Source: a virus. Taken from it: a stretch of 64,000 nucleotides of DNA. Shown here in pieces: positions 1 through 64,000 of the stretch (positions within the stretch are counted from its first letter, which is position 1; each line of letters starts with the position of its first letter). The DNA lies in the IMG/VR virus record IMGVR_UViG_3300017964_000010, positions 1 to 64,000 of that record; one strand, 5' to 3'. A model generated the notes under the pieces. That model was given only the letters and a program-made list of their open reading frames with translations, made no database searches and was not told the DNA's origin. The translations under genes were made by a program, and so were the position numbers.

Positions 1-878
1 CCTGTACCCACTCTTGTATCAAAGATTGCATTTGTCGCGCCTGTTTTTGTACAATACAGCCAAGTCTCAAATGTCCAACTACCAGTGCCAAAACCAAATC
101 CTGCATCATTAGGTATTGCAAGGAAATCCCCAGACCCATCAAAATGATTGCTATACCCCCCATGCCTGTACGGACTAAATGTGCCAGCATGAGTATCACC
201 GTTGACTGTAATAGTATGATTACTAGTAGACTCGTCAGTTATGTTATTATTGTCTGAGGTTCCAGTTGCTGTTGCTAGTAAAGTTGTATACCTACTGTTT
301 TCTATAATAGTAATAAATCTCAAGGTAAATGATGAAACTGAAGGTAGAATATTTACTCCATCACTGGCTCTAAAGGTAATCGACCCAGTTAATTCAGCAC
401 CTTCTCCAACTTCTGAAACTGTTTTAGGAGTGATAGTAAAGACACTTGAATCTTGACTGATAGTAGCCATCGAGTCCATAGATCCAGCAGTTACATAAGA
501 ATATGATATGGGAAGACCGTCTGGATCTGAAGCGGCTAATGTAATAATAGTAGCATCCTGTGGGCTATCAGCATCCAACACATAAGATGACAAAGGTTGT
601 CCACCAGAATCCCATGTTGGAGTGGTGTTAATAAGGGCTATATTGTACCAACCCGATCCATTCCAGATGTAAAGTCTATTTGATGATTGTACAAAAGCTT
701 GATCTCCTATTTCGTTACCAGTATTTGGGAGTAAATCTGGTGATGCAAAATCTCCAACAGAAGCTTCATCTACTGCAGATGCAATTGTTGCAGGAGTAAC
801 ACTTGGATTTGATGTTATTTCAGAAAGTATAGGACTTTCTATCATAGATTTTGCTAAAAGTCTTGCTTTACTTGGCAT
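1..878 (-). CDS. LamG-type tail fibre protein, partial (C-terminus outside window)
   Basis: The frame is open from the ATG at 876-878 to the left edge, so about 292 residues are visible and the rest is lost. The first ~250 residues closely match the N-terminal part of the next gene upstream: both have a short connector with GDQAFV and an NRLYIWNG-type strand, then a cadherin-like segment (LDADSPQDAT, ASDPDGLPI), then the start of a laminin-G/concanavalin-like jelly roll (HTITVNGDTHAGTFSPYRHG, FDGSGDFL). LamG folds in phage fibres usually bind glycans, so a receptor-binding role is inferred. A Shine-Dalgarno AGAGGA lies in the end of the upstream gene, 7 bp away, which suggests coupled translation. 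It is clearly a tandem paralogue of its neighbour. Confidence 0.85.
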   Translation of the reverse strand, partial: MPSKARLLAKSMIESPILSEITSNPSVTPATIASAVDEASVGDFASPDLLPNTGNEIGDQAFVQSSNRLYIWNGSGWYNIALINTTPTWDSGGQPLSSYVLDADSPQDATIITLAASDPDGLPISYSYVTAGSMDSMATISQDSSVFTITPKTVSEVGEGAELTGSITFRASDGVNILPSVSSFTLRFITIIENSRYTTLLATATGTSDNNNITDESTSNHTITVNGDTHAGTFSPYRHGGYSNHFDGSGDFLAIPNDAGFGFGTGSWTFETWLYCTKTGATNAIFDTRVGT

Positions 879-885
879 ATCTTTA

Positions 886-3354
886 TTATCCTCTAAATGG
901 TAATGTTGGTGGTGTAAAGCTTGTGACTGCTGGGCTTCCGTATACGTTATATGTGGATATTTTTATATCACTAGCATACCCAGCATAAGGTGTACCGGGT
1001 CCTGATGATCCAAATGAAAAATATACATTATCAGCACTTGGATCAAGTAACCCAGCTGATAAATTACCAGTCATTACACGAGTTCCATTTAAATACAAAG
1101 AACAGCTTGTTGCTCCCGAGTTTGACATAAAACAAACATGTTGCCATGTATTTGCCGCAAGTTTATAACTATTTGAAGTTTCTTGATTAAAAAATTGGGT
1201 ACCACCGTTTCTCACTGTTAATCTTAAATTGTCAGTATTTTCTTGTTGAAATAATATATACGTGATTCCGCTACCAAGAAACCAAACAATTTTATGAGCT
1301 AATCCATTAGCTTGAACATGTGTAGGATTTATCCAGCATTCAATTGTACACGGCGCGGCAAATAAATTTGGAAACCCAGGACCACCAGCATTTTTTGATG
1401 GTATTTTAACATAATAATCGTTGCTAATAGTACTAAAATCTATAGATTTAGTTCCCGCAAAATTAACTGATGTTGTTGTGCCTACAGTCCCAACTGCTTG
1501 CAAAACCGATCTTTGAGACTTATCAATGATGGATGCGTCTGTTCCTTTGAGGTGTAAAGATGTACCAGATGATGATAGTGGAAATGTAGGTGGAGTGAAA
1601 TTGCTAGTATAAATGGCAGTATCTTTGACTATTCGTAAATCGCTGATATAAACTGAACCAGTGTTTTCTCCAATGAAAGCATTCCATCCAATACCAACAT
1701 TACTTGAAATAAAGTTTGTACTATTTGATGCTGACCCTACACTTGTGCCATCAACATAGATACTGATTGTACCACTATTACGAACCCAAGCGACATGATG
1801 CCATTGATTTACATTAATGGTTCCAACACCATTAGGAAATATTTCACCAACAGTGGTATAAAAATAAACGCCTGTTCCCGCTTGAACGGTGATAGTAACA
1901 TATGCTCCGTTTGTGCTGACGGGCCTTGTATCAACAATTTGACTTGCAGTTGTATCATTACAATAAACCCACGCTTCTATAGTAAAATCGTTCGTTCCAA
2001 AATCAGCTATATTAGTATCATTTATTGTTAAATAATCCCCAGTCCCATCAAAATACACAGACCCACCATGATCCGCAACTTCGTATTCATTGTTGTCGTA
2101 AGGGCCAAATGGTCTTGTTGAGGTATTACCGTTTACTGTAATAGCATGATTGTTGGTAGAACCATCTGCTATGTATGGAAGATGGCAGGTGAGTAATGAA
2201 GTATTTGCTATAGCGGTAAGGCGTGCAATTGGTGGAGTAAAGTTGCTAGTATAAACAGCGGTGCCTTTTACTATTCTAAAATCAGAAATATATCCGCCGA
2301 ATATTTCATTATACCCTCTTGTAAATCCAATAGAGAGAGGCTCATCTATCTCAGATACACTTACAGTTTGAGAAAGCACCTGAGTGCCATTTACAAAAAT
2401 TTTAATATTCGTGCCATCATATACCCATGCACAATGGCTCCAAGCATTACTTACTAAAGTAGTGGAACTTTCATAATTTGTTCCATTATAAAAACCAATG
2501 ACACCAGTGCTAATAGCTAAATAACCATGGTAACTTGTAGTGTTGCTGCCACTGACACGCTTTGAAAAAATCGTTCTATATTTACTATAATCAAGCATGG
2601 GAAATACCCAACACTCAATCGTAAAGCTTGTATTTGCTAAGTTTATCGAAGCATCATTTGAAATAGTTAGATAATCCCCATTCCCATCAAAGTAAGTGCT
2701 ATACCCACCATGCCGATAAGGACTAAACGTACCGGCATGAGCATCGCCGTTTACCGTAATTGTATGATTATTAGTGGAAGAATCGGTTATATCATTGTTA
2801 TCTGAAGTATTCGTGACATCAAATAAAGCAATAGTGTGTTTACTGTTTTCAATACTAACTATAAATGTAAGTGTAAAGTTTGATATTTGAGGCAAGATAT
2901 TAACACCATCGCTTGCTCTAAAGGTAATTGATCCAGTGTATGTCCCTTCACCAAGCTGTGCAAGTGTTTTAGGAGTAATCGTAAATACGCTTGAGTCTTG
3001 ATTAATAGTAGCCATTGAATCCATTGATCCACCAGTAACGTAGGTGTAATTTATTGGAAGACCTTCTGGATCTGAAGCAGCTAGTGTAATGGTAGTTGGG
3101 TCTTGTGGGCTATCTGCATCCAATACATAAGAACCAGAAGGTTGTCCACCAGAATCCCATATTGGACTCGTATTAATAAGAGCTATATTGTACCAGCCAG
3201 TGCCGTTCCAGATATAAAGCCTATTTGTATCTTCAACAAAAGCTTGATCTCCAACTTTATTACCAGTATTGGGAAGTGCATTTACATCAGCATAGTCTTC
3301 ATTTTTAGGGGCTTCAGCCAATTCTGATAATAATCTACCTTTTGATTTTGTCAT
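886..3354 (-). CDS. Three-LamG-domain tail fibre/adhesin (822 aa)
   Basis: Virion appendage protein with a modular layout. Residues ~1-60 form a connector. Residues ~65-165 form a cadherin-like beta-sandwich (ASDPEGLPI, FRASDGVNILP). Three laminin-G-like jelly rolls follow at about 175-370, 385-590 and 600-815. Each LamG carries the family pattern: an FDG.GDYL strand, an FTIE.WV strand and a W.H..WV strand followed by an N/D-G-T turn. LamG domains commonly bind carbohydrates, so attachment to host surface glycan is the likely role. No enzyme motif is seen. A late-promoter-like AATAAATA lies about 30 bp upstream, and the next paralogue follows 7 bp downstream. The fold calls are pattern-based; the exact host target is unknown. 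Confidence 0.85.
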   Translation of the reverse strand: MTKSKGRLLSELAEAPKNEDYADVNALPNTGNKVGDQAFVEDTNRLYIWNGTGWYNIALINTSPIWDSGGQPSGSYVLDADSPQDPTTITLAASDPEGLPINYTYVTGGSMDSMATINQDSSVFTITPKTLAQLGEGTYTGSITFRASDGVNILPQISNFTLTFIVSIENSKHTIALFDVTNTSDNNDITDSSTNNHTITVNGDAHAGTFSPYRHGGYSTYFDGNGDYLTISNDASINLANTSFTIECWVFPMLDYSKYRTIFSKRVSGSNTTSYHGYLAISTGVIGFYNGTNYESSTTLVSNAWSHCAWVYDGTNIKIFVNGTQVLSQTVSVSEIDEPLSIGFTRGYNEIFGGYISDFRIVKGTAVYTSNFTPPIARLTAIANTSLLTCHLPYIADGSTNNHAITVNGNTSTRPFGPYDNNEYEVADHGGSVYFDGTGDYLTINDTNIADFGTNDFTIEAWVYCNDTTASQIVDTRPVSTNGAYVTITVQAGTGVYFYTTVGEIFPNGVGTINVNQWHHVAWVRNSGTISIYVDGTSVGSASNSTNFISSNVGIGWNAFIGENTGSVYISDLRIVKDTAIYTSNFTPPTFPLSSSGTSLHLKGTDASIIDKSQRSVLQAVGTVGTTTSVNFAGTKSIDFSTISNDYYVKIPSKNAGGPGFPNLFAAPCTIECWINPTHVQANGLAHKIVWFLGSGITYILFQQENTDNLRLTVRNGGTQFFNQETSNSYKLAANTWQHVCFMSNSGATSCSLYLNGTRVMTGNLSAGLLDPSADNVYFSFGSSGPGTPYAGYASDIKISTYNVYGSPAVTSFTPPTLPFRG

Positions 3355-3382
3355 CTTTATATAACCTTAAATTAGTCTATAC

Positions 3383-3390
3383 TATTTATT
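3383..3390 (-). promoter_or_regulatory. T4-type late promoter (AATAAATA)
   Basis: On the minus strand the octamer reads AATAAATA, one base from the T4 late consensus TATAAATA. It lies 29-36 bp before the LamG fibre start and just after the stop of the upstream gene. T4 late promoters need only this -10 element with gp55, gp33 and the sliding clamp. Confidence 0.5.
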
Positions 3391-3391
3391 A

Positions 3392-6300
3392 TTACTTTTC
3401 TGTTAAAATCCAACCACGGCTTGCGTTATAATAAACTAAACCAAATGAAGCTTCATTTACATCTACGGTTAAATCTGAGTCTGTACCCTGTATCCTATCT
3501 GAAGAAGTTAATATAATATTATTTGTTGCACAGTTTCCGGAGCCATCAATAATTCTAATTTCATTACCAAATGTCGGAGAACTAGGTAAATTAATTGTTA
3601 TAGAATTTGAAGATGTGTCAATTACTAATTTTTTATTTACTGCAGCAGTATATGGTGTAGTATTTACTTCAACATAATCATTAGCTAAAACACTATTTAC
3701 AATACCCGTCACATAATCGGAGTCTGCTCCAGTAATTTTTAATACAGATGAAGTATTTGTTTGTAAAGTATTAATTACAACTTCATCCGCAGCTTCTGTT
3801 GGATCGTTAAAAGTAATAGTATTTGTTGTTGAGTTTACAGTAAAATCTGATGCTAAAACTCTAATACCATTTATAAACACCTGATAATTGTCTGTATCTA
3901 TATTTAATGTTTGTGCATTAATATCAGCACCGGTAAATACCGTTTGTCCAGAATCTGCGGAATAAACATAGTTTTTAAAATATGACTGATTGTGGAAATA
4001 ATTGTTATTAGTAAATTCTTTTATATATGAATTACTATGTGCTGTAATAAGTAATTCGGTTCCGTTTACAACAGGATCAGTAAGAGTAAGAGATGTTCCA
4101 TTTGTTGCAGTATAATCAACACCATCTATAATTACAATACCATTTAAAAATACTTGAAGTTGACCAGAATTATATGATAAAGTATTTCCTACATCATCCG
4201 CGCCTGTAAATATGGTTTGATTAGAATCGGAAGTATATCTAAATGTTGTTGTTGCTGGATCATTAGAAGAAGTAAATGTAGATAAGATATATGCTGAATC
4301 CACAATACCCAATACTTGAGCAGAATCAACAGTTGAAATTCTTGCATTAATATAAGCCGAATCAATAGTATTGATATAATCAAACTGTGGGCTTCTGGCA
4401 AGAATATAAGCTGAGTCAATAAGAGCAACCGTTTCTGCTTCTGTCATTAAAAAACCATCAGCTAAAGCTGAGTCTAAACCTTTTATTTGTCTTTCTCCGA
4501 TATATGCTTCATTTACTATTGATGCAATATAAGCTGAATCCACTGCTCCACTACCAAGGAAAGCAGTAATTGTAATTTCAGAAGAGGACTCTGCAGCATC
4601 GGTAAGTACAATAGAAGATCCGTTAGTTGCGGTATAATCGGTAGAACTCAATAAAATACCATTCATAGAAACTATAATTGCACCAGGATGATAATTAAGT
4701 GTATTACCATTATCATCTGTTCCACTAAAACTCGTCTGATTTAACGACGCTGTATAATTATATACATCTAATCCGGGTAAACTTCTGTAAGTTGATACGT
4801 TTGATAAATTATATGCTTGAATTGTAAGCTCGGATGTTGAAGGAGCAGCTGTATTAAGAACAATAGATGTACCATTAGTTGCTATATAATCATCTGAATC
4901 AGATAATAAAATACCATTTAAATAAACTTGTATATCACCAGACTGATAAGATAAAATTTTACCTTTTATATCAGAACCCGTAAAAGTTGTTTGACCAGAA
5001 TCTGCAGTATAAATAAATGTTGATATACCATCAAGGGCTTTTGAACTTCTTACTCTTTCATTAATATATGCAGCATCTATTAATGCAACTGTATCGTTTG
5101 CAACTATAGTATTAATTACAACTTCGTCTTCAATTATTGCAGCTGTACCAAGAGTAATTGTATTTGTGATAGGATTTGCAGAATAATCTGATCTAAGTAA
5201 TCTAATACCATTTATAAATAATTCATAATTAGAAGAATCAAATGCTAAAGAATTTCCATTTACATCATTACCACTAAATATTGTTTGACCAGAGTCTGCA
5301 ATAAATTTAAAATCTACAAAAGATGCATCAACGGCATTTAAAGAAGAACGTGCAGAAATATAAGCTGAATCAATTATTGCAATTACATCAGCCGAGTCTA
5401 TTGTACCAGTTCCTCCACCAGAATTTGTTGAAGGATTAAAAGTAAATATTCCAGTTGAATTATCATAAGACAAAGAACCGCCGCCTGATGCAGAACCAGT
5501 AGTAACTGATAATCCCGCTCTTGCCTCCGATAAACTAATACCAGAACCACCACCAGACTGTCTAGCTTGAACATAAGCCGAATCAACAGTATTTTGAATA
5601 AGAATAATTGTTGAAGCAGAATCTACTGTACCACCACCGCCGCCACTTATAACAAGATCACCAGACCCTAAAAGTGTATTTCCATTAATTGTTTTAATAT
5701 TGGTTCCAGATACAAGTGTTGATTGAGCATCCGTAATACCATATCCAGAAATTGTGGTAGGTATGCCCGTTAATGAACTAAATGCCCCATCAAACGCATC
5801 CGTAATGCCATAGCCAGCTATTGTTGTTGGCGTACCTGTTAAAGAACTGAAAGCTCCATCAAATGCATCCGTAATACCGTATCCAGCTATTGTTGTTGGC
5901 GTACCTGTTAATGAACTAAATGCCCCGTCAAAATTTACAGAATAATCTGGACCAGAACCACCCATACCACTATGATTAGTGCAATAATAATGTAATCTTG
6001 GTGTTGCAAAAGTAACAGCTATTTCTGTATAAGCACCTGAACTACCAGGTGTTCCAGCAACTGTAACACCTGTTGAATATGTGGCACTTGGACTATTATT
6101 AGCATTAGTTGAAAATCTGAGTGGGTGACCAGAGTTTGATGCATCTGATTGATCGAACCTATATGTTCTGCCGGGTTGCAAATGAAGAACCGGACTAACC
6201 GCCCCACTAAAATAATATTTATTACCAGTTCCATACTCATTAGTACCGCTTGCTACAGTAACTAATACTGTGGTAATAGTTGGCAATTTAGTAGCAATAT

Positions 6301-6847
6301 TATTAGTTACTGTTGTACTAAAGTTAGCATCATCTCCAAGAGCAGCAGCAAGTTCGTTTAAAGTATCAAGTGTCCCAGGGGCTGCATCTACTAATGCATC
6401 AATCTTTAGTTGTGCTCTTGCGTCGGCTCTTGCATCTGTATAATATAAATTAGTACCTTCAGTTAAATCGTTGGTAGATTTTGTTCCTAATCTTGTATCA
6501 AATCTTGCATCTGTATAATATAAATTAGTACCTTCAGTAATATGATCAGTAGTATCTGGTATAGTTAAAACACCAGTAGAATTATCATATGCTTGGGTTC
6601 CTGCAGAACCTAAACTTATAGATGTTCTTATAAGAGGAATAGCTCTAGCCGAATCAATCGAATTTGCTTGTACTATGTCAAGTACACCGGCAGAATCAAA
6701 TCCGGATCCTGCTGCAGGTATTCCTCCAGAAGAATCTATAATTGTAATTATGCTACCGTCGGCTTTAACTGATTTTAATTCACCTCGTACAACAATATCT
6801 TGTCCTACATCTAGGCCATTTTTTACCTTAAAATCTTTATTTGGCAT
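3392..6847 (-). CDS. Repeat-built tail fibre protein (1151 aa)
   Basis: Fibre protein with no enzyme motif. The N-terminus (residues 1-40) is a short beta connector. Then come YYTDAR motifs, three tandem 23-residue repeats (FDGAFSSLTG..., GYGITDA), Gly/Ser linkers, and five ~75-residue beta modules with the pattern QT.F.G.D..G..L, ..NGI.L...DY.ATNG.S and EL.I.A. These modules are separated by DSAYI.AR linkers. The last ~95 residues (IRIIDGSGN, FGLVYYN, GWIL) resemble a common C-terminal tip of marine phage fibres. It lies 18 bp after the giant fibre gene and has a late promoter behind it for the next gene. The fibre role follows from repeat architecture and from its position beyond the baseplate genes. 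The receptor is unknown. Confidence 0.8.
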   Translation of the reverse strand: MPNKDFKVKNGLDVGQDIVVRGELKSVKADGSIITIIDSSGGIPAAGSGFDSAGVLDIVQANSIDSARAIPLIRTSISLGSAGTQAYDNSTGVLTIPDTTDHITEGTNLYYTDARFDTRLGTKSTNDLTEGTNLYYTDARADARAQLKIDALVDAAPGTLDTLNELAAALGDDANFSTTVTNNIATKLPTITTVLVTVASGTNEYGTGNKYYFSGAVSPVLHLQPGRTYRFDQSDASNSGHPLRFSTNANNSPSATYSTGVTVAGTPGSSGAYTEIAVTFATPRLHYYCTNHSGMGGSGPDYSVNFDGAFSSLTGTPTTIAGYGITDAFDGAFSSLTGTPTTIAGYGITDAFDGAFSSLTGIPTTISGYGITDAQSTLVSGTNIKTINGNTLLGSGDLVISGGGGGTVDSASTIILIQNTVDSAYVQARQSGGGSGISLSEARAGLSVTTGSASGGGSLSYDNSTGIFTFNPSTNSGGGTGTIDSADVIAIIDSAYISARSSLNAVDASFVDFKFIADSGQTIFSGNDVNGNSLAFDSSNYELFINGIRLLRSDYSANPITNTITLGTAAIIEDEVVINTIVANDTVALIDAAYINERVRSSKALDGISTFIYTADSGQTTFTGSDIKGKILSYQSGDIQVYLNGILLSDSDDYIATNGTSIVLNTAAPSTSELTIQAYNLSNVSTYRSLPGLDVYNYTASLNQTSFSGTDDNGNTLNYHPGAIIVSMNGILLSSTDYTATNGSSIVLTDAAESSSEITITAFLGSGAVDSAYIASIVNEAYIGERQIKGLDSALADGFLMTEAETVALIDSAYILARSPQFDYINTIDSAYINARISTVDSAQVLGIVDSAYILSTFTSSNDPATTTFRYTSDSNQTIFTGADDVGNTLSYNSGQLQVFLNGIVIIDGVDYTATNGTSLTLTDPVVNGTELLITAHSNSYIKEFTNNNYFHNQSYFKNYVYSADSGQTVFTGADINAQTLNIDTDNYQVFINGIRVLASDFTVNSTTNTITFNDPTEAADEVVINTLQTNTSSVLKITGADSDYVTGIVNSVLANDYVEVNTTPYTAAVNKKLVIDTSSNSITINLPSSPTFGNEIRIIDGSGNCATNNIILTSSDRIQGTDSDLTVDVNEASFGLVYYNASRGWILTEK
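5726..5932 (-). repeat. Three tandem 69-bp repeats inside fibre gene
   Basis: Three consecutive in-frame copies encode a 23-residue unit starting FDGAFSSLTG and ending GYGITDA. The first two peptide copies are identical; the third differs at two residues. In phage fibres this unit typically builds a repeating shaft. Copy number is likely to vary by recombination. Confidence 0.9.
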
Positions 6848-6865
6848 AGTTCACTTTCCCCGTGC

Positions 6866-9800
6866 CTAATTTACTACTGTTTTATTTGATACTACTTTAA
6901 CTGTTCCTGTACCACTTGCCTTTATTAGTTTTAATTGAATTTGACCACCATTTTCTACTACATCAATTATACCAAGATCACTATCATTGGCAAAAGTACT
7001 TACTGTACCGTACTGAGTACTAAATACCTGGGATTTATTATATGTAGCAAGTAGTTTGGTTATCTGAGTATGACCTAAACTACTATCTTCCATATGAACG
7101 GTGTATTCAATTGACTTAAAGTTATTACTATGTATTGTTCTATCAAATATTGTTGCTGTGCTAGCAGTTACTGAAGTGGTGGTAGTTCCTGTTGATCCAG
7201 AAGATCCTGCATCTGCTGCAGCTTTAGTAGTAAAGATAGAAATTTCATCACCAGAATCTCTGGCTTCAAAGAATGTTAGACTAGAACTATCGGTATGAGT
7301 ATAATCAACCCCTTTTGTAAGAGTAATACCATTGGCAGTAACTATTGTAGCGGTTGTTACATCATATGATAGAATACCGCCTTCTATATCCGAACCACTA
7401 AATACGGTTTGACCTGCTATTGCAACAAAACTATACCCAACTAATGATCCTCCTCCGGAGCCGGATCCACTTCCTCCTCCAGATCCAGTAATTGATAAAA
7501 TATAATCTGAATCAATTATACTTGTAATATATGAAGAATCTATTATTGCAAGAACTTGAGCAGAATCAACAGTTGAAATTCTTGCATTAATATAAGCAGA
7601 GTCAATAATATTAATATAATCAAATTGTGGGCTTCTAGCAAGAATATAGGCTGAATCAACCATTGCTTCTACAGCGTCTGAATCAACACCTTGAGGTACC
7701 ACTCTTGCTTGTACATAAGCCGAGTCGATAATACTAATATAATCAAATTGTGGGCTTCTAGCAAGAACATAGGCTGAATCAACTAAAGTTGATACTCTAT
7801 CATCTGTATAATATAAGTTTGATCCTTCAAGAAGATCATCAGTTGTTTTAGTTGCTAATCTTAAATCAAAGTCAGCATTTGCTCTTACTGTAGTATAGTA
7901 TAAATTTGTTAAACCTTCAGTAAGATCATCAGTTGTTTTAGAATTAAAGTCAGAATCAAATCCTAGATATTTACCCGATATGCTTCCGACATTTAGTGCA
8001 GCAAGAGTAAATCCTGTGCCATTTCTATTAATAGTAGCTGTTGGATCACTGTCATCGAGAGCAGCATCATCTAATCCATTGAATATATAATATTCACTAT
8101 TTGTTGCATCTCTAAAGAAACCGGTATGTTCTTTTGTAGTGCCACCATCTGGAGAATAATGCCCAATAAAGCCAATATCTACGGCATCGGATAGTTCATT
8201 ATTTTTTCCAAGATGAATCATTGGATCGTCAATACCCAGAGTTTGAGTATTAAGAATTGTTTGTGTACCATTTACAGTAAGATTGCCTGATACTACAAGA
8301 TCAGAAAATTCTACACTGTCACCATTTAGAATAATTCTATTCCAGGCAGATCCAGTAGAAACATATGGTTTGTTGTCGGTGTTTATTACTGCAAACATAC
8401 CTTTATGACTACTTGCAGTAGGCAGAGAAGAAATGTTTGAATATGAATTTCTATATAAAATCTTATGTGGACCAAAGTCCACATCTCTAATTCCTATTCC
8501 AGTAAGTAATTGAGTATAGGAAGAATCAACAATATTTTTAATATAAGCGGAATCAGCAACACTCTTAATATAATCAGAATCAGCATTAAATCTAATCCAG
8601 GACCGATTAGCTGCAGTTTTAATATAATCTGAATCAGCATTAAATCTAATCCAAGACTGATTAGCTGCAGTTTTAATATAATCTGAATCAGCATTAAATC
8701 TAATCCAAGACCGATTGGCTGCCGTTTTAATATAGTCGGAATCGGCGGCTGTTTTAATGTAATCGGAATCAGCATTAAATCTAATCCAAGACTGATTTGC
8801 TGCCGTTTTAATATAGTCGGAATCGGCTACTAATTTAATATAATCGGAGTCCGCTATTGATTTAACATAATCTGAATCAACTATGTTTTTAAGAAAATCT
8901 GGAGTAATTGCAGTTTTAATATAATCTGAATCAGCGGCTGCTCTTATATAATCTGTATTAATTAACTGTGTTGTTAGATTTGAATCAATTAAAATTTGTC
9001 TATCTCTAACAAAATCAGAATCAAATATACCAAGTATGTCTGCCCCGTTTAGCTGTATTTCTGTAGCATTAAATGTACCGTTTACATCAAAATCTACAGC
9101 TGGAACTGTAGTTCCAATACCAACATTTTTACTGCCGTTATAGTAAATGTAAGCAAAATCTTCAGTAAATACGGTTGTTGGAGAGAAAGGCACTCCATTA
9201 AATTGAAGTTGACCATTATTACTAATATTCAGATTACCTTGAATTTCAGTTGTACCACCAACTTTAAGCATATTACCAAAGCCTGGTATATCGGCTGTTA
9301 CACCAATACCAACACTTGGAGTGCCGCCAGCTGGAGTTGCAGTAAGAGATGATCTTCCTATGATGTCAAATCCAAATGCAACACCGTCGCCCAAAGCCCT
9401 ATCAATCATAACTTGGGCCTCAGCTGAATCCAAGAATAAAGTATCATCTAATCTACTGTTAATATAACCTTCGTCAATTACAGTAAGATAAGTTTGACCT
9501 GCTGTAAAGCCAAACATTTGTTGACGGGCAGTTACATAAGCTGAATCAAAGTATTCTTCTGCACTATCTGGTCCAATAAAGTATTGATTTTCATGATGTT
9601 CAATATAAACATCACCAAGAGAATCTTCACTCGGAATAAGTAAATCACCATTTAGATATAATTTACCAGTATAATTAATACTTCCGTCAACATCTAATTT
9701 ATACTTACTTGAGTTTATTGGCTGTCTACCAATACCAATACCGCCAGATATTGTTGTGTAAAGATCATTTGAAATAGGATCACTATAGAAGAAGAATGGG

Positions 9801-12800
9801 TGAGTCATAGTAGCTCTGAGATACGGAATATCTACAATATTCTGTACATAAGGAGCATCTATAATTCCTTCAACGTATGCATTGTTTACAACATCATCCG
9901 TAATATATTGACTAATTCTCTTTCCGTGTCTCCAGTAATCTCCAAAGACACCAACGTGAACATTTCCGTATATATCTACATCATATGCCGGATCTGCAGC
10001 AGCTTGACCGATGGCAACCTTACCGCCCATTATAGATAATGTATTGGGTTCATTTACTGTACCAGATACAGATGAAGATAGACCAATTCCAACTGAATTA
10101 TTGCCGTTAACAGTAATTCCGCTACCAATTGCAATTGATCTAAATGCAGAAGATATACTATTAGCACCAAATGCTAAACCACCATTTGATACTGTTAGAT
10201 TTTCACCAAACCCTAAACCGCCAGATGAAGCAGATATGTTATGGCCAAATGCCATTGGATCATCAGTACCTGTTGATCCATCTGTAGTATTACTGTAACC
10301 AAATGCGTAGCCAGTTCCGAGAGTTGTTGTATTGCCGCCACCATAAGCATAGCCGCCATTTGCTACAGTATTTCCTACACCATAAGCATAACCATTATCT
10401 ACAGAAGTGTTTCCGTACCCAAATAAGAAACCATTTCTAGTAATAATATTATTAGTACCAAATATATAACTTGTTCCACTCGGACCTGTAGAACCGGTAT
10501 TACCACTACCATAAATATTAACTTGTCCGTTATTGGTATTTAAATGCCCAAATATATTAACACCGGAATTGTTGGAGTTACTATTACCATAAATTCTAAC
10601 AGTACCTCGGGTATTGACTGCATTGGAAGGTGAATTATTAGTATTACCCCATCCAAAAACAGAAACACCGGCCCAGTAACCATTATGTCCGCTGTTATTT
10701 CTACCTACAAAAAGACCATTGTAGTTATTACTTCTATTATTATCACCAACAATTACTAAGCCACCATAATAACCGTTTCCATTATTACTACCGCCTATAA
10801 GTATACTTCTTGGTCCCGCATTATTACTTGCACCAATAGCAACACCGCCACCGTATGCAGCTGCAGTATTACCAGAACCAATAGCAACACCGCCCCAGTT
10901 GGTAGAATTGCTTCTACCTATACTGGTACCACTTTGGGTTGCATCTGATGTTGTACCAATTGAAACACCACTTAGATTAGATGATACTGATGAACCAATT
11001 GATTTACCACTATTAGATGAAGTATTACTAACACCAATTGAAACACCGCTAGTGTTTGCAGTCAAAGATGTACCAATTGCAACACCACCATTTGATGAAG
11101 ATGCTACTGTACCTATAGAAGTTGAACTATAGGAAGTTGCTGATCTACCAATTGAAACACCACTTAGGTTAGATGGTGATAATCTACCAATTGAAACACC
11201 ACTATTACTTGCACGTTGATCAAGTCCTATAGAAACTGATGCAGTGGTTGTTGTTGAAGATACATCTTTACCAATTGAAACACCGCTATTACTGGTTATT
11301 GATTTACCAATTGCAACAGCATTTGCAAAGTTGTTATTTACAATATTTTCACCAATTGAAACCGACCCTGCAAAGTTCTGGTTGTGGTATATGTTAGCAC
11401 CAATACCAACACCATCTTGAGATGGGTTATCAATCGTATTACCAATTGCAACAGCATTAGTTCTAGGTAATATTGCATTTCCGGCTTTTACATCATAACC
11501 AAGGGCTAAAGAATAATCTGTAGCTAATGTATTATAACCTATACCAACCGATGCTCTTCCAACTTCAGTATCATCCCAAGTTACGGTTGTTCCATCTACT
11601 GCACCAACTCTAAATGCTCCCCTTTGGGGTATCCACATCATCCGAGCACCGGCATTAGTTCCATATCTAGGATTAATTGTAAAATCTGGAATTACATTTG
11701 GTGTTGTTATAGCAACTCCAGCACTATCCCAATCACCATGATAGAAAATTGCATTACCACTCTTTACAAAGAATTTAGTATCACTATCACCAAGGACCAT
11801 ATCCTGTGGTTCACCAATAACAACTGCACCACCAGCATCATAATATATTTGTTGATTACCGACAGCATCATTATTATAACTCCAAACACTTTGAAGTCTA
11901 TTACCGATATAATTTGAATCAACAATTCTTTCTATATTTGAATCAAAAGATAAACCACCAGGACCATAATACATTGTAACATTTGAATCAAAGGTAAATG
12001 ATCCGACTGTTGCATTAACTGAAACGGGACCTGTAAAACTAGTTGAACTTGAAATTAGATTATTAGCCGTTAGAGTATCAACTGTGGTATGATATCCATT
12101 ATTAACAGTTACATTACCATTAAATGTTGCTGGGCCAAGTAGTGAAAGAGAAGTTGTTACTTTAGGTGATTTATCATCAATTCTAAATATATCATTTAGT
12201 GCTACTGAAGTTGCATCATCTGTAAATGATACAGTATTTGCATCAATAATACTAAATGTGCCACCATATCCAGATTTTGGATTTTGTAAAGAGTCTAGGA
12301 GACCTCCTGCACTATAAACGGTGTTAATATTAAGATTATCACCATTTATATCAAGACCCGTAAATGTAATTGTAGTAGGAAGTGTTCTAAGATTTACATT
12401 TAAAGATAGATCAGCCGAATCAACAGCATCTTCATAAACTCTAAAGGAATTTGGATTTGCAAAGAAGTAATCGGAAGATGAAAGAACCTGTGAATCACCT
12501 AAACTATCAATTCTATATACTTCGACAAATCTCTGTTCTGGAGGTGTTGGAAAATAGAAAGCTTCAAATTCAGAATCAGTATTTACATTAAGAGCTGCTA
12601 TCAAAGCTCCTTGACTTAATGTATTTAAATTATTAGATAATAATGAAGAAGTTATCTGGAAGAAATAATCGCTATCAACTGTAACTTGTGTTCCAGAAAT
12701 ATTAACTGGACCGCCGGTTACTGTTAGTCCGCTATCAAATCTTCCAACACCAGCAACGTGAAATTTAGTTACTGGCTGATCTGTTCCAATACCAACATTT

Positions 12801-15800
12801 ACATTTCTAACATTTGGATAAGTGCCAAAGAATAGTGTGTTATCTCTCCTTTGCCATTCAGAACTATCATTAGCTGCAGAAAGAATATATGAACTATCAA
12901 CAATTGATTTTATATAAGCTTCATCAATAAACGATGCAAGTGTAGCTGCATTTAAAACAACTCTTGAACTAACATAAGCATTATCTATTATTGATGCAAG
13001 ATAATCTTCTGTCGGCCATTGTCTAACTTGACCTAGACTATTTCTTATGCTTATAGGGCTATTGCCGGCATTGTCGTCCAAGTAATCATTAGCATCTTCA
13101 ATAAGAATTGGTGCTTTACCTATATTTCTTACAGACAGAGCTAAAGTATGATCTGCTAATAAAGTAGGTGTTAATTCAGAAGGTTGAAGACCACCTAGTA
13201 ATGATTTTACACTACCTGAAGGTTTATAGTAAAGAGCATCTGGATGTGCTTGCCAGAATGCATCATTAGAAACTCTTGCTTGGACATAATCAGTATCCAA
13301 GAAATCTATCATTGTAGGTATTACTAAGTTGCCTGGACGGATAACGTGACTATCAAATGATAGACCACCAATAGTAATAGCACTTCCGCCTAATGTAAAT
13401 GCTCCTCCAACGGTAATACCTTGTGAATCAAATCTAAAGTTTTTGTTACCAGCTGTACTTGTAAAGGCTAAATCACCACTAAATGTAACACCTTGTGAAT
13501 CAACTCTTAAGTTTGTACCATCACCTCCGACAAAAAGATCACCAAGGACATTTAAATTCGGACTAAGAACTCTTGGTGGTGTATATGGCACAGAAAGAAC
13601 ATCACCAGCATCACCAAAATCAAATCCATCAATTATTGTTATATTACTATCAATCAGACCTCCTGATATAACTGGAGGACCACCATGAGAATCTCTGCGA
13701 AGAGCAAACTGGAATGAATCAATTGGATCAGCAAAGTAGAAAATTGTATCTAAATTATTTCCTGCATTTGTTGTTAATTCGGTTAAAGGAATATTAGAAA
13801 GTTGTATGGCTTTGGTTAAATCTGGATCAAAAGTACGAACAGGATGACCTGTGTTTTTAACATATAATTCGTGATCATAAGGTACTTTAATTCTTACTGC
13901 ATTAGTAATAGCACCAATAGTATGATCAAACTGAATTGAATCAATTCCTGTGCCTATTATAGATCCAGTTCCAAATCCTGGTCCGACTGATGTAGTACTA
14001 CCAAACCCAAGATAATCTTGAATTGTTTTTGGTCCAAAGTATATCGTTGCTCCGCTATCAACTCTTATTGAACCAGCGACATCAAGAGCATAATCAGCAT
14101 TATTTTTACCTATTGCAACTTTAGTATTGTCGAGAGAACTATCATTAGCTGCAGAAGTATTTAATATAATATGATCAGATTTATTATTAGCTGTTACATT
14201 TCTACCAATTATAAATGTATTTGTAGTATTACCTTTTATAAGGTTATCTTCACCAAGTATAAAGTTATTAGAACCAGTAGCTATACTATCAAGAATATTA
14301 TTCGTACCTATAAATGTAGTGTAACTTCCTTTCAAACTTGTGAATGATAAATCACCGCCGCGGCTAATATTATTTTCATTACCAATAGCTGTACTATAAA
14401 GACCAGATACGGCGTTATTTCTTCCTAATGCAATAGATCCAAAACCTAGTTTTTCATTTGATAATTGATTATCAAAATCCGAGAATCTACCAACTCTAAA
14501 TAATTCTAATTTTGGCTGATATGTTAAAAGATTAACATCACCGGCAATAAATGGAATTGAATCCATTAGTTGTGCATCTGTAACGGTAAATGTGCCGTCT
14601 GTAATACCACTTACAGCAAAACCTTCTTGTGCTAAAATATCAAGATCATAAGTAGCAATTTTATTAATTCCAAGAGGTTTAGGAACATTTGTAGAATCTA
14701 CAACGGCATATCTAACAGCTTCACCTTCATCTACAAATGGTGTTGTACTTTGATAGACACCAGGAGCCCCTTCTTGCAAAAGTTCTCCTGCTAATATGAT
14801 ATTGCCTTTTACATAAAGGTTTCCGTCATAATTATTAAATTTATCACCAGAATCACCAATAATTACGTTACCATAATTAATAGCTAAAATTCTTTCTGAG
14901 TGAACATTCATAGGAACATTAGATAGGTTGATACCTATGGCATTATCTGCACTAGAATCTATTCTAATATTTCTACCAATACCAGTAGCATTATCACCAT
15001 GTATTCTAATGTCCGTACCAAGTGCTACACCAAGATTTGCATCTATAAAGTTATTATCTCCAAATGCATAGGAAGGTGAACCTTTTAATATATTTGCGCT
15101 GCCTACAGCATAAGCACCACCACCAGTTATGGTATTATAGGTACCTATTGCATAAGAACCAGAGGCAGCTGTTGCACTTGCAGTTGTTCCAATAGTATTA
15201 TTGTAACCGAATACACCAGCTAAATTACCATTTACATTATTTTCAGTACCAATACCTATGACACTAGTACCATATAAATGATTTTCTTTACCAATACCAA
15301 TTGCAAATTGTGTACTACCAATAGGGACAGATGAATCGACTGTAACATCAGTACCTATTAATATAGTACCCGTATTATTTGCCCTAGTTTTAGTTCTTCT
15401 GCCTAAAGCTATAGAATAATCCGCTTCAGCTTCTGTTAAAGAACCTATAGCTAGTGATGCTAAACCTTTTGCTCTAGTTGCTTCACCAAATGCGGTAGAA
15501 AATAATCCAATATTACCTTGAATATAATCTCCAGAGGGCCCACCTCTAAAGTAGCCGCCTCTTGTAGCACCTTTTGATGTAATATATGTAAATCTTGATC
15601 CATTACTATCATCCATATAAGAAGCCATTGGACCAGCAAGAGTATTGAGAGCATAAACAATACCTGTAGAATCAATTTGGCCTCTTACAGATATATCTCC
15701 AATAACGTCCAATTTATATTTTGGAGTATCCGTTCCAATTGCAACTCTACCATAAGATTGTAAAGATATTGCATATGGATCAGTAATATCAGATAAAGGA

Positions 15801-18337
15801 ATATTATAAGCAGCATCTGCAGTTGGTTCATTTTTTATAAAAATACCACCACCGGTAAAGATAGAACCATCTTTATAAATATTTCCAGTGAAGTTTATAG
15901 AACCGTCTTTTCTTACTTCAAAAAGTGTACTATCATAACGAGCTAAAACTTCAATAACATTAAATGAGTCAGAGTTCGGAGCATTTTTTGCTAGTGAAGA
16001 TTTAAAGATATTTTCATGTGCAGTAGATACCAATTTAGCAGAATCAGTAAATATTTCTAAACCATAAAAGTCTCTTGGTGCAGAAATATTAGACGGTAGT
16101 GTCCAAGTTGATGGAGCATAATATGTGCCAAACTGTGCAGTTGTAAATCTACCTAATTGAATATCGCCGGTAGCAATAATTTTACCGGTATTATCATCAA
16201 CATTAAATCTATAGTATCCTGAATCATATAATTTTTGAAAGGATGTTGCAAAACCGTCATTAGTGATAATACTACTAACATGATTACCGTATTTAAGACC
16301 TTCGGTAAATCCAATTGAATCATTATCACCTGAAGTTAAAATATAACCTGGATATAAAGATGTTAGTTTTACATCTCTTGCAACCAAGTCTTTTTCTACA
16401 GTAACTTGACCATTACTAAGATCAAAACTTAAAGAAGAATCAGAAGTTAAAGTGCCGTTATTATCTATTATTGCAACTGTATTTGGTTTAAAATTACCAA
16501 ATGCACCAGTTAATTTGCCAGTAATATGTAAATTACCTATGGTTGCAGAGTCAATAGTAATTGCTGCTATTTTTGCTGAATCTGCATAAAAGTGTTTAAA
16601 ATTTCCTGAATCAATTCTAAGTACACTTATATCTGCTGAATCTGCATCTAAATATGGAGTAATAATTCCAGATCCAGAAACAGTTAAATTGCCAGATCTT
16701 AAAACATTAATATCAGCAGAATCTATATTAGCATAATTAGATGTTAACTTATTTGTAGTAATACTATCTGCCTGTATTCCAGAAAGATAAATATTTCTCC
16801 ATCTCTGATCTGAACTACCAATATCAAATGCAAGGCTTGTATTAGGTATTAAGTGAGAATTAATATCACCACTAAAAACTATATTATCTTCGTTGCTGTC
16901 ACCAAGATAAATATTACCGCCTGTTGCTGATTTTATTGTAGCATTACCGGATACGGTAAGGTCTCCACCTACGGAAAGATTGCCTTTTATATGAGCACTA
17001 TCTACAGTAAGACCACTAATTCTTGCTAAATTGATGTCTGCTGAATCAATATCTGCATACTCTATACCAGCGCTATCTATGGTTGCTCTTGTAATATCAG
17101 CATAAATAGAAGTAAGATCCGTTATAATACCACTATCTGCATATATTGCAGGAACATCTATATCTTTATTAAATACCCATCTATCAGGTGTAGCTTCATA
17201 AGTTATTTTAGCGTTGGCTGCAAATACTGTAATACCGGCACCATCTGCTTGACTTGAATCTTGAGCAGAGTCTGCAAGAACAATATTTTTATCATTAACG
17301 GTAACTGTAGTTGAGTTTACTATTGTCTCAGTACCATCAACCTGTAAATCGCCTTTAATAATAACTTTACCAGTATTATCTCCTACAGCAGCAGGATCTA
17401 TAACAAAGATTTGAGGCCCATTTATTTGACCAGTGATATTTAAAATATCAATTTGTGCAGAATCAATATAAGCATGTTTAATATCTGCTGAATCAATATA
17501 AGCTGTAATAATTCTTGTTAAATCTACATCAGAAGAATCTATATCTGCATAATTGATTCTAGCAAGAGTAATATCAGCTGAATCAATGTCTGTATGATCT
17601 ATATCTGCATATCTAATATAAGCAGAATCAATTTCCGCATTGGTAATTCTAGCAAGAGTAATATCTGCTGAATCAATAATTGCGTGTAAAATATCTGCAC
17701 TATCAATATAAGCAGTAATAATATCTGCCATAATAATATCTGCTGAATCAATATAAGCATGACCAATATCTGCAGAATCAGCATAAAGAGCAGTAAATCT
17801 ATTTCCTAGTTTACCAATATATCTTGCACCAACAATAAATATTTCATTTCCATCAAGCCCGGCTGGAAGATTATCACCAATAAAGTTAAGTACACCAGAT
17901 TGATAATCAAAGAAAAATTCATCATTATTACCAGAACCAGCAGCAAATATTCTAGTCCCAGAAGTTTGTGGATCCGTTGTACCAGAAGGTGCAATATAAA
18001 CTTTTACAGCATAAGTGGAACCAAATTGCGGAGGAATCCAATTAGTTAAATTTGTTTTCCAAGTTCTATTAGGGGTTGCAGTAGTATCTTTTACTGCTTC
18101 TATTGAAGAAGATCCATTTCCGCTATCATCATAAATTTCAATAATGCCAATACTTAAACTAGGTAGTATATTAGGTATTTGATAAGCATCAGTCCATAAA
18201 TTATTTCCGTCCAAAAGTAAAGGACTTGCAATTGCTTCGTTTGTAGCAGTTTTAATTGAATTGATATCTGTCTTTGTTGCTCCGTAACCAAGCTTTTTCC
18301 AAAGAAAGTCTATCTTTTGATTGTCACTTATTGACAT
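6866..18337 (-). CDS. Giant modular tail fibre/adhesin (3823 aa)
   Basis: A single uninterrupted frame of 11.5 kb, the largest gene here. In order: an N-terminal baseplate-proximal domain (1-180); about 23 pentapeptide repeats (~184-301, DSADI/ITAYI type); DSAYI-rich coil and beta segments; two sets of YadA-head-like beta-roll repeats (SLAIG, GVALG, GVSIG, GVAIG); a tandem 18-residue repeat with SWIRFNADSDYI; YYTDDR motifs; a Gly/Ser linker; and a C-terminal QTVFSG beta module also found in the 1151-residue fibre. It ends in VSNKTVV. No catalytic motif, signal peptide or membrane segment was recognised. A long trimeric fibre or whisker is inferred. The start is placed at the first ATG, 9 bp after the 1003-aa gene's stop. 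Confidence 0.8.
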   Translation of the reverse strand: MSISDNQKIDFLWKKLGYGATKTDINSIKTATNEAIASPLLLDGNNLWTDAYQIPNILPSLSIGIIEIYDDSGNGSSSIEAVKDTTATPNRTWKTNLTNWIPPQFGSTYAVKVYIAPSGTTDPQTSGTRIFAAGSGNNDEFFFDYQSGVLNFIGDNLPAGLDGNEIFIVGARYIGKLGNRFTALYADSADIGHAYIDSADIIMADIITAYIDSADILHAIIDSADITLARITNAEIDSAYIRYADIDHTDIDSADITLARINYADIDSSDVDLTRIITAYIDSADIKHAYIDSAQIDILNITGQINGPQIFVIDPAAVGDNTGKVIIKGDLQVDGTETIVNSTTVTVNDKNIVLADSAQDSSQADGAGITVFAANAKITYEATPDRWVFNKDIDVPAIYADSGIITDLTSIYADITRATIDSAGIEYADIDSADINLARISGLTVDSAHIKGNLSVGGDLTVSGNATIKSATGGNIYLGDSNEDNIVFSGDINSHLIPNTSLAFDIGSSDQRWRNIYLSGIQADSITTNKLTSNYANIDSADINVLRSGNLTVSGSGIITPYLDADSADISVLRIDSGNFKHFYADSAKIAAITIDSATIGNLHITGKLTGAFGNFKPNTVAIIDNNGTLTSDSSLSFDLSNGQVTVEKDLVARDVKLTSLYPGYILTSGDNDSIGFTEGLKYGNHVSSIITNDGFATSFQKLYDSGYYRFNVDDNTGKIIATGDIQLGRFTTAQFGTYYAPSTWTLPSNISAPRDFYGLEIFTDSAKLVSTAHENIFKSSLAKNAPNSDSFNVIEVLARYDSTLFEVRKDGSINFTGNIYKDGSIFTGGGIFIKNEPTADAAYNIPLSDITDPYAISLQSYGRVAIGTDTPKYKLDVIGDISVRGQIDSTGIVYALNTLAGPMASYMDDSNGSRFTYITSKGATRGGYFRGGPSGDYIQGNIGLFSTAFGEATRAKGLASLAIGSLTEAEADYSIALGRRTKTRANNTGTILIGTDVTVDSSVPIGSTQFAIGIGKENHLYGTSVIGIGTENNVNGNLAGVFGYNNTIGTTASATAASGSYAIGTYNTITGGGAYAVGSANILKGSPSYAFGDNNFIDANLGVALGTDIRIHGDNATGIGRNIRIDSSADNAIGINLSNVPMNVHSERILAINYGNVIIGDSGDKFNNYDGNLYVKGNIILAGELLQEGAPGVYQSTTPFVDEGEAVRYAVVDSTNVPKPLGINKIATYDLDILAQEGFAVSGITDGTFTVTDAQLMDSIPFIAGDVNLLTYQPKLELFRVGRFSDFDNQLSNEKLGFGSIALGRNNAVSGLYSTAIGNENNISRGGDLSFTSLKGSYTTFIGTNNILDSIATGSNNFILGEDNLIKGNTTNTFIIGRNVTANNKSDHIILNTSAANDSSLDNTKVAIGKNNADYALDVAGSIRVDSGATIYFGPKTIQDYLGFGSTTSVGPGFGTGSIIGTGIDSIQFDHTIGAITNAVRIKVPYDHELYVKNTGHPVRTFDPDLTKAIQLSNIPLTELTTNAGNNLDTIFYFADPIDSFQFALRRDSHGGPPVISGGLIDSNITIIDGFDFGDAGDVLSVPYTPPRVLSPNLNVLGDLFVGGDGTNLRVDSQGVTFSGDLAFTSTAGNKNFRFDSQGITVGGAFTLGGSAITIGGLSFDSHVIRPGNLVIPTMIDFLDTDYVQARVSNDAFWQAHPDALYYKPSGSVKSLLGGLQPSELTPTLLADHTLALSVRNIGKAPILIEDANDYLDDNAGNSPISIRNSLGQVRQWPTEDYLASIIDNAYVSSRVVLNAATLASFIDEAYIKSIVDSSYILSAANDSSEWQRRDNTLFFGTYPNVRNVNVGIGTDQPVTKFHVAGVGRFDSGLTVTGGPVNISGTQVTVDSDYFFQITSSLLSNNLNTLSQGALIAALNVNTDSEFEAFYFPTPPEQRFVEVYRIDSLGDSQVLSSSDYFFANPNSFRVYEDAVDSADLSLNVNLRTLPTTITFTGLDINGDNLNINTVYSAGGLLDSLQNPKSGYGGTFSIIDANTVSFTDDATSVALNDIFRIDDKSPKVTTSLSLLGPATFNGNVTVNNGYHTTVDTLTANNLISSSTSFTGPVSVNATVGSFTFDSNVTMYYGPGGLSFDSNIERIVDSNYIGNRLQSVWSYNNDAVGNQQIYYDAGGAVVIGEPQDMVLGDSDTKFFVKSGNAIFYHGDWDSAGVAITTPNVIPDFTINPRYGTNAGARMMWIPQRGAFRVGAVDGTTVTWDDTEVGRASVGIGYNTLATDYSLALGYDVKAGNAILPRTNAVAIGNTIDNPSQDGVGIGANIYHNQNFAGSVSIGENIVNNNFANAVAIGKSITSNSGVSIGKDVSSTTTTASVSIGLDQRASNSGVSIGRLSPSNLSGVSIGRSATSYSSTSIGTVASSSNGGVAIGTSLTANTSGVSIGVSNTSSNSGKSIGSSVSSNLSGVSIGTTSDATQSGTSIGRSNSTNWGGVAIGSGNTAAAYGGGVAIGASNNAGPRSILIGGSNNGNGYYGGLVIVGDNNRSNNYNGLFVGRNNSGHNGYWAGVSVFGWGNTNNSPSNAVNTRGTVRIYGNSNSNNSGVNIFGHLNTNNGQVNIYGSGNTGSTGPSGTSYIFGTNNIITRNGFLFGYGNTSVDNGYAYGVGNTVANGGYAYGGGNTTTLGTGYAFGYSNTTDGSTGTDDPMAFGHNISASSGGLGFGENLTVSNGGLAFGANSISSAFRSIAIGSGITVNGNNSVGIGLSSSVSGTVNEPNTLSIMGGKVAIGQAAADPAYDVDIYGNVHVGVFGDYWRHGKRISQYITDDVVNNAYVEGIIDAPYVQNIVDIPYLRATMTHPFFFYSDPISNDLYTTISGGIGIGRQPINSSKYKLDVDGSINYTGKLYLNGDLLIPSEDSLGDVYIEHHENQYFIGPDSAEEYFDSAYVTARQQMFGFTAGQTYLTVIDEGYINSRLDDTLFLDSAEAQVMIDRALGDGVAFGFDIIGRSSLTATPAGGTPSVGIGVTADIPGFGNMLKVGGTTEIQGNLNISNNGQLQFNGVPFSPTTVFTEDFAYIYYNGSKNVGIGTTVPAVDFDVNGTFNATEIQLNGADILGIFDSDFVRDRQILIDSNLTTQLINTDYIRAAADSDYIKTAITPDFLKNIVDSDYVKSIADSDYIKLVADSDYIKTAANQSWIRFNADSDYIKTAADSDYIKTAANRSWIRFNADSDYIKTAANQSWIRFNADSDYIKTAANRSWIRFNADSDYIKSVADSAYIKNIVDSSYTQLLTGIGIRDVDFGPHKILYRNSYSNISSLPTASSHKGMFAVINTDNKPYVSTGSAWNRIILNGDSVEFSDLVVSGNLTVNGTQTILNTQTLGIDDPMIHLGKNNELSDAVDIGFIGHYSPDGGTTKEHTGFFRDATNSEYYIFNGLDDAALDDSDPTATINRNGTGFTLAALNVGSISGKYLGFDSDFNSKTTDDLTEGLTNLYYTTVRANADFDLRLATKTTDDLLEGSNLYYTDDRVSTLVDSAYVLARSPQFDYISIIDSAYVQARVVPQGVDSDAVEAMVDSAYILARSPQFDYINIIDSAYINARISTVDSAQVLAIIDSSYITSIIDSDYILSITGSGGGSGSGSGGGSLVGYSFVAIAGQTVFSGSDIEGGILSYDVTTATIVTANGITLTKGVDYTHTDSSSLTFFEARDSGDEISIFTTKAAADAGSSGSTGTTTTSVTASTATIFDRTIHSNNFKSIEYTVHMEDSSLGHTQITKLLATYNKSQVFSTQYGTVSTFANDSDLGIIDVVENGGQIQLKLIKASGTGTVKVVSNKTVVN
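8540..8850 (-). repeat. 54-bp tandem repeats (18-residue unit) in giant fibre gene
   Basis: Near-perfect tandem units encode AANRSWIRFNADSDYIKT with N/D and R/Q variants. Four SWIRFN copies alternate with ADSDYIK units. The bounds are approximate because the flanking DSDYI units grade into degenerate copies. DNA-level similarity is high, indicating recent slippage or unequal exchange. Confidence 0.85.
10050..11540 (-). repeat. YadA-head-like beta-roll repeat array in giant fibre
   Basis: The encoded protein repeats a 13-16 residue unit centred on SGVSIG, GGVAIG, GTSIG or YGVGN variants, dozens of times. In trimeric autotransporter heads (YadA type) such repeats form a left-handed parallel beta-roll. 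A second, shorter set occurs at about 14160-14450 and 14930-15500 (SLAIG, YSIALG, SYAFGDNN, NATGIG). Bounds are approximate. Confidence 0.75.
17435..17788 (-). repeat. Pentapeptide-repeat segment in giant fibre (about 23 units)
   Basis: Residues ~184-301 read in steps of five: DSADI GHAYI DSADI, then IMADI ITAYI and so on, with Ala/Thr at the first core position, Asp/Tyr next, and Ile where the A(D/N)LXX family usually has Leu. Fifteen-base periodicity is visible in the DNA. Pentapeptide repeats form right-handed quadrilateral beta-helices. Confidence 0.75.
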
Positions 18338-18346
18338 ATTCGATCC

Positions 18347-21300
18347 TTATGAAATACTCAAAGCTGTTATTGACTGATTAGTAGACAGAGCAATTCTAAC
18401 TAACCCTACATTTCCAGTAGCGTTTGTTAAATTTTCTTCACCGAGTGTCATTAAATAAGATCCGCTTAAAGCAGTATTTGCAATTATTCTATCATTACCT
18501 GTTTTAGCACAACCATTACTTCCATTACCACCATTGGAAATATTAGCACCAGGAACACCACCATCATTTGCTTGGATAGAACAGTCTAACCACCCATTTA
18601 TAGTACTTGTATTATCTATTGTAGATCCCGGTGCAGCTATAAAAATTCCTTCAACTCCTGTTGTACTTGTTATATTAATATTAAAGTTTGCTACAACTGT
18701 CCTTCTAAATGCAAATGTAAAATACTGAATTCCCGTGTCCCCAGATCTATTAGGTCCTGCCGGTAAATATGAACCGTTACTATAATCAGTTAAATTATGT
18801 TCTATTACTCCATAATTTACTGTAGCTTCTTGTGTGCCTTCTACTCCCGGATCTGCTGTTTCAGTATAAACATTATTAGTATAAAAATTAGTTGAACTTG
18901 TATAACTAGGAGTATTTATAACTTCAGAATTGAAGTCAAAAATGCGTACTCCATCATCATCAAATCCAAATCCTAGATTATCGTCTACTTCAATAGCTAT
19001 TTCACTAATAGGTGTTTGATCAGCATTATGTACTAATATATTTTCCGATAGTTCATGATATGAACCCCAACCATTTGGGTTTCTTGCTCTTACTTTTAGT
19101 TTTTGCATTGCTCTAGCTGAAGTAGTGCTTGTTATAATAACCGACATACTACCTAAAGCATAAGGAGAAGGAATACCAGTATTTGCAATTGGTATACCAT
19201 TTGATAAAAATGTTGAAACACCATCTATTTGATCATACCTATAATTCTGATCTGAAATTACATTTCCTGTTCCTTCTAAACGTGTTGCAGAAGAAACTTG
19301 AAAAGGACTATTTGTTTGTTGATAAGTTTGGCCAATAAAATCTGAAATATTTAAACCAGAAACATTTAAAGTTGCTCCTGTTGTATAATGTGGAACTCCA
19401 CTTATGTATTTGTAAGTTCCAGATACATTTTCTGAAATTGTTCCAGTAGTTAAAGATGGTGTAGTATTATTATTATCTTTAACAAAATATACAGTATTTG
19501 TAGAACCAGTTTGAGAATGAGAAATGCTATAACTATTTAAACCAACAGGCAATAATGTTACATTTTTAGAAATCTTTGCTTTAAATCCCTGATATAAATT
19601 TGGATGATAAATGCTAGTATCAAAGGAAGTTGGTGCACCTGTTGCATCAAATAAATTATAATCTACATTATCTGAAACAATTAAGCTATTATAAGTTCCG
19701 TTCTGATTTGCTGATGTAAATGTAACCGAACCATCTATTGAATTATTAATATTAGAAACTAAAACTCCAGAATTTCCACTATAAGCAATACCAGAAGATG
19801 TGACTGATGTTTCTACATTTCCAGAAGATTGTGTAACTCTATCAACATCTTGACTAGAAGTTGGTCCTCCACCAGTAGTATTATCTGTAAATCCTACAGC
19901 AAGTTTAGGACTGTCGCCTATACTATTATTAAATGATATAGTTTTTGTATTTAAACCTTGAGGTGCCGAAATATTAGGATTATAAACTTTTAATTCAGTT
20001 GTACCAGATTCTGGTATTAAAGTTGGATCGGCGGTAGTATGTGTTACTATAGTAAGAGTTAGTGTATCTTTTCCTGTTCCAGTATTGCTCCCGACTGGCC
20101 AAGTATGAACTAATCTTATTCCAGAAGCACCACCAGCACCAGTATTATCTAAGATATTATCTATAGGTGTGCCGTCTCCCCAGTCCATGGTATATTCTAC
20201 AGTCGCTGGTCCATTTTTATCTGCTACATTTGTATTTGTTGATAAATTTGAAAGCCATAAATTTTGACCTTCAATAACATATAAATCATTACCTGTTAGT
20301 ACAGGTGAAGAAATATCTTCTAGCCTATGAAGAGTAAATTGAGCAACAGGATCGGGAGTATATATTGTAATATAATCAACATTCGTTCTAAATGCTTCAC
20401 TTCCAGTTCCAACACCATCTGTATGCCAAGCCCTAACTTTTACACTAGCCGGACTAGATAAAGGATCTAAATATTGATGAGTTGGGTTTACTGCTGTTAC
20501 TGCTGAATCAATAGTACCATCACCCCAATCAATATCGTATCTATTTGGTGTACCATCATTATCTATAGTAAGTGTTGCTATAAAACCTGCACCTGCTGCA
20601 GTAGGAGATGCAGTAAAAGTAAGATCCCTACAAAAAGCATTATTTCTTACATTATTAATTGCTTCATTTAAACCATCAAGAACATCTGTTACTCTATCAC
20701 TATCAACAAAGTGCATATAAGCACCATCTTTCCAGAGCCCATCTAAAGGTATACCAGCTTTAACATTATCTGTATATGTTTTTGTAACAAGAGACTGTGA
20801 ACTATCTGGAATATAATCTACAGATGCTACTAATTGTCCAGAATCTGTAATTGATAATCTTTTTGTGCCCGCAGTATAAAATTGTAATGTATCATTATCT
20901 GTGCCAGGAGAAAGTTCTGCAATAATATATGTATCTTGATCTACATCTTTTACACCGCCAAGACCACTCCATACATTTCCGTCGTATCCTTCAAATGAAG
21001 TATCTTCGGTATTAAATCTTATTGATCCAATTACATCATCTGGTCTTTCAGATGTGGTACCTGTTGGAATAACAAGTTCATTATTAATTCTGAGATAATC
21101 AAGATCCCGACTATCTCCAGTTAATAAAAGTTTTAAAGATTGATTAATACCAGCGGAATCTGGCACTAAAGAAGTTATAAATTCTCCACCAATTTTTGCA
21201 ATTCGTGGTGCAGTACCTGATGAATCAATTGGATTACCGACACCAATAAAAAGCGCTCTTGAAGAATCTAAAGAAGAATAAGCCAATTCACCGGTTTTAA

Positions 21301-21358
21301 GCGAACTAGGAATAGCTTGCGTAGATGATCTTTTTATTCTTATTATACTGAAAGCCAT
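18347..21358 (-). CDS. PKD-domain tail fibre/structural protein (1003 aa)
   Basis: The N-terminus (residues 5-55, IKRSSTQ..PSSLKTGELAYS, ALFIGVG) resembles the connector domain at the base of many phage fibres and of Mtd-type tropism proteins. Two PKD-like beta-sandwiches follow at about 245-340 and 345-465, each with a DWGDGT turn and a later H-x-Y/W strand. The remaining ~530 residues are Ser/Thr/Asn-rich beta sequence with no family I can name. PKD domains usually act as spacers or carbohydrate-contacting domains. A perfect late promoter octamer lies 37 bp upstream, so this gene probably heads the transcript that runs into the giant fibre gene. Structural role is inferred. Confidence 0.75.
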   Translation of the reverse strand: MAFSIIRIKRSSTQAIPSSLKTGELAYSSLDSSRALFIGVGNPIDSSGTAPRIAKIGGEFITSLVPDSAGINQSLKLLLTGDSRDLDYLRINNELVIPTGTTSERPDDVIGSIRFNTEDTSFEGYDGNVWSGLGGVKDVDQDTYIIAELSPGTDNDTLQFYTAGTKRLSITDSGQLVASVDYIPDSSQSLVTKTYTDNVKAGIPLDGLWKDGAYMHFVDSDRVTDVLDGLNEAINNVRNNAFCRDLTFTASPTAAGAGFIATLTIDNDGTPNRYDIDWGDGTIDSAVTAVNPTHQYLDPLSSPASVKVRAWHTDGVGTGSEAFRTNVDYITIYTPDPVAQFTLHRLEDISSPVLTGNDLYVIEGQNLWLSNLSTNTNVADKNGPATVEYTMDWGDGTPIDNILDNTGAGGASGIRLVHTWPVGSNTGTGKDTLTLTIVTHTTADPTLIPESGTTELKVYNPNISAPQGLNTKTISFNNSIGDSPKLAVGFTDNTTGGGPTSSQDVDRVTQSSGNVETSVTSSGIAYSGNSGVLVSNINNSIDGSVTFTSANQNGTYNSLIVSDNVDYNLFDATGAPTSFDTSIYHPNLYQGFKAKISKNVTLLPVGLNSYSISHSQTGSTNTVYFVKDNNNTTPSLTTGTISENVSGTYKYISGVPHYTTGATLNVSGLNISDFIGQTYQQTNSPFQVSSATRLEGTGNVISDQNYRYDQIDGVSTFLSNGIPIANTGIPSPYALGSMSVIITSTTSARAMQKLKVRARNPNGWGSYHELSENILVHNADQTPISEIAIEVDDNLGFGFDDDGVRIFDFNSEVINTPSYTSSTNFYTNNVYTETADPGVEGTQEATVNYGVIEHNLTDYSNGSYLPAGPNRSGDTGIQYFTFAFRRTVVANFNINITSTTGVEGIFIAAPGSTIDNTSTINGWLDCSIQANDGGVPGANISNGGNGSNGCAKTGNDRIIANTALSGSYLMTLGEENLTNATGNVGLVRIALSTNQSITALSIS

Positions 21359-21394
21359 ACTGGGTCAAACCTTAATAAATCTTGAATTATATAC

Positions 21395-21402
21395 TATTTA
21401 TA
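21395..21402 (-). promoter_or_regulatory. T4-type late promoter (TATAAATA)
   Basis: Perfect TATAAATA on the minus strand, 37 bp before the 1003-aa gene, in the short gap after the 81-aa gene. Confidence 0.65.
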
Positions 21403-21408
21403 TACTTT

Positions 21409-21654
21409 TTAAAAGGTATCACCCCCATCTAGTTCTTGGCTTATATATTTTTGTTCAGCGGCATCAAAAACTAATACATGTCCTTCTGCAAGACCTAAAA
21501 GAGTTGGATCATCTGTATTTGTTTCATCCACATCTACATCAACAATATCTCTTAATCTAGCACGAAGTTGAACCCGTTTTGTTGTAAAAACGGGTGTTCC
21601 TACAGTAATTTTTTTTACAACTGTTTTATTTGATACTAACTTTATACTAGACAT
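21409..21654 (-). CDS. Small virion-associated protein of unknown function (81 aa)
   Basis: I do not recognise a family. The first half is basic and beta-rich (residues 3-35, KLVSNKTVVKK then a VGTPV strand); the second half is acidic (DVDVDETNTDD). The heptapeptide VSNKTVV near its start is also the last heptapeptide of the 3823-residue fibre (followed there by one Asn). It sits in the fibre transcript, 9 bp after the 128-aa gene. A structural or fibre-accessory role is inferred from position only. Confidence 0.6.
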   Translation of the reverse strand: MSSIKLVSNKTVVKKITVGTPVFTTKRVQLRARLRDIVDVDVDETNTDDPTLLGLAEGHVLVFDAAEQKYISQELDGGDTF

Positions 21655-21663
21655 TATTTACCT

Positions 21664-22050
21664 CTAAGTTACGGATGGAGTAACCTGTATATTACCCTCT
21701 AATATTCTTTCAACTATTGTAGCTTGTTCTGCAGAATCATATCTTGATATTTCAACATCATAAACATATCTACCCGGTTTTAAAGCATTTGTCTGTTCAT
21801 TAGTTAAAGATAAATGTATAACATAATCTAAATTATCCGGATCAACCGTAGTTGCAAAAAATGATATAGCATCAGAATCTTTAGTATTATAAGTTTTTTT
21901 TAATTTTGCATTCACATTATATAATGGAACAAAGGTAGCAGTTTCATCTTGAGTATTTAATTGTTTAGGAGATCCGTCTGGATTATATAAATCCAGCCTA
22001 ATAGTTACATCCGAACCTTTATCAATTGTTAAATCTTCGTATTGTGCCAT
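21664..22050 (-). CDS. Small beta-sandwich-like structural protein (128 aa)
   Basis: No family is recognised with confidence. It opens with a beta segment (DLTIDKGSDVTIRLDL) and contains YNPDGSP, a Lys-rich strand (NAKLKKTYN), and a late segment LKPGRYVYDVEISRYDS. This is the alternating pattern of an Ig-like or baseplate-appendage sandwich. No cysteine, signal or membrane segment is seen. It lies between the 504-aa structural protein (11 bp) and the 81-aa protein (9 bp), so it is co-transcribed with fibre genes. A fibre connector or tip cap is a reasonable guess but unproven. Confidence 0.6.
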   Translation of the reverse strand: MAQYEDLTIDKGSDVTIRLDLYNPDGSPKQLNTQDETATFVPLYNVNAKLKKTYNTKDSDAISFFATTVDPDNLDYVIHLSLTNEQTNALKPGRYVYDVEISRYDSAEQATIVERILEGNIQVTPSVT

Positions 22051-22061
22051 TTTCTTTCTCG

Positions 22062-23576
22062 TTATAAAATTTCTATATCCGTAATATATAAGTTTGCACC
22101 GGCTGCTTTACCACCAGAATAATCAAAAGTTCCACATAAAAATGCAAAACTATAAGTTGCATCATTTTGTACCTGTACTGTTACTGTTTGCCATCCACTA
22201 TCGCCGCCTACAGAATTTTGAGTTTCATTTAATAATGTTTGTTGATAGTGGTTTCCCGGAGACGTGTCCCAAGATTGTAACCAAGCAAAAACATCATATG
22301 CATCGCCACCACCAACTGCTCTCCACTTAAAGCGAACTGAATTACTTGTTGTTAAAGGAATCCAAGATAAGCTTGTTAATAATGGACCATGAACAACATC
22401 GTAGCCATTTTGTGTCGTTCCTGAGTTATACAGTCTCATACAATAATAACCTAGTTGAGTGCTGCCTCCTTGTACGGTATCTGTAGGACTTTTAAACTCA
22501 AAATTATAAACGGCGCCAGAAGCAAAATCTCCAAGATCACCTTGGCTAGTTCCGCTACTACCCGAAGGTGTCGGTGTAGGATCGATCGGCATATTAATAC
22601 CTTTATCCGTAAATCCTGATCTACGCCAATATATTGTACTACCCGTGTGTGATGGAGAAGTACTTTTTCCTAAATTTTTATTTGATCTATGTACATCCCA
22701 GCCTAATAGTTGTGATATAGGTTGACTATTATATGTACTTGAATATAATGTAGTATTTTGAAAATTAGGATTTATAAAACCTATACTCGTATCTAAAAGA
22801 GTAAATGGTGTTGTCACTAAATCGCCGCCGTCAGAATCTAATCCAGGAAATCTTATTCTTAAATCTATATTACCTTCAGCTTTATTATCGGCAGCAAAAG
22901 AACAACGAAGATTTAAAACAGGTGTTAAATAATTTAAAACATTAAATTCTGTTGAATTTAATTCCCAACCAGGTCGTGATCCTTGTGTAAAAGCAGAACC
23001 AGCCCCTCCTATTTGTACGCCGTCTAAGTTAAGAAAATCTGAACTATCAAAATTGGGATCTGGGCCATATGCTGGTTCAATTACATAATATATACCTCTC
23101 CATGGATCATAACCAGCTGGCCAATTGCCTCCAGTATCAGTACTTACAGTTTTTACAACAGTACCCAATGATCTTCGTACATCATTAGTTGTACCGTTTT
23201 CTACTCTATAGGTTGCATCAAATTGCAAAGTAACATCATTAAAAAAACCTGTATTCGGGGGCTCTGCAACATGACTTACAGTAAAACCGGTTGTTCTTGT
23301 TTGAAAATCTCTTATACTTATTTCAGTTCCACGATTTTTTGCACCAATAGTTCTCCTACTATTTGATGTAGATGTTCCAATTCTTCCGTTTGGATCTTCT
23401 GGTACATTAAGCCAAGCACTAAAGAAATTATCTTGTTCAGGAACATATATTCCGCCTCTATATAAATCTGCAAAAGATAAAGGCTGGTTATTACCAACAT
23501 TAAATGCTGACCTAAGATCATCAAAAGAAAATTCAGTTCCTAAGCTTCTTGGAAATAAATTTCGGTTATAACTCAT
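22062..23576 (-). CDS. Virion structural protein with N-terminal FSFDDLR connector motif (504 aa)
   Basis: The N-terminal ~45 residues (FSFDDLRSAFN, SFADLYRGG) match a motif often found at the start of phage baseplate appendage proteins. The rest is beta-rich. Residues ~270-504 resemble a carbohydrate-binding jelly roll (VYNFEFKSPTD, YYCMRLYNSG, WQTVTVQVQ, YSFAFLCGTFDYSGG). No catalytic residues were recognised. Its ATG overlaps the stop of the S74 fibre gene by 4 bp (ATGA), showing translational coupling. A role as appendage or host-glycan-binding protein is inferred. Confidence 0.65.
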   Translation of the reverse strand: MSYNRNLFPRSLGTEFSFDDLRSAFNVGNNQPLSFADLYRGGIYVPEQDNFFSAWLNVPEDPNGRIGTSTSNSRRTIGAKNRGTEISIRDFQTRTTGFTVSHVAEPPNTGFFNDVTLQFDATYRVENGTTNDVRRSLGTVVKTVSTDTGGNWPAGYDPWRGIYYVIEPAYGPDPNFDSSDFLNLDGVQIGGAGSAFTQGSRPGWELNSTEFNVLNYLTPVLNLRCSFAADNKAEGNIDLRIRFPGLDSDGGDLVTTPFTLLDTSIGFINPNFQNTTLYSSTYNSQPISQLLGWDVHRSNKNLGKSTSPSHTGSTIYWRRSGFTDKGINMPIDPTPTPSGSSGTSQGDLGDFASGAVYNFEFKSPTDTVQGGSTQLGYYCMRLYNSGTTQNGYDVVHGPLLTSLSWIPLTTSNSVRFKWRAVGGGDAYDVFAWLQSWDTSPGNHYQQTLLNETQNSVGGDSGWQTVTVQVQNDATYSFAFLCGTFDYSGGKAAGANLYITDIEIL

Positions 23577-24607
23577 GCTACTTTATCTTTATTTTTTAAT
23601 TCTTCTATTTCAGCTTTTAATTCTTTTACGGCTTCTACAAGTAAACCTATCATATTAGCATAATGTAAAGCTTTATTTCCTTGAGGTGTTTCATATACTG
23701 CTTCCGGTAAAACTTTTTCAACTTCTTGAGCAATAAGACCTGGTAATCTAATATCACTACCTATATAATTAAATGTATATCCGTTTAATTCCATCACTTT
23801 ATCAACAGGATTGTTAATAAGTTCTAAATTTTCTTTAAGAGATATATCGGAAAAACTAGCAAAACCTGTTATATTTCCAGAAACATATAATTCACCCGTA
23901 ATATAATAATCTCCAAGCATATTGGAATCGCCAAACTTAGAAATAAATGAAGTATTACCTCTAGTTTCAACATAAGACGAATCAATAATAGTTGTTAAAT
24001 CTACTGCAGTTACAGAAGCTCCGTGGCCATATGTATCAAATGTAATACTTTGTAAAACATTAGTCCCAGAATTTATAGAATTTGTTAAACCTCCGGCAGT
24101 TGGATGAGAAATATAAACTGGACCACTACCTGGAGTAATTAAACCCCCACCACTTAATCCAACACCAGCAAAGACACCTGCAGATTCTAAGAATATTGTG
24201 CCACCATTAGACTCTACCATAGATAAAATGTGTCCAGCATTATCAATTGTAATATTACGAATAATATTTGAATTACCAGAATTATTTATTGAAGTTGCAG
24301 AACTTATTGCGTGATTAAGAGAAATTGTATCATTTGCACTATCAAATATGCCTCCGCTTAAACTATCAAAGCCTATACTTGCATTAATTGTATAAGGAAA
24401 ATGTAAATTATTATTGGAACTAATTGCACTATCAAGCTGTTGAACAGTAACAAAAGTATTACCTCCGGATAATACATAACCAACAAAGTCCATAACATTA
24501 ACACGAGAAGAAGCTTGAGGCTTACCGCCTACATTAGAAATAACAAGATAATCTCCCGAATCTATGTCGGCTTGTTGAATTGGTGTTAAATCTAATATTC
24601 TTACCAT
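23573..24607 (-). CDS. Tail fibre with C-terminal S74 intramolecular chaperone (344 aa)
   Basis: Residues ~1-240 are a beta-rich fibre stalk with GLSGGGLI and DSSYVETRG segments. Residues ~250-344 match the Peptidase_S74 / endosialidase-type chaperone: SDISLKENLELI, the strand GYTFNYIG, then PGLIAQEVEKVLPEAV and a C-terminal coiled coil (LLVEAVKELKAEIEELKNK). In known members the domain helps trimerise the fibre and then cuts itself off at a Ser in the S-D/N-x-x-x-K motif; here SDISLKEN is the expected site. Release after folding is therefore likely. It ends in a 4-bp overlap with the 504-aa gene. Confidence 0.88.
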   Translation of the reverse strand: MVRILDLTPIQQADIDSGDYLVISNVGGKPQASSRVNVMDFVGYVLSGGNTFVTVQQLDSAISSNNNLHFPYTINASIGFDSLSGGIFDSANDTISLNHAISSATSINNSGNSNIIRNITIDNAGHILSMVESNGGTIFLESAGVFAGVGLSGGGLITPGSGPVYISHPTAGGLTNSINSGTNVLQSITFDTYGHGASVTAVDLTTIIDSSYVETRGNTSFISKFGDSNMLGDYYITGELYVSGNITGFASFSDISLKENLELINNPVDKVMELNGYTFNYIGSDIRLPGLIAQEVEKVLPEAVYETPQGNKALHYANMIGLLVEAVKELKAEIEELKNKDKVA

Positions 24608-24624
24608 TTTTTTTTCTTTCTATA

Positions 24625-25854
24625 TTATAATTGGGTCATTGTGCCTGTTGTATCAATATCTTCGTTTGCATCAGTTCCGTACCAAAATAATGATACATTT
24701 ACTGACCATTTAGTTCCACTGGCAATAAAATGGTTGCCGCCGGTTCTTCGAGTTGGAGCTGCTACTCCATTATTGCCTATTGGTACTAATACATCATTAT
24801 TAGAAACATCATAAGCAACCGCAACTCCTTCATTTTTGCCATAAGGATCATTATTTGATGTTCCTATATATATTACATCACCAACTGAATAACCACCATC
24901 GGCACTAGTACATATTATTTTTAATTGTATATCATCGGGTCTTCTTGATATTCCTGTAGGAAAATTACTGGCGTTCCATCTATATGTTGCAGAATTAGCA
25001 GGTACTGCTATAGTGACATCTTGTCTATAAACCTTTGTTGCTGCTACTGAAGAAAGATCTGCTGGTTCAAAAGTAAAGTTTCCGGTTCCGTTATTATAAG
25101 TTAAAGAACCGCCGCCACTAGCAGCATTTGTAATTACAGCTAAATCTGTTAAAGCTATTCCGCCGCTGTCTGGATCAACTCTTGCGTTAATATATGCAGA
25201 ATCAATTAAATTAAGTGTTATTGCTTGAGCTGTTGCTGAATCAATTCCTGCCGGCGAAATATTATTATTAATATTATTAATAATATTATTCATATTAACT
25301 CTAAATTGACCAGTAGCGGTATTATAATCAAGTGAACTGTCACCAGGGTAAGTTCCTATTGCAGCATAAACTCTCTGATTAGTATAATAAAGATTTGAAC
25401 TACCTTCTTGTAAATCATCTGTTGTATTTTGTAAAAATTCTTTATCAAAGTAGCCTACTGGCATTCTAGCAGAATCTAAAACACCCGTAATTATCATACA
25501 AGCATCTAATCCGGGAATTAACTGTGCATTAAACACACCAGTTCCGACTTTACTTGCATCTAAAGTAGGAATATCAGAATCTCTAATGGTATTCGAAGAA
25601 AATGTAAAAACGCCTGTTGCCGGACTATAAGATAAACTAGAATGTGGAGCATTATTACTTGCGTTTAGTGATACACTATTACGAATAAATGATTGAGTTG
25701 TTCTACTATTAACTTCATTTAAAGCCTGAACAAGATCAGTAGTTACCGGAGTAGTTAAATTATCCGGATCTCCAACATTACTTGAGATAAGATTTGTTTT
25801 TTGTCTAAAGGTCTCAAACGTGTCTGTCAAATTAACTGTAGGTTTTCTGGCCAT
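24625..25854 (-). CDS. Tail fibre protein (409 aa)
   Basis: The N-terminus (residues 1-55) is a TFETFRQKTNLIS..VGDPDNLTTP segment, nearly the same as the start of the 382-aa fibre (SIEAWRQKTNLTGEYLGDLD), so both likely attach to the same site. It also has the TTDDLQEGSSNLYYTNQR motif and IDSAYINAR linkers seen in the larger fibres. The last ~130 residues form a beta-rich tip. No enzyme motif is seen. A perfect late promoter lies 33 bp upstream. Fibre identity is supported by shared modules; the precise role is unknown. Confidence 0.72.
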   Translation of the reverse strand: MARKPTVNLTDTFETFRQKTNLISSNVGDPDNLTTPVTTDLVQALNEVNSRTTQSFIRNSVSLNASNNAPHSSLSYSPATGVFTFSSNTIRDSDIPTLDASKVGTGVFNAQLIPGLDACMIITGVLDSARMPVGYFDKEFLQNTTDDLQEGSSNLYYTNQRVYAAIGTYPGDSSLDYNTATGQFRVNMNNIINNINNNISPAGIDSATAQAITLNLIDSAYINARVDPDSGGIALTDLAVITNAASGGGSLTYNNGTGNFTFEPADLSSVAATKVYRQDVTIAVPANSATYRWNASNFPTGISRRPDDIQLKIICTSADGGYSVGDVIYIGTSNNDPYGKNEGVAVAYDVSNNDVLVPIGNNGVAAPTRRTGGNHFIASGTKWSVNVSLFWYGTDANEDIDTTGTMTQL

Positions 25855-25886
25855 TTTTATACCATCTCTAAAATTTTAATTAATAC

Positions 25887-25894
25887 TATTTATA
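25887..25894 (-). promoter_or_regulatory. T4-type late promoter (TATAAATA)
   Basis: Perfect TATAAATA on the minus strand, 33 bp before the 409-aa fibre, in the 58-bp gap after the glycine-rich gene. Confidence 0.65.
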
Positions 25895-25912
25895 ACAAAT
25901 TATTTAGATTTA

Positions 25913-27790
25913 TTAGAAAAAGAGTACTGCAACTGCACCAGATGATCCAGAACCAGAAGATGTAGAAGATGCGCCTCCACCGCCGCCAAAATTACCACCA
26001 TTTGAACCGGTTCCTCCACCATGACCGCACAGCACTTTACCATTTGATCTTACTAAATGTGTTGATGTACCATATTGTGATAAAATTAAATTTACTTCAG
26101 TTCCAGTAAGAGAACCATTAGGACCTCCCGCAGGACCGCCCGAACTTTGAACTCCCGCGGCTGCACCTGCTGCATCACCACCATTTATATTATAATCACC
26201 GCCTGATGCACCACCACCATTAGGCCCGATTTGTACAACATTTCCACCAATTCCACCACCGCCGTAAACCGGAGAACTTAAAGATCCGCCCGTAACTGTA
26301 GTATTACCTCCATTTGCTCCTGCAGCATTACTACTACCAACGCCTCCTGCACCAACATTAAAGTTAAATGTTTCTCCTGGCAAAACCTGAGTTATTCTTA
26401 TTGCAACACCCCCACCTCCGCCGCCAAAACTTTGAGAACCGACACCGCCTGCTGCTCCTCCACCAATAGAAACAAAAGCAACATTTCTTGCTGAATTAAT
26501 TGACCATGTTTGATTTGCAGCATAAACAGATACTGAAGTAGGTGCCGTCGAAAATAAACCAGTGTTAATGTCAAATGTAGGTAAAGGATCTGATGTTAAT
26601 CCTATAACACCATTTAAAATAACATCATCTCTTATAGCAGTCCATGCATTATATAAATCATTAAAGTATTGTACAATATTTTCATCTTCATTTAATTGTG
26701 TCGGATCTAAGTTATTTTCATCAGTAACTATTGATGGTATAGTAGGATCTATATTTGTTCTATATTGGGGCCCCATATATGCTACTTGTGTTTCATCATA
26801 TACCGTACCATCTTCTCTTGTAGCAAGCACTCTTAATTTTCTTATATTTGTATATTTATTTGCCTCGGTTAAAAATACATCAAATATTTTGTCACCATCT
26901 ATTTTATATCCTAATCCTAAATGATTATCACCCCTTATAGAATTAACTAGATCTTGTTCATTAAATACTGGACCAGTGCCAGGAAGAGAAGATGGTGTTT
27001 CTTCTTTTAATATAATACCGCCTGATACACCATTACCGCCGTTATTACCGCCTCCTGCCGCCCCGGTTCCACCAGAGCCTATTTGGGTAATTACCATATA
27101 AATTGTTTGACCCGAATATGCAGATAAATCTAAATCCGTTTCTACTTTTTCTCCAGCACTTCCGCCCTTACCGCCATTACCGGATTCATCATATCGATCT
27201 GGTAAATCTCCTCCTCCACCGCCGCCGCCGGCTCCTATACCTGTAGCATCAGTACCACTACTTGATTCTCTTGCAACACCACCAGTTCCTATTGTACCAT
27301 AATTTGGATCAGAAGATACAACACTTCCTCCTACAGTAGCCGGTTTTGGTCCACTATTACTAAAAGAAACAGCACAGCTTGCACCACCTTCACCGCCTGC
27401 TAAATCATAAGCTTTTATAAGAGTGCCGGTTGGCGATCCTGCTCTAAATTCAAATATAGTATTAGTACCATTACCACCTTTTCTATCACCCGTAGGACCA
27501 CCACCAGGACCGCCATTTTCTCTACCATGGCCTCCGCCACCACCACCGGCAACAGCTATAAAAGAAACACTATTTCTTACACCTAAAATAACAGTATCTG
27601 GTGATGTTATAGTTGCAGAACCACCAAATGCAGCTGCCACTTTAGGATCACTCTGTACTTCTGGTCCATCATCTCCGGACCAAACTATTTCAGCAATTAT
27701 TCTATCGTGAAAAATTTCTTTAAATTTTCTAACAATAGGAAGTACTTCTACTTCATCATTTAAATTTCCTATTACATTTCCAGCTACCAT
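25913..27790 (-). CDS. Glycine-rich adhesin-like tail protein (625 aa)
   Basis: The N-terminal ~90 residues (KFKEIFHDRIIAEIVWSGDD) form a connector-like domain. Two long glycine-rich blocks follow, at about 75-255 and 450-620, with runs such as AGGGGGGHG, GGGGGGGDLPD and GGGGGASST. They flank a non-glycine core (~285-400, DNHLGLGYKIDGDKIFDVFL). Glycine runs of this kind occur in phage adhesins of the gp38 type, where they pack as polyglycine-II helices and present variable loops to the receptor. A distal receptor-binding tip is thus plausible. Cysteine is rare and no signal peptide is seen. The homology is by composition and layout, not a motif match. Confidence 0.65.
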   Translation of the reverse strand: MVAGNVIGNLNDEVEVLPIVRKFKEIFHDRIIAEIVWSGDDGPEVQSDPKVAAAFGGSATITSPDTVILGVRNSVSFIAVAGGGGGGHGRENGGPGGGPTGDRKGGNGTNTIFEFRAGSPTGTLIKAYDLAGGEGGASCAVSFSNSGPKPATVGGSVVSSDPNYGTIGTGGVARESSSGTDATGIGAGGGGGGGDLPDRYDESGNGGKGGSAGEKVETDLDLSAYSGQTIYMVITQIGSGGTGAAGGGNNGGNGVSGGIILKEETPSSLPGTGPVFNEQDLVNSIRGDNHLGLGYKIDGDKIFDVFLTEANKYTNIRKLRVLATREDGTVYDETQVAYMGPQYRTNIDPTIPSIVTDENNLDPTQLNEDENIVQYFNDLYNAWTAIRDDVILNGVIGLTSDPLPTFDINTGLFSTAPTSVSVYAANQTWSINSARNVAFVSIGGGAAGGVGSQSFGGGGGGVAIRITQVLPGETFNFNVGAGGVGSSNAAGANGGNTTVTGGSLSSPVYGGGGIGGNVVQIGPNGGGASGGDYNINGGDAAGAAAGVQSSGGPAGGPNGSLTGTEVNLILSQYGTSTHLVRSNGKVLCGHGGGTGSNGGNFGGGGGASSTSSGSGSSGAVAVLFF

Positions 27791-27799
27791 ATTGTACTC

Positions 27800-28948
27800 C
27801 TACACTTTAAGTACACACTCAACTAATTTTTCTTCTTGATTTTTATTTGTTTCAAGAGCAATACCAACAATTGCTGTGGTTTTTAGTGTAGTACAAATAC
27901 CGTCTTTTAGAGCAAAGACTGCTTGACCTTTATTAACGGGCCCTTCTACCCTTACTGGAACACGACCCTTTAGTCCAACATACTGCCCTTCAGCTTCACT
28001 ATTCATCATAAGAGCTGGTTTTGTAGAAATTACACCAATACAATAATCGGACATTGTTGCTTCTCTAACTTCATAATCTTTACTATCTGAAACAGCAACT
28101 GCGGTTCCAGGAATTAATTCTTCACGTGTTGTATATTTTTCTGCAAGGTCAGCATACAGTGAAGAGGTTGCAACACCATCAAAAGTAGTAGCATACATAG
28201 TAGCAAATCTATTTGTATCCTCTCCTATATCATAGGTATTATTACTTGCAGATAGAACATGATCATTAATTGTAAGATTAGATGACATTGTTACGCCACC
28301 TGTAAATGTTTTATTACCACTTATTGTTTGTAAATTAGTAAGAAGAACTGGTCCGTGTGGATTTGAACCATAAAGAGTTGTTGGAAAACCAAATCCCAGA
28401 GAATCTAATTCAATAGGATGATCAATTGGTATTGGTGGTATACAAGGTAATCTGTTTATCTCGCCTTTAATTTTTGAACCGCGTGTATCTGGAATATGAT
28501 TTGAATCTATAATACCAGATGTAATAATACTACCAGGCAAATTTGGAACATGTGCAACGCCCAACTGATCTGAAGTAATTTTAGTTGCAGATATATTGGG
28601 TATTCTTGCTGGATCAAATGTACCAGATGTTATTTTTCCTGCCGGGAGAGAAGGAACCAAGCTTGGTGTAAGAGGATTTGTTACAAAAGTAAATTCTCCA
28701 TTAGCACTATTATAAGATAATTGTGCAAGAGAATTTGGCCCAGAAGTAGTTAAAGAAATAAGCTGTGCTATTTCAGCCGAATCTAAAAATTTATTATCTA
28801 AGTAATTAATAGCTGAAACAATACTTACATCATCAGGAGCTGGCACTTGAAGATTGTCTAAATCTCCAAGATATTCTCCTGTTAAGTTTGTTTTCTGTCT
28901 CCACGCTTCAATAGAGTTACTTAGGTCTACATATACTTGCCTTGCCAT
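27800..28948 (-). CDS. Tail fibre protein with ADLAEKY C-terminal domain (382 aa)
   Basis: Residues 1-45 share the WRQKTNLTGEYLGDLDNL connector with the 409-aa fibre. The middle (60-250) is a beta-repeat shaft (LPAGKITSGTFDPARIP, NLPGSIITSGIIDSNHIP). The last ~125 residues begin LYADLAEKYTT and continue SDYCIGVISTKPALMM, GLKGRVPVRVEG and VKGQAVFALKDG-like strands, a compact beta domain frequent at the ends of marine T4-like phage fibres. It could be a trimerisation tip. Its ATG shares one base with the stop of the 72-aa gene (TAATG). Confidence 0.75.
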   Translation of the reverse strand: MARQVYVDLSNSIEAWRQKTNLTGEYLGDLDNLQVPAPDDVSIVSAINYLDNKFLDSAEIAQLISLTTSGPNSLAQLSYNSANGEFTFVTNPLTPSLVPSLPAGKITSGTFDPARIPNISATKITSDQLGVAHVPNLPGSIITSGIIDSNHIPDTRGSKIKGEINRLPCIPPIPIDHPIELDSLGFGFPTTLYGSNPHGPVLLTNLQTISGNKTFTGGVTMSSNLTINDHVLSASNNTYDIGEDTNRFATMYATTFDGVATSSLYADLAEKYTTREELIPGTAVAVSDSKDYEVREATMSDYCIGVISTKPALMMNSEAEGQYVGLKGRVPVRVEGPVNKGQAVFALKDGICTTLKTTAIVGIALETNKNQEEKLVECVLKV

Positions 28949-29166
28949 TAATCACCTATTTTATTTAAAAGAGTTGAAAGTAATTCTTTTATTTCTGTAA
29001 CATCGTCTTTTAATTTTTCCAATTCTTGCTTTTCTCTTTTTTTCTTTTTTAATGCTTGTCTTGATTTAATAATTGTTTCATCATCACTTATTACAATTGC
29101 TCCAGACTCTAAATCTCTTTTATATCCTGGAAAATTATCTACCATTGCATATTTATGATTTTTCAA
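28948..29166 (-). CDS. Small coiled-coil protein (72 aa)
   Basis: Not recognised as a named family. The N-terminal ~30 residues are polar (YAMVDNFPGYKRDLESGAIV). Residues ~30-70 form a predicted charged coiled coil (KKKKREKQELEKLKDDVTEI, then LLSTLLNKI). It is tightly packed between the 1854-codon baseplate gene (1 bp gap) and the 382-aa fibre (1-base overlap), which points to a virion or fibre-assembly role. Confidence 0.65.
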   Translation of the reverse strand: MKNHKYAMVDNFPGYKRDLESGAIVISDDETIIKSRQALKKKKREKQELEKLKDDVTEIKELLSTLLNKIGD

Positions 29167-29167
29167 T

Positions 29168-32100
29168 TTAATCTCCTAATGCAATTACTCTAAGATCACG
29201 TATTACAGGTACCTTAGTCTGATTTCCTGATCTCATAACAATTTTCAATTGAAACTGTGTAAATTCTTCACTAGAACCATCAGATTTACCAACTAAGTAA
29301 CGATATTCTCTAAAGATAAGAGGATCATCATCGGAACCAATTGCTTTTTCTGGTTCAACTTTAATAAATGGTATACCTTCTATTGAAGCTTCGCTGGTTA
29401 CTCTATAATACATATCAATAAATGTATCTGATGGTCTATTAGCTCCCATAAGAATTTTTAATCCAACTGATGATGCTGTTAATCTTACCGGTTTTGTTAT
29501 ATGTTTAGCAATAGAAGGACCGTCTTCCCTTGTTTCTCCAAATAGTGGATCATAGTATGCCGTTCTGTTACTGGTGCCCATAATAGCATTTACTGTATCA
29601 CTATCTAATGAGTGAGACCATTCAATAGGCTTATTCTGAGTTGTACTTTGTGTATTACTTGGATTATCAATAAGATTTGTAGTAAGGGTTGCCGAGTTTC
29701 TTTGTAAGTCGATAACAGGACTTACATAAACATTACTTGATCTTATTTCAGCTTCTAAAACTAAAGATGTTGCAAGCTTAGAAGGTGGAGAAACTCTATG
29801 CATTGTTCTCATAATATTATCTTGATTAGGAGAAACCAACGTAGATACAGTATCAAGTATATCAACACTTCCTAAAATATTTGGAGTATTATCCGCATAT
29901 GATTTACCAGTAGACATTTTAACCTGATAATCTATTCTAGTTTTTGGTGGTTCAATTGCTTGAACAGCTGGCCAAATAATATTATAATTATATGCTTGTT
30001 CAACAGATACGTTATTACCACCAGTTATTGATCTAAAATATAAATTTGGTTTTGTAAGACTAGATGGTGCTGAAAATACAAATCCAGTAGGATCAACTTC
30101 AGTTAAAGTAAATGGTGTATTATTTAAGTCACTATCTATTGGTGTTCCAGTGATTCCACTTAAATTAATAGTGTCTCCTACATATAAACCGTGTAATGGT
30201 GATCTAACGTAAACATCACTATAATTTGAACTATCTCTAAAGAAAAATTCTATAGGATCTGAAGCTAAGATTCTTTTTGGTACCGGAACATTTTTAAAGA
30301 CGGCTTTCGTTGTTTTATCTACATGGAATTCAGCTTTATATAATGTAAATTTAAGATCAGTTTTAAAATCTGGTTCCCAAGTTCTACTATTCTGCGATTT
30401 AAAGAAAGAGCCAAGATATGGCTGAGTATTAATTTTTTCTGTTGTAGATCCTAATTTAAACTCGCCCATTGTTGAAATATATGTTTCATATGCATCACTA
30501 TTTGAAATAACTACAATAGCATATTCTGTAGCTGGTTTTAAATATACTGGTTCTCTAAATACTGCTTTTGTTTCTGCTGAAGCATCTGAAGAAACAACTA
30601 CATCTGATGCCGGAATAGTAACAATCGAACCCGGTAGTGCAACATCTGAAGATGGAACACCATTTACTGTTGGTCTAATTTGAATAGAAACCGGAAAAGC
30701 TTGATCGCTCGTATCTTTTTTTGAAAAGAATAGTCCGACTTCTGTTAAGAAAACACCAGTTCCTTCGGTAACTAAAAATGATTGTGCAATAGGATCTTGA
30801 TAACCAAGCACACATTTTATTACTCCTGCGGTATCTTGAACAATTCCTGTTGCAGTTTCAATTGTGTCATCAATTAAATCTCCAGTAGCAGTAGCCACAC
30901 CGCCCATAGCAGATGTTATTCCTCCAATGAGATCTCCTTGGAAAACCTCTCCTATACCATCAGCAATACCTCCAGCAACAGTTTGTAAAGCACCAAGGAA
31001 GTCTATACCACCACCTTTTGATCTAACATTTATTGTTTCCGTCTTAGTTGTAGACTCTCCGACAATATGAAGCATTCTTGTAGATAAAACATCTTCTTGT
31101 CTTGTAGTAAGTGTTCCAGTAGAACTAAAAATTGCCTGAGCAGCACATGATGCATTTTGCTTTTTAAACTCTGTAATATCTAATAGAGTAAATTCTAAAT
31201 CTCCAGTTCTAAAATTACCGTTAGCACGGGTGCTTGATGATGGTATAAAGAAACTGCCTTGAATTTTACCCGAACCGTCGGTATAAAGTTTTGTTTTTCC
31301 GCCTAAATTGCTCGGATATTCCGTTGCTGATTTATATAAATTGCTTACTTCAGTTTGTTTTGTAGTGTTAACACCAGTAAATTGATCTTGTCTTACCCAA
31401 TCTGCAATAGATCTGCCGTCAAAATAAGCAAATACTTGTGTATTAGGAGCTAAACCTTCGGCTTGGAAACTCACAATCTTTGATCTCATAAAAGGTAAAA
31501 ATGCAACATCAACGACCCGATCATCAATTATTTCTCTAATAGTTTCTGAAGCAACAACTCTATTTACAACAGTTTCTGTTGTAACATCAGTTCCTCTAGT
31601 AGTTTTTTTGTTCCAGAACCAACCTTTTGTTTCTTTCCAATCTCTTCTTGATATTTCATTAGTAACTGAAGCTTCAGCTCCGACATCAAGACCATCAATA
31701 TCAGTGCCGCCCCAATTCCATTCATGGGCTCCCCATTGAAGTGCCAAATCAGTATTAAGCAGAGTTCCGCCGGGAATAATTTTTTCTGGAAGATAATCTG
31801 TTTCATACCAATCATCTGATGCAGGAGAAAGAGTTAATGATCCATTATAAAATAAATTTAAATAAGGATTAACATTTATTGTAGAGGAAGCAACGTCTTG
31901 AACAATATAAGGTGTTGTAGTATATGTTGTATATACATTATCGCCTTTCATAATTGTATTTGTAGAAGCATTTGAATCGTAATAAAAACCAATATTATTT
32001 GTAATTGCTCTGGGTCTTAACGCTTTATTTCTAGGATCTATTGCAGCAGAATAATCAGGATGTGTAATATCGGAATAATATTGATTTTCAAAATTATCTG

Positions 32101-34726
32101 CCATAAGCCCAGATTTAGTTCTGTTTCTATTATCAGAATCTAAAACATCAATATTAGCAGTATCCATTTCTAATAAAGTGAGAGATGTTACCTCGGTAAG
32201 ATCATCAATCTTTTTTTCAATCTTTGCTATATCTCTCATAGTATAACGTTTATTGTCAAGCATAGTGAATTGCAAATCTTTAGGACCGAAAGTTCCTGGA
32301 TTCATTCTAACTCTATAAAGTTCCATAGCATCTGGAGGAGTAGGCGGGAATTTAGGTGTTAAACTAGGTCTACCTTGAATATATTTAAATTCACCTTCTT
32401 GTGTTAATAATACTTTATCATATCTTGCTTCATATAAATTTACGTCTGCTATAATAGTAGAACCATTTCTTGGTAAAATAAAAACTTCAGCATCTGATGT
32501 TGAAAATGTTCCGCTACTACCTTTTGATGATCTAAAATCCAAATAATTTTTAAGATCAATATATTGACCATTTGCTAATTTATAATTTGGTATATCTTGA
32601 TAATTTATACTAGAATATGAACTTGGTCCAAAAAAGTCTCCAGAACCATGTTCAAAATAAGTAAACTCTACATATAATGTTATACTTGTGTTATTAAAAT
32701 TACCTGTTATTGTTCTACCAGATTTTATTCTAATAGAACCTTTAGCATATAAATTATCTCTTTGTCCACCATCAACAATAAATTTATCAGTAACAAGATT
32801 ACCGTTTTTTGATTGAACTCTAATTTCTTCTACACTAATAACATCAGTAAAAGGTAAAGAAGCTGTGCCTACACTAGGATTAAATGTTACTAAAGCTGAT
32901 GTAGAAATCTTTGTTTTAGATGCAACCGTTGCTTGTTGTTTAAATGTATATGCATATACTTCATAGGTATCGCCAGCAACAACACCATTATCTACAAGAG
33001 GATCTCCTGTTGAACCCTTTAAACCAGAAATAGTTATACTTGAAAATCCTACTGAACCATAGCTAGGAGTTTGACCAAGCGTTACTCCGCCAGCATCTGC
33101 AATAACCCATCCATTAGTATCAGTAAAAATTTCACCTGCTGGAGCATTTATAGTGATAGTTCCTGCACCATTTGCAATAGATGCTGTAGCTGTATATCTT
33201 CTTGCAAGAGTCATGGAAACATCTGAAACTGAACTTGGTCTCTCGCCTGGTATCTTAAAGAATAGCTCATTTGCTTCTGATTCAAAAATAGACACTTTAT
33301 TATTATTTCTAACAAGAATCATTTCTTGTCTATCACAATTACATAAAGAAACTTCAACACCAATTGATTTTGCATCTCTATTAAACTGTTTACCTGGATT
33401 CATATTAATGTCAAATATATATACTTTATATGTACCCGAACCAGGTTCACCACGATCTATACCCCTTACTCTTAAAGTTCCTATAGTATCGGGTGCTGTG
33501 CTACTAAAAGTAGGAGATACATCAGTATCACTAATTGTAAGTAATTCAAATACGTTTACGTTTGGTATACCATAAAAACCTTCTTTTACAAGAATATAGT
33601 TTCCATAGTTACCAGAAATACCTTGATTTTCTTGAGTTACCGTAGTAGTTGATCTAGGTACACTTAACGAACTTGCAGAAGATTTATTTATTCTGTAACC
33701 ATTTACATAAGCCGTACCACTACTTACAGATAAATTAAGTTTAGAATTATCAGTACTATGATCTTCCCAAGAAATTCTAAAAGGTTTTACTGTATAATTA
33801 CCAGACTCTTCCCTGGTACGTACAGCCATAATATCATTTATTTTATTATATTGTTCATATCCAGTAACCGCTTCTGATAATACACCATGTTCAATTTTAG
33901 CATAATAAATAAATGTTTCACCGGGCTGAATGGTATTTTTATTTACAAGTTCAAGTTTAATTGTATATCTGTCGGCACCAGGAGCAGTATAATTAGGCAA
34001 TTCCCCCTGATTATCATATAAAGTATCATCATCATCGGCTGTAGTTATCACTTGGGTAAGTTTAAAACCAATGGTAGCAGTTGGGTTTGAAAAATACTTT
34101 GCTACAATTAAATCTTGCCTAGGAACATAAACAAAATGACCTTCTGCAAAAAATGTTGCTGGTCCAGCAGAAACTCTAAATCCATAACCAGTTGCCGGAT
34201 CTGCTGTAGTATTTGTAGTTTGAGCAACTAATACCAAAGACCCATCTTTTTCAAGTAATTCTTCTCCAGGTCTTATTGAAGCCGGAGTTGTTCCGGATGT
34301 GCCATTTAATGTATCAAGATATTGTACATATATTGTAGCCGGATCATTTACGGTAGCTTCAATGATTTCAATTATTTTTACTGAAATGCCAGATAGCTGC
34401 CCAACAAAAACTTTATCTTTAAAATTAGATATATTAGCAGGAAGAGCAACACCAGGAGTTACTACATCTGTAGGATCAGTATTTAGTTTAACATATCTAT
34501 AACGAGTATTGGCAGTAACTGAAGCTGCTTCAAGTGAAGCCCCCTCTTTAAAAAGATTTGTACCAAGCCTTTTTATTTCTTCTTGAATAATCGATTGAAG
34601 CTGATTTAATTCTCTGCTCTGAAGGGCTTTACCACTTTTAAATAATACTTTATGATATCCCTTATCAGGATCAAAGTCATCTCTATAAATCTGATTTTCT
34701 AAATTTTTAGTGTAATTAATAGACAT
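29168..34726 (-). CDS. Very large baseplate/fibre-connector protein, DUF4815-like (1852 aa)
   Basis: The N-terminus (INYTKNLENQIYRDDFD, YHKVLFKSGKALQSRELNQL) matches the DUF4815 type of large virion proteins in marine T4-like phages. It lies just after gp8, where T4 has gp9-gp12, so a wedge-to-fibre connector role is inferred. Most of it is beta-rich. Residues ~1230-1305 are an unusual Gly/Ala/Ile-rich stretch (FLGALQTVAGGIADGIGEVF, GGITSAMGGVATATGDLI). The start is taken as the ATG at 34726, which overlaps the gp8 stop as TAATG; a GTG two codons earlier is also in frame. Confidence 0.75.
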   Translation of the reverse strand: MSINYTKNLENQIYRDDFDPDKGYHKVLFKSGKALQSRELNQLQSIIQEEIKRLGTNLFKEGASLEAASVTANTRYRYVKLNTDPTDVVTPGVALPANISNFKDKVFVGQLSGISVKIIEIIEATVNDPATIYVQYLDTLNGTSGTTPASIRPGEELLEKDGSLVLVAQTTNTTADPATGYGFRVSAGPATFFAEGHFVYVPRQDLIVAKYFSNPTATIGFKLTQVITTADDDDTLYDNQGELPNYTAPGADRYTIKLELVNKNTIQPGETFIYYAKIEHGVLSEAVTGYEQYNKINDIMAVRTREESGNYTVKPFRISWEDHSTDNSKLNLSVSSGTAYVNGYRINKSSASSLSVPRSTTTVTQENQGISGNYGNYILVKEGFYGIPNVNVFELLTISDTDVSPTFSSTAPDTIGTLRVRGIDRGEPGSGTYKVYIFDINMNPGKQFNRDAKSIGVEVSLCNCDRQEMILVRNNNKVSIFESEANELFFKIPGERPSSVSDVSMTLARRYTATASIANGAGTITINAPAGEIFTDTNGWVIADAGGVTLGQTPSYGSVGFSSITISGLKGSTGDPLVDNGVVAGDTYEVYAYTFKQQATVASKTKISTSALVTFNPSVGTASLPFTDVISVEEIRVQSKNGNLVTDKFIVDGGQRDNLYAKGSIRIKSGRTITGNFNNTSITLYVEFTYFEHGSGDFFGPSSYSSINYQDIPNYKLANGQYIDLKNYLDFRSSKGSSGTFSTSDAEVFILPRNGSTIIADVNLYEARYDKVLLTQEGEFKYIQGRPSLTPKFPPTPPDAMELYRVRMNPGTFGPKDLQFTMLDNKRYTMRDIAKIEKKIDDLTEVTSLTLLEMDTANIDVLDSDNRNRTKSGLMADNFENQYYSDITHPDYSAAIDPRNKALRPRAITNNIGFYYDSNASTNTIMKGDNVYTTYTTTPYIVQDVASSTINVNPYLNLFYNGSLTLSPASDDWYETDYLPEKIIPGGTLLNTDLALQWGAHEWNWGGTDIDGLDVGAEASVTNEISRRDWKETKGWFWNKKTTRGTDVTTETVVNRVVASETIREIIDDRVVDVAFLPFMRSKIVSFQAEGLAPNTQVFAYFDGRSIADWVRQDQFTGVNTTKQTEVSNLYKSATEYPSNLGGKTKLYTDGSGKIQGSFFIPSSSTRANGNFRTGDLEFTLLDITEFKKQNASCAAQAIFSSTGTLTTRQEDVLSTRMLHIVGESTTKTETINVRSKGGGIDFLGALQTVAGGIADGIGEVFQGDLIGGITSAMGGVATATGDLIDDTIETATGIVQDTAGVIKCVLGYQDPIAQSFLVTEGTGVFLTEVGLFFSKKDTSDQAFPVSIQIRPTVNGVPSSDVALPGSIVTIPASDVVVSSDASAETKAVFREPVYLKPATEYAIVVISNSDAYETYISTMGEFKLGSTTEKINTQPYLGSFFKSQNSRTWEPDFKTDLKFTLYKAEFHVDKTTKAVFKNVPVPKRILASDPIEFFFRDSSNYSDVYVRSPLHGLYVGDTINLSGITGTPIDSDLNNTPFTLTEVDPTGFVFSAPSSLTKPNLYFRSITGGNNVSVEQAYNYNIIWPAVQAIEPPKTRIDYQVKMSTGKSYADNTPNILGSVDILDTVSTLVSPNQDNIMRTMHRVSPPSKLATSLVLEAEIRSSNVYVSPVIDLQRNSATLTTNLIDNPSNTQSTTQNKPIEWSHSLDSDTVNAIMGTSNRTAYYDPLFGETREDGPSIAKHITKPVRLTASSVGLKILMGANRPSDTFIDMYYRVTSEASIEGIPFIKVEPEKAIGSDDDPLIFREYRYLVGKSDGSSEEFTQFQLKIVMRSGNQTKVPVIRDLRVIALGD

Positions 34727-36090
34727 TAGCACTCATCCAATTGAATAACTATTTTAATATCTTCTGTTTGATTTGCAACTCTAGTAACTGCAGACCTATT
34801 ATCTATATACAATACTTCACCTGTAAATGGATCAACTTCTGATCTTATTAACGGATTACCTATGGTTCCTTGACCTGGACCGGTTAATTCTGTTATAGTT
34901 TCACTTGCAATAAAAGGTGCATAACCAGTAGAATCATTTTGATGATATAACAATATGTTTTGGTTCGTTTGATCAACATAAGCTCTAGCACCACTTGTAG
35001 CACCAATAATAATTTCATCTGTTGAAAATGCAATAGGATTTGTTGAAAGAGTCATCGATTGTAATGCATTACCAGTAAGACTTGTCCATTGGGAACCTTG
35101 TGCAGAATCTTTAATTCCTCTAATAATACCAATCTGTCTATAATCTTGATTTATAAGCCAATCTGATGTATTTCCGTCAACTCTTACTCCAATCATCATA
35201 GAACCACATTTAAGATCAGAAGATGCATCTCCACCAATACCCAATCCGCTTGACATAATAGCTCTTACTTCACCGTTTGTCCCATCCTGATCTGTAAGTG
35301 TAATTTGAGCACCTCTTAATCCATGAACATAATTTAAAGTTGTTCCTGAAGAATCTGGATTATATTCTGCTTTAATAATTGAACCCGTACCGGAATCTAA
35401 AGTAAAATTGACAAGTGATGGATAATTAACACCATTAATATTTACTGAAGGATTGCTGTAATTTGATCCGCCTGCTATTACTTCAAAGGAAGTAATCATT
35501 CCTGGCTTTGCAGTTTGTTGTATTTCATATTGCTTAATTTCATTACCTGTAGAATTTGAATCTACAGATAAAATTCTATTAATAGGCATATGATCATTAG
35601 TCATAAATAAAGTAGCATCTAGTGCACTAATAGTATAGAGAAATTTCCAAACATAACCATCTGAAGTTTCAAACGGGTCATTATTAGCTCCTGTAGGTTC
35701 TACTATCGAAGGTACTGCAGAACCAATTGAATCTGTTCCTTGTCTTAAACAAATATAAACATCATTATTATTATTTGCAGTATAAAAATATTCTGAACTA
35801 TAATCTGTTAAATCTTTTTTATCATCATATGCAACGTATGTAGATCCTGTTTTCCAGGATTTACGAGGAACAACTAAAGAAGCTGCCGCTACTCTATGAA
35901 TAGATTGCAAACCATTCCTAAAATCATTTTGGATTCTAATATTGTCTTTTGCAACAGGAGCAGAATCTAAAGCATTCCATGGATTGGATCGAGACACACC
36001 AATATAATAGTTTTCTGTAGTATTATTAATACTACGAATAGTCCCAATCATGAGTTCTTTTTTAAAGTTTTGTGTTACAACTGTTGACAT
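34726..36090 (-). CDS. 8: Baseplate wedge protein gp8-like (454 aa)
   Basis: Matches T4 gp8 by landmarks: GVSRSNPWN near residue 32, a PRKSW segment near residue 75, SDGYVWKFLYTIS near residue 145, and the C-terminus GEVLYIDNRSAV..NQTEDIKIVIQL, which parallels T4 gp8's ending. gp8 is a dimeric wedge protein of the T4 baseplate that binds gp7 and gp10. This copy is longer than T4's (334 aa). It follows gp7 by 10 bp and is coupled to the next gene through a TAATG overlap. The order gp25-gp6-gp7-gp8 is the T4 order. Confidence 0.88.
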   Translation of the reverse strand: MSTVVTQNFKKELMIGTIRSINNTTENYYIGVSRSNPWNALDSAPVAKDNIRIQNDFRNGLQSIHRVAAASLVVPRKSWKTGSTYVAYDDKKDLTDYSSEYFYTANNNNDVYICLRQGTDSIGSAVPSIVEPTGANNDPFETSDGYVWKFLYTISALDATLFMTNDHMPINRILSVDSNSTGNEIKQYEIQQTAKPGMITSFEVIAGGSNYSNPSVNINGVNYPSLVNFTLDSGTGSIIKAEYNPDSSGTTLNYVHGLRGAQITLTDQDGTNGEVRAIMSSGLGIGGDASSDLKCGSMMIGVRVDGNTSDWLINQDYRQIGIIRGIKDSAQGSQWTSLTGNALQSMTLSTNPIAFSTDEIIIGATSGARAYVDQTNQNILLYHQNDSTGYAPFIASETITELTGPGQGTIGNPLIRSEVDPFTGEVLYIDNRSAVTRVANQTEDIKIVIQLDEC

Positions 36091-36100
36091 ACTCTACCTA

Positions 36101-37648
36101 TTAAATTATTGCGTCCTTTAAATATAACAGATTCTTGTTTCTTAATTCTTGAATAGTTACATTTTTCATATTCTGGTTATCACCATAATTAAAACTATTT
36201 ATATTGAAAACAGCATTAGAATCGTACTTAATCCACTCATATATACTATTAAATTTATGTGAAAGATTAAATTTAACAGTAATATTTCCTGGACCATCCT
36301 TTTTAAGATTTATATCTAATATTCCATTAGAATCAAGTATATTATCAATCCTTAATACTGGTGCTGTAGTAGATACAAATGATGTTGCATGATTAGCAGC
36401 ATCTAAACTATCTCCTATACAAAAATAATCACCACCAAAAGAATCACCAAGACCAGGTAATGCAATTTCAAGATTTGTGGAAGAATAATCACCTTGCAAA
36501 TACATTCTTGAAATATATGTCTTACTATCGCCTCTTGTAATTTGAGCAAGAGTTTTATTTAATTCTTGTGGCACATTAATTTGTATTAAAGATGAAGTTA
36601 ATGTTGGAGTTTCTGTTCCTAGAGTTTTTATTGTTGCTGGAGATGCTTCAAATATACTATAGCGTTCACCATCGACTTCTGTAAGACCAGGTTGATAATT
36701 ACTATCTTCAGTTCTAAGTGTTGGAGATAAATTTATGGCTGCAAGATTTATTTCTTTATTACTATAAATTCCACCATTGGCGGAACTTTGAATAGAAAAC
36801 CCAGGACCTTCAAGTGCTCTTCCATAACTGTCTTCAATAAACCATCCTTCACTATCAGTATAATCTAATACATTTCGGTATCCAAATCTTCTTGTATTTA
36901 ATCCGCAAGTGTATTCTTTAAATCCATCCATCACAAGAATATCAATATTACCCATATCGACTTTACTGATAACACGAGTTTCTACCGACATTCTTGGAAT
37001 TGAGCTGTCTGTTTCAATTCTTAAATTTAAAGGTGTTGCATCAGAAAGAACACCAACGGGTTTATATTTTGGATTTGTATATAACTGTGCATCCGCATGT
37101 AAATAAAAACCTGCAGGGTGCACAAACTTTTTATATAATTGTTCCCATTGCTTTAAAGGTACCGAAGTTTTTACTAAATGTGATAATACTTGATGTAATC
37201 TACCGTCTTGAATTTTCTTTGGCGAATTAGGTCCAAGTATTGATAAAGGATCGTCTAATAAAAATATTTTTTCTTTTGGGTATTCTATCTCTACATACGT
37301 ATCGAAAAAGCCACGGAAAAACCCTTCTGCAGAATAAAGAGAACCTTTTACTCTGAAAAACTTTGCAAGATTTTTTAATATTTCACGAGGATTAGAAATA
37401 AATTGAGAAGATAAACTAAGACCAATTTCTGCAAAAAGAGAATCAAGATATTTTAAATCCGTTTTTCCAATATCTCTTATTTCATATAAATCTTTTATTG
37501 TATTTCCAAAATTTCCATCAGAATCTAAAGCGTCATAATATGATTCCAAAAATTCTACAAGATTTGGATAATCAGTAACAAAATATTCCGGGAGAACATC
37601 CCTTACATAATCTGCTCTAAGTGATATATTATTTCTATCTTCAGACAT
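36101..37648 (-). CDS. 7: Baseplate wedge protein gp7-like (515 aa)
   Basis: The N-terminal ~130 residues (LPEYFVTDYPNLVEFLESYY, IRDIGKTDLKYLDSLFAEIG, FRVKGSLYSAEGFFRGF) match the phage tail protein I / wedge type to which T4 gp7's core corresponds. Residues ~150-190 (KTSVPLKQWEQLYKKFVHPAG) are also typical of marine T4-like gp7. It is half the length of T4 gp7 (1032 aa), so the peripheral T4 domains are absent or replaced. It lies 4 bp after gp6 and 10 bp before gp8. Its job is to join inner and peripheral wedge. Position strongly supports the call. Confidence 0.82.
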   Translation of the reverse strand: MSEDRNNISLRADYVRDVLPEYFVTDYPNLVEFLESYYDALDSDGNFGNTIKDLYEIRDIGKTDLKYLDSLFAEIGLSLSSQFISNPREILKNLAKFFRVKGSLYSAEGFFRGFFDTYVEIEYPKEKIFLLDDPLSILGPNSPKKIQDGRLHQVLSHLVKTSVPLKQWEQLYKKFVHPAGFYLHADAQLYTNPKYKPVGVLSDATPLNLRIETDSSIPRMSVETRVISKVDMGNIDILVMDGFKEYTCGLNTRRFGYRNVLDYTDSEGWFIEDSYGRALEGPGFSIQSSANGGIYSNKEINLAAINLSPTLRTEDSNYQPGLTEVDGERYSIFEASPATIKTLGTETPTLTSSLIQINVPQELNKTLAQITRGDSKTYISRMYLQGDYSSTNLEIALPGLGDSFGGDYFCIGDSLDAANHATSFVSTTAPVLRIDNILDSNGILDINLKKDGPGNITVKFNLSHKFNSIYEWIKYDSNAVFNINSFNYGDNQNMKNVTIQELRNKNLLYLKDAII

Positions 37649-37652
37649 TATA

Positions 37653-39494
37653 TTACAGTGCTACCTTGGTATCTTGTTCATTTTTTATTGGTTGCATTAC
37701 TAGTTTTGAAGTGTCTAATCTTAATACATAATTTCTAAGAGGTTTGATCATGCTTTGATCAATAGGTGTTGAAGTGAAAGATATATACGATTTACCACTT
37801 AAATTAGAAACCGGATTAAAACCATAAAGAGTTACACTACCCTTTTCATAATCATAATTACCTATATCTTCTTCAATAATAGTTCCGTTACTTGAAATAA
37901 CTTGTAATATATTAGAGTTTAATTTATTTTTAACTCTACAACTAATAGCATCATCACCATATGTAAATAAAGATGATTCTATACTATAATCCTCTGCTTC
38001 AGCAGGAATTAACATCACTGGAAAATATATATTGTAATTGTTGGCAGATCCTAAAGTCACATTAACTCTCTGTTGAATTTTAATATCCATTTTAGCAGAA
38101 AGTATGGCTCTGTTTATATCACTTACTTCTGTCAGAATTTCTGATCTACTAAATGATTTATTAAATGCATTTAAATTTGTTGAAAAATAATCCTTTAAAA
38201 AATTATAAATTGCAGTTTGAATTCCAGATCCCGTAACGTTTGTTAAACTTGGATCAAAATTAAAATTTCCAGTTATTTCTAAATAAGTTTCTTCTGGGTT
38301 AATAAATTTATTAGAAATTGACATAACAGAAAGCTGATCGGTAAAATTATTTTTTATACTATCTTCAGTTGATGTTTTTACCGTATCTGATGTACCGTCT
38401 TGATACTGAAGACTAATATACACTTTACCGTAATCAATAGGTATATTATCTTCACCTCCCCATACCACTACATCTTTTATAACAGGAAAATTTGAAAGAA
38501 TCATTGCTCTATAATCAGCTGCTGTTACTAGTCTTTTTTGAGTAGCAAATTGTAGAGGTGCTAACTTACGAATTGATTCTATACTTTCTTTTTCATAGCC
38601 CTCTGTTGAAGGAATTTGAGATTGAACTTGAACGGAATAATTAATTCCATCATAAGTAAAAAAATCTTTACTTTTAAATCCGCTACAGCCGTTTGCAGAA
38701 GTACCGCTGGAAGAAAAATATCTTACAACAACTTTACTTCCTATTGCCGGAGATTTACCAAAACTTTTTCCATCACCAAAATTAATTTCATAATATCCAT
38801 TTGGTGCTTCTTTTATATCAAAGAAAGTAGTAGTTGAATCAACCTTAAGTGCGGTATCTAAGAAATAATAAGAAGTATATTTTGTAGATGTAGGTGAATC
38901 ATAAACATCAACTGTTATTTTTCCCGTGTCAAGAGTTTCATCTGGAATTACATATATCTGATTTTCTGGTGTATCATCAACAATAAATGTTTTTGTTTTA
39001 TATTTTCCTTGAAAAATCTTTATCTGATTATTGTTATCATCGTCAACAAACTCATATAATCCTGAACCATTATCTGTTGCGGTATAATTTTTATCTGTTA
39101 TAAATGTAAAAGTATCATTTTCATTTTCAGCAGTAAAATTCCAACCCGAAGTTAGCGTTATACTTGTAGGTCTATTAACCACACCCGATAAATTTACATA
39201 TACACTTATAGCAGAAGAGGATGGTGTTCTTGATCTTGGTCTATAACCTAGAAGTTCTGCATGAGACACTACAGAAGAACGTAATTGTGCTGTATTTAAA
39301 AATGCTTCGTTAGTAGCAAAATTTGCAGTTAAACCATTAAAGTGTGTATTATATGCTAAAACATCTAATATATTTGAAAGACCTGAAGCTTCAAAATCAT
39401 AATCAGAAAATTCTGGTTGTTGAGCAAAATAAGTTTTTAAACTATTTCTTATATTGCCAAAATCTAAAGCCGTTGATGTAATATTTGTTGCCAT
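37653..39494 (-). CDS. 6: Baseplate wedge protein gp6-like (613 aa)
   Basis: Counterpart of T4 gp6 (660 aa) and of P2 gpJ-type proteins. The N-terminus has the diagnostic FSDYDFEASGLSNILDVLAY, THFNGLTANFATNEAFL, and ELLGYRPRSRTPSSS. The middle has INFGDGKSFGKSP and the C-terminal half carries EGYEKESIESIRKLAPL and RLVTAADYRAMI, both hallmarks of the J/gp6 family. gp6 forms the ring that holds the wedges together around the hub. The ATG overlaps the gp25 stop (TAATG), so the two are translated in a coupled way. Confidence 0.92.
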   Translation of the reverse strand: MATNITSTALDFGNIRNSLKTYFAQQPEFSDYDFEASGLSNILDVLAYNTHFNGLTANFATNEAFLNTAQLRSSVVSHAELLGYRPRSRTPSSSAISVYVNLSGVVNRPTSITLTSGWNFTAENENDTFTFITDKNYTATDNGSGLYEFVDDDNNNQIKIFQGKYKTKTFIVDDTPENQIYVIPDETLDTGKITVDVYDSPTSTKYTSYYFLDTALKVDSTTTFFDIKEAPNGYYEINFGDGKSFGKSPAIGSKVVVRYFSSSGTSANGCSGFKSKDFFTYDGINYSVQVQSQIPSTEGYEKESIESIRKLAPLQFATQKRLVTAADYRAMILSNFPVIKDVVVWGGEDNIPIDYGKVYISLQYQDGTSDTVKTSTEDSIKNNFTDQLSVMSISNKFINPEETYLEITGNFNFDPSLTNVTGSGIQTAIYNFLKDYFSTNLNAFNKSFSRSEILTEVSDINRAILSAKMDIKIQQRVNVTLGSANNYNIYFPVMLIPAEAEDYSIESSLFTYGDDAISCRVKNKLNSNILQVISSNGTIIEEDIGNYDYEKGSVTLYGFNPVSNLSGKSYISFTSTPIDQSMIKPLRNYVLRLDTSKLVMQPIKNEQDTKVAL

Positions 39495-39940
39495 TATCTC
39501 AACCTCGAAATTTCTGTTTCTAAAGTAATTATTTCATTTGTATTTAATATACGAAAAGTAATTGATATATCAAGAGAATTTGCATAGTCAACAAGCGAAC
39601 ATGATATATCGATTACTTCAGCTCTTGGTTCATAATTTTCAATAGCAAGTTTTATTCTTTGTTTTGTTTCAAATTCTGTAAATGGGTCTCCAAGTTCAAA
39701 AAGCATATCTCTAATATTAGCACCAAAAAAAGGAATAAAAGGTTTTTCATAGTGATTAGTAAGAATTAAATTCTTTACTGCCTGTTTTACCGCATTTGCG
39801 TCCGTTTTTTTAAATATATCACCATTTCTTCTTTTTTTAAATGATAAGTCAATATCAGAATAGTTACCCTTTCCAAGAGCCGTTATTTGTACTCCTGTAT
39901 CTAGTTTTCTATCTTCAATTGATAATGATCTTGTTGGCAT
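39494..39940 (-). CDS. 25: Baseplate wedge protein gp25 (148 aa)
   Basis: GPW/gp25 family. The family core is visible: ADANAVKQAVKNLILTNHYE, KPFIPFFGANIRDMLFELGD and the C-terminal IRLAIENYEPR-like helix (here IKLAIENYEPRAEVIDI). The length is close to T4's 132 residues. In T4, gp25 connects the gp6/gp7 wedge core to the sheath initiator position. A perfect late promoter lies 24-31 bp upstream, making this the first gene of a wedge transcript (25, 6, 7, 8). Confidence 0.93.
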   Translation of the reverse strand: MPTRSLSIEDRKLDTGVQITALGKGNYSDIDLSFKKRRNGDIFKKTDANAVKQAVKNLILTNHYEKPFIPFFGANIRDMLFELGDPFTEFETKQRIKLAIENYEPRAEVIDISCSLVDYANSLDISITFRILNTNEIITLETEISRLR

Positions 39941-39963
39941 GTTTTTCTCTTATTTTATTGTAT

Positions 39964-39971
39964 TATTTATA
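39964..39971 (-). promoter_or_regulatory. T4-type late promoter (TATAAATA)
   Basis: Perfect TATAAATA on the minus strand in the 37-bp gap between the needle protein gene and gp25, 24-31 bp before the gp25 start. Confidence 0.7.
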
Positions 39972-39977
39972 ATGGTT

Positions 39978-41993
39978 TTACGTGCTTAATATTTCAACCA
40001 AATCTGTTGCTGTTTGAACGGTCCCATTATAAACAGTTTCAACACTTCTATTAAAGTACGCTGTATAATTTTCTGGCATTGATGGCATATTTACCACCAT
40101 TTGAGAATTTAAAGAGCCGTTAGGGTTGTAATTATCATAATATAAACTTATTTTTTCATAATCACTATTATCTTTTAGATATACTGCAAAGTCAAATATT
40201 TTATCATTTGCTATATTACCTGTAGTAGAATCATAGATTTCATAAGCTACAGATCTTCCGTTTTCGGCTAATTTTTTAGGAGAACCGTCTGATAAAGTTT
40301 CTTTAGGTCCTTTCTTATAAAGACCCTCTGCAACTACTAAATCATATCCTTCAAATTTTTTCAATTGATTAAAGGTATTAATTATATTTGCTTGTGGGTA
40401 TAAATTTCTTGCTATAATTTTTCTTTCTTCTGAACTTTTTGTATGATCAAAATTTACTGGATCTTTATCTGATGCCACAAATTTAGAAATAGGAACACCT
40501 TTTGCAAGATGTGTTTGCATTGTAATATCTCTTTGATTATTAGGGTCAAAGTTTTGATCAACAGCAATTGTTCTTTCTACTCCACGTGAAGAAGATTCCC
40601 TTAAAGTAAACTTTTTAGTCGCTGCTTGTAATTGTCTATTTCCTATTTCTTCTACACCGGATCTTGCGGTCTGAGACATACTTTTTATACGTCCTGTACT
40701 TCCGGGTGCAAGTGATGCATAAGCCGGATTTAAAACACCATTTGCAATTTGACTTTCTACAAATTTTTCATTTTTAAGATTATTTGGTTCTTTTAATTTT
40801 GATCTTATTTGTCCAGTATTCAATTTTTTATCTGTTATACCATCAGAGTTTTTGGTTTGATCAATACCGTCATTAATTGCAGAATCTCTATCAATTCTTA
40901 CTTGTCTTATTCCTTGATCGCAGTCAGAACAATGGGAATCTAATATATCTTTTGTTGGTTTATATTTTTTCCCTTGTGCCACAGGATCTTCTATACTATG
41001 GGCTGTAGTATTTACACTTCCACCATGTGAAGCACCAAGTGCTGCGGTCCCAGCTTTTACTGCCCCTTTTGCTGTACCATTTAAATCTCCATGAAATACT
41101 TTTGCTTTCATAGTTTTCTTTGCTTCTACTTCACTTGCATGTAGTGTTCTATCAACATAACTATTCTGAGCAAACATTGTTATATTATCACCACCAATAG
41201 TACCTTCATCTCCAAAGACTGATAGATTATTGGCTGCAACATTAACGTCAACAGATGTCATATTCATCTGAGTTTCAGAAGTTATAAATGTATCACCACT
41301 GTGGGCATATTCTGCAACACCGTCAACTTCATTAAAATATGTGCCTTTAGTATGAGAACTAAAACCATTTAAACAAACATTGGAAACTTTTTGTAAAACA
41401 GTAGATGATCTTGTTTTTTGTATAACTTCGTTAAACGCTCCAACAATATGTTTACGATAATTTCTTACTACATTTAAGATATGATTACCGCCAACTTTTA
41501 CATTATAATCACCTTTTACATCTAAGTTATAATCACCATGAACTGTAAGATTTAAATTTCCATAATAAACAATTTCTCCGTTACCGCCAACTTTAAGAAT
41601 CCTTTCTTGACGACAGAACTCTGCTTTCTTTCCTGTATTGCTTATAAAAATACTACCATCTGGAGAAATTTCAATTCCGTGACCATCTTTATGTTTTATA
41701 AGTATTCTTTCGCCGCCGGGAGTATCATTAACTTCAATTACATGACCAGAAGTAGATTCACTAACTTGATTTAATGGGTATATTGCTTTAGGATGATTTC
41801 TAGGATTATCTTTTAGTTTAAAAACTTTTTTTCCTCTGGCTGCTTTATTTACTGATGGTTCTCCAGCATATTCTTTTTTAGGATACTTACCTTCAGGATC
41901 GGCAAATCCATCAGAGGGCACTCCTTCGTTTACAACCTGAGATTTCCCTTGATAAGCAATTCTATCTTGTACTGTATCATTTTCTGTAGTCAT
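39978..41993 (-). CDS. Puncturing-needle beta-helix protein, gp5 C-terminal-like (671 aa)
   Basis: Residues ~85-215 carry gp5/VgrG-type octad repeats that build the triangular beta-helix needle: GHGIEISPDGSIFISN, LNLTVHGDYNLDVKGDYNVK, VGGNHILNV. This matches the C-terminal third of T4 gp5 but is a separate gene here. Residues ~340-671 are of unknown function, with a CSDC pair near residue 355. The N-terminus (~1-80) is polar and may bind the hub. Two genes back lies the OB-lysozyme half of gp5, so the puncturing tip is probably assembled from separate chains. Spacing to the amidase gene is 10 bp. Confidence 0.82.
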   Translation of the reverse strand: MTTENDTVQDRIAYQGKSQVVNEGVPSDGFADPEGKYPKKEYAGEPSVNKAARGKKVFKLKDNPRNHPKAIYPLNQVSESTSGHVIEVNDTPGGERILIKHKDGHGIEISPDGSIFISNTGKKAEFCRQERILKVGGNGEIVYYGNLNLTVHGDYNLDVKGDYNVKVGGNHILNVVRNYRKHIVGAFNEVIQKTRSSTVLQKVSNVCLNGFSSHTKGTYFNEVDGVAEYAHSGDTFITSETQMNMTSVDVNVAANNLSVFGDEGTIGGDNITMFAQNSYVDRTLHASEVEAKKTMKAKVFHGDLNGTAKGAVKAGTAALGASHGGSVNTTAHSIEDPVAQGKKYKPTKDILDSHCSDCDQGIRQVRIDRDSAINDGIDQTKNSDGITDKKLNTGQIRSKLKEPNNLKNEKFVESQIANGVLNPAYASLAPGSTGRIKSMSQTARSGVEEIGNRQLQAATKKFTLRESSSRGVERTIAVDQNFDPNNQRDITMQTHLAKGVPISKFVASDKDPVNFDHTKSSEERKIIARNLYPQANIINTFNQLKKFEGYDLVVAEGLYKKGPKETLSDGSPKKLAENGRSVAYEIYDSTTGNIANDKIFDFAVYLKDNSDYEKISLYYDNYNPNGSLNSQMVVNMPSMPENYTAYFNRSVETVYNGTVQTATDLVEILST

Positions 41994-42003
41994 GATTTAT
42001 CCT

Positions 42004-43548
42004 TTACGAGGGCGTTGCTTTTGAGTTATTTGCTCCTACCAACTGTGCAGGAGATAATGGTGGTGCTGAACCACTTGAAGATTTATTTGTTTTATTAAAT
42101 TTTGAAAGAATATATTGTTTCATACTAATTCCAGGATCAACTTTTGTTGGATCTGTTTCATTATGACCCCAAACTTGTCCGCCAGGCCAGACAACATAAA
42201 ATGCTCTAAGAAACTGATTTAAACTATTCCATTGACTTGAAGTAATAGATTCTGCACTTATAAAATTATTCGGAGTAGGATTATTACTATTACAGTTATA
42301 TCCTCCTATCATAGAAATCCCTATACTATACTTATTATGTCCATTTGCTTTTGCATGAGCACCCATCATATTTAAAGGTCGCCCTCTTTGAATAGAACCG
42401 TCCTTTTTTATAATATAATGATATGATATACCTCTACCAAAACCTCTATCTATAGCAATATTATGACACTCTTCAGAACCAACATTTCCCTGATTGTTAA
42501 AGTGTGCAGACCAGTGTACAACTACTTCTGTTATTTCTCTACTAGCACCTCTAAAATCAGCAATTAATTCTTCAAAACTATCTACAAATTTAAATTCATA
42601 TGGATATGATCCACCTTTAGTGATTCTAGTATTTTCAGGATAATTCTGTTCATTAGAATTTAATCTTTCTACCTTAACTGTTGGAGGAAGTAGTTTTGAA
42701 AATTCGTCTGTAGATGATGGAACTCCACTAACTACATTTGATAATGAAGGATCTATTTTATAAACATCTTTAAAAATTTTATCACGTTCAGTAGCAGATA
42801 AATTACTACCGCTAAGAGCATTTTCTACTATCTGTGCAGCTTTTTCTTTATTTCCTAATAGTATTTCTTGTAATACACTTTTTAAAACATTTTCTTTTAA
42901 TAAGCCTCTTGTAATAGTAGTTAATTCATTTCTTAATACATCTGTTCCTAATAGTAACAAATTATTTAATAAGCCGCCTTCAAAATTATTAATTGATCCC
43001 AATTTTGATAATAGTTGAGAAAAAAGTGCATTTCCAAATAAATTATTATTACCTTGAGTTTTTTTAATATTTTGAACAACTTCTCCTGTAGGTTCTGTAG
43101 TAAAATTGTTCATTAAAGATTGACTAGGTTCATTTCCCGTAATAGATTGAATATTATTAAATATGGAAAGAGGTGTTGAAGCAATAACGTGAGATTTTAG
43201 TTTACCGGAAACAGGAGACTTTCCTGTTATTGCTTCTAATGGTCTAACATTTGTTGGAGTGGTTTCAAAATCACTATTAAATCCTTGTATTGGATTTTTT
43301 AATCTTACCGGACCAACATCTTCTATATTATCTGGATCAGATTTGTCATTTAGTGTTACTAAAGATTCTATATTACCTACATTCGAGTTTGCATTTTTTG
43401 CTACAACACCATTTCTAACAGAAGAGATTATATTTGCAGCACTTTTTATATCTTGTGTTACATCATCAATATTAGTCTGTTTTTTAAGACTATTAAGAAT
43501 GTTATTAAAACCGTCTTTATCTATTGAATTTTTTAAAAAAGATGACAT
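42004..43548 (-). CDS. Baseplate hub protein with N-acetylmuramoyl-L-alanine amidase domain (514 aa)
   Basis: Residues ~1-320 are helical and Asn/Ser-rich, unrecognised. Residues ~330-485 are an Amidase_2/PGRP-type zinc amidase: VVVHWSAH (first Zn His), the SYHYIIKKDGSIQRGRP strand pair, GAHAKANGHNKYSIGI, VWGHNET (second Zn His) and TKVDPG (third ligand Asp). The fold cleaves the MurNAc-L-Ala bond of peptidoglycan. It sits between the gp5-like lysozyme (17 bp) and the needle gene (10 bp), so it probably acts at the tail tip during DNA entry rather than in lysis. Ends in a Ser/Pro/Ala-rich tail. Confidence 0.87.
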   Translation of the reverse strand: MSSFLKNSIDKDGFNNILNSLKKQTNIDDVTQDIKSAANIISSVRNGVVAKNANSNVGNIESLVTLNDKSDPDNIEDVGPVRLKNPIQGFNSDFETTPTNVRPLEAITGKSPVSGKLKSHVIASTPLSIFNNIQSITGNEPSQSLMNNFTTEPTGEVVQNIKKTQGNNNLFGNALFSQLLSKLGSINNFEGGLLNNLLLLGTDVLRNELTTITRGLLKENVLKSVLQEILLGNKEKAAQIVENALSGSNLSATERDKIFKDVYKIDPSLSNVVSGVPSSTDEFSKLLPPTVKVERLNSNEQNYPENTRITKGGSYPYEFKFVDSFEELIADFRGASREITEVVVHWSAHFNNQGNVGSEECHNIAIDRGFGRGISYHYIIKKDGSIQRGRPLNMMGAHAKANGHNKYSIGISMIGGYNCNSNNPTPNNFISAESITSSQWNSLNQFLRAFYVVWPGGQVWGHNETDPTKVDPGISMKQYILSKFNKTNKSSSGSAPPLSPAQLVGANNSKATPS

Positions 43549-43565
43549 AAATTAAACTCCATAAA

Positions 43566-44435
43566 TTAACCATATGTTTCAAAAACTTTTTGTGCATAAT
43601 TATATCTTTTTTGAAAAGTACCTGGCTGTGGTCTTTCAAATAACTCTTCAAAAATTCTTGTCGATTCTGAAACACTACCTGCACCTGTTAATTCTCCGTA
43701 ACCTAAATATGGTTTTGTTTCCAATTCGTGCATTAAAAAATTTAATTGGCCTTCAAGAGACGAATACTCTACACCGTTTTTACTTGAAAAATCTTTTAAC
43801 TCATCATATCTACTACCTCTCCATTGTGCTAATCCATATGCAGGCTTACCAAGATCATTTGGATTTAAAGTATCTGGTTCTAACCCAGATTCAGCATAAA
43901 GATTGCCTATAACTCCAGCAGCTTGTTCATCTGTGAGACCTTCACCTTTTAAGTAATTAAATATTTTTTCAGCATTGGAACCACCTTTTAAATTTGATGT
44001 ATCAATTTCTCTGCCTTCTTCATCTTTACCATCTTCAACATCGGTATCTTGATCTTTATCATCTGCCGGAGTGTCTCCACTTCCACCACTATTATTTTTA
44101 TTTGTATTTCTTTCAATATGATGAATAGGACCTATAATTATTGGCAATTGAGAACTAAAACCGTCCATAAAAAATCCAAAAACTTGAGCACCATTTTGAA
44201 TTTGAGGCATTTTTCCTATACCAGATATTCCGCCTTCGGTTGATGGTAGTACAACTTGGGCCCAAGGTAAATCATTAACACTTGTCTGACCCCCGTTATG
44301 TATCCCTCTTATACGTACCTTTAATCTACCTAACTTAAGAGGATCTTTATTATCTACAATAATGCCAATAAACCATCTAAAATGGTCACCATAATAATCT
44401 TCCTGTAAAGTTTTTAATTCATTAACTGTTTTCAT
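43566..44435 (-). CDS. 5: gp5-like baseplate hub: OB-fold plus tail lysozyme (289 aa)
   Basis: Residues ~15-115 match the N-terminal OB domain of gp5-type hub proteins (FRWFIGIIVDNKDPLKLGRL, KVRIRGIHN, DLPWAQVVLPSTEGGISG, GAQVFGFFMDG). An acidic linker follows (~115-150). Residues ~153-285 form a tail-lysozyme domain (NLYAESGLEPDTLNPND, YGLAQWRGSRYDEL, FLMHEL), with Glu of YAESG the likely catalytic acid. T4 gp5 instead uses a GH24 lysozyme and continues into the needle. Here the protein stops after the lysozyme. The 4-bp overlap with the gp27-like gene fits the hub assembly. Confidence 0.87.
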   Translation of the reverse strand: MKTVNELKTLQEDYYGDHFRWFIGIIVDNKDPLKLGRLKVRIRGIHNGGQTSVNDLPWAQVVLPSTEGGISGIGKMPQIQNGAQVFGFFMDGFSSQLPIIIGPIHHIERNTNKNNSGGSGDTPADDKDQDTDVEDGKDEEGREIDTSNLKGGSNAEKIFNYLKGEGLTDEQAAGVIGNLYAESGLEPDTLNPNDLGKPAYGLAQWRGSRYDELKDFSSKNGVEYSSLEGQLNFLMHELETKPYLGYGELTGAGSVSESTRIFEELFERPQPGTFQKRYNYAQKVFETYG

Positions 44436-45784
44436 GCTGTTAAGGTACCATTTGTTGTAGGTTTATATCCTAATTTAGCACAAGAAATTACAGAGTTATA
44501 AACATTCTCTTGAAATACATGTCTGGTTGCATATATCATATATGTACCACTTTTTTTCTTATCTAAATTATTATTAGGATCAGATTGTGATGTATCTGAT
44601 ATATTAGCATTAAATGCTATATTAATTAAATTTCCAATAGATTTATTTACTCCGTTCTGTAAAAAGTTTCTACCGGGCACTGATATATCTATAGATGATT
44701 TATGTAAGAAGTGTCTAAGAGACTTTGTTTTTGCTTTAAACATATGCGATGAAACACCAGATGCTTCATAATAATTTAAAGAGCCGTCTTCAAAAGTTAG
44801 TGTTGGTGTTATTTGTGTTATCTCGCTTGTATCATAATCGTGCATTGGTCCGCCGGGAAATTGTGTTACTCCATCATATATCGGTCTCTGTTGTGCTGGC
44901 GGATAAGGAATACTGGAAAATATTTCTTGTGCATTAATTCTTGCAGTATAAGGTTTATTTTTAATTGTATCTAAAAATGTATAAGTTGAACCAGTTAACC
45001 CTTTTCTTGCCATCATTAACTGATCTTCAAGATTAGAATATTTAAAATCACGAATTGCATAATACTGTCTAGGATCTAGTGTTTCAAATCCAGAACCTAT
45101 TGGTTGTGAAAAAGTATATGCATAGGTATTATTATTTAAAGGTGTTGCATTTAAAATTGTTTCTAAATCCATAAGTCTAAGATTATCATCACATATTGTT
45201 GAAAATAAAAAATATGGTAATCCTGATGTTGTAGATGCTCTATCTTTAATCCAATTAGCTGCACCAATAGGAGTCATGTTTGGCACTACTACTTTAATAC
45301 TACCATCTACATTTTCATTTCCAGCCATTAGAACAGATCTTCCTAAATTTTCACTTATGATGCTACTAATTATTGAACTTGGTGTTCCACTATAAGCTTT
45401 TTGAACACGAATCATTCTCGAATAATAGCCAATATCTTCTATTAAAGCAATAGAATCAAGTTCTGTATTATCATTTGTTTTTACAGCTCTTAAAACTTCT
45501 GTTATTATAAATTTTTTTGTAATCGAAAATTCGTCTCCATCTAGCGAAGTTGAAATTTCAATTGTAACTAATTCTGTACCAGAAATTTCTGCTGTTTCTA
45601 ATATTCTTGATGTATCAGCAAATACAATTTGTGCAGTTAAATACGGTTTATCTACATGTTCGTAAATATTAACTTCATTGATAACAGAGTTTATTATAAA
45701 ACTTGCATTGAGTTCTTGTTTTTCTATTTCAATTTTTCTGATAATAAACTCTGCATTGAGTTCTTGATTTGATTTTTCATTCAT
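44432..45784 (-). CDS. 27: Baseplate hub protein gp27-like (450 aa)
   Basis: Gp27/GPD-type hub. The N-terminal half has the domain pattern EVNIYEHVDKPYLTAQIVFAD and ELVTIEISTSLD, TKKFIITEVLR, typical of the tube-like domains of the trimeric hub. Residues ~170-210 (VVVPNMTPIGAANWIKDRA, YFLFS) are the usual central landmark, and the end (SGTYMIYATRHVFQ, YNSVISCAKLG) matches the hub C-terminal strand. It binds the gp5 OB domain, whose gene overlaps it by 4 bp. gp53 lies on the other side with a 1-bp overlap. Length is close to T4 gp27 (391 aa). Confidence 0.85.
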   Translation of the reverse strand: MNEKSNQELNAEFIIRKIEIEKQELNASFIINSVINEVNIYEHVDKPYLTAQIVFADTSRILETAEISGTELVTIEISTSLDGDEFSITKKFIITEVLRAVKTNDNTELDSIALIEDIGYYSRMIRVQKAYSGTPSSIISSIISENLGRSVLMAGNENVDGSIKVVVPNMTPIGAANWIKDRASTTSGLPYFLFSTICDDNLRLMDLETILNATPLNNNTYAYTFSQPIGSGFETLDPRQYYAIRDFKYSNLEDQLMMARKGLTGSTYTFLDTIKNKPYTARINAQEIFSSIPYPPAQQRPIYDGVTQFPGGPMHDYDTSEITQITPTLTFEDGSLNYYEASGVSSHMFKAKTKSLRHFLHKSSIDISVPGRNFLQNGVNKSIGNLINIAFNANISDTSQSDPNNNLDKKKSGTYMIYATRHVFQENVYNSVISCAKLGYKPTTNGTLTA

Positions 45785-46524
45785 TATCTATTCTCTCGAA
45801 GAGTCTTTTTATAAGAAGAAAATACAGATGATACAATTTCGGGTTTAAATATTTTTATCTTTTTGTTTATATCATTCTGTTCTTTATAATGATCAAGATT
45901 GGTTACTGCTGTTAAATTAGAACCCGGACCAATAGTAGGATCAATATCAACAATGCCTTCAGTATCTTTATAGTGTCTAACTGCATTATATTCAACGGTA
46001 GATGAGTGAACAGTAATAAATTTACCAGATTGTAGTCCGACAAGCTTTACCATTTCTCCATCAATGTAATTTAAAGAACCTGGAACGGTAAAGGTCCCTA
46101 TATTTGAATTAGTCTTGATTACTCTTGTCACAATTTCTTCTTGGTTTGAATCATTTCTGGTAGTAGTAACCAAATCGCCTACTCGAAATTTATCATAAAA
46201 ATAATCTCTTGTTGTAATAGTTGTATTAGTGTATTTCTTTTTTACATATGCTTCTAAACTTTTAAGAGATCTTGGCCAACCACTTTCTTTTAATTTATCA
46301 TTAAGTAAAAAGAAAGTCCAGTAATAATCTGTAGTACCGTATAACATTTGAGAAACCTGATCTGGTCTTTCACCATCGTATAAATTATAAAAAGTATATG
46401 CAGTTGTATTGTCTTTAAGTTTGTCAATTATATCAATATACAAAGACAAATTTTGAATAATATTGTAATCTTTTTCATTGCCAAATTTATAATTTACTGT
46501 TGGAAATCCTGAAAAAAAAGTCAT
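45784..46524 (-). CDS. 53: Baseplate wedge protein gp53 (246 aa)
   Basis: Matches the gp53 wedge family. The N-terminus has FPTVNYKFGN and NIIQNLSLYIDIIDKLKDNT, then AYTFYNLYDGERPDQVSQML and YGTTDYYWTFFLLND, the strongest family signature. T4 gp53 (196 aa) binds gp6 and gp27-gp5 and contains a LysM-like fold. Here the C-terminal 90 residues are extra. It sits three bases from gp48 and overlaps the hub gene by one base (TAATG). Confidence 0.9.
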   Translation of the reverse strand: MTFFSGFPTVNYKFGNEKDYNIIQNLSLYIDIIDKLKDNTTAYTFYNLYDGERPDQVSQMLYGTTDYYWTFFLLNDKLKESGWPRSLKSLEAYVKKKYTNTTITTRDYFYDKFRVGDLVTTTRNDSNQEEIVTRVIKTNSNIGTFTVPGSLNYIDGEMVKLVGLQSGKFITVHSSTVEYNAVRHYKDTEGIVDIDPTIGPGSNLTAVTNLDHYKEQNDINKKIKIFKPEIVSSVFSSYKKTLRENR

Positions 46525-46527
46525 ATC

Positions 46528-47613
46528 TTATCTTGCCCCTGCTTCTCTACCAGTGTAACCATCATAATAAGGATTGTCTGCTCCACCATATCTATCTGCC
46601 TTTGCTGACATTCCTGCCATTGCATCAGATTTATTTAAAGTAAATTCTTCAGCAAACGATACTGTAATATTTGTCTCATTAAATTTACCGTCTTTATAAA
46701 AACCACCAGTAGTATTATATGAAGCTGAAAAAGATCTGAGATACATATGTTTAAAACTTAAATTAGGATTTGTTTCAGATAAGTCTATATAAGTTCCTGT
46801 TCCTGTAGGATTTCCATTTACATCTAAATTAGGTTGAAAATACATCAATTTTATTTCAAATAAATTTGGAAACTTATAACCAGCGTCTATGGTAGAACCT
46901 CCAGTACCCTCTAACTTAATAACCTCGGGATAAAGATTTGTTCTAAAAAATGATACAATATTTTGAATAGCAACTTGTTCTGATTGACTTGTTGGAACCA
47001 TTTTAAAGTCAAAAGAAAACTCACGTATATTAACTGCTCTAAAAATCATTCTAGTATTAGGATTAGGTGTTACTCTTAAAGACCCTCTTACAGCATCTGT
47101 TCCAGGACCAGGCAATCCAGCTGCAAGTCTGCTGGCTGCAAGAGATGCTCCAGGACCACTTAAATTTCCTTTTATTGTATCAACAATACTACCAACACCT
47201 TCTTGAAGGGCACCGCCGAGTGAATTTAGTATTCCCGAACCAGCATCCATCCCTCTTGAAATACCTTCACCAAGAATACCAAGATTAGCGGCTTCAATAC
47301 TAACACCATCTTGAATAGTAACTGGTGTCGGCATGTATAAAGCAACAGATTCATTACCTCTTGAGGAAGTAGCACCAGATATTGCAGAATTAGTAAAATC
47401 TGAAAATGTATTACTTAAAGCATTTTCGAGTTCACCAAATAGGCCGTCACTTGATGCTTGAGTTTCATTATTACTTGTACTAACTCTAGCCGAATAAGTG
47501 GGCCCGTGCTTAATAATCGGAGTAAACTTTATATAAGCTTTATATTTGTCTGCATTATCTATAGGAAATATATGTGTTATTCCCGCACCACCCATATTTG
47601 TATAATCTACCAT
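46528..47613 (-). CDS. 48: Baseplate tail-tube cap gp48-like (361 aa)
   Basis: Length and order fit T4 gp48 (364 aa). The C-terminal half carries the tube-related core: RMIFRAVNIREFSFDFKMVP, TSQSEQVAIQNIVSFFRTNL, PNLFEIKLMYFQPN and LRSFSASYNTTGG. Residues ~90-175 are a Gly/Ser/Ala-rich linker. gp48 caps the baseplate hub and starts tube growth, usually with gp54. It is the first gene of the minus-strand baseplate transcript, and a perfect late promoter lies 35 bp upstream in a region that also fires rightward to gp4. Confidence 0.83.
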   Translation of the reverse strand: MVDYTNMGGAGITHIFPIDNADKYKAYIKFTPIIKHGPTYSARVSTSNNETQASSDGLFGELENALSNTFSDFTNSAISGATSSRGNESVALYMPTPVTIQDGVSIEAANLGILGEGISRGMDAGSGILNSLGGALQEGVGSIVDTIKGNLSGPGASLAASRLAAGLPGPGTDAVRGSLRVTPNPNTRMIFRAVNIREFSFDFKMVPTSQSEQVAIQNIVSFFRTNLYPEVIKLEGTGGSTIDAGYKFPNLFEIKLMYFQPNLDVNGNPTGTGTYIDLSETNPNLSFKHMYLRSFSASYNTTGGFYKDGKFNETNITVSFAEEFTLNKSDAMAGMSAKADRYGGADNPYYDGYTGREAGAR

Positions 47614-47624
47614 TCAAAGTCCTT

Positions 47625-47632
47625 AATAAATA
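47625..47632 (+). promoter_or_regulatory. Rightward late promoter (AATAAATA) for the gp4-tape measure genes
   Basis: Plus-strand AATAAATA, one mismatch to the T4 late consensus, 43 bp before the gp4 ATG. It is half of a divergent pair with the leftward octamer at 47648-47655. Confidence 0.5.
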
Positions 47633-47647
47633 GAATTATCCTATTCT

Positions 47648-47655
47648 TATTTATA
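47648..47655 (-). promoter_or_regulatory. Leftward late promoter (TATAAATA) for the gp48 operon
   Basis: Perfect minus-strand TATAAATA, 35 bp before the gp48 start, overlapping the region of the rightward promoter. Confidence 0.68.
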
Positions 47656-47674
47656 TAATTTAACTGAAAGTACT

Positions 47675-48169
47675 ATGAAAACATACCAAGGAAAATATAA
47701 AGTAAAACATAGATCAAAATATCGTGGCGATGCAGATAATGTAATTTATAGATCAATGTGGGAAAGATATTGTTTTAAATGGTGTGACGACAATCCTTCC
47801 GTAAAAACTTGGGCATCTGAAGAAGTCGTTATACCTTATTTTTATGAAGTCGATAAAAAATATCATAGATATTTTGTCGATTTAAAAATAACATTTAATA
47901 ATGGTAAAACTATTATTGTAGAAATAAAACCAGATAGTCAAACTACTCCACCCAAATTTTCAGGAAGAAAAACAAAAAAGTATATTGCTGAAGGCATGAC
48001 ATATGTTAAAAATATGAATAAGTGGAAAGCTGCTAAAAACTTTGCTGATGATCGAAATTGGGAATTTCAAATATGGACAGAAAAAACTTTACAAAGTATG
48101 GGTATAATGCCAAAACAGTCAACAATGAAGAGTCTTCCAAAGATGAAAAAAATTAAAAAATCATTATAA
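47675..48169 (+). CDS. 4: Head completion protein gp4-like (164 aa)
   Basis: Gp4/gp50 family. MKTYQGKYKVKHRSKYRGD is the usual start, then VIYRSMWERYCFKWCDDNPS, VKTWASEEVVIPYF, HRYFVDLKITFNNGKTIIVE and EIKPDSQTTPP. The D...E-x-K pattern (FVDLKI, IVEIKP) resembles a TnsA-type nuclease fold known for this family. In T4, gp4 completes the head after packaging; loss gives heads that do not join tails. Length is close to T4's 150 aa. It heads the only plus-strand block, divergent to gp48. Confidence 0.9.
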   Translation: MKTYQGKYKVKHRSKYRGDADNVIYRSMWERYCFKWCDDNPSVKTWASEEVVIPYFYEVDKKYHRYFVDLKITFNNGKTIIVEIKPDSQTTPPKFSGRKTKKYIAEGMTYVKNMNKWKAAKNFADDRNWEFQIWTEKTLQSMGIMPKQSTMKSLPKMKKIKKSL

Positions 48170-48177
48170 ATACTACA

Positions 48178-48777
48178 ATGGCAAGTATATTTCAGAATCT
48201 TGAGATCGAAGCGTTTAGAGCCGGTATTAACCCTCGGACAAAAGAATCAAGGGATTGGTTTAGAAAAAGAATTGGTGCACTACGTGGAGGAGCTTTACGT
48301 AGAATTAATAGGAATCAACTATTAAAAGATGATGAACTAACCTTAGAAAATAGAGCTATTATAGGCAATATGTATATGTTTTTCTACGATCCAAAACATA
48401 AAGATACATTACCATATTATGATAGTTTTCCTTTAGTAATACCAATTGGTCCAGCTGAAAAGGGATTTTTAGGATTAAATTTACATTATTTGCCTCCAGT
48501 ATTAAGAGCAAAATTACTTGACGGACTTATGGATACAACAAACAATAATAGATTTGATGAATCAACTAAATTTAATATAAAATATAGACAATTAAAGAGT
48601 GCTTCTAATTTAAGATATTTTAAACCATGTGTTAAACACTATTTAAATTCTAATGTAAGAAGTAGATTTGCAAAGGTTGAATCACCCGAATGGGAAATAG
48701 CAACATTTCTTCCAACTGCATCTTGGAATAAAGCAAGTGGTTCTGCAGTATATAGAGCATCAAGGGAAATGATATAA
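48178..48777 (+). CDS. Conserved structural protein of unknown function (199 aa)
   Basis: I recognise the type (start IFQNLEIEAFRAGI, PRTKESRDWFRKR) from marine T4-like phages, always between gp4 and tube/hub genes, but no function is known to me. It is basic in the N-terminus (RGGALRRINRNQLL). It continues with YMFFYDPKHKDTLPYYD, FPLVIPIGPAEKGFLGLNLH and YLPPVLRAKLLDGLMD, and ends in a short basic tail. There is no cysteine-rich or membrane part. The ATG is 8 bp after gp4, and its stop overlaps the tube-like ATG (TAATG). A role in head-tail or baseplate assembly is inferred from position. Confidence 0.75.
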   Translation: MASIFQNLEIEAFRAGINPRTKESRDWFRKRIGALRGGALRRINRNQLLKDDELTLENRAIIGNMYMFFYDPKHKDTLPYYDSFPLVIPIGPAEKGFLGLNLHYLPPVLRAKLLDGLMDTTNNNRFDESTKFNIKYRQLKSASNLRYFKPCVKHYLNSNVRSRFAKVESPEWEIATFLPTASWNKASGSAVYRASREMI

Positions 48778-49346
48778 TGGATATAAAATCTTTTAAAGCG
48801 TCCTTTGAAAAAAAAGGCTTGGCAAGAAATAATCTTTTTAAAGTTGCTTTTCCTACATTTACAGCACTTCCAGATATTACGGCTGAACAGTTAAATTTTA
48901 TGTGTAAAAATGTTAATTTACCTGGTAGAAGTATGAGTGTAAATGAAAGAGTAATAGGTATACCTAAGGCAGAAAAAGTAGTAAATGGTTTCTTAATTGA
49001 CGATATTCAGATGACCTTTATGATGACTAATTCATATGAAGCTAAAAGATATTTTGATTACTGGACTGGTTTAACTATGGATTTTAATACATACGAATTG
49101 AAATATAAATATGGAACAACTCCTGGGACTGGTTTTACTTCTGGTTATACGCGTGGTGTTAATATATCACAATTTAATCAAAGAAATCAAATCATATATG
49201 AATGCGTACTTATTGATGCATTTCCTACTTTAGTTAATGCTATAGAATTTACAAACGAACAAGGAGGGTTAACAGAATTAACTGTTCAACTTTCTTATAA
49301 TAACTGGAAAGGAAAATACTTCGCTAACGAAGAAGCCCCTGTATAA
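48777..49346 (+). CDS. Tail-tube-like protein (gp19 family; possible gp54-type initiator) (189 aa)
   Basis: gp19-type tube fold signature: LARNNLFKVAFP, LNFMCKNVNLPGRSMS, GIPKAEKVVNGFLIDDIQM, TFMMTNSYEAKRYFDYWTGL and the closing strand ELTVQLSYNNW. T4 gp19 is 163 aa and usually sits beside the sheath gene gp18, which is not here. This copy lies with the gp26-like chaperone and tape measure and across from gp48, where T4 has its hub/tube initiators. It may thus be the initiator rather than the main tube subunit. One-base overlap with the previous gene. Confidence 0.75.
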   Translation: MDIKSFKASFEKKGLARNNLFKVAFPTFTALPDITAEQLNFMCKNVNLPGRSMSVNERVIGIPKAEKVVNGFLIDDIQMTFMMTNSYEAKRYFDYWTGLTMDFNTYELKYKYGTTPGTGFTSGYTRGVNISQFNQRNQIIYECVLIDAFPTLVNAIEFTNEQGGLTELTVQLSYNNWKGKYFANEEAPV

Positions 49347-49368
49347 TAAATGAAATGAGGATGAAAAA

Positions 49369-50076
49369 ATGGCGCTGCCAAAGTTAAATGATAAACCAAA
49401 ATATGAATTAACAATACCTTCTTTACAAGAAAAAGTAAGATATAGACCTTATTTGGTAAAAGAAGAAAAAGTATTAATGATGGCTCTTGAATCACAAGAT
49501 AAGGCCTCTGCATTACATGCTGTAGTTGATACAATTACTTCTTGTATAGATGCAGAGATTGATAAAAGCAAACTTACATTATTTGATATCGAATATATGT
49601 TTATTATAATTAGATCAAAATCGGTAGGTGAAGTAAGTGATTTAGGACTTAAATGTTCATCATGTGAAAAAGTAAACGATGTTTCTGTGAAACTTGATGA
49701 TATTGAAATTAAAAAAGATAAAGAAGTAAGTAAGGAAATACAATTAGATGAAAATATTTCTTTAACTATGAAATATCCTAATTTTAATGATGTACTAAAA
49801 TTTGAAGATAATGAATTAACTGATACAGAAAGAACATTTATGCTTATTGGTAAATGTATGGAATCAATTGAAACTGAAGAAGAAAATATTTTATTAAAAG
49901 ATGTATCAGATAAAGAAATAGACGATTTTATAGAATCTTTAAACTCTCAGCAATTTGCTAAAGTAAGAGAATATGTAGAAAATATGCCAAGAGTTGAAAA
50001 AGAAGTAAAATTTATTTGTGGTGGTTGTGAAAAAGAAAATAAAATAATACTGAGTGGTATAGATGATTTTTTTTAG
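49369..50076 (+). CDS. 26: Baseplate hub assembly chaperone gp26-like (235 aa)
   Basis: T4 gp26-type hub assembly protein. The N-terminus (YELTIPSLQEKVRYRPYLVK, EEKVLMMALESQD) is the family hallmark, followed by FDIEYMFIIIRSKSVGEVSD. Two Cys pairs, LKCSSCEKVN (~residue 100) and ICGGCEKENK (~220), could form a small zinc-binding site. Ends DDFF before a TAG. The last codons are a run of eight T, and the frame one base back is blocked by TGA just before the run but open after it. This gene plus the short downstream frame and then the tape measure has the G-GT-H order of long-tailed phages. Confidence 0.85.
   Translation: MALPKLNDKPKYELTIPSLQEKVRYRPYLVKEEKVLMMALESQDKASALHAVVDTITSCIDAEIDKSKLTLFDIEYMFIIIRSKSVGEVSDLGLKCSSCEKVNDVSVKLDDIEIKKDKEVSKEIQLDENISLTMKYPNFNDVLKFEDNELTDTERTFMLIGKCMESIETEEENILLKDVSDKEIDDFIESLNSQQFAKVREYVENMPRVEKEVKFICGGCEKENKIILSGIDDFF
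50067..50074 (+). promoter_or_regulatory. Putative -1 programmed frameshift site (T8 before TAG)
   Basis: Eight T directly before the gp26 stop. In frame it reads T TTT TTT then TAG, a perfect slippery heptamer. The -1 frame has TGA at 50064-50066, so it opens exactly at the slip site and continues for 59 codons. A slip would give a 295-residue fusion. Confidence 0.55.
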
Positions 50077-50255
50077 TGGCTCTTTCTCATGATAACTTAG
50101 TAAATTATTATAAAACTAATTTTTTACTAATGCAAGAACATAAATATTCTTTGACCGAGATTGAGAATATGTTACCATGGGAAAGAGAAATTTATATTGC
50201 TATGCTTATTGATTATATTGAAAAAGAAAACGAAAGAATAAAAAATCAAGGATAG
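50076..50255 (+). CDS. Short downstream chaperone frame (gp51-like), GTG start or -1 frameshift product (59 aa)
   Basis: Too short for long-ORF scans. Reads VALSHDNLVNYYKTNFLLMQ, then EHKYSLTEIENMLPWEREIY and a charged C-terminal helix. The segment LTEIENMLPWEREIY is typical of the small hub/tail assembly protein between the gp26-like gene and the tape measure in marine T4-like phages (often annotated gp51). It can be reached by reinitiation at a GTG that overlaps the gp26 stop (TAGTG), or by a -1 slip on the T8 run. It ends 6 bp before the tape measure. No GGAG-type ribosome site precedes the GTG, which favours slippage or coupling. Confidence 0.72.
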   Translation: MALSHDNLVNYYKTNFLLMQEHKYSLTEIENMLPWEREIYIAMLIDYIEKENERIKNQG

Positions 50256-50261
50256 GATCCT

Positions 50262-52202
50262 ATGGCTACATTAACTGAAGTTGTGAGACAATTAGAAGAA
50301 TCTAATAAGCAGTCTGACAAAAGACATGAAGAAATCAAAATCGAACTAAAAAAAGGCATAAGTGATGTAGCTAAATCCATAAGTGGTATTAAGAGTGCTG
50401 GACTCAAGATACCAGGTTTAACAGCTCTTACAAATGCTATTATTGATAATCCTATTACAAGAACACTAGGTGCCTTTAAAGATTCAATAGTAAATGTTAT
50501 AACAGCACCGTTTAAATTAATAGCTAATGCAGTATCAACTATTAAAAATGCCATTATAGGTATAGTATCTGGTGTTGGTAAAATGGTTAAAGATGTTATT
50601 ACTGCACCAATTTCTGCCGCTTTTGGGCTTATTAAAAGTATATTTTCAACCAACTTTGAAAAAGAAAATAATAAATTACTTGATAAAATTTTAATTCAAA
50701 TGGTGTTTTTAAATGATCAGATGAAATCATACTTTGATTATTTAAAGTTACAAAAACTTGATAATTTACAACAGTCATCTGATGATACTAATATTCCCAA
50801 TAATCAAGATCCTGCCGTACCGCAACAACAGTCAAATAGAGGTATGGGGCTGATACCAGCATTTAATTTAGCAGGGGTAGGCAGGTTACTTGCTGGTTTG
50901 GGTCTTGCAATAACAGCAGAGTTTCTAGGTTTAGACAAATACATAAAAGCATTATTTGTTACGGATACTTGGAAATCATTAAGATCAATACCAAAAAGAA
51001 TAGTCAACACGATTGGTTCAGTATTTAAATCTTTAGACAATTTGGTAAATAATCAATTCACAAAAGTAGGAAAAAGTATAGCTAAAACTTTTAGAAGCAT
51101 TACTGCTGGTATTATGATGTTTACTTCTACTTTAGATTTTTCAAGAATTGCAGCTTTCTTTGAACCAATCACTAATGTATTCAAAAATATTGGATCAGTA
51201 CTATCAAAAGTTACAGCACCTATCACAGCAACAGGAAAAGCCGTGGCTCAAGGTGGATCCATACTAAGAAGTGTATTTGGTGCTGTTGGTAAATTCTTTG
51301 GAACAATTGGAAAAATTTTCAGTGGTATTACGTCAATATTTAAACCGGTATTATCAGCAGCTAAAATATTTTCAAGAGCTACATTTTTACTTCCATTAAT
51401 TACGTTATTTGATTTTGTCAGAGGTGCAATTACAGGTTTTACTGAAGCTGAAGGCGGAATTATATCAAAATTATTTGGTGCTCTTGAAGGCGGAATAAAA
51501 GGAATTGTAACGGGCATACTTGAAGGTGTAGACGTATTAAAAGATATTGTTACATTTGTTCCAAGAAAAGTTCTCGAGTACCTAGGCTTTGGAGAAATAG
51601 CACAGAAAATTAAAGACTTTTCTTTAGCGGATTCATTCAACGGTGTATATGACGGAGCTAAAAACTTTATAAAGAACTTTGGTGAAAACTTTGGAAATTT
51701 AATTTCTGGAGCAGGTTCATTTATTAAAGCTACCTTTAAATCTGCAATAACAGATAGAATTAAAAATACATTTGAAAGTTTAGCAACAGTATTTTTAAAC
51801 TTTAAAGATAAGCTGATAACATCATTATCCAAAGTAGGATTTAGTCTACCGACTCTCAAAATACCAATCCCCAGTTGGTTAGGTGGTGGAGAGTTTACTG
51901 TATTAGAAGGTACGAGAGTTAGTCTAGTAAGTCAAGAAAAAGCTGGAGCTGCAGCTCAAAGAATTGAAAACAGAAATGCTGAGTTAATTCAAAGAAGAAA
52001 TGAAAGAGAAAGAGAAACTAATGCAATGCTCGAAAGGGCACAAAATCAACTAGCAAGTACGGTTGAGGCAAGAGAAGCTAATAGAACAGTTGCTATGGTA
52101 AATAACACAGACGCCCGATCTGTACAGAATAATACTACCGTACTTAATCAGGCGTCTATGCCGATATCAGTTGATGGTTTTGATAGAATGGCTCCTATCT
52201 AG
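50262..52202 (+). CDS. 29: Tail tape measure / hub protein gp29-like (646 aa)
   Basis: Tape-measure layout: N-terminal helices (TLTEVVRQLEESNKQSDKRH), long repetitive hydrophobic stretches with Gly/Ser/Ala (~residues 40-140, 200-420), and a C-terminal helix (~565-605, AAQRIENRNAELIQRRNERE). T4 gp29 (590 aa) sets tail length and plugs the hub. It follows the gp26-like/gp51-like pair, as expected for a tape measure after its chaperones. Repeated segments FKNIGSVLSKVTAP, FFGTIGKIFSGITS and GIKGIVTGILEGV would line the tube lumen. Its stop is shared in a CTAG with the convergent gp32 stop. Confidence 0.83.
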   Translation: MATLTEVVRQLEESNKQSDKRHEEIKIELKKGISDVAKSISGIKSAGLKIPGLTALTNAIIDNPITRTLGAFKDSIVNVITAPFKLIANAVSTIKNAIIGIVSGVGKMVKDVITAPISAAFGLIKSIFSTNFEKENNKLLDKILIQMVFLNDQMKSYFDYLKLQKLDNLQQSSDDTNIPNNQDPAVPQQQSNRGMGLIPAFNLAGVGRLLAGLGLAITAEFLGLDKYIKALFVTDTWKSLRSIPKRIVNTIGSVFKSLDNLVNNQFTKVGKSIAKTFRSITAGIMMFTSTLDFSRIAAFFEPITNVFKNIGSVLSKVTAPITATGKAVAQGGSILRSVFGAVGKFFGTIGKIFSGITSIFKPVLSAAKIFSRATFLLPLITLFDFVRGAITGFTEAEGGIISKLFGALEGGIKGIVTGILEGVDVLKDIVTFVPRKVLEYLGFGEIAQKIKDFSLADSFNGVYDGAKNFIKNFGENFGNLISGAGSFIKATFKSAITDRIKNTFESLATVFLNFKDKLITSLSKVGFSLPTLKIPIPSWLGGGEFTVLEGTRVSLVSQEKAGAAAQRIENRNAELIQRRNERERETNAMLERAQNQLASTVEAREANRTVAMVNNTDARSVQNNTTVLNQASMPISVDGFDRMAPI

Positions 52203-53110
52203 TCTTCATTTACAAGATTTGCAAAGTGAGTCATGATATCGTCATCTTCTTCCGAAGCTGAAGCCATTTCTGCAGTTTCCATCCGAACAGGTTCTGCTTC
52301 TCTCATTTTAGGAGCCGGTTGCGGTTCTCCTAGAGATTCCTCTTGTTTCATTGTAGGTGCTCCAACAGAAGCCTGTTCTCCGAGAACAGCCATCAGTTTA
52401 GCTTGTAGTTCATCATATGTTTTATAATTTTTAGGATCTGTAAATTCACGCAGATCATGAAGTTTATTATAAATTTCTTCCAGATATGTATCATCAGAAG
52501 ATAATTCACTCTGGCCAGAAAATTCAGATTTATCGTAGTTACGATAACCTTCTACATCACGAATTTTAAGCTTAAAGTCGGCACCTTGCCAAAAATCAAA
52601 TGGATTAATTGGTTCTTCATCTTGAAAATCTGGTTGCATTGCATCCATTAGTTTATCAAAGATTTTCTTCCCATATTGAAAAATGAATACTTTACCTTCA
52701 TTGCTTGGATTACCCGGATCTGAAAGAACTAAAATATTCGAAACATAATGCAACCGCCGCTTTTGTTTACGAGCAATTTCTTTATCCGATTCAATACCAG
52801 AGTTCCAGAGTTTACTATTTAATTCCCCCACTGGATCATTTTGACCAATCGAAGTAAGTGAACGTTCAATATACCAACGACCCGTTGGTCCCTTAAACCC
52901 ATGATCCCAATAGCGGTTCCATGGTAAATCTGATCCTTCTGATGCTGGGAGAAAGCGGATAACTGCATAACCATTATTAGATTTATCTACAGTTGGTTTC
53001 CAGATACGATCATCTACATAATTATTAGATTGAGTTGTATTAGTAGCTTCTGCTGCTTTTACAAGTTGATCGATTGCGTTACGATTACGTTTTAGATTTG
53101 CGAATGACAT
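52199..53110 (-). CDS. 32: Single-stranded DNA-binding protein gp32 (303 aa)
   Basis: T4 gp32-type ssDNA-binding protein for replication, recombination and repair. The N-terminal basic LAST-like helix is FANLKRNRNAIDQLVK, which binds neighbouring protomers. The core has NEGKVFIFQYGKKIFDKLMD and NPFDFWQGADFKLKIRDVEG, YRNYDKSEF, all strong family markers. The C-terminal tail (SEEDDDIMTHFANLVNED) is acidic, as in T4, where it docks partners. T4's zinc ligands (Cys) are absent: the protein has no cysteine, and the Zn loop is replaced by NDPVGELNSKLWN. Length is like T4's 301. Promoter TTTACT-N17-TATAAT lies 46 bp upstream. Confidence 0.93.
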   Translation of the reverse strand: MSFANLKRNRNAIDQLVKAAEATNTTQSNNYVDDRIWKPTVDKSNNGYAVIRFLPASEGSDLPWNRYWDHGFKGPTGRWYIERSLTSIGQNDPVGELNSKLWNSGIESDKEIARKQKRRLHYVSNILVLSDPGNPSNEGKVFIFQYGKKIFDKLMDAMQPDFQDEEPINPFDFWQGADFKLKIRDVEGYRNYDKSEFSGQSELSSDDTYLEEIYNKLHDLREFTDPKNYKTYDELQAKLMAVLGEQASVGAPTMKQEESLGEPQPAPKMREAEPVRMETAEMASASEEDDDIMTHFANLVNED

Positions 53111-53155
53111 ATATTTTTTTCCTTATACTGAAATATGTTTTTGTATTACTGTAAT

Positions 53156-53184
53156 ATTATACTACATCTTTATGACATAGTAAA
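53156..53184 (-). promoter_or_regulatory. Promoter for gp32 (TTTACT-N17-TATAAT)
   Basis: Minus strand: TTTACT at 53179-53184, exactly 17 bp, then perfect TATAAT at 53156-53161. The gp32 ATG is 46 bp further on. It belongs to the family of promoters in this region. Confidence 0.7.
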
Positions 53185-53190
53185 TAGTAT

Positions 53191-53427
53191 TTATTCAAAA
53201 AGAAGTTCATTTTGCTTCGGTAGAAAATTTAATTTCATTGCTTCAGCTTCGATTTTCTCTTTGATAAGAGGTGAGATATACTTTTTAACATCTTGTGGAT
53301 CTATATTAGTAATCTCACATGCTTCAACTACGGCATCAATATACCCTAGTTTCTTTGATAGAACCTGTTCTTCAATAAGTTTTGTAAACTTTGAACGGTT
53401 CATAAAATTATTTTTATCTTCTATCAT
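53191..53427 (-). CDS. 33: Late transcription co-activator gp33 (78 aa)
   Basis: Marine T4-like gp33. The core is MNRSKFTKLIEEQVLS, GYIDAVVEACEITNIDPQDV and KYISPLIKEKIEAEAMKLNF with the ending LPKQNELLFE. In T4, gp33 binds the RNA polymerase flap and the sliding clamp (gp45) to activate late promoters read with gp55. The TATAAATA boxes in the structural region fit this system. Two in-frame starts exist. The first ATG overlaps the previous gene's stop as ATGA and is preferred; M9 (MNRSKF) is the other. Confidence 0.88.
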   Translation of the reverse strand: MIEDKNNFMNRSKFTKLIEEQVLSKKLGYIDAVVEACEITNIDPQDVKKYISPLIKEKIEAEAMKLNFLPKQNELLFE

Positions 53428-54527
53428 CTATCAAGAGCCCTTAATATGATTGTGTCCTTATTAACCCTTCCGTTTGCATTTCCGGGTTTTGTAGTAAGTT
53501 TGCCCCACTCTTTATTAATTTGATTAGGGGTCTTTTTAAGAACCAGAGGTAAAAATTCATCTGGTTTTCTTAATCTAATATTTCGTGATATATCTTCATC
53601 AATTCCTTTAATTGTAGTACCACTCACTTCAAAGCCTTGTGATAATCTACAGACTAACTCTGTAATAACTCTTGACTTTACATTAAACAAATATATTCTA
53701 CTTGCTCCTACAATTGAAGTAGGATTAATAGAAACCAGCTTATGTTCTTTTGACTCTTTAAGATAAGTTAATCTTGTAACTTGTTTATCTGCAGTTTTAA
53801 CTTTAGGTGTTCGAGTTTTTCTTTGTGCTTTCTTTGAAGCCATATATCTTTCTGCATCAACAATAATATCTTCCAAGAATTTCATATATGATTTTTTTTC
53901 TCTTGCAGACATATGATTATATGCTTCAACAAGATCACTAGGTTTATCATTAATTAATTCTTGCATTTCTTTTAGTTGAGGAAGATAATAATCATAAACC
54001 GCTTTTGCAGTATTATTTGGAGCATCTATCTTTTTTAATTCATCATAAACAGATAAGTCTGAAACCTCTGGAAAAGCATCTACTTTTTCTTCTATTTCTC
54101 CAATAAAATCAGAAGTACGTTCCTTTACAATATCGGCAATAGTTTTTTTAGGTGTTTCTTCTTCTACTTCTTCTTTTTGCTCTGCTTTTATTTTACCTTT
54201 TTCTACAATCTCTGCAATTCTTTTTCTAATAACTTCTTCTCCATTCCAATATTCTGGAAATGGATTACCTAGATTTTTCCATGCAATTGTTGCAGATAGA
54301 TAAGGAACTGAAGTAAATGCCCATTCTGGTGCTTTTAGTGCAAGTTGAATATCTACTTTTTTTAGATTTTTTCTAATATAGGCTTTTATAACTTGGGATA
54401 ATTCTTTTTTATCAACTTCCAAACGAAGATAATCATTAAAGTGTCTAAAGTCGTTTGTAGGAGCTGCAGCAATACCCGTACGTGCTCTACGAGAATATAC
54501 TTTTTTAGTTTTTGCTCTTTTAGCCAT
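53424..54527 (-). CDS. Conserved phage protein of unknown function (367 aa)
   Basis: Not recognised as a named family, though a gene of this type often sits between gp32/gp33 and small genes in marine T4-like phages. The N-terminus is basic (KRAKTKKVYSRRAR). Then come NDFRHFNDYLRLEVDKKELS and AYIRKNLKKVDI, a charged linker (~110-140, EQKEEVEEETPKK), and a C-terminal domain with TSIVGASRIYLFNVKSRVI and GTTIKGIDEDISRN. It ends LILRALDR-like (TIILRALDR). The basic ends suggest nucleic-acid contact, but no motif proves it. SD GAGGAG precedes the ATG; promoter 29 bp upstream. Confidence 0.8.
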   Translation of the reverse strand: MAKRAKTKKVYSRRARTGIAAAPTNDFRHFNDYLRLEVDKKELSQVIKAYIRKNLKKVDIQLALKAPEWAFTSVPYLSATIAWKNLGNPFPEYWNGEEVIRKRIAEIVEKGKIKAEQKEEVEEETPKKTIADIVKERTSDFIGEIEEKVDAFPEVSDLSVYDELKKIDAPNNTAKAVYDYYLPQLKEMQELINDKPSDLVEAYNHMSAREKKSYMKFLEDIIVDAERYMASKKAQRKTRTPKVKTADKQVTRLTYLKESKEHKLVSINPTSIVGASRIYLFNVKSRVITELVCRLSQGFEVSGTTIKGIDEDISRNIRLRKPDEFLPLVLKKTPNQINKEWGKLTTKPGNANGRVNKDTIILRALDR

Positions 54528-54555
54528 GGTATAGAATCTCCTCTATGATAATATT

Positions 54556-54584
54556 ATTATATCATAGTTATAAGGCTCTGTAAA
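54556..54584 (-). promoter_or_regulatory. Promoter (GGTTTACA-N17-TATAAT)
   Basis: Minus strand TTTACA at 54579-54584 inside a longer AAAGGTTTACA, 17-bp spacer, perfect TATAAT at 54556-54561. It drives the 367-aa gene and, by coupling, gp33. Confidence 0.75.
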
Positions 54585-54593
54585 CCTTTAAAT

Positions 54594-54803
54594 TTAAAAT
54601 TCTTCGTTAAGTTTTATGAGTTCTATTTCTCCGTCACGATCTCGTCTGTGTTTTAGATACCCCTCGTGACACAAATATAACATTGTTTGTTCTATCAATT
54701 CGTCATCTCTTTGTTTACGATTATCACGACCGATAGAATAGGAACAATAAAATATTGCAAAAATACCAAGTGCTAAAATAATAAGTGGATCTATACCAAA
54801 CAT
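54594..54803 (-). CDS. Small membrane protein of unknown function (69 aa)
   Basis: Residues ~5-25 (IDPLIILALGIFAIFYCSYS) form one membrane segment close to the N-terminus. The rest is charged (GRDNRKQRDDELIEQTMLYL, HRRDRDGEIELIKL), so a single-pass protein with a cytoplasmic tail is expected. No family is recognised. It follows the 81-aa gene with 1 bp between them. Confidence 0.7.
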   Translation of the reverse strand: MFGIDPLIILALGIFAIFYCSYSIGRDNRKQRDDELIEQTMLYLCHEGYLKHRRDRDGEIELIKLNEEF

Positions 54804-54804
54804 A

Positions 54805-55050
54805 TTACTTCCTTTTCTGTTTTAAAGAACTTTCCGTGACGTAAACACCTTCACTGTATTTCATTGAAGCAAGTATCTCATTAAACATAAAAGGAGATAA
54901 TGCTATTACATCGTATCTGCCAGATTTATCATTAAATTGTCTTATATAAACATTATTATCAGTCATAATAAGTTGAACATCTTCTTCGCGTTCATCATTA
55001 TCTACGATAGTAATTAATGTATGATCAAATTCATTTTCTATGCTAAACAT
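54805..55050 (-). CDS. Small acidic protein of unknown function (81 aa)
   Basis: Not recognised. Beta-rich acidic sequence: EFDHTLITIVDNDEREEDV, LIMTDNNVYIRQFNDKSGRY, LSPFMFNEILASMK, ending basic (SLKQKRK). Its ATG shares one base with the stop of the next gene upstream (TAATG). No membrane or signal segment is seen. Confidence 0.7.
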   Translation of the reverse strand: MFSIENEFDHTLITIVDNDEREEDVQLIMTDNNVYIRQFNDKSGRYDVIALSPFMFNEILASMKYSEGVYVTESSLKQKRK

Positions 55051-55427
55051 TATCTTCGCATACTTGCTGCATCAATGGCCGCTTGTTTATTATCTTTACG
55101 AACGGGCATAAGATTAGATTTATGTGTTACTACAATACCTGCTATTTCATCGCCAGTATATTTCATAGTTTCTTTTCTTGGTGCTATGCCATCAATCCTA
55201 TCACTAGTAGGACAATTATTTGAGCTAGGGCTAGAAAGATCAGGAAAATCCACTGTCGTAACATTACCACGCTTTGCCTTTTTCTTTGCCAGCTGATCGG
55301 GGTGCACACCCATCTTTTTTAGAAATTCATCATGTTCTTGAATTGTGCTTTTCCAACCAGGCTTCTTTTTCATTTTACGCTTCTTAGTATTTAAAGAAGT
55401 CATTCCTCGTACTAAATGCATAGTCAT
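55050..55427 (-). CDS. Conserved phage protein of unknown function (125 aa)
   Basis: The N-terminus is basic (TKKRKMKKKPGWKSTIQEHD), then EFLKKMGVHPDQLAKKKAKR, a Ser/Pro/Asn-rich linker, and GDEIAGIVVTHKSNLMPVRK. It ends DNKQAAIDAASMRR. I have seen this kind of protein in several T4-like phages but do not know a function. The segment is lysine-rich, so nucleic-acid contact is possible. TAATG overlap joins it to the 81-aa gene. Confidence 0.7.
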   Translation of the reverse strand: MTMHLVRGMTSLNTKKRKMKKKPGWKSTIQEHDEFLKKMGVHPDQLAKKKAKRGNVTTVDFPDLSSPSSNNCPTSDRIDGIAPRKETMKYTGDEIAGIVVTHKSNLMPVRKDNKQAAIDAASMRR

Positions 55428-55439
55428 ACTAATTTACTC

Positions 55440-56006
55440 TCATACTGTTTCATCAACAATTCTGATATAAGTTTGGTCTTTTTCATTCTTTTTCATAAAA
55501 TGATAAAATAGACCATTATCTTTTGCAACTTTTTCTATTTCTTTAGGTCCTTTCCAACTATCAGACTTTGATTCTGTTTCAAAAGAAATCTGTTCGTTTT
55601 CACTATTATATCTTCTAATACATATATCAAAATCCATTTTATAATAATCTTTACGTTCTGTAAAGTTTCCAGTTAATTTATCTATATAATAACCTATAAA
55701 AAATACCTTATCTTTATGTGTAGTTCTGTTTGTTACATATATTCTGTAAAAAGAATTATTATCGTAAAGACTGTCAATATCAACACCAAAACGATTATTG
55801 TTTTCTGAATATAGGCTATCATTTAATGGATGCAAATTAGTAATAATATTTCTAAATGTAGAAATGTTTGATGTACCGACAGTAGTTGAAATTACATTGC
55901 CTCTTAGAGCAAACAACAATTCATTAATGTTTGCTCTATGTTCATAAGGCAAAATTTGTAATCTATTTGAAAATCTTTCAAACTGATCAACTAACTTTCC
56001 AGCCAT
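55440..56006 (-). CDS. Hypothetical phage protein (188 aa)
   Basis: Not recognised. It begins with a helical segment (GKLVDQFERFSNRLQILPYE), then NINELLFALRGN, then alternating strands (NNSFYRIYVTNRTTHKDKVF, FFIGYYIDKLTG, MDFDICIRRYN). The end has a mixed charged helix (KEIEKVAKDNGLFYHFMKKN). A DNA- or nucleotide-related role cannot be excluded. SD AAAGGAG precedes the ATG and it is 12 bp before the 125-aa gene. Confidence 0.7.
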   Translation of the reverse strand: MAGKLVDQFERFSNRLQILPYEHRANINELLFALRGNVISTTVGTSNISTFRNIITNLHPLNDSLYSENNNRFGVDIDSLYDNNSFYRIYVTNRTTHKDKVFFIGYYIDKLTGNFTERKDYYKMDFDICIRRYNSENEQISFETESKSDSWKGPKEIEKVAKDNGLFYHFMKKNEKDQTYIRIVDETV

Positions 56007-56028
56007 CTATTAACTCCTTTTATAGTAT

Positions 56029-56295
56029 TTATCTACAAGCAAAGCTAATTACACTATCTACACGAAAAGAGCGCCAACCTTTTGCATTTACATCCCACAC
56101 AGGAAGAACTTCTTCATTAATTGATCTTACTTTTTTCTGAGAAAGTGGATCATCTTTTTTTGCAGGAGGAATTACAGTTGGCTGTAAAGTACACGTCATA
56201 TCGCGTTCTTCACCATTTGTTTTTTTAAAAATTACACGACACTCTCCTTGCTGGAGTTTTGTCATCATATATTCACGTGTTATTTCTTCAGTCAT
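56029..56295 (-). CDS. Small SH3-like beta-barrel protein, WYL_2-type (88 aa)
   Basis: Fits the small Sm/SH3-like WYL_2 (DUF2693-like) family of T4-like phages: GECRVIFKKTNGEERDMTCT, LPVWDVNAKGWRSFRVDSVI and SFACR at the end. The pattern WDV-x-A-x-G-WRSFR-x-D is diagnostic. Function is unknown; nucleic-acid or protein binding is possible. The start is taken at the ATG at 56295, which has AAAAGGAAAA before it. An upstream in-frame ATG at 56340 would overlap the 46-aa gene, so it is less likely. Confidence 0.72.
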   Translation of the reverse strand: MTEEITREYMMTKLQQGECRVIFKKTNGEERDMTCTLQPTVIPPAKKDDPLSQKKVRSINEEVLPVWDVNAKGWRSFRVDSVISFACR

Positions 56296-56312
56296 ATTTT
56301 TTTCCTTTTCAA

Positions 56313-56453
56313 TTATTCGTCTAATAAATCCAAATAACAATAACCAAATTTTGAACGAGACTCGTGTGAGTCAAGATCAAGTTTACATTTTTCCATTCTT
56401 CGTAGGACTGCATTGGTAGGTCTACCGTTTCGGTCTACTTTAACTGCCCACAT
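56313..56453 (-). CDS. Tiny basic protein (46 aa)
   Basis: A short frame missed by length filters. It reads MWAVKVDRNGRPTNAVLRRM, EKCKLDLDSHESRSKFGYCY, LDLLDE. A strong SD (ATAAGGAG) lies 8-9 bp before the ATG, and the stop is 17 bp before the next gene. Basic N-terminal half, acidic end. Function unknown. It is probably the first gene after the promoter at 56485-56513. Confidence 0.65.
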   Translation of the reverse strand: MWAVKVDRNGRPTNAVLRRMEKCKLDLDSHESRSKFGYCYLDLLDE

Positions 56454-56484
56454 ATTTTTCTCCTTATGTATTACCGATTCTTAT

Positions 56485-56513
56485 ATAATATACCATATAA
56501 CATTAAAAGTAAA
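56485..56513 (-). promoter_or_regulatory. Promoter (TTTACT-N17-TATTAT)
   Basis: Minus strand TTTACT at 56508-56513, 17-bp spacer, TATTAT at 56485-56490. It drives the 46-aa gene and the 88-aa gene downstream. Confidence 0.6.
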
Positions 56514-56521
56514 TAGCCAAT

Positions 56522-57181
56522 TTAGCTAATTTCATATTTTTTTCTAGCATCTAAAAATGCAGGAAGATAATCGTGAGTGTTTATTTTAAAAACCTGAGGT
56601 TCAGCATTATCTACAGTAATAAGAATAACACCTTGTTTAACAGGTACATTTGTTCTTTCATAAAAAGCAGCTGCATAAAAAGCAGCTTGAATAAAATAAT
56701 TTGTAATCCATTCTTTTCTTTTTGTTTTACGTGATGTTTTAAAATCTATAATAGATAATTGTCCATCAAACTCTGCAATGCAATCTACTTGTCCAGCAGT
56801 TCTTAGAATATCACTATACAAAAATTCTTCTTGAAACCAAATATTGTTTAATCTTTCATCTATAATACTTTTAATTTGATTAAAAGCAAATAAGTTATGA
56901 GGCATTACATTATCTTTCCATTCGGGTATATTATCAAGATAATCTTCTGCTAGTTTATGTACAGCAGTTCCTCTAATAGTCGCTCTACGAGAAATTCTAT
57001 CGGCTTCTTCTTCTCCAACTTTTTTTCTCCAATCTAGGATAGCTTCCTTACTTAAAGCACCTAAAACTGTAGTAATCGATGGATAAGCATTACCTTCTGG
57101 TGTAAAATATTTACGACCAGCTTCTGTAGTTTTTCTTTCTATCTTAGGTAAAACTATTCCATGATTTACGTGTTTAAACAA
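56522..57181 (-). CDS. PD-(D/E)XK nuclease, RecB/exonuclease type (219 aa)
   Basis: PD-(D/E)XK nuclease of the RecB/phage-exonuclease type. Markers in order: PSITTVLGAL, the helix RGTAVHKLAEDYLD (GTxxH motif, ~70), AGQVDCIAEF (catalytic Asp) and LSIIDFKTSRKTKR (D-x-K), then IQAAFYAAAFYER. It probably degrades or processes DNA ends during replication or repair. A TTG at 57179-57181 with GAGGA before it is preferred as start: it overlaps the previous gene by only 8 bp. An in-frame ATG at 57238 would overlap 65 bp. Confidence 0.85.
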   Translation of the reverse strand: MFKHVNHGIVLPKIERKTTEAGRKYFTPEGNAYPSITTVLGALSKEAILDWRKKVGEEEADRISRRATIRGTAVHKLAEDYLDNIPEWKDNVMPHNLFAFNQIKSIIDERLNNIWFQEEFLYSDILRTAGQVDCIAEFDGQLSIIDFKTSRKTKRKEWITNYFIQAAFYAAAFYERTNVPVKQGVILITVDNAEPQVFKINTHDYLPAFLDARKKYEIS

Positions 57182-57419
57182 GATATTCCTCGTGTTCGTT
57201 TTCCCACATATTGATACAATTACGAATACCAAGAGCAAGAGTTTGATTATAGTCCATCATTTCTTCCCACTCATCTATAACTTCATATATCTGTTCTTGA
57301 GTAAGTTCAATGATTTCAACACCAAAATGATTTTGAATTAATTCTTCTGCCCATTCTGTTACATAATTTTCTATCCAGTCAAGCATCTTGTGTGCTTTAT
57401 ATATTTTAAACTTATTCAT
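57174..57419 (-). CDS. Small acidic protein of unknown function (81 aa)
   Basis: Not recognised. Helical and acidic: KMLDWIENYVTEWAEELIQN, HFGVEIIELTQEQIYEVIDE, then WEEMMDYNQTLALGIRN and an EHEEYLV end. Its start overlaps the MazG-like gene's stop by 8 bp. The acidic surface could suggest protein binding, but there is no motif. It is upstream of the nuclease in the same transcript. Confidence 0.7.
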   Translation of the reverse strand: MNKFKIYKAHKMLDWIENYVTEWAEELIQNHFGVEIIELTQEQIYEVIDEWEEMMDYNQTLALGIRNCINMWENEHEEYLV

Positions 57420-57753
57420 CTATTAGATTACTCCAAGTTTTAAGTTTATTTCTTTTAGAACTACTTCTTGCATAAATTTCTTTCCAATCAAGAATACCAT
57501 GTTCACACATTAAATCAATCATACAATAAACATCTCCAACTTCTTCAAGAAGTTTATTTCTTTGATCATTTTCTATATCCGATATTTTTTCATACTTACG
57601 GACAATCTTACTACACCTTTGTGTAAGTTCACCACATTCTTCAGCAGTAATAATCATTAACTGCTGAAGTTTGTTGATGGGACTAGTAGGATTAGAATTG
57701 CTTTGTCCAAGATATTCTTCATAATCCTCTAAATCGTAAAACATTCCAGTCAT
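57412..57753 (-). CDS. mazG: MazG-like nucleotide pyrophosphohydrolase (113 aa)
   Basis: All-alpha NTP-PPase fold with both metal-binding motifs: EExxE in AEECGELTQRC and the ExxD helix in LLEEVGDVYCMIDLM. MazG proteins hydrolyse (d)NTPs or alarmones to monophosphates plus pyrophosphate. In marine phages they are thought to alter host nucleotide or ppGpp pools, though targets differ between members. It sits in an accessory operon of coupled genes: 4-bp overlap with the 66-aa gene before and 8-bp overlap with the next gene. Confidence 0.87.
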   Translation of the reverse strand: MTGMFYDLEDYEEYLGQSNSNPTSPINKLQQLMIITAEECGELTQRCSKIVRKYEKISDIENDQRNKLLEEVGDVYCMIDLMCEHGILDWKEIYARSSSKRNKLKTWSNLIDE

Positions 57754-57950
57754 AAAAATTGTACCTCCACTACTTCTTTTTCTTTCATCAAAGTAACGAC
57801 CCTAGCTTTGCTATGCTTACCCCTTACGTGAACTTCAAACCATTCCCTGGCTTCCGTTTCAGTCTCGCAAACTACTGCAACCCACTCAGGCAATTCACTC
57901 TTGACTGCTTGGCACATAGTGCTGAATTGTGTTGTTACCGTCCAAGTCAT
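57750..57950 (-). CDS. Small protein of unknown function, GC-richer (66 aa)
   Basis: Not recognised. Reads MTWTVTTQFSTMCQAVKSEL, PEWVAVVCETETEAREWFEV, then GKHSKARVVTLMKEKEVVEV. Its codons are visibly more GC-rich than the neighbours', as is the adjacent 58.09-58.27-kb element. A compact beta-alpha-beta pattern is likely. It overlaps both neighbours by 4 bp (ATGA), so it is translationally coupled. Confidence 0.65.
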   Translation of the reverse strand: MTWTVTTQFSTMCQAVKSELPEWVAVVCETETEAREWFEVHVRGKHSKARVVTLMKEKEVVEVQFL

Positions 57951-58081
57951 TTGTTAAGCATCCTCATACAAGTTAAAACCGAGTTTTCTTCTAGGCAGTC
58001 GCTCCACACATAGTAAGTATAGTAGCCAAAGCCTGTGAAAAATACTAGTGAGCAAGCAATAATAATCAAGTTTTTAGTCAT
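57947..58081 (-). CDS. Tiny single-pass membrane protein (44 aa)
   Basis: Short frame with SD AAAGGAG. Residues ~4-24 (NLIIIACSLVFFTGFGYYTY) form one membrane segment, followed by a small tail with two cysteines (WSDCLEENSVLTCMRMLN). It resembles small inner-membrane peptides of T4-like phages. Function unknown. Its TGA overlaps the next ATG by 4 bp. The upstream leader is the inverted-repeat element at 58093-58274. Confidence 0.65.
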   Translation of the reverse strand: MTKNLIIIACSLVFFTGFGYYTYYVWSDCLEENSVLTCMRMLNK

Positions 58082-58092
58082 TTTTAAACTCC

Positions 58093-58274
58093 TTTCAGCA
58101 TACGCCTGAGCTAGTATCTCCAATCTCTCCGCACGGCCTTATTGACATTGCCGCTCTAGTTTGATTGAAACTAACATCCATGGTTTTCACGTCACCGATA
58201 TTTCGCGGGCGAATATATTCACCAGAGATAGTGCTTTTAGCTGATCAACGCCTCCACACAGACGTATGCTGAAA
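58093..58274 (-). other. Inverted-repeat-bounded element, candidate structured RNA/leader
   Basis: A 16-bp inverted repeat (58093-58108 and 58259-58274, 15 of 16 identical) closes a 150-nt interior. Read on the minus strand, internal hairpins are visible: TTAGTTT-CAATC-AAACTAG, GCGGC paired with GCCGT around a 12-nt loop, and ATATTCG paired with CGAAATAT with a bulge. GC is about 46% by count, higher than the flanks. Its 3' arm ends right at the SD of the 44-aa membrane gene. No tRNA, tmRNA or named riboswitch signature was found. It also contains a 28-codon ORF ending in the 3' arm. Confidence 0.5.
58095..58181 (-). CDS. Candidate 28-codon ORF in the inverted-repeat element
   Basis: ATG to TGA in the element reads MDVSFNQTRAAMSIRPCGEI then GDTSSGVC. 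The same frame is open, without a canonical strong start, for about 20 codons further upstream (SGEYIRPRNIGDVKT). The sequence looks protein-like, but there is no good SD before the ATG and the stop lies in the closing stem. It could be a real small gene or an accident of a structured RNA. Confidence 0.3.
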   Translation of the reverse strand: MDVSFNQTRAAMSIRPCGEIGDTSSGVC

Positions 58275-58287
58275 AGAGTCTTTAAAC

Positions 58288-58590
58288 TCAATCCCATTCA
58301 TTATCATACCTTATTGTTTCAAACATTGTTTCTCCATAGTGTTCTTTTGCATATTTGGACCCATCAGTCCAATAATTTGGATTTTCACCATCTTTTATAT
58401 TTAAGATAGTAAGAGGATCCTTACGGTTCTTACGTGCTTTTAACATAACGGAACGAGCTTTTTTACCTTTCTCTTTAATCTCATTCATTTTAATTTGACG
58501 AGCACGGTCGGCTTTCTTTTCTGCTTTACGTCTTTCTGCAATCTCTTTGATGAGAGTAAGACGTTCGGTTTGTGTTTTAGCTATAGTCAT
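58288..58590 (-). CDS. Small basic protein of unknown function (100 aa)
   Basis: Helical and strongly basic: TQTERLTLIKEIAERRKAEK, KADRARQIKMNEIKEKGKKA, then RKNRKDPLTILNIKDG and the end HYGETMFETIRYDNEWD. Not recognised. The ATG at 58590 is preferred to 58659, since the earlier one would put the start before the promoter's -10. The gene is downstream of the promoter at 58618-58646. An RNA- or DNA-binding role is possible from charge only. Confidence 0.65.
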   Translation of the reverse strand: MTIAKTQTERLTLIKEIAERRKAEKKADRARQIKMNEIKEKGKKARSVMLKARKNRKDPLTILNIKDGENPNYWTDGSKYAKEHYGETMFETIRYDNEWD

Positions 58591-58617
58591 AATCCATCCG
58601 ATTCTTTTTACACTACC

Positions 58618-58646
58618 AATATAGTATAATTTTAGGGGCTTGTAAA
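58618..58646 (-). promoter_or_regulatory. Promoter (GGTTTACA-N17-TATATT), -35 in hairpin loop
   Basis: Minus strand TTTACA at 58641-58646 within ATTTTAGGGGTTTACA, 17-bp spacer, TATATT at 58618-58623. The -35 box lies in the loop of the 10-bp inverted repeat at 58629-58656. Confidence 0.7.
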
Positions 58647-58656
58647 CCCCTAAAAT
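58629..58656. terminator. Bidirectional terminator-like hairpin overlapping a promoter
   Basis: Perfect 10-bp inverted repeat ATTTTAGGGG / CCCCTAAAAT with an 8-nt loop, followed on the plus side by TCAATTTTT. It lies right after the GIY-YIG gene's stop (58663). It may end that transcript while its loop carries the -35 of the next promoter. Confidence 0.5.
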
Positions 58657-58662
58657 CAATTT

Positions 58663-59430
58663 TTAAGAGAAAAAATCATCTATAATATTAAAGGCATCTT
58701 CAATACTAAGTTGACTATTAATTCCATATGTTTCACGATTCCCAGTTTTTTCAATATCTTTATCCATTATATCATAATGGCTTAAAAATTCGAATATCTG
58801 TTCTTTGCGATATGCAATCTTATCTTTCTCTTGAGCTTGTATTTGAAATCTAAAATGTTTTATGTTTCCATCGGATGCAACCAAAATATTTGGTTGTAAT
58901 TGTTCACGAGTGGAAAAACTAAGCCAAGTCATTTCAGATTTAATTTCTACAACTGTAAGCCGTCCTTTTAGTTTTTCATAGTTTTCTATATACCATTCAG
59001 GTAAAGCTTCAAAATTATCCTTCTGTGATGAAGTATAAACATTGAAAAGTTCGGAAAATTTAGCCATTTTAAAACACTCCTTATAGTGGCCAGACACACT
59101 GTTATCCGATGGTGTGTACGATGAAATAAGATATGATTCAAGAAGAAATGATTGAGCATCTTTTTTTCTATCAAAATCAAATCTTTCAAGATTTTTAGCT
59201 ATAATATAAAGATCATTTATATCATAGTCCTTTTCTTTAATGTGCTGTATTGCACGATTACGATTACCTTTACCTATATATTGCCATTTGCCATCTTTTA
59301 AATAGCCGTAGACATATTGGCCTAAAGTTTGCCAAAAATCCATAGGTGCGCTATTCAGAAACGGTGCAAACTTAACATTTTTTCTTGGCAGAACCTCTAC
59401 AGCACCTGGAAGTCCAAAAAAAGCACTCAT
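58663..59430 (-). CDS. GIY-YIG nuclease-like protein (255 aa)
   Basis: Residues ~35-105 match the GIY-YIG fold: YVYGYLKDGKWQYIGKG, the catalytic Arg in GNRNRAIQH and the Glu helix (SFLLESYLI). The YIGKG..NR..QHI form is like the LEM-3/ANKLE1-type branch. The C-terminal half (~115-255) is unrecognised, with a helix near the end (SQLSIEDAFNIIDDFF). It may be a homing-type or DNA-repair nuclease. The start is taken at the ATG at 59430 just after the previous gene's TAG; the upstream ATG at 59442 overlaps the previous gene and lacks a clear SD. Confidence 0.75.
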   Translation of the reverse strand: MSAFFGLPGAVEVLPRKNVKFAPFLNSAPMDFWQTLGQYVYGYLKDGKWQYIGKGNRNRAIQHIKEKDYDINDLYIIAKNLERFDFDRKKDAQSFLLESYLISSYTPSDNSVSGHYKECFKMAKFSELFNVYTSSQKDNFEALPEWYIENYEKLKGRLTVVEIKSEMTWLSFSTREQLQPNILVASDGNIKHFRFQIQAQEKDKIAYRKEQIFEFLSHYDIMDKDIEKTGNRETYGINSQLSIEDAFNIIDDFFS

Positions 59431-59432
59431 CA

Positions 59433-59675
59433 CTATCCCCAATCTTTTCTGTCTTGTTCATTATCATAACCATATTCATAGGCTTCAATTTCACCAATAG
59501 TCATGCTATCTCTTTCTATTCTTTCAGAAGTAATAGAAGCACCAACATAATAATGAGGATCAAAACCGCGGCCGTAATAACGATCTGCACTACCACGATC
59601 CTGAGGAGAACCGTGCCGTGGAAGCTTATCTGTTACAATTTTATCGTCCATATAAGGATTAGCTACTTTTTGCAT
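59433..59675 (-). CDS. Conserved small phage protein (80 aa)
   Basis: Type I know as a short gene in marine T4-like phages; no function. Landmarks: KIVTDKLPRHGSPQDRGSAD, RYYGRGFDPHYYVGASIT and a C-terminal helix (IGEIEAYEYGYDNEQDRKD). Acidic end, basic centre. Overlaps the 67-aa gene by 17 bp. Confidence 0.75.
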   Translation of the reverse strand: MQKVANPYMDDKIVTDKLPRHGSPQDRGSADRYYGRGFDPHYYVGASITSERIERDSMTIGEIEAYEYGYDNEQDRKDWG

Positions 59676-59862
59676 TTACAAGTACTCCTAAAACTTTGGA
59701 TAATCTTTGTGATTCATATTCAAGTTTCATTTCATCTTCAGCGGCATTCCTACGGTCCAACCACTTAAGCGTAATTTGATCCCATACTGTATGAAAAGAA
59801 GCAGTACCATTGGCTTGCTCCAATGTATCGAGATCATCAATAAATTCAAGAAGATCATTCAT
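59659..59862 (-). CDS. Small helical acidic protein (67 aa)
   Basis: Not recognised. Helical: NDLLEFIDDLDTLEQANGTA, then TLKWLDRRNAAEDEMKLEYE and ESQRLSKVLGVLV. First gene of a transcript driven by the promoter at 59893-59921. SD GGAGAAAC precedes its ATG. Confidence 0.65.
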   Translation of the reverse strand: MNDLLEFIDDLDTLEQANGTASFHTVWDQITLKWLDRRNAAEDEMKLEYESQRLSKVLGVLVNAKSS

Positions 59863-59892
59863 TTTAGTTTCTCCGATTCTCTTTATATTAAC

Positions 59893-59921
59893 AATATAAT
59901 ATATTTTAAATCGAATGTAAA
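59893..59921 (-). promoter_or_regulatory. Promoter (GGTTTACA-N17-TATATT)
   Basis: Minus strand TTTACA at 59916-59921 inside ATTTTAGGGGTTTACA, which matches the 58.6-kb promoter over 16 bp. 17-bp spacer, TATATT at 59893-59898. No inverted repeat here. Confidence 0.72.
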
Positions 59922-59939
59922 CCCCTAAAATGCATTTTT

Positions 59940-60383
59940 TTAATAAAAACGAGAAATTAAAGTATTCTTATTTCTATACAAATTGTATTCATAATTATCA
60001 GTTTTTTCATTTTCTTTAAGCCAGAAAGCACCGTTACTTAAGTGAAACTTTTTAGCCATTTCGGTTTTAGGACTCATGGTTACTAATCTATCAATATTAT
60101 TATTTTTTAATACTAGATCCCTAAGTGCTAAAACTATTTTTCTACCAGCACCTTTTGCACTGCTCCAAACTGTATAGGCGACAAGTATGTCGCCATCTAC
60201 ATCTTTAAATTGTTCAAGTTCTTCTTCTGTTGTTGGTATATCATTGCAATAACACGTACATATTACTGCAGATAAATCATCTAATACATAAACTTGCTTA
60301 CCAACATCCAGCTTATTAACGTGCGGACGAACTGGATCATTATTGAGAACATCCAGTTCGTCCATTTCTATAAGTCTTATCAT
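59940..60383 (-). CDS. GNAT-family acetyltransferase-like protein (147 aa)
   Basis: GNAT-like: beta strand SAVICTCYCNDIP, then DILVAYTVWSSAKGAGRKIV (acetyl-CoA loop of the xxxGxG type) and the helix LALRDLVLKN, then a KKFHLSNGAFWL strand-helix-strand end. The loop has Ser where Q/R is usual. A small-molecule or protein acetyltransferase role is likely but the substrate is unknown. TAG of the 53-aa gene lies 2 bp upstream of its ATG. Confidence 0.68.
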   Translation of the reverse strand: MIRLIEMDELDVLNNDPVRPHVNKLDVGKQVYVLDDLSAVICTCYCNDIPTTEEELEQFKDVDGDILVAYTVWSSAKGAGRKIVLALRDLVLKNNNIDRLVTMSPKTEMAKKFHLSNGAFWLKENEKTDNYEYNLYRNKNTLISRFY

Positions 60384-60385
60384 TA

Positions 60386-60547
60386 CTAGCCTTTGCGTGC
60401 TACTGATTCTAGTTCATATTTTTTTACAACTACGTTCCATTTTTCTTGATTCTCTACTGATTTTATTCTTTTATCTTTTTGTAGAGAAAGATTTTTATTT
60501 CTATTTTTCTTTTTGTTACGTGAATCGTATCGACTGAACTTAGCCAT
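60386..60547 (-). CDS. Small basic protein (53 aa)
   Basis: Short frame: MAKFSRYDSRNKKKNRNKNL, SLQKDKRIKSVENQEKWNVV, VKKYELESVARKG. SD GAGGAC precedes the ATG. Very basic, so nucleic-acid contact is possible. Function unknown. It sits between the endolysin and the GNAT gene in the same transcript. Confidence 0.65.
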   Translation of the reverse strand: MAKFSRYDSRNKKKNRNKNLSLQKDKRIKSVENQEKWNVVVKKYELESVARKG

Positions 60548-60548
60548 T

Positions 60549-61433
60549 TTAGTCCTCTAGTAATTTTCCAAAAGTTGCAGGACCAGCTACTCCATCTGGA
60601 GTTAAACCATTAGCAGCTTGCCACTCTTTAAGTGCTCTTTCTGTGCCTGGGCCAAATACACCATCAGCACCAATACCGAGCGCTTCTTGCATAATCTTTA
60701 CTCCCTCTCCACGAGAGCCTTTCCGTAGTACACCAATATCATCAATGATGTCTTCAATATCATCGTCATCATTATCGGCTACCATATCCGCAGACATACC
60801 TAATACTTCCATAGCATTAATGTATCTTTTTTGTCTATCTTCAAGCCCGATATTACCACCATTAATTTTCTTGGTCATTTTTACTACATCATCGGTATCT
60901 GCAATATTATTTAAATTATTTGCATCCCAGAACCAGCATGCGGATTCTACTGCTCCTTTTTCTGTTGCAACATATTCTGCTGCTTCTTCTGCAGTCATAT
61001 CAACAGTTTTACCAAATCGTGTATAATTTTCACGACCAGTAAGTTGTTTTAGTCCGCGTCCTCTAAATAACCAACCATCACCTTCATTTACATTGCCCAT
61101 TTTATATTTACGGAATTCGTCCATATAAACATAATTTGCAATCATTTCGGGTTGTCTATGATATTCATCTGCATCTCTTTTTGGTGCATCACCAAAATAG
61201 CGACCGAATACAGCACGTAGTGCTTTTGCGGAATAGTTTAAGTTTTCTTCAAGTTTTTTAAAGTTACCACTTTCATGAGCACATTGACTTAAAAAGTGTG
61301 CAACTCTTCGTTCGGTCGTGATACCATACTTTGGTAAAATATCACATAAAGCTTCATACCAATCTCCTACTTTATTATTACCAGGAATAATTTTAGCAAG
61401 ATGGTCTTCAGTAAAGTCAAAATCAAATGGCAT
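60549..61433 (-). CDS. Endolysin: GH19 chitinase-like lysozyme plus peptidoglycan-binding domain (294 aa)
   Basis: Residues ~5-200 are a GH19 catalytic domain: RVAHFLSQCAHESGNFKKLE (catalytic Glu in HESG), FRGRGLKQLTGRENYTRFGK and a KINGGNIGLEDRQ end. An acidic linker follows (DNDDDDIEDIIDDIG). Residues ~225-290 form PG_binding_1 (VLRKGSRGEGVKIMQEALGI, DGVFGPGTERALKEWQ, DGVAGPATFGKL). No signal peptide, so holin-dependent release is likely. No holin was identified. The ATG at 61433 is preferred as start: GGAGG and a second GGAG lie before it. An earlier ATG at 61442 is only 2 bp after GGAGG. Confidence 0.92.
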   Translation of the reverse strand: MPFDFDFTEDHLAKIIPGNNKVGDWYEALCDILPKYGITTERRVAHFLSQCAHESGNFKKLEENLNYSAKALRAVFGRYFGDAPKRDADEYHRQPEMIANYVYMDEFRKYKMGNVNEGDGWLFRGRGLKQLTGRENYTRFGKTVDMTAEEAAEYVATEKGAVESACWFWDANNLNNIADTDDVVKMTKKINGGNIGLEDRQKRYINAMEVLGMSADMVADNDDDDIEDIIDDIGVLRKGSRGEGVKIMQEALGIGADGVFGPGTERALKEWQAANGLTPDGVAGPATFGKLLED

Positions 61434-61674
61434 TTTCTCCATAGCCTCCTATTGTGTTTTCTATTTCTTTTACAAAATTTTCATAAGTTCCAATTATATT
61501 ATTATACCAAATTATTTGTGGCACAGTTTTTGCTCCTGGAAACTTTTCCACCATTTCTTCAAGATATTCAAGATGTGCTATATTTTTATATTCATAATCT
61601 AATTGATAATCATTACATAACTGTTTTGCTTTTTCACAAAATGTACAATTAGTTTTACCGTAAATGATTACCAT
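61423..61674 (-). CDS. Glutaredoxin (83 aa)
   Basis: Thioredoxin-fold redox protein with MVIIYGKTNCTFCEKAKQLC (CxxC) and the cis-Pro loop KTVPQIIW. The end is TIGGYGENAI-like. It probably reduces disulfides such as those of ribonucleotide reductase. The start is taken at the ATG at 61674, which overlaps the stop of the 53-aa membrane gene as TAATG. An earlier ATG at 61698 lies inside that gene and is unlikely. It overlaps the endolysin by 11 bp. Confidence 0.87.
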   Translation of the reverse strand: MVIIYGKTNCTFCEKAKQLCNDYQLDYEYKNIAHLEYLEEMVEKFPGAKTVPQIIWYNNIIGTYENFVKEIENTIGGYGENAI

Positions 61675-61835
61675 TATTCTGCTTTCCATATTTCCCATAA
61701 ACCATATAATATGGCAAGACCAGCAGCAATCTTTGCAAGTGGAGCAAGAAATAGTACAAGAAATCCTAGTACTATAAGTGCCAATCCTGATAGTGTACTT
61801 CTTTCACCAATTCTTTGTTTTATCCAATTTAACAT
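61674..61835 (-). CDS. Small membrane protein (53 aa)
   Basis: Short frame: MLNWIKQRIGERSTLSGLAL, IVLGFLVLFLAPLAKIAAGL, AILYGLWEIWKAE. Residues ~15-47 are hydrophobic, long enough for one or two membrane segments, with a Trp-rich end. It is upstream of glutaredoxin and endolysin; a holin or small membrane effector is possible but unproven. TAATG overlap with the glutaredoxin start. Confidence 0.68.
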   Translation of the reverse strand: MLNWIKQRIGERSTLSGLALIVLGFLVLFLAPLAKIAAGLAILYGLWEIWKAE

Positions 61836-61851
61836 AAATTTTCCTCTTTAG

Positions 61852-62538
61852 TTATGATATGTTTAACATTTCTTTAGTCATTATATAATCTCTTACAAGA
61901 TCTGATCTAACAATATCTTCCCAACCAAAATTAATAACTCTAAAAAATCTCATCTGTTCCACAATACTTATAAACTTTATAATCCCGTCTTTATCATCAT
62001 TATATTTAAAATCCGATTGTAAATAATCTCCACAAAAAATAATTTTACAATCATTTCCGACACGAGTAATAACAGAATCTAATTCATGAAAATTCAAGTT
62101 TTGCATTTCATCAACTACTATAATAGTTTGGTCAAATGTTGCTCCACGAATATAAGAAGTTGTTTCAAATATAAGTTTATTACCAGTTACTAATTTTCCA
62201 TATGCTCCTCTATAACCAAATATTTCATCACAAATATTTTTATAAGGTGCTTTATAGGGGTCTTCCTTTTCTTCTTTAGATCCAGGAAGATGTCCTGCAT
62301 CTCTTGTAGGAACCATTGACCTCATAATCATAATTTGTCTGTACATATCAGGTTTATTTAACATTTCTTTAAAAGCATTATATAAAGCTATAAATGTTTT
62401 ACCTGTTCCCGCACTACCAGTTAATATTAAATTGTGACCTTTATTCCAAAAATCAAAGGCTTTCTTTTGATTATCTGTAATAGGATCAATTTTTTCAAGT
62501 TCATCAAAAGAAACTGTTAATGAATTATTTTTTTTCAT
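61852..62538 (-). CDS. phoH: PhoH-like P-loop ATPase (228 aa)
   Basis: PhoH-type NTPase. Walker A GSAGTGKT (~residue 40), the sensor and ring landmarks RSMVPTRDAGHLPGSKEEKE and KNICDEIFG, Walker B IIVVDEMQN, and CGDYLQSDFK. It belongs to the short PhoH form common in marine T4-like phages; its role (RNA or phosphate-starvation related) is not settled. Its start overlaps the previous gene by 4 bp. Confidence 0.92.
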   Translation of the reverse strand: MKKNNSLTVSFDELEKIDPITDNQKKAFDFWNKGHNLILTGSAGTGKTFIALYNAFKEMLNKPDMYRQIMIMRSMVPTRDAGHLPGSKEEKEDPYKAPYKNICDEIFGYRGAYGKLVTGNKLIFETTSYIRGATFDQTIIVVDEMQNLNFHELDSVITRVGNDCKIIFCGDYLQSDFKYNDDKDGIIKFISIVEQMRFFRVINFGWEDIVRSDLVRDYIMTKEMLNIS

Positions 62539-62768
62539 GTTTTTATTGTGTTATCTTTCCCAGAACCAGATTTTACTTTATTTAAAATATCTTTAAATCC
62601 ATCTGGCACTTTTGAATTTAAGCTTCCTACACTAGAAACAATTTTTGGTGCAGATAGAACTTGAATTACGTTAGGCATTTCATTTAGAATGGCTTGAAGT
62701 TCATCCCAAGTACACACAACATCCCAAGTGTGATTATCTTTAATGTTTTTCAGAGTATAACTTGGCAT
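62535..62768 (-). CDS. FmdB-like small protein without zinc cysteines (77 aa)
   Basis: MPSYTLKNIKDNHTWDVVCT, then WDELQAILNEMPNVIQVLSA, SKVPDGFKDILNKVK. The layout (M-P-x-Y start, target-loop, P-x-V, DGFKD end) resembles FmdB-like small phage proteins, but the usual CxxC pair is missing. Start taken at 62768: GGTGG lies before it; the ATG at 62795 is less likely. Function is unknown. Confidence 0.62.
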   Translation of the reverse strand: MPSYTLKNIKDNHTWDVVCTWDELQAILNEMPNVIQVLSAPKIVSSVGSLNSKVPDGFKDILNKVKSGSGKDNTIKT

Positions 62769-62949
62769 TATTTTTCCACCATTTCCAATTATCATCTATT
62801 TCATATCTATACATTGTTTTCCAGCTTTTTGATAACGGCGACCAAATCTGTATTAATTTATTTTTCTTTACTTGGGTTTGACAAAGACGCATTTTCATAC
62901 CTTTACCCCATTCTATTTTTTCCAAAACATCTATATCAAGCTGCAACAT
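62740..62949 (-). CDS. Small basic protein of unknown function (69 aa)
   Basis: MLQLDIDVLEKIEWGKGMKM, RLCQTQVKKNKLIQIWSPLS, KSWKTMYRYEIDDNWKWWKN. Rich in Trp and Lys. Not recognised. ATG at 62949 with GGAGTGG before it is preferred to the GTG at 62970. It overlaps both neighbours. Confidence 0.62.
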   Translation of the reverse strand: MLQLDIDVLEKIEWGKGMKMRLCQTQVKKNKLIQIWSPLSKSWKTMYRYEIDDNWKWWKNNAKLYSEKH

Positions 62950-63499
62950 TAAACCACTCCGGTATATCACGTTTTGTCCAAGCCATTTTAAAACGATCTT
63001 GTTTAGTTTGATAATATTCTTGATAAGAACGTACAGGATCTCCTATATGTATGCATTGAGGTTCGTGTTGCATTGCAAGAGCAAAAGGTGTGAGTCCTTT
63101 ATTATAATTTAGATTTTTTGGTGGAACAGACAAAATTTCTTCAAGCAGAATTTGTGTGTTGTGAACTTTATCATAGCGATATTGATATTCTACACAAAGT
63201 CCAATAAAATGTTCATAGTGCCAAGCATAGTTACCTATAGATTGCATAGTCCATACTGTACAAGGATGATTATGATGAACTGCTTTGTATAAAGTATTTT
63301 CCATATTTGCATCCGGATGAACCCAGTAATTTATCATTCTTTTTCCAGACTTTGAAAGACGTTTTTCTATATAGCCATCCAACATTCTATGAGCAGTAGA
63401 TAGCATTTGAGCCGATTCTACTATCATTTTAACTACGTGTTTATCACACTGTAATTGTGCAGATTTGATAGGATTACTATCAAGTACAAAAATATTCAT
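62936..63499 (-). CDS. Conserved phage protein, DenV/pyrimidine-dimer glycosylase-like in places (187 aa)
   Basis: A widespread phage protein type: MNIFVLDSNPIKSAQLQCDK, HVVKMIVESAQMLSTAHRML, then RMINYWVHPDANMENTLYKA, VHHNHPCTVWTMQSIG and TPFALAMQHEPQCIHIGDP. It is often annotated as a pyrimidine-dimer-like or unknown protein; the H and CDKHVVK motif are only weakly like T4 DenV. A DNA-repair role is a guess. First gene after the promoter at 63527-63555; SD GGAG precedes the ATG. Confidence 0.72.
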   Translation of the reverse strand: MNIFVLDSNPIKSAQLQCDKHVVKMIVESAQMLSTAHRMLDGYIEKRLSKSGKRMINYWVHPDANMENTLYKAVHHNHPCTVWTMQSIGNYAWHYEHFIGLCVEYQYRYDKVHNTQILLEEILSVPPKNLNYNKGLTPFALAMQHEPQCIHIGDPVRSYQEYYQTKQDRFKMAWTKRDIPEWFNVAA

Positions 63500-63526
63500 T
63501 GGTTACTCCAAATAAGTTATGTAACT

Positions 63527-63555
63527 ATAATACTATATTTTAAGAGATTTGTAAA
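63527..63555 (-). promoter_or_regulatory. Promoter (GGTTTACA-N17-TATTAT)
   Basis: Minus strand TTTACA at 63550-63555 within ACGGTTTACA, 17-bp spacer, TATTAT at 63527-63532. It drives the gene at 62936-63499 and the PhoH-glutaredoxin-endolysin block. Confidence 0.72.
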
Positions 63556-63577
63556 CCGTTAAGTTTACAATTAAGTA

Positions 63578-63742
63578 TTATGCCGCCACCTCCATTACCG
63601 ATAATATGTGTTTATCTAAAAACTTTTTCTTTGCTTCAATTTTTTTCACCAATTCTGTTTCCCCTTCTTCAATTAACTGGTCTGTAAATGTATTTAATTC
63701 TTCAGAATCTTTAATTAGTCTTTGTAATTGATGATCGGACAT
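63578..63742 (-). CDS. Small helical protein (54 aa; alternative N-terminal extension to 63826)
   Basis: From the preferred ATG: MSDHQLQRLIKDSEELNTFT, DQLIEEGETELVKKIEAKKK, FLDKHILSVMEVAA. Helical and charged; not recognised. It has a strong SD (AAAGGAG). An in-frame ATG 28 codons earlier (63826) with AAAGGTT before it would add a tail (NNNQSKNFVAGFLSKGLPAF); its DNA contains the hairpin at 63767-63797. Confidence 0.6.
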   Translation of the reverse strand: MSDHQLQRLIKDSEELNTFTDQLIEEGETELVKKIEAKKKFLDKHILSVMEVAA

Positions 63743-63766
63743 TATTATCTCCTTTAGAAAAGTGAA

Positions 63767-63797
63767 AGCTGGCAATCCCTTGGAAAGGAAGCCAGCT
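63767..63797 (-). other. Hairpin before the SD of the 54-aa gene
   Basis: Minus strand AGCTGGC ... GCCAGCT, 7-bp perfect arms and a 17-nt loop with a possible inner CCTT/AAGG pair, followed by TTTCACTTTTCT and the SD. It could be an attenuator or a weak terminator, or simply coding sequence if the longer start is used. Confidence 0.4.
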
Positions 63798-63828
63798 ACA
63801 AAGTTTTTAGATTGATTATTATTCATTA

Positions 63829-64000
63829 TTAACCTTTTTGTATTAAACCCGGATAAGCCTCCTGTACTACTGTTTTTGATATACCTTTTATGGATTTTTT
63901 ACTAACCATGTTTATTACAACCTTAGCGTCTAATGGGTGAATTGATTCTAATAGCCTAATATAAATATTTTCCCGTTTAGCTTTTAAAACACCTCTGGAA
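63829..64000 (-). CDS. Conserved phage protein, C-terminal part only (DUF6433-like)
   Basis: Frame open from the right edge to TAA at 63829-63831; 57 codons visible. It reads ...LLESIHPLDAKVVINMVSKK then SIKGISKTVVQEAYPGLIQK. The ending (KTVVQEAYPGLI) is like the C-terminus of a small conserved T4-like phage protein (DUF6433 type). The start is outside the window. Confidence 0.6.
   Translation of the reverse strand, partial: SRGVLKAKRENIYIRLLESIHPLDAKVVINMVSKKSIKGISKTVVQEAYPGLIQKG

Follow-up and report, generated by a model that had tools for sequence, protein, structure and literature searches.

The window analysed here, a 64,000-nucleotide stretch belonging to a 74-kb IMG/VR virus record, carries a long inverted repeat between two small minus-strand genes. 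An earlier note on this DNA had placed the repeat at 58093-58274. It is present there, and automatic extension enlarges its arms to 58081-58108 and 58259-58286 (28 nt each, 82% complementary), with the perfect 12-mer TTTCAGCATACG occurring exactly in these two arms only. The element proper is slightly longer than that placement, at 192 nt, and belongs to the minus strand; this strand assignment had been missed. Its borders, 58279 to 58088 on the minus strand, are set by the limit of P1 pairing across homologues: pairing in the outer helix P1 is 93–100% out to 21 bp, save for one often-mismatched position, and is down to background (0.15–0.5) by pair 24. The minus strand folds at -59.4 kcal/mol (z -3.47), better than all of 200 shuffles, while the fold of the plus strand is weaker (z -2.55), and the neighbouring genes share the minus-strand sense of the element. 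The locus comprises the following features:

58088..58279, minus strand: whole structured RNA element, 192 nt, with boundaries defined by homologues and covariance model
58260..58279, minus strand: P1 5' strand ACUCUUUUCAGCAUACGUCU, part of a 20–21 bp helix with double changes in 9/20 pairs among 28 members
58088..58107, minus strand: P1 3' strand, containing the Shine-Dalgarno GGAG (58092-58089)
58231..58259, minus strand: P2 hairpin GUGU-GGAG-loop-CUAAAA-GCAC, with a covarying stem
58242..58247, minus strand: P2 apical palindrome UGAUCA, candidate kissing-loop dimer contact
58175..58230, minus strand: P3 arm with optional extension; only a small hairpin in short forms and missing from some members
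58111..58174, minus strand: P4 arm (UUAGU...ACUAG), truncated or replaced in L038, L276 and L292
58131..58156, minus strand: P5 and the most conserved core, GAGCGGCAAYGUCAAUAAGGCCGUGC, near-invariant in alignments
58276..58289, minus strand: upstream hairpin GAGUUUAAAGACUC, which by its sequence would compete with outer P1 for ACUC
57947..58081, minus strand: gene for a putative membrane protein of 44 codons, immediately downstream, without a match in Pfam or PHROG
58288..58590, minus strand: 100-codon gene (ends DNEWD), directly upstream; its homologue in L112 also precedes the element

The upstream hairpin GAGUUUAAAGACUC is found in the subset of members that share the upstream gene of the window. 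Further downstream, on the minus strand at 57412-57753, lies a gene for a MazG-like pyrophosphohydrolase; in L034 and L043 its homologue is the gene immediately behind the element.

At least about 60 distinct homologues were recovered from the uncultured viral contigs of IMG/VR (here numbered with an L). The first relatives were obtained via a neighbouring gene, and the most conserved stretch of the element then served as the query. The pattern of the P5 core was the productive one, returning at least 100 stretches, some of them unrelated, and a P2 pattern added further members; a pattern from the P1 arm fetched mostly unrelated contigs because P1 is variable. With duplicates removed, the alignment comprised 56 full members and the statistics used 61; pair counts and palindrome columns refer to 28 aligned members, and the covariance model was built from 42. 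Every member is metagenomic, and the family frequencies given here are minima. A blastn comparison of one member with 50,697 annotated phage records gave no match. Eight phage records linked by the baseplate gene, of which seven are cultured or complete, contained no convincing match to the covariance model, and in 84,980 genomes of bacteria and archaea there were two core-only matches, which were judged to be chance.

The homologues define a cloverleaf, or four-way junction, in which the outer P1 of ~21 bp is followed by P2, P3 and P4/P5. The short hairpin P3 carries the optional extension in the window, and P4 carries P5 with its near-invariant core. The earlier note had described several small hairpins inside the long repeat; the four-way junction and the palindromic loop of P2, the key feature of the element, had escaped it. 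In the 28 aligned members, 95.8% of paired cells hold a pair, compared to about 40% when partners are slid as a control, and both partners have changed in 25 of 54 pairs, where shuffles average 12.5 (a value of 25 was reached in 0/500 shuffles). Compensatory changes, the absence of which had been named as grounds for giving up the candidate, are thus found in the stems: CAGC/GCUG is replaced by CCUC/GAGG in P1, GUGY/GCAC by GAAC/GUUC in P2 (L168), and CGGC/GCCG by CAGC/GCUG in P5 (L297). P1 contains 145 G-U cells and 8 A-C cells, an excess indicating that it is the transcribed strand that folds, as RNA. Together with the many homologues and the lack of an Rfam match, these changes bear out the suggestion of a new structured RNA, and the element is shown to form a conserved RNA secondary structure composed of P1, P2, P3 and P4/P5.

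The size of the RNA varies from 75 to 220 nt across the family. Most of P4 is missing in L038 and others, P4 is reduced to a stub in L292, and the minimal form (L276, 75 nt) consists of P1 and P2 alone. P1 and P2 thus represent the common core. The conservation of P5 points to an additional role that dimerisation would leave unexplained, which weighs against the dimer model proposed below. Inspection by eye found no signature of a kink-turn, a tetraloop receptor, a hammerhead or a hairpin ribozyme. The longest sense ORF lying mostly inside the element has anything from 7 to 60 codons, depending on the member, and a protein-coding small ORF was rejected on the basis of this variation. The 28-codon ORF that overlaps part of the element in the window, for which both a leader peptide and a by-product had been considered, is therefore a by-product.

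The central four bases of the P2 loop are self-complementary in all 28 aligned members. They occur in five Watson-Crick versions (GGCC, GATC, GTAC, CCGG and GCGC) and one G-U variant, GGCU. For 14 of the 15 distinct loop types, the centre of a Watson-Crick palindrome falls exactly six bases away from the closing U; the exceptional type, GGCU, is self-complementary via G-U pairs. Alignment columns 34-37 and 35-36 are complementary in 28/28 members, with columns 35-36 composed of GC (14), AU (8), CG (3) and UA (3). Because the adjacent bases 35 and 36 cannot pair within one chain, their covariation is a sign that one copy pairs with another. Such reasoning has also been applied to the OLE and GOLLD RNAs, in whose loops changes from palindrome to palindrome were read as evidence for homomers (PMC12286853). 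Shuffle tests on single loops are weak (p 0.03–0.7); the strength of the evidence lies in the shared centre and the variety of the palindromes, not in tests of single loops. From the sequences, the palindromic P2 loop points to homodimerisation by a kissing loop.

How stable is the loop sequence itself? In a tree from which the P2 loop was left out, at least 14 changes fall on the central four bases of that loop, a figure that is approximate given the short and weakly supported tree, and shuffled labels average 13.5; the loop thus changes as frequently as labels assigned at random. L196 and L174, which outside the loop have only 2 differences in 139 positions, carry entirely different loops, GGCC and GAUC. 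The P2 loop is often replaced, by recombination or mutation, while its self-complementarity is kept. Two different loop types are also present in each of the tandem pairs of L129 and L134. Their second, P4-less versions, at 421-529 on the minus strand of L129 and at about 5890-5995 on the minus strand of L134, both carry the palindrome CCGG.

These two tandem copies are the exceptions to an otherwise single-copy element. A single full copy is present in 28/28 element-bearing records, including contigs of 178–275 kb. In a second set of records, 13 of 14 contain one match each, with partial forms counted, and in the remaining record a single place was read on both strands. With one full copy per record as the norm, a multi-copy repeat or MITE was rejected. 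Most members are oriented with transcription; only 6 of 61 have a promoter upstream. In L113, L121, L124 and L127 a consensus promoter is followed by the element and then by tRNA genes, and the element also precedes tRNAs in L149, L172 and L194; in L149 a phage cluster of 13 tRNA genes (615-2273) lies directly behind it. A terminator follows the element in L181, L183 and L196, and L155 contains a stand-alone unit of TTGACA-17-TATATT, element and T8 terminator. These promoter and terminator signals predict stand-alone transcription in at least one genome. Other members lie between protein genes. The downstream features (MazG, several small genes, tRNAs, terminators) are unrelated across members, the same upstream gene precedes different downstream genes and the reverse, and in close relatives of the MazG neighbourhood the element is missing at the syntenic site.

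In the window, the element ends in AAAGGAGT, the Shine-Dalgarno sequence of the 44-codon gene (ATG at 58081-58079), which lies within P1 and has a predicted unpaired probability of about 0. Across the family, GGAG is found in the P1 3' strand of all 26 members (of 61) with a start codon 14–16 nt downstream, and none of the 32 members without GGAG has such a start codon. The mean unpaired probability of the Shine-Dalgarno sequence is predicted to be 0.009 in the full fold and 0.57 with the P1 3' strand alone. Opening or cutting P1 should therefore turn a directly following gene on, according to these folding models, an effect inapplicable to about half of the family. The idea that the element gates translation of the tiny membrane protein gene is consistent with this arrangement locally; as the general role of the family it does not hold, since homologues precede other genes, tRNA operons, terminators and promoters.

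The earlier note had recognised no tRNA, tmRNA or riboswitch signature, and the searches agree: tRNA and tmRNA searches of the window were empty, and none of the Rfam 15 families (including GOLLD, ROOL, OLE, tRNA, tmRNA, 6S and known riboswitches) matched the element at the gathering threshold or at relaxed thresholds. GOLLD- and ROOL-like Rfam families gave no match in the window or in ten related loci. GOLLD and ROOL are RNAs of phages and prophages, frequently encoded close to tRNA islands, whose copies assemble into homo-oligomers by kissing-loop contacts (PMC12286853). The present RNA shares with them the change of loops from palindrome to palindrome and is likewise phage-encoded and tRNA-adjacent, the latter in a minority of at least 7 contigs. 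It differs from them in size and architecture, GOLLD often exceeding 800 nt. T4 itself encodes two small stable RNAs within a tRNA cluster, C and D (species 1 and 2); as homologues they were dismissed, the covariance model revealing no similarity, and the fold of RNA C has a tRNA-like T arm. PeSL cassettes of T4-like phages are intergenic stem-loop elements as well and have been linked to gene shuffling; they are described as combining an early promoter with a stem-loop and as occurring at high density (PMC4503421), whereas the present element normally occurs in one full copy and contains no promoter. A riboswitch would be consistently upstream of related genes, which the element is not.

Loop-loop self-recognition with changeable sequence types is familiar from the HIV-1 dimer initiation site and the kissing loops of plasmid copy control, which are unrelated to the present RNA in sequence, structure and biology. 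Most likely, the element is a new phage noncoding RNA, analogous to GOLLD and ROOL and not a member of either. The RNA family is outside Rfam and, within the largely open-access literature, undescribed, and an earlier description elsewhere is possible.

We propose, with a probability of roughly 0.5, that uncultured T4-like marine phages encode in this element a small noncoding RNA that is released through P1, homodimerises through P2 and acts in trans. In this model the ~21-bp P1 would be cut, probably by an RNase III-type enzyme as judged from the length of P1 only, and cutting would release the RNA from tRNA or mRNA transcripts. The released RNA would homodimerise through its palindromic P2 loop (UGAUCA in the window) and could have a trans-acting role comparable to that of the phage RNAs GOLLD and ROOL. 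Where the element directly precedes a gene, the P1 3' strand doubles as its Shine-Dalgarno sequence, which would allow translation only once P1 is opened or cut. The covariation, the usual single copy, the predicted stand-alone transcription and the variable neighbours favour a trans-acting noncoding RNA over a cis-acting riboswitch, and the palindromic loop favours homodimers. The repeated replacement of the palindrome suggests selection on pairing specificity with like molecules. Whether this extends to a phage RNA that recognises its own copies, switching loop types as if selected for self/non-self discrimination between co-infecting phages or for escape from a host factor, is a tentative and rather doubtful proposal.

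A purely cis role would also fit the 26 of 61 members that directly precede a gene with its Shine-Dalgarno sequence in P1. In such a leader, a riboswitch-like or protein-bound junction would hide this sequence and free it on a signal, with the upstream GAGUC...GACUC hairpin, able to compete with P1, as the alternative partner; the strict association of GGAG with a start codon and the predicted gain in accessibility after a P1 cut argue in the same direction. On the other hand, about half of the members have no gene with its Shine-Dalgarno sequence in P1 and are followed by tRNAs, terminators or promoters, the downstream genes are unrelated, the element normally occurs once per genome, and regulating one gene does not require a palindromic loop. 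We therefore consider a cis-regulatory leader unlikely, if not without some claim. The exchange of neighbours on either side and the vacant syntenic site of the close MazG-neighbour relatives would be expected of a PeSL-like shuffling or mobile cassette, a recombination or insertion module spreading between intergenic sites. A single full copy per record as the norm, the want of a consistently linked mobility gene, and the RNA-level selection evident from compensatory changes in many helices and the transcript-strand bias make this distinctly improbable.

The palindromes themselves (GATC, GGCC, CCGG, GTAC and GCGC) are typical modification sites, and the usual single copy per genome would suit a DNA-level site for a methylase or other dimeric DNA-binding protein, or part of an origin. 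However, the palindrome sits in the loop of a hairpin with a covarying stem, G-U cells in P1 far outnumber A-C cells and the element mostly follows the direction of transcription, so that such a site seems very unlikely. Just as little probability is given to a processing spacer, in which P1 merely provides an RNase III site separating RNAs and the interior is of little consequence: the ~21-bp helix, its placement between genes and tRNAs and an interior reducible to P2 alone would agree with it, but the near-invariant interior positions and the covarying palindrome would not, and many copies would be expected of a spacer.

The family thus adds an RNA outside Rfam, in at least about 60 distinct versions, to a common kind of marine virus, and its covariation supports the RNA fold and also an interaction of one copy with another. 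Few natural RNAs form homo-oligomers, and the present candidate, at 75–220 nt, is small enough for direct work on structure and dimerisation. The rapid switching of palindromes predicts that RNAs of the same loop type pair and those of different types do not. On the doubtful reading of recognition between copies, these phages would possess a small RNA that assembles with itself and has allelic pairing specificities.

The carriers are uncultured T4-like marine phages. One gene of the window resembles the baseplate wedge genes of T4-like phages, with 36% identity to its best match, in Phage C48C1, and 32% to that of Pelagibacter phage HTVC008M. A tmRNA match of alphaproteobacterial type was obtained in 9 of 11 records tested, eight of them over the cut-off; the window's own record, which is incomplete, gave no such match. 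These tmRNA sequences suggest that the hosts are probably Alphaproteobacteria. The tmRNA genes at L121:9498-9753 and L203:6640-6911 score for both permuted and alphaproteobacterial families, and tmRNA genes likewise occur in the records behind L128, L155, L035, L185, L194, L200 and L219.

In the window, a 255-codon gene on the minus strand (58663-59430) has a weak match to PHROG 5356 and by eye looks like a GIY-YIG endonuclease, an identity that a Pfam search did not support. Just upstream of the element, L160 and L203 share the hairpin GGGGAGGGGCACUGCAGAAAGUCCCUCCC. Downstream of it, at about 9155-9270 of L131, the G+C-rich hairpin GGGUGUAUGCAUCACCC exposes a palindromic AUGCAU loop and is possibly another structured RNA.
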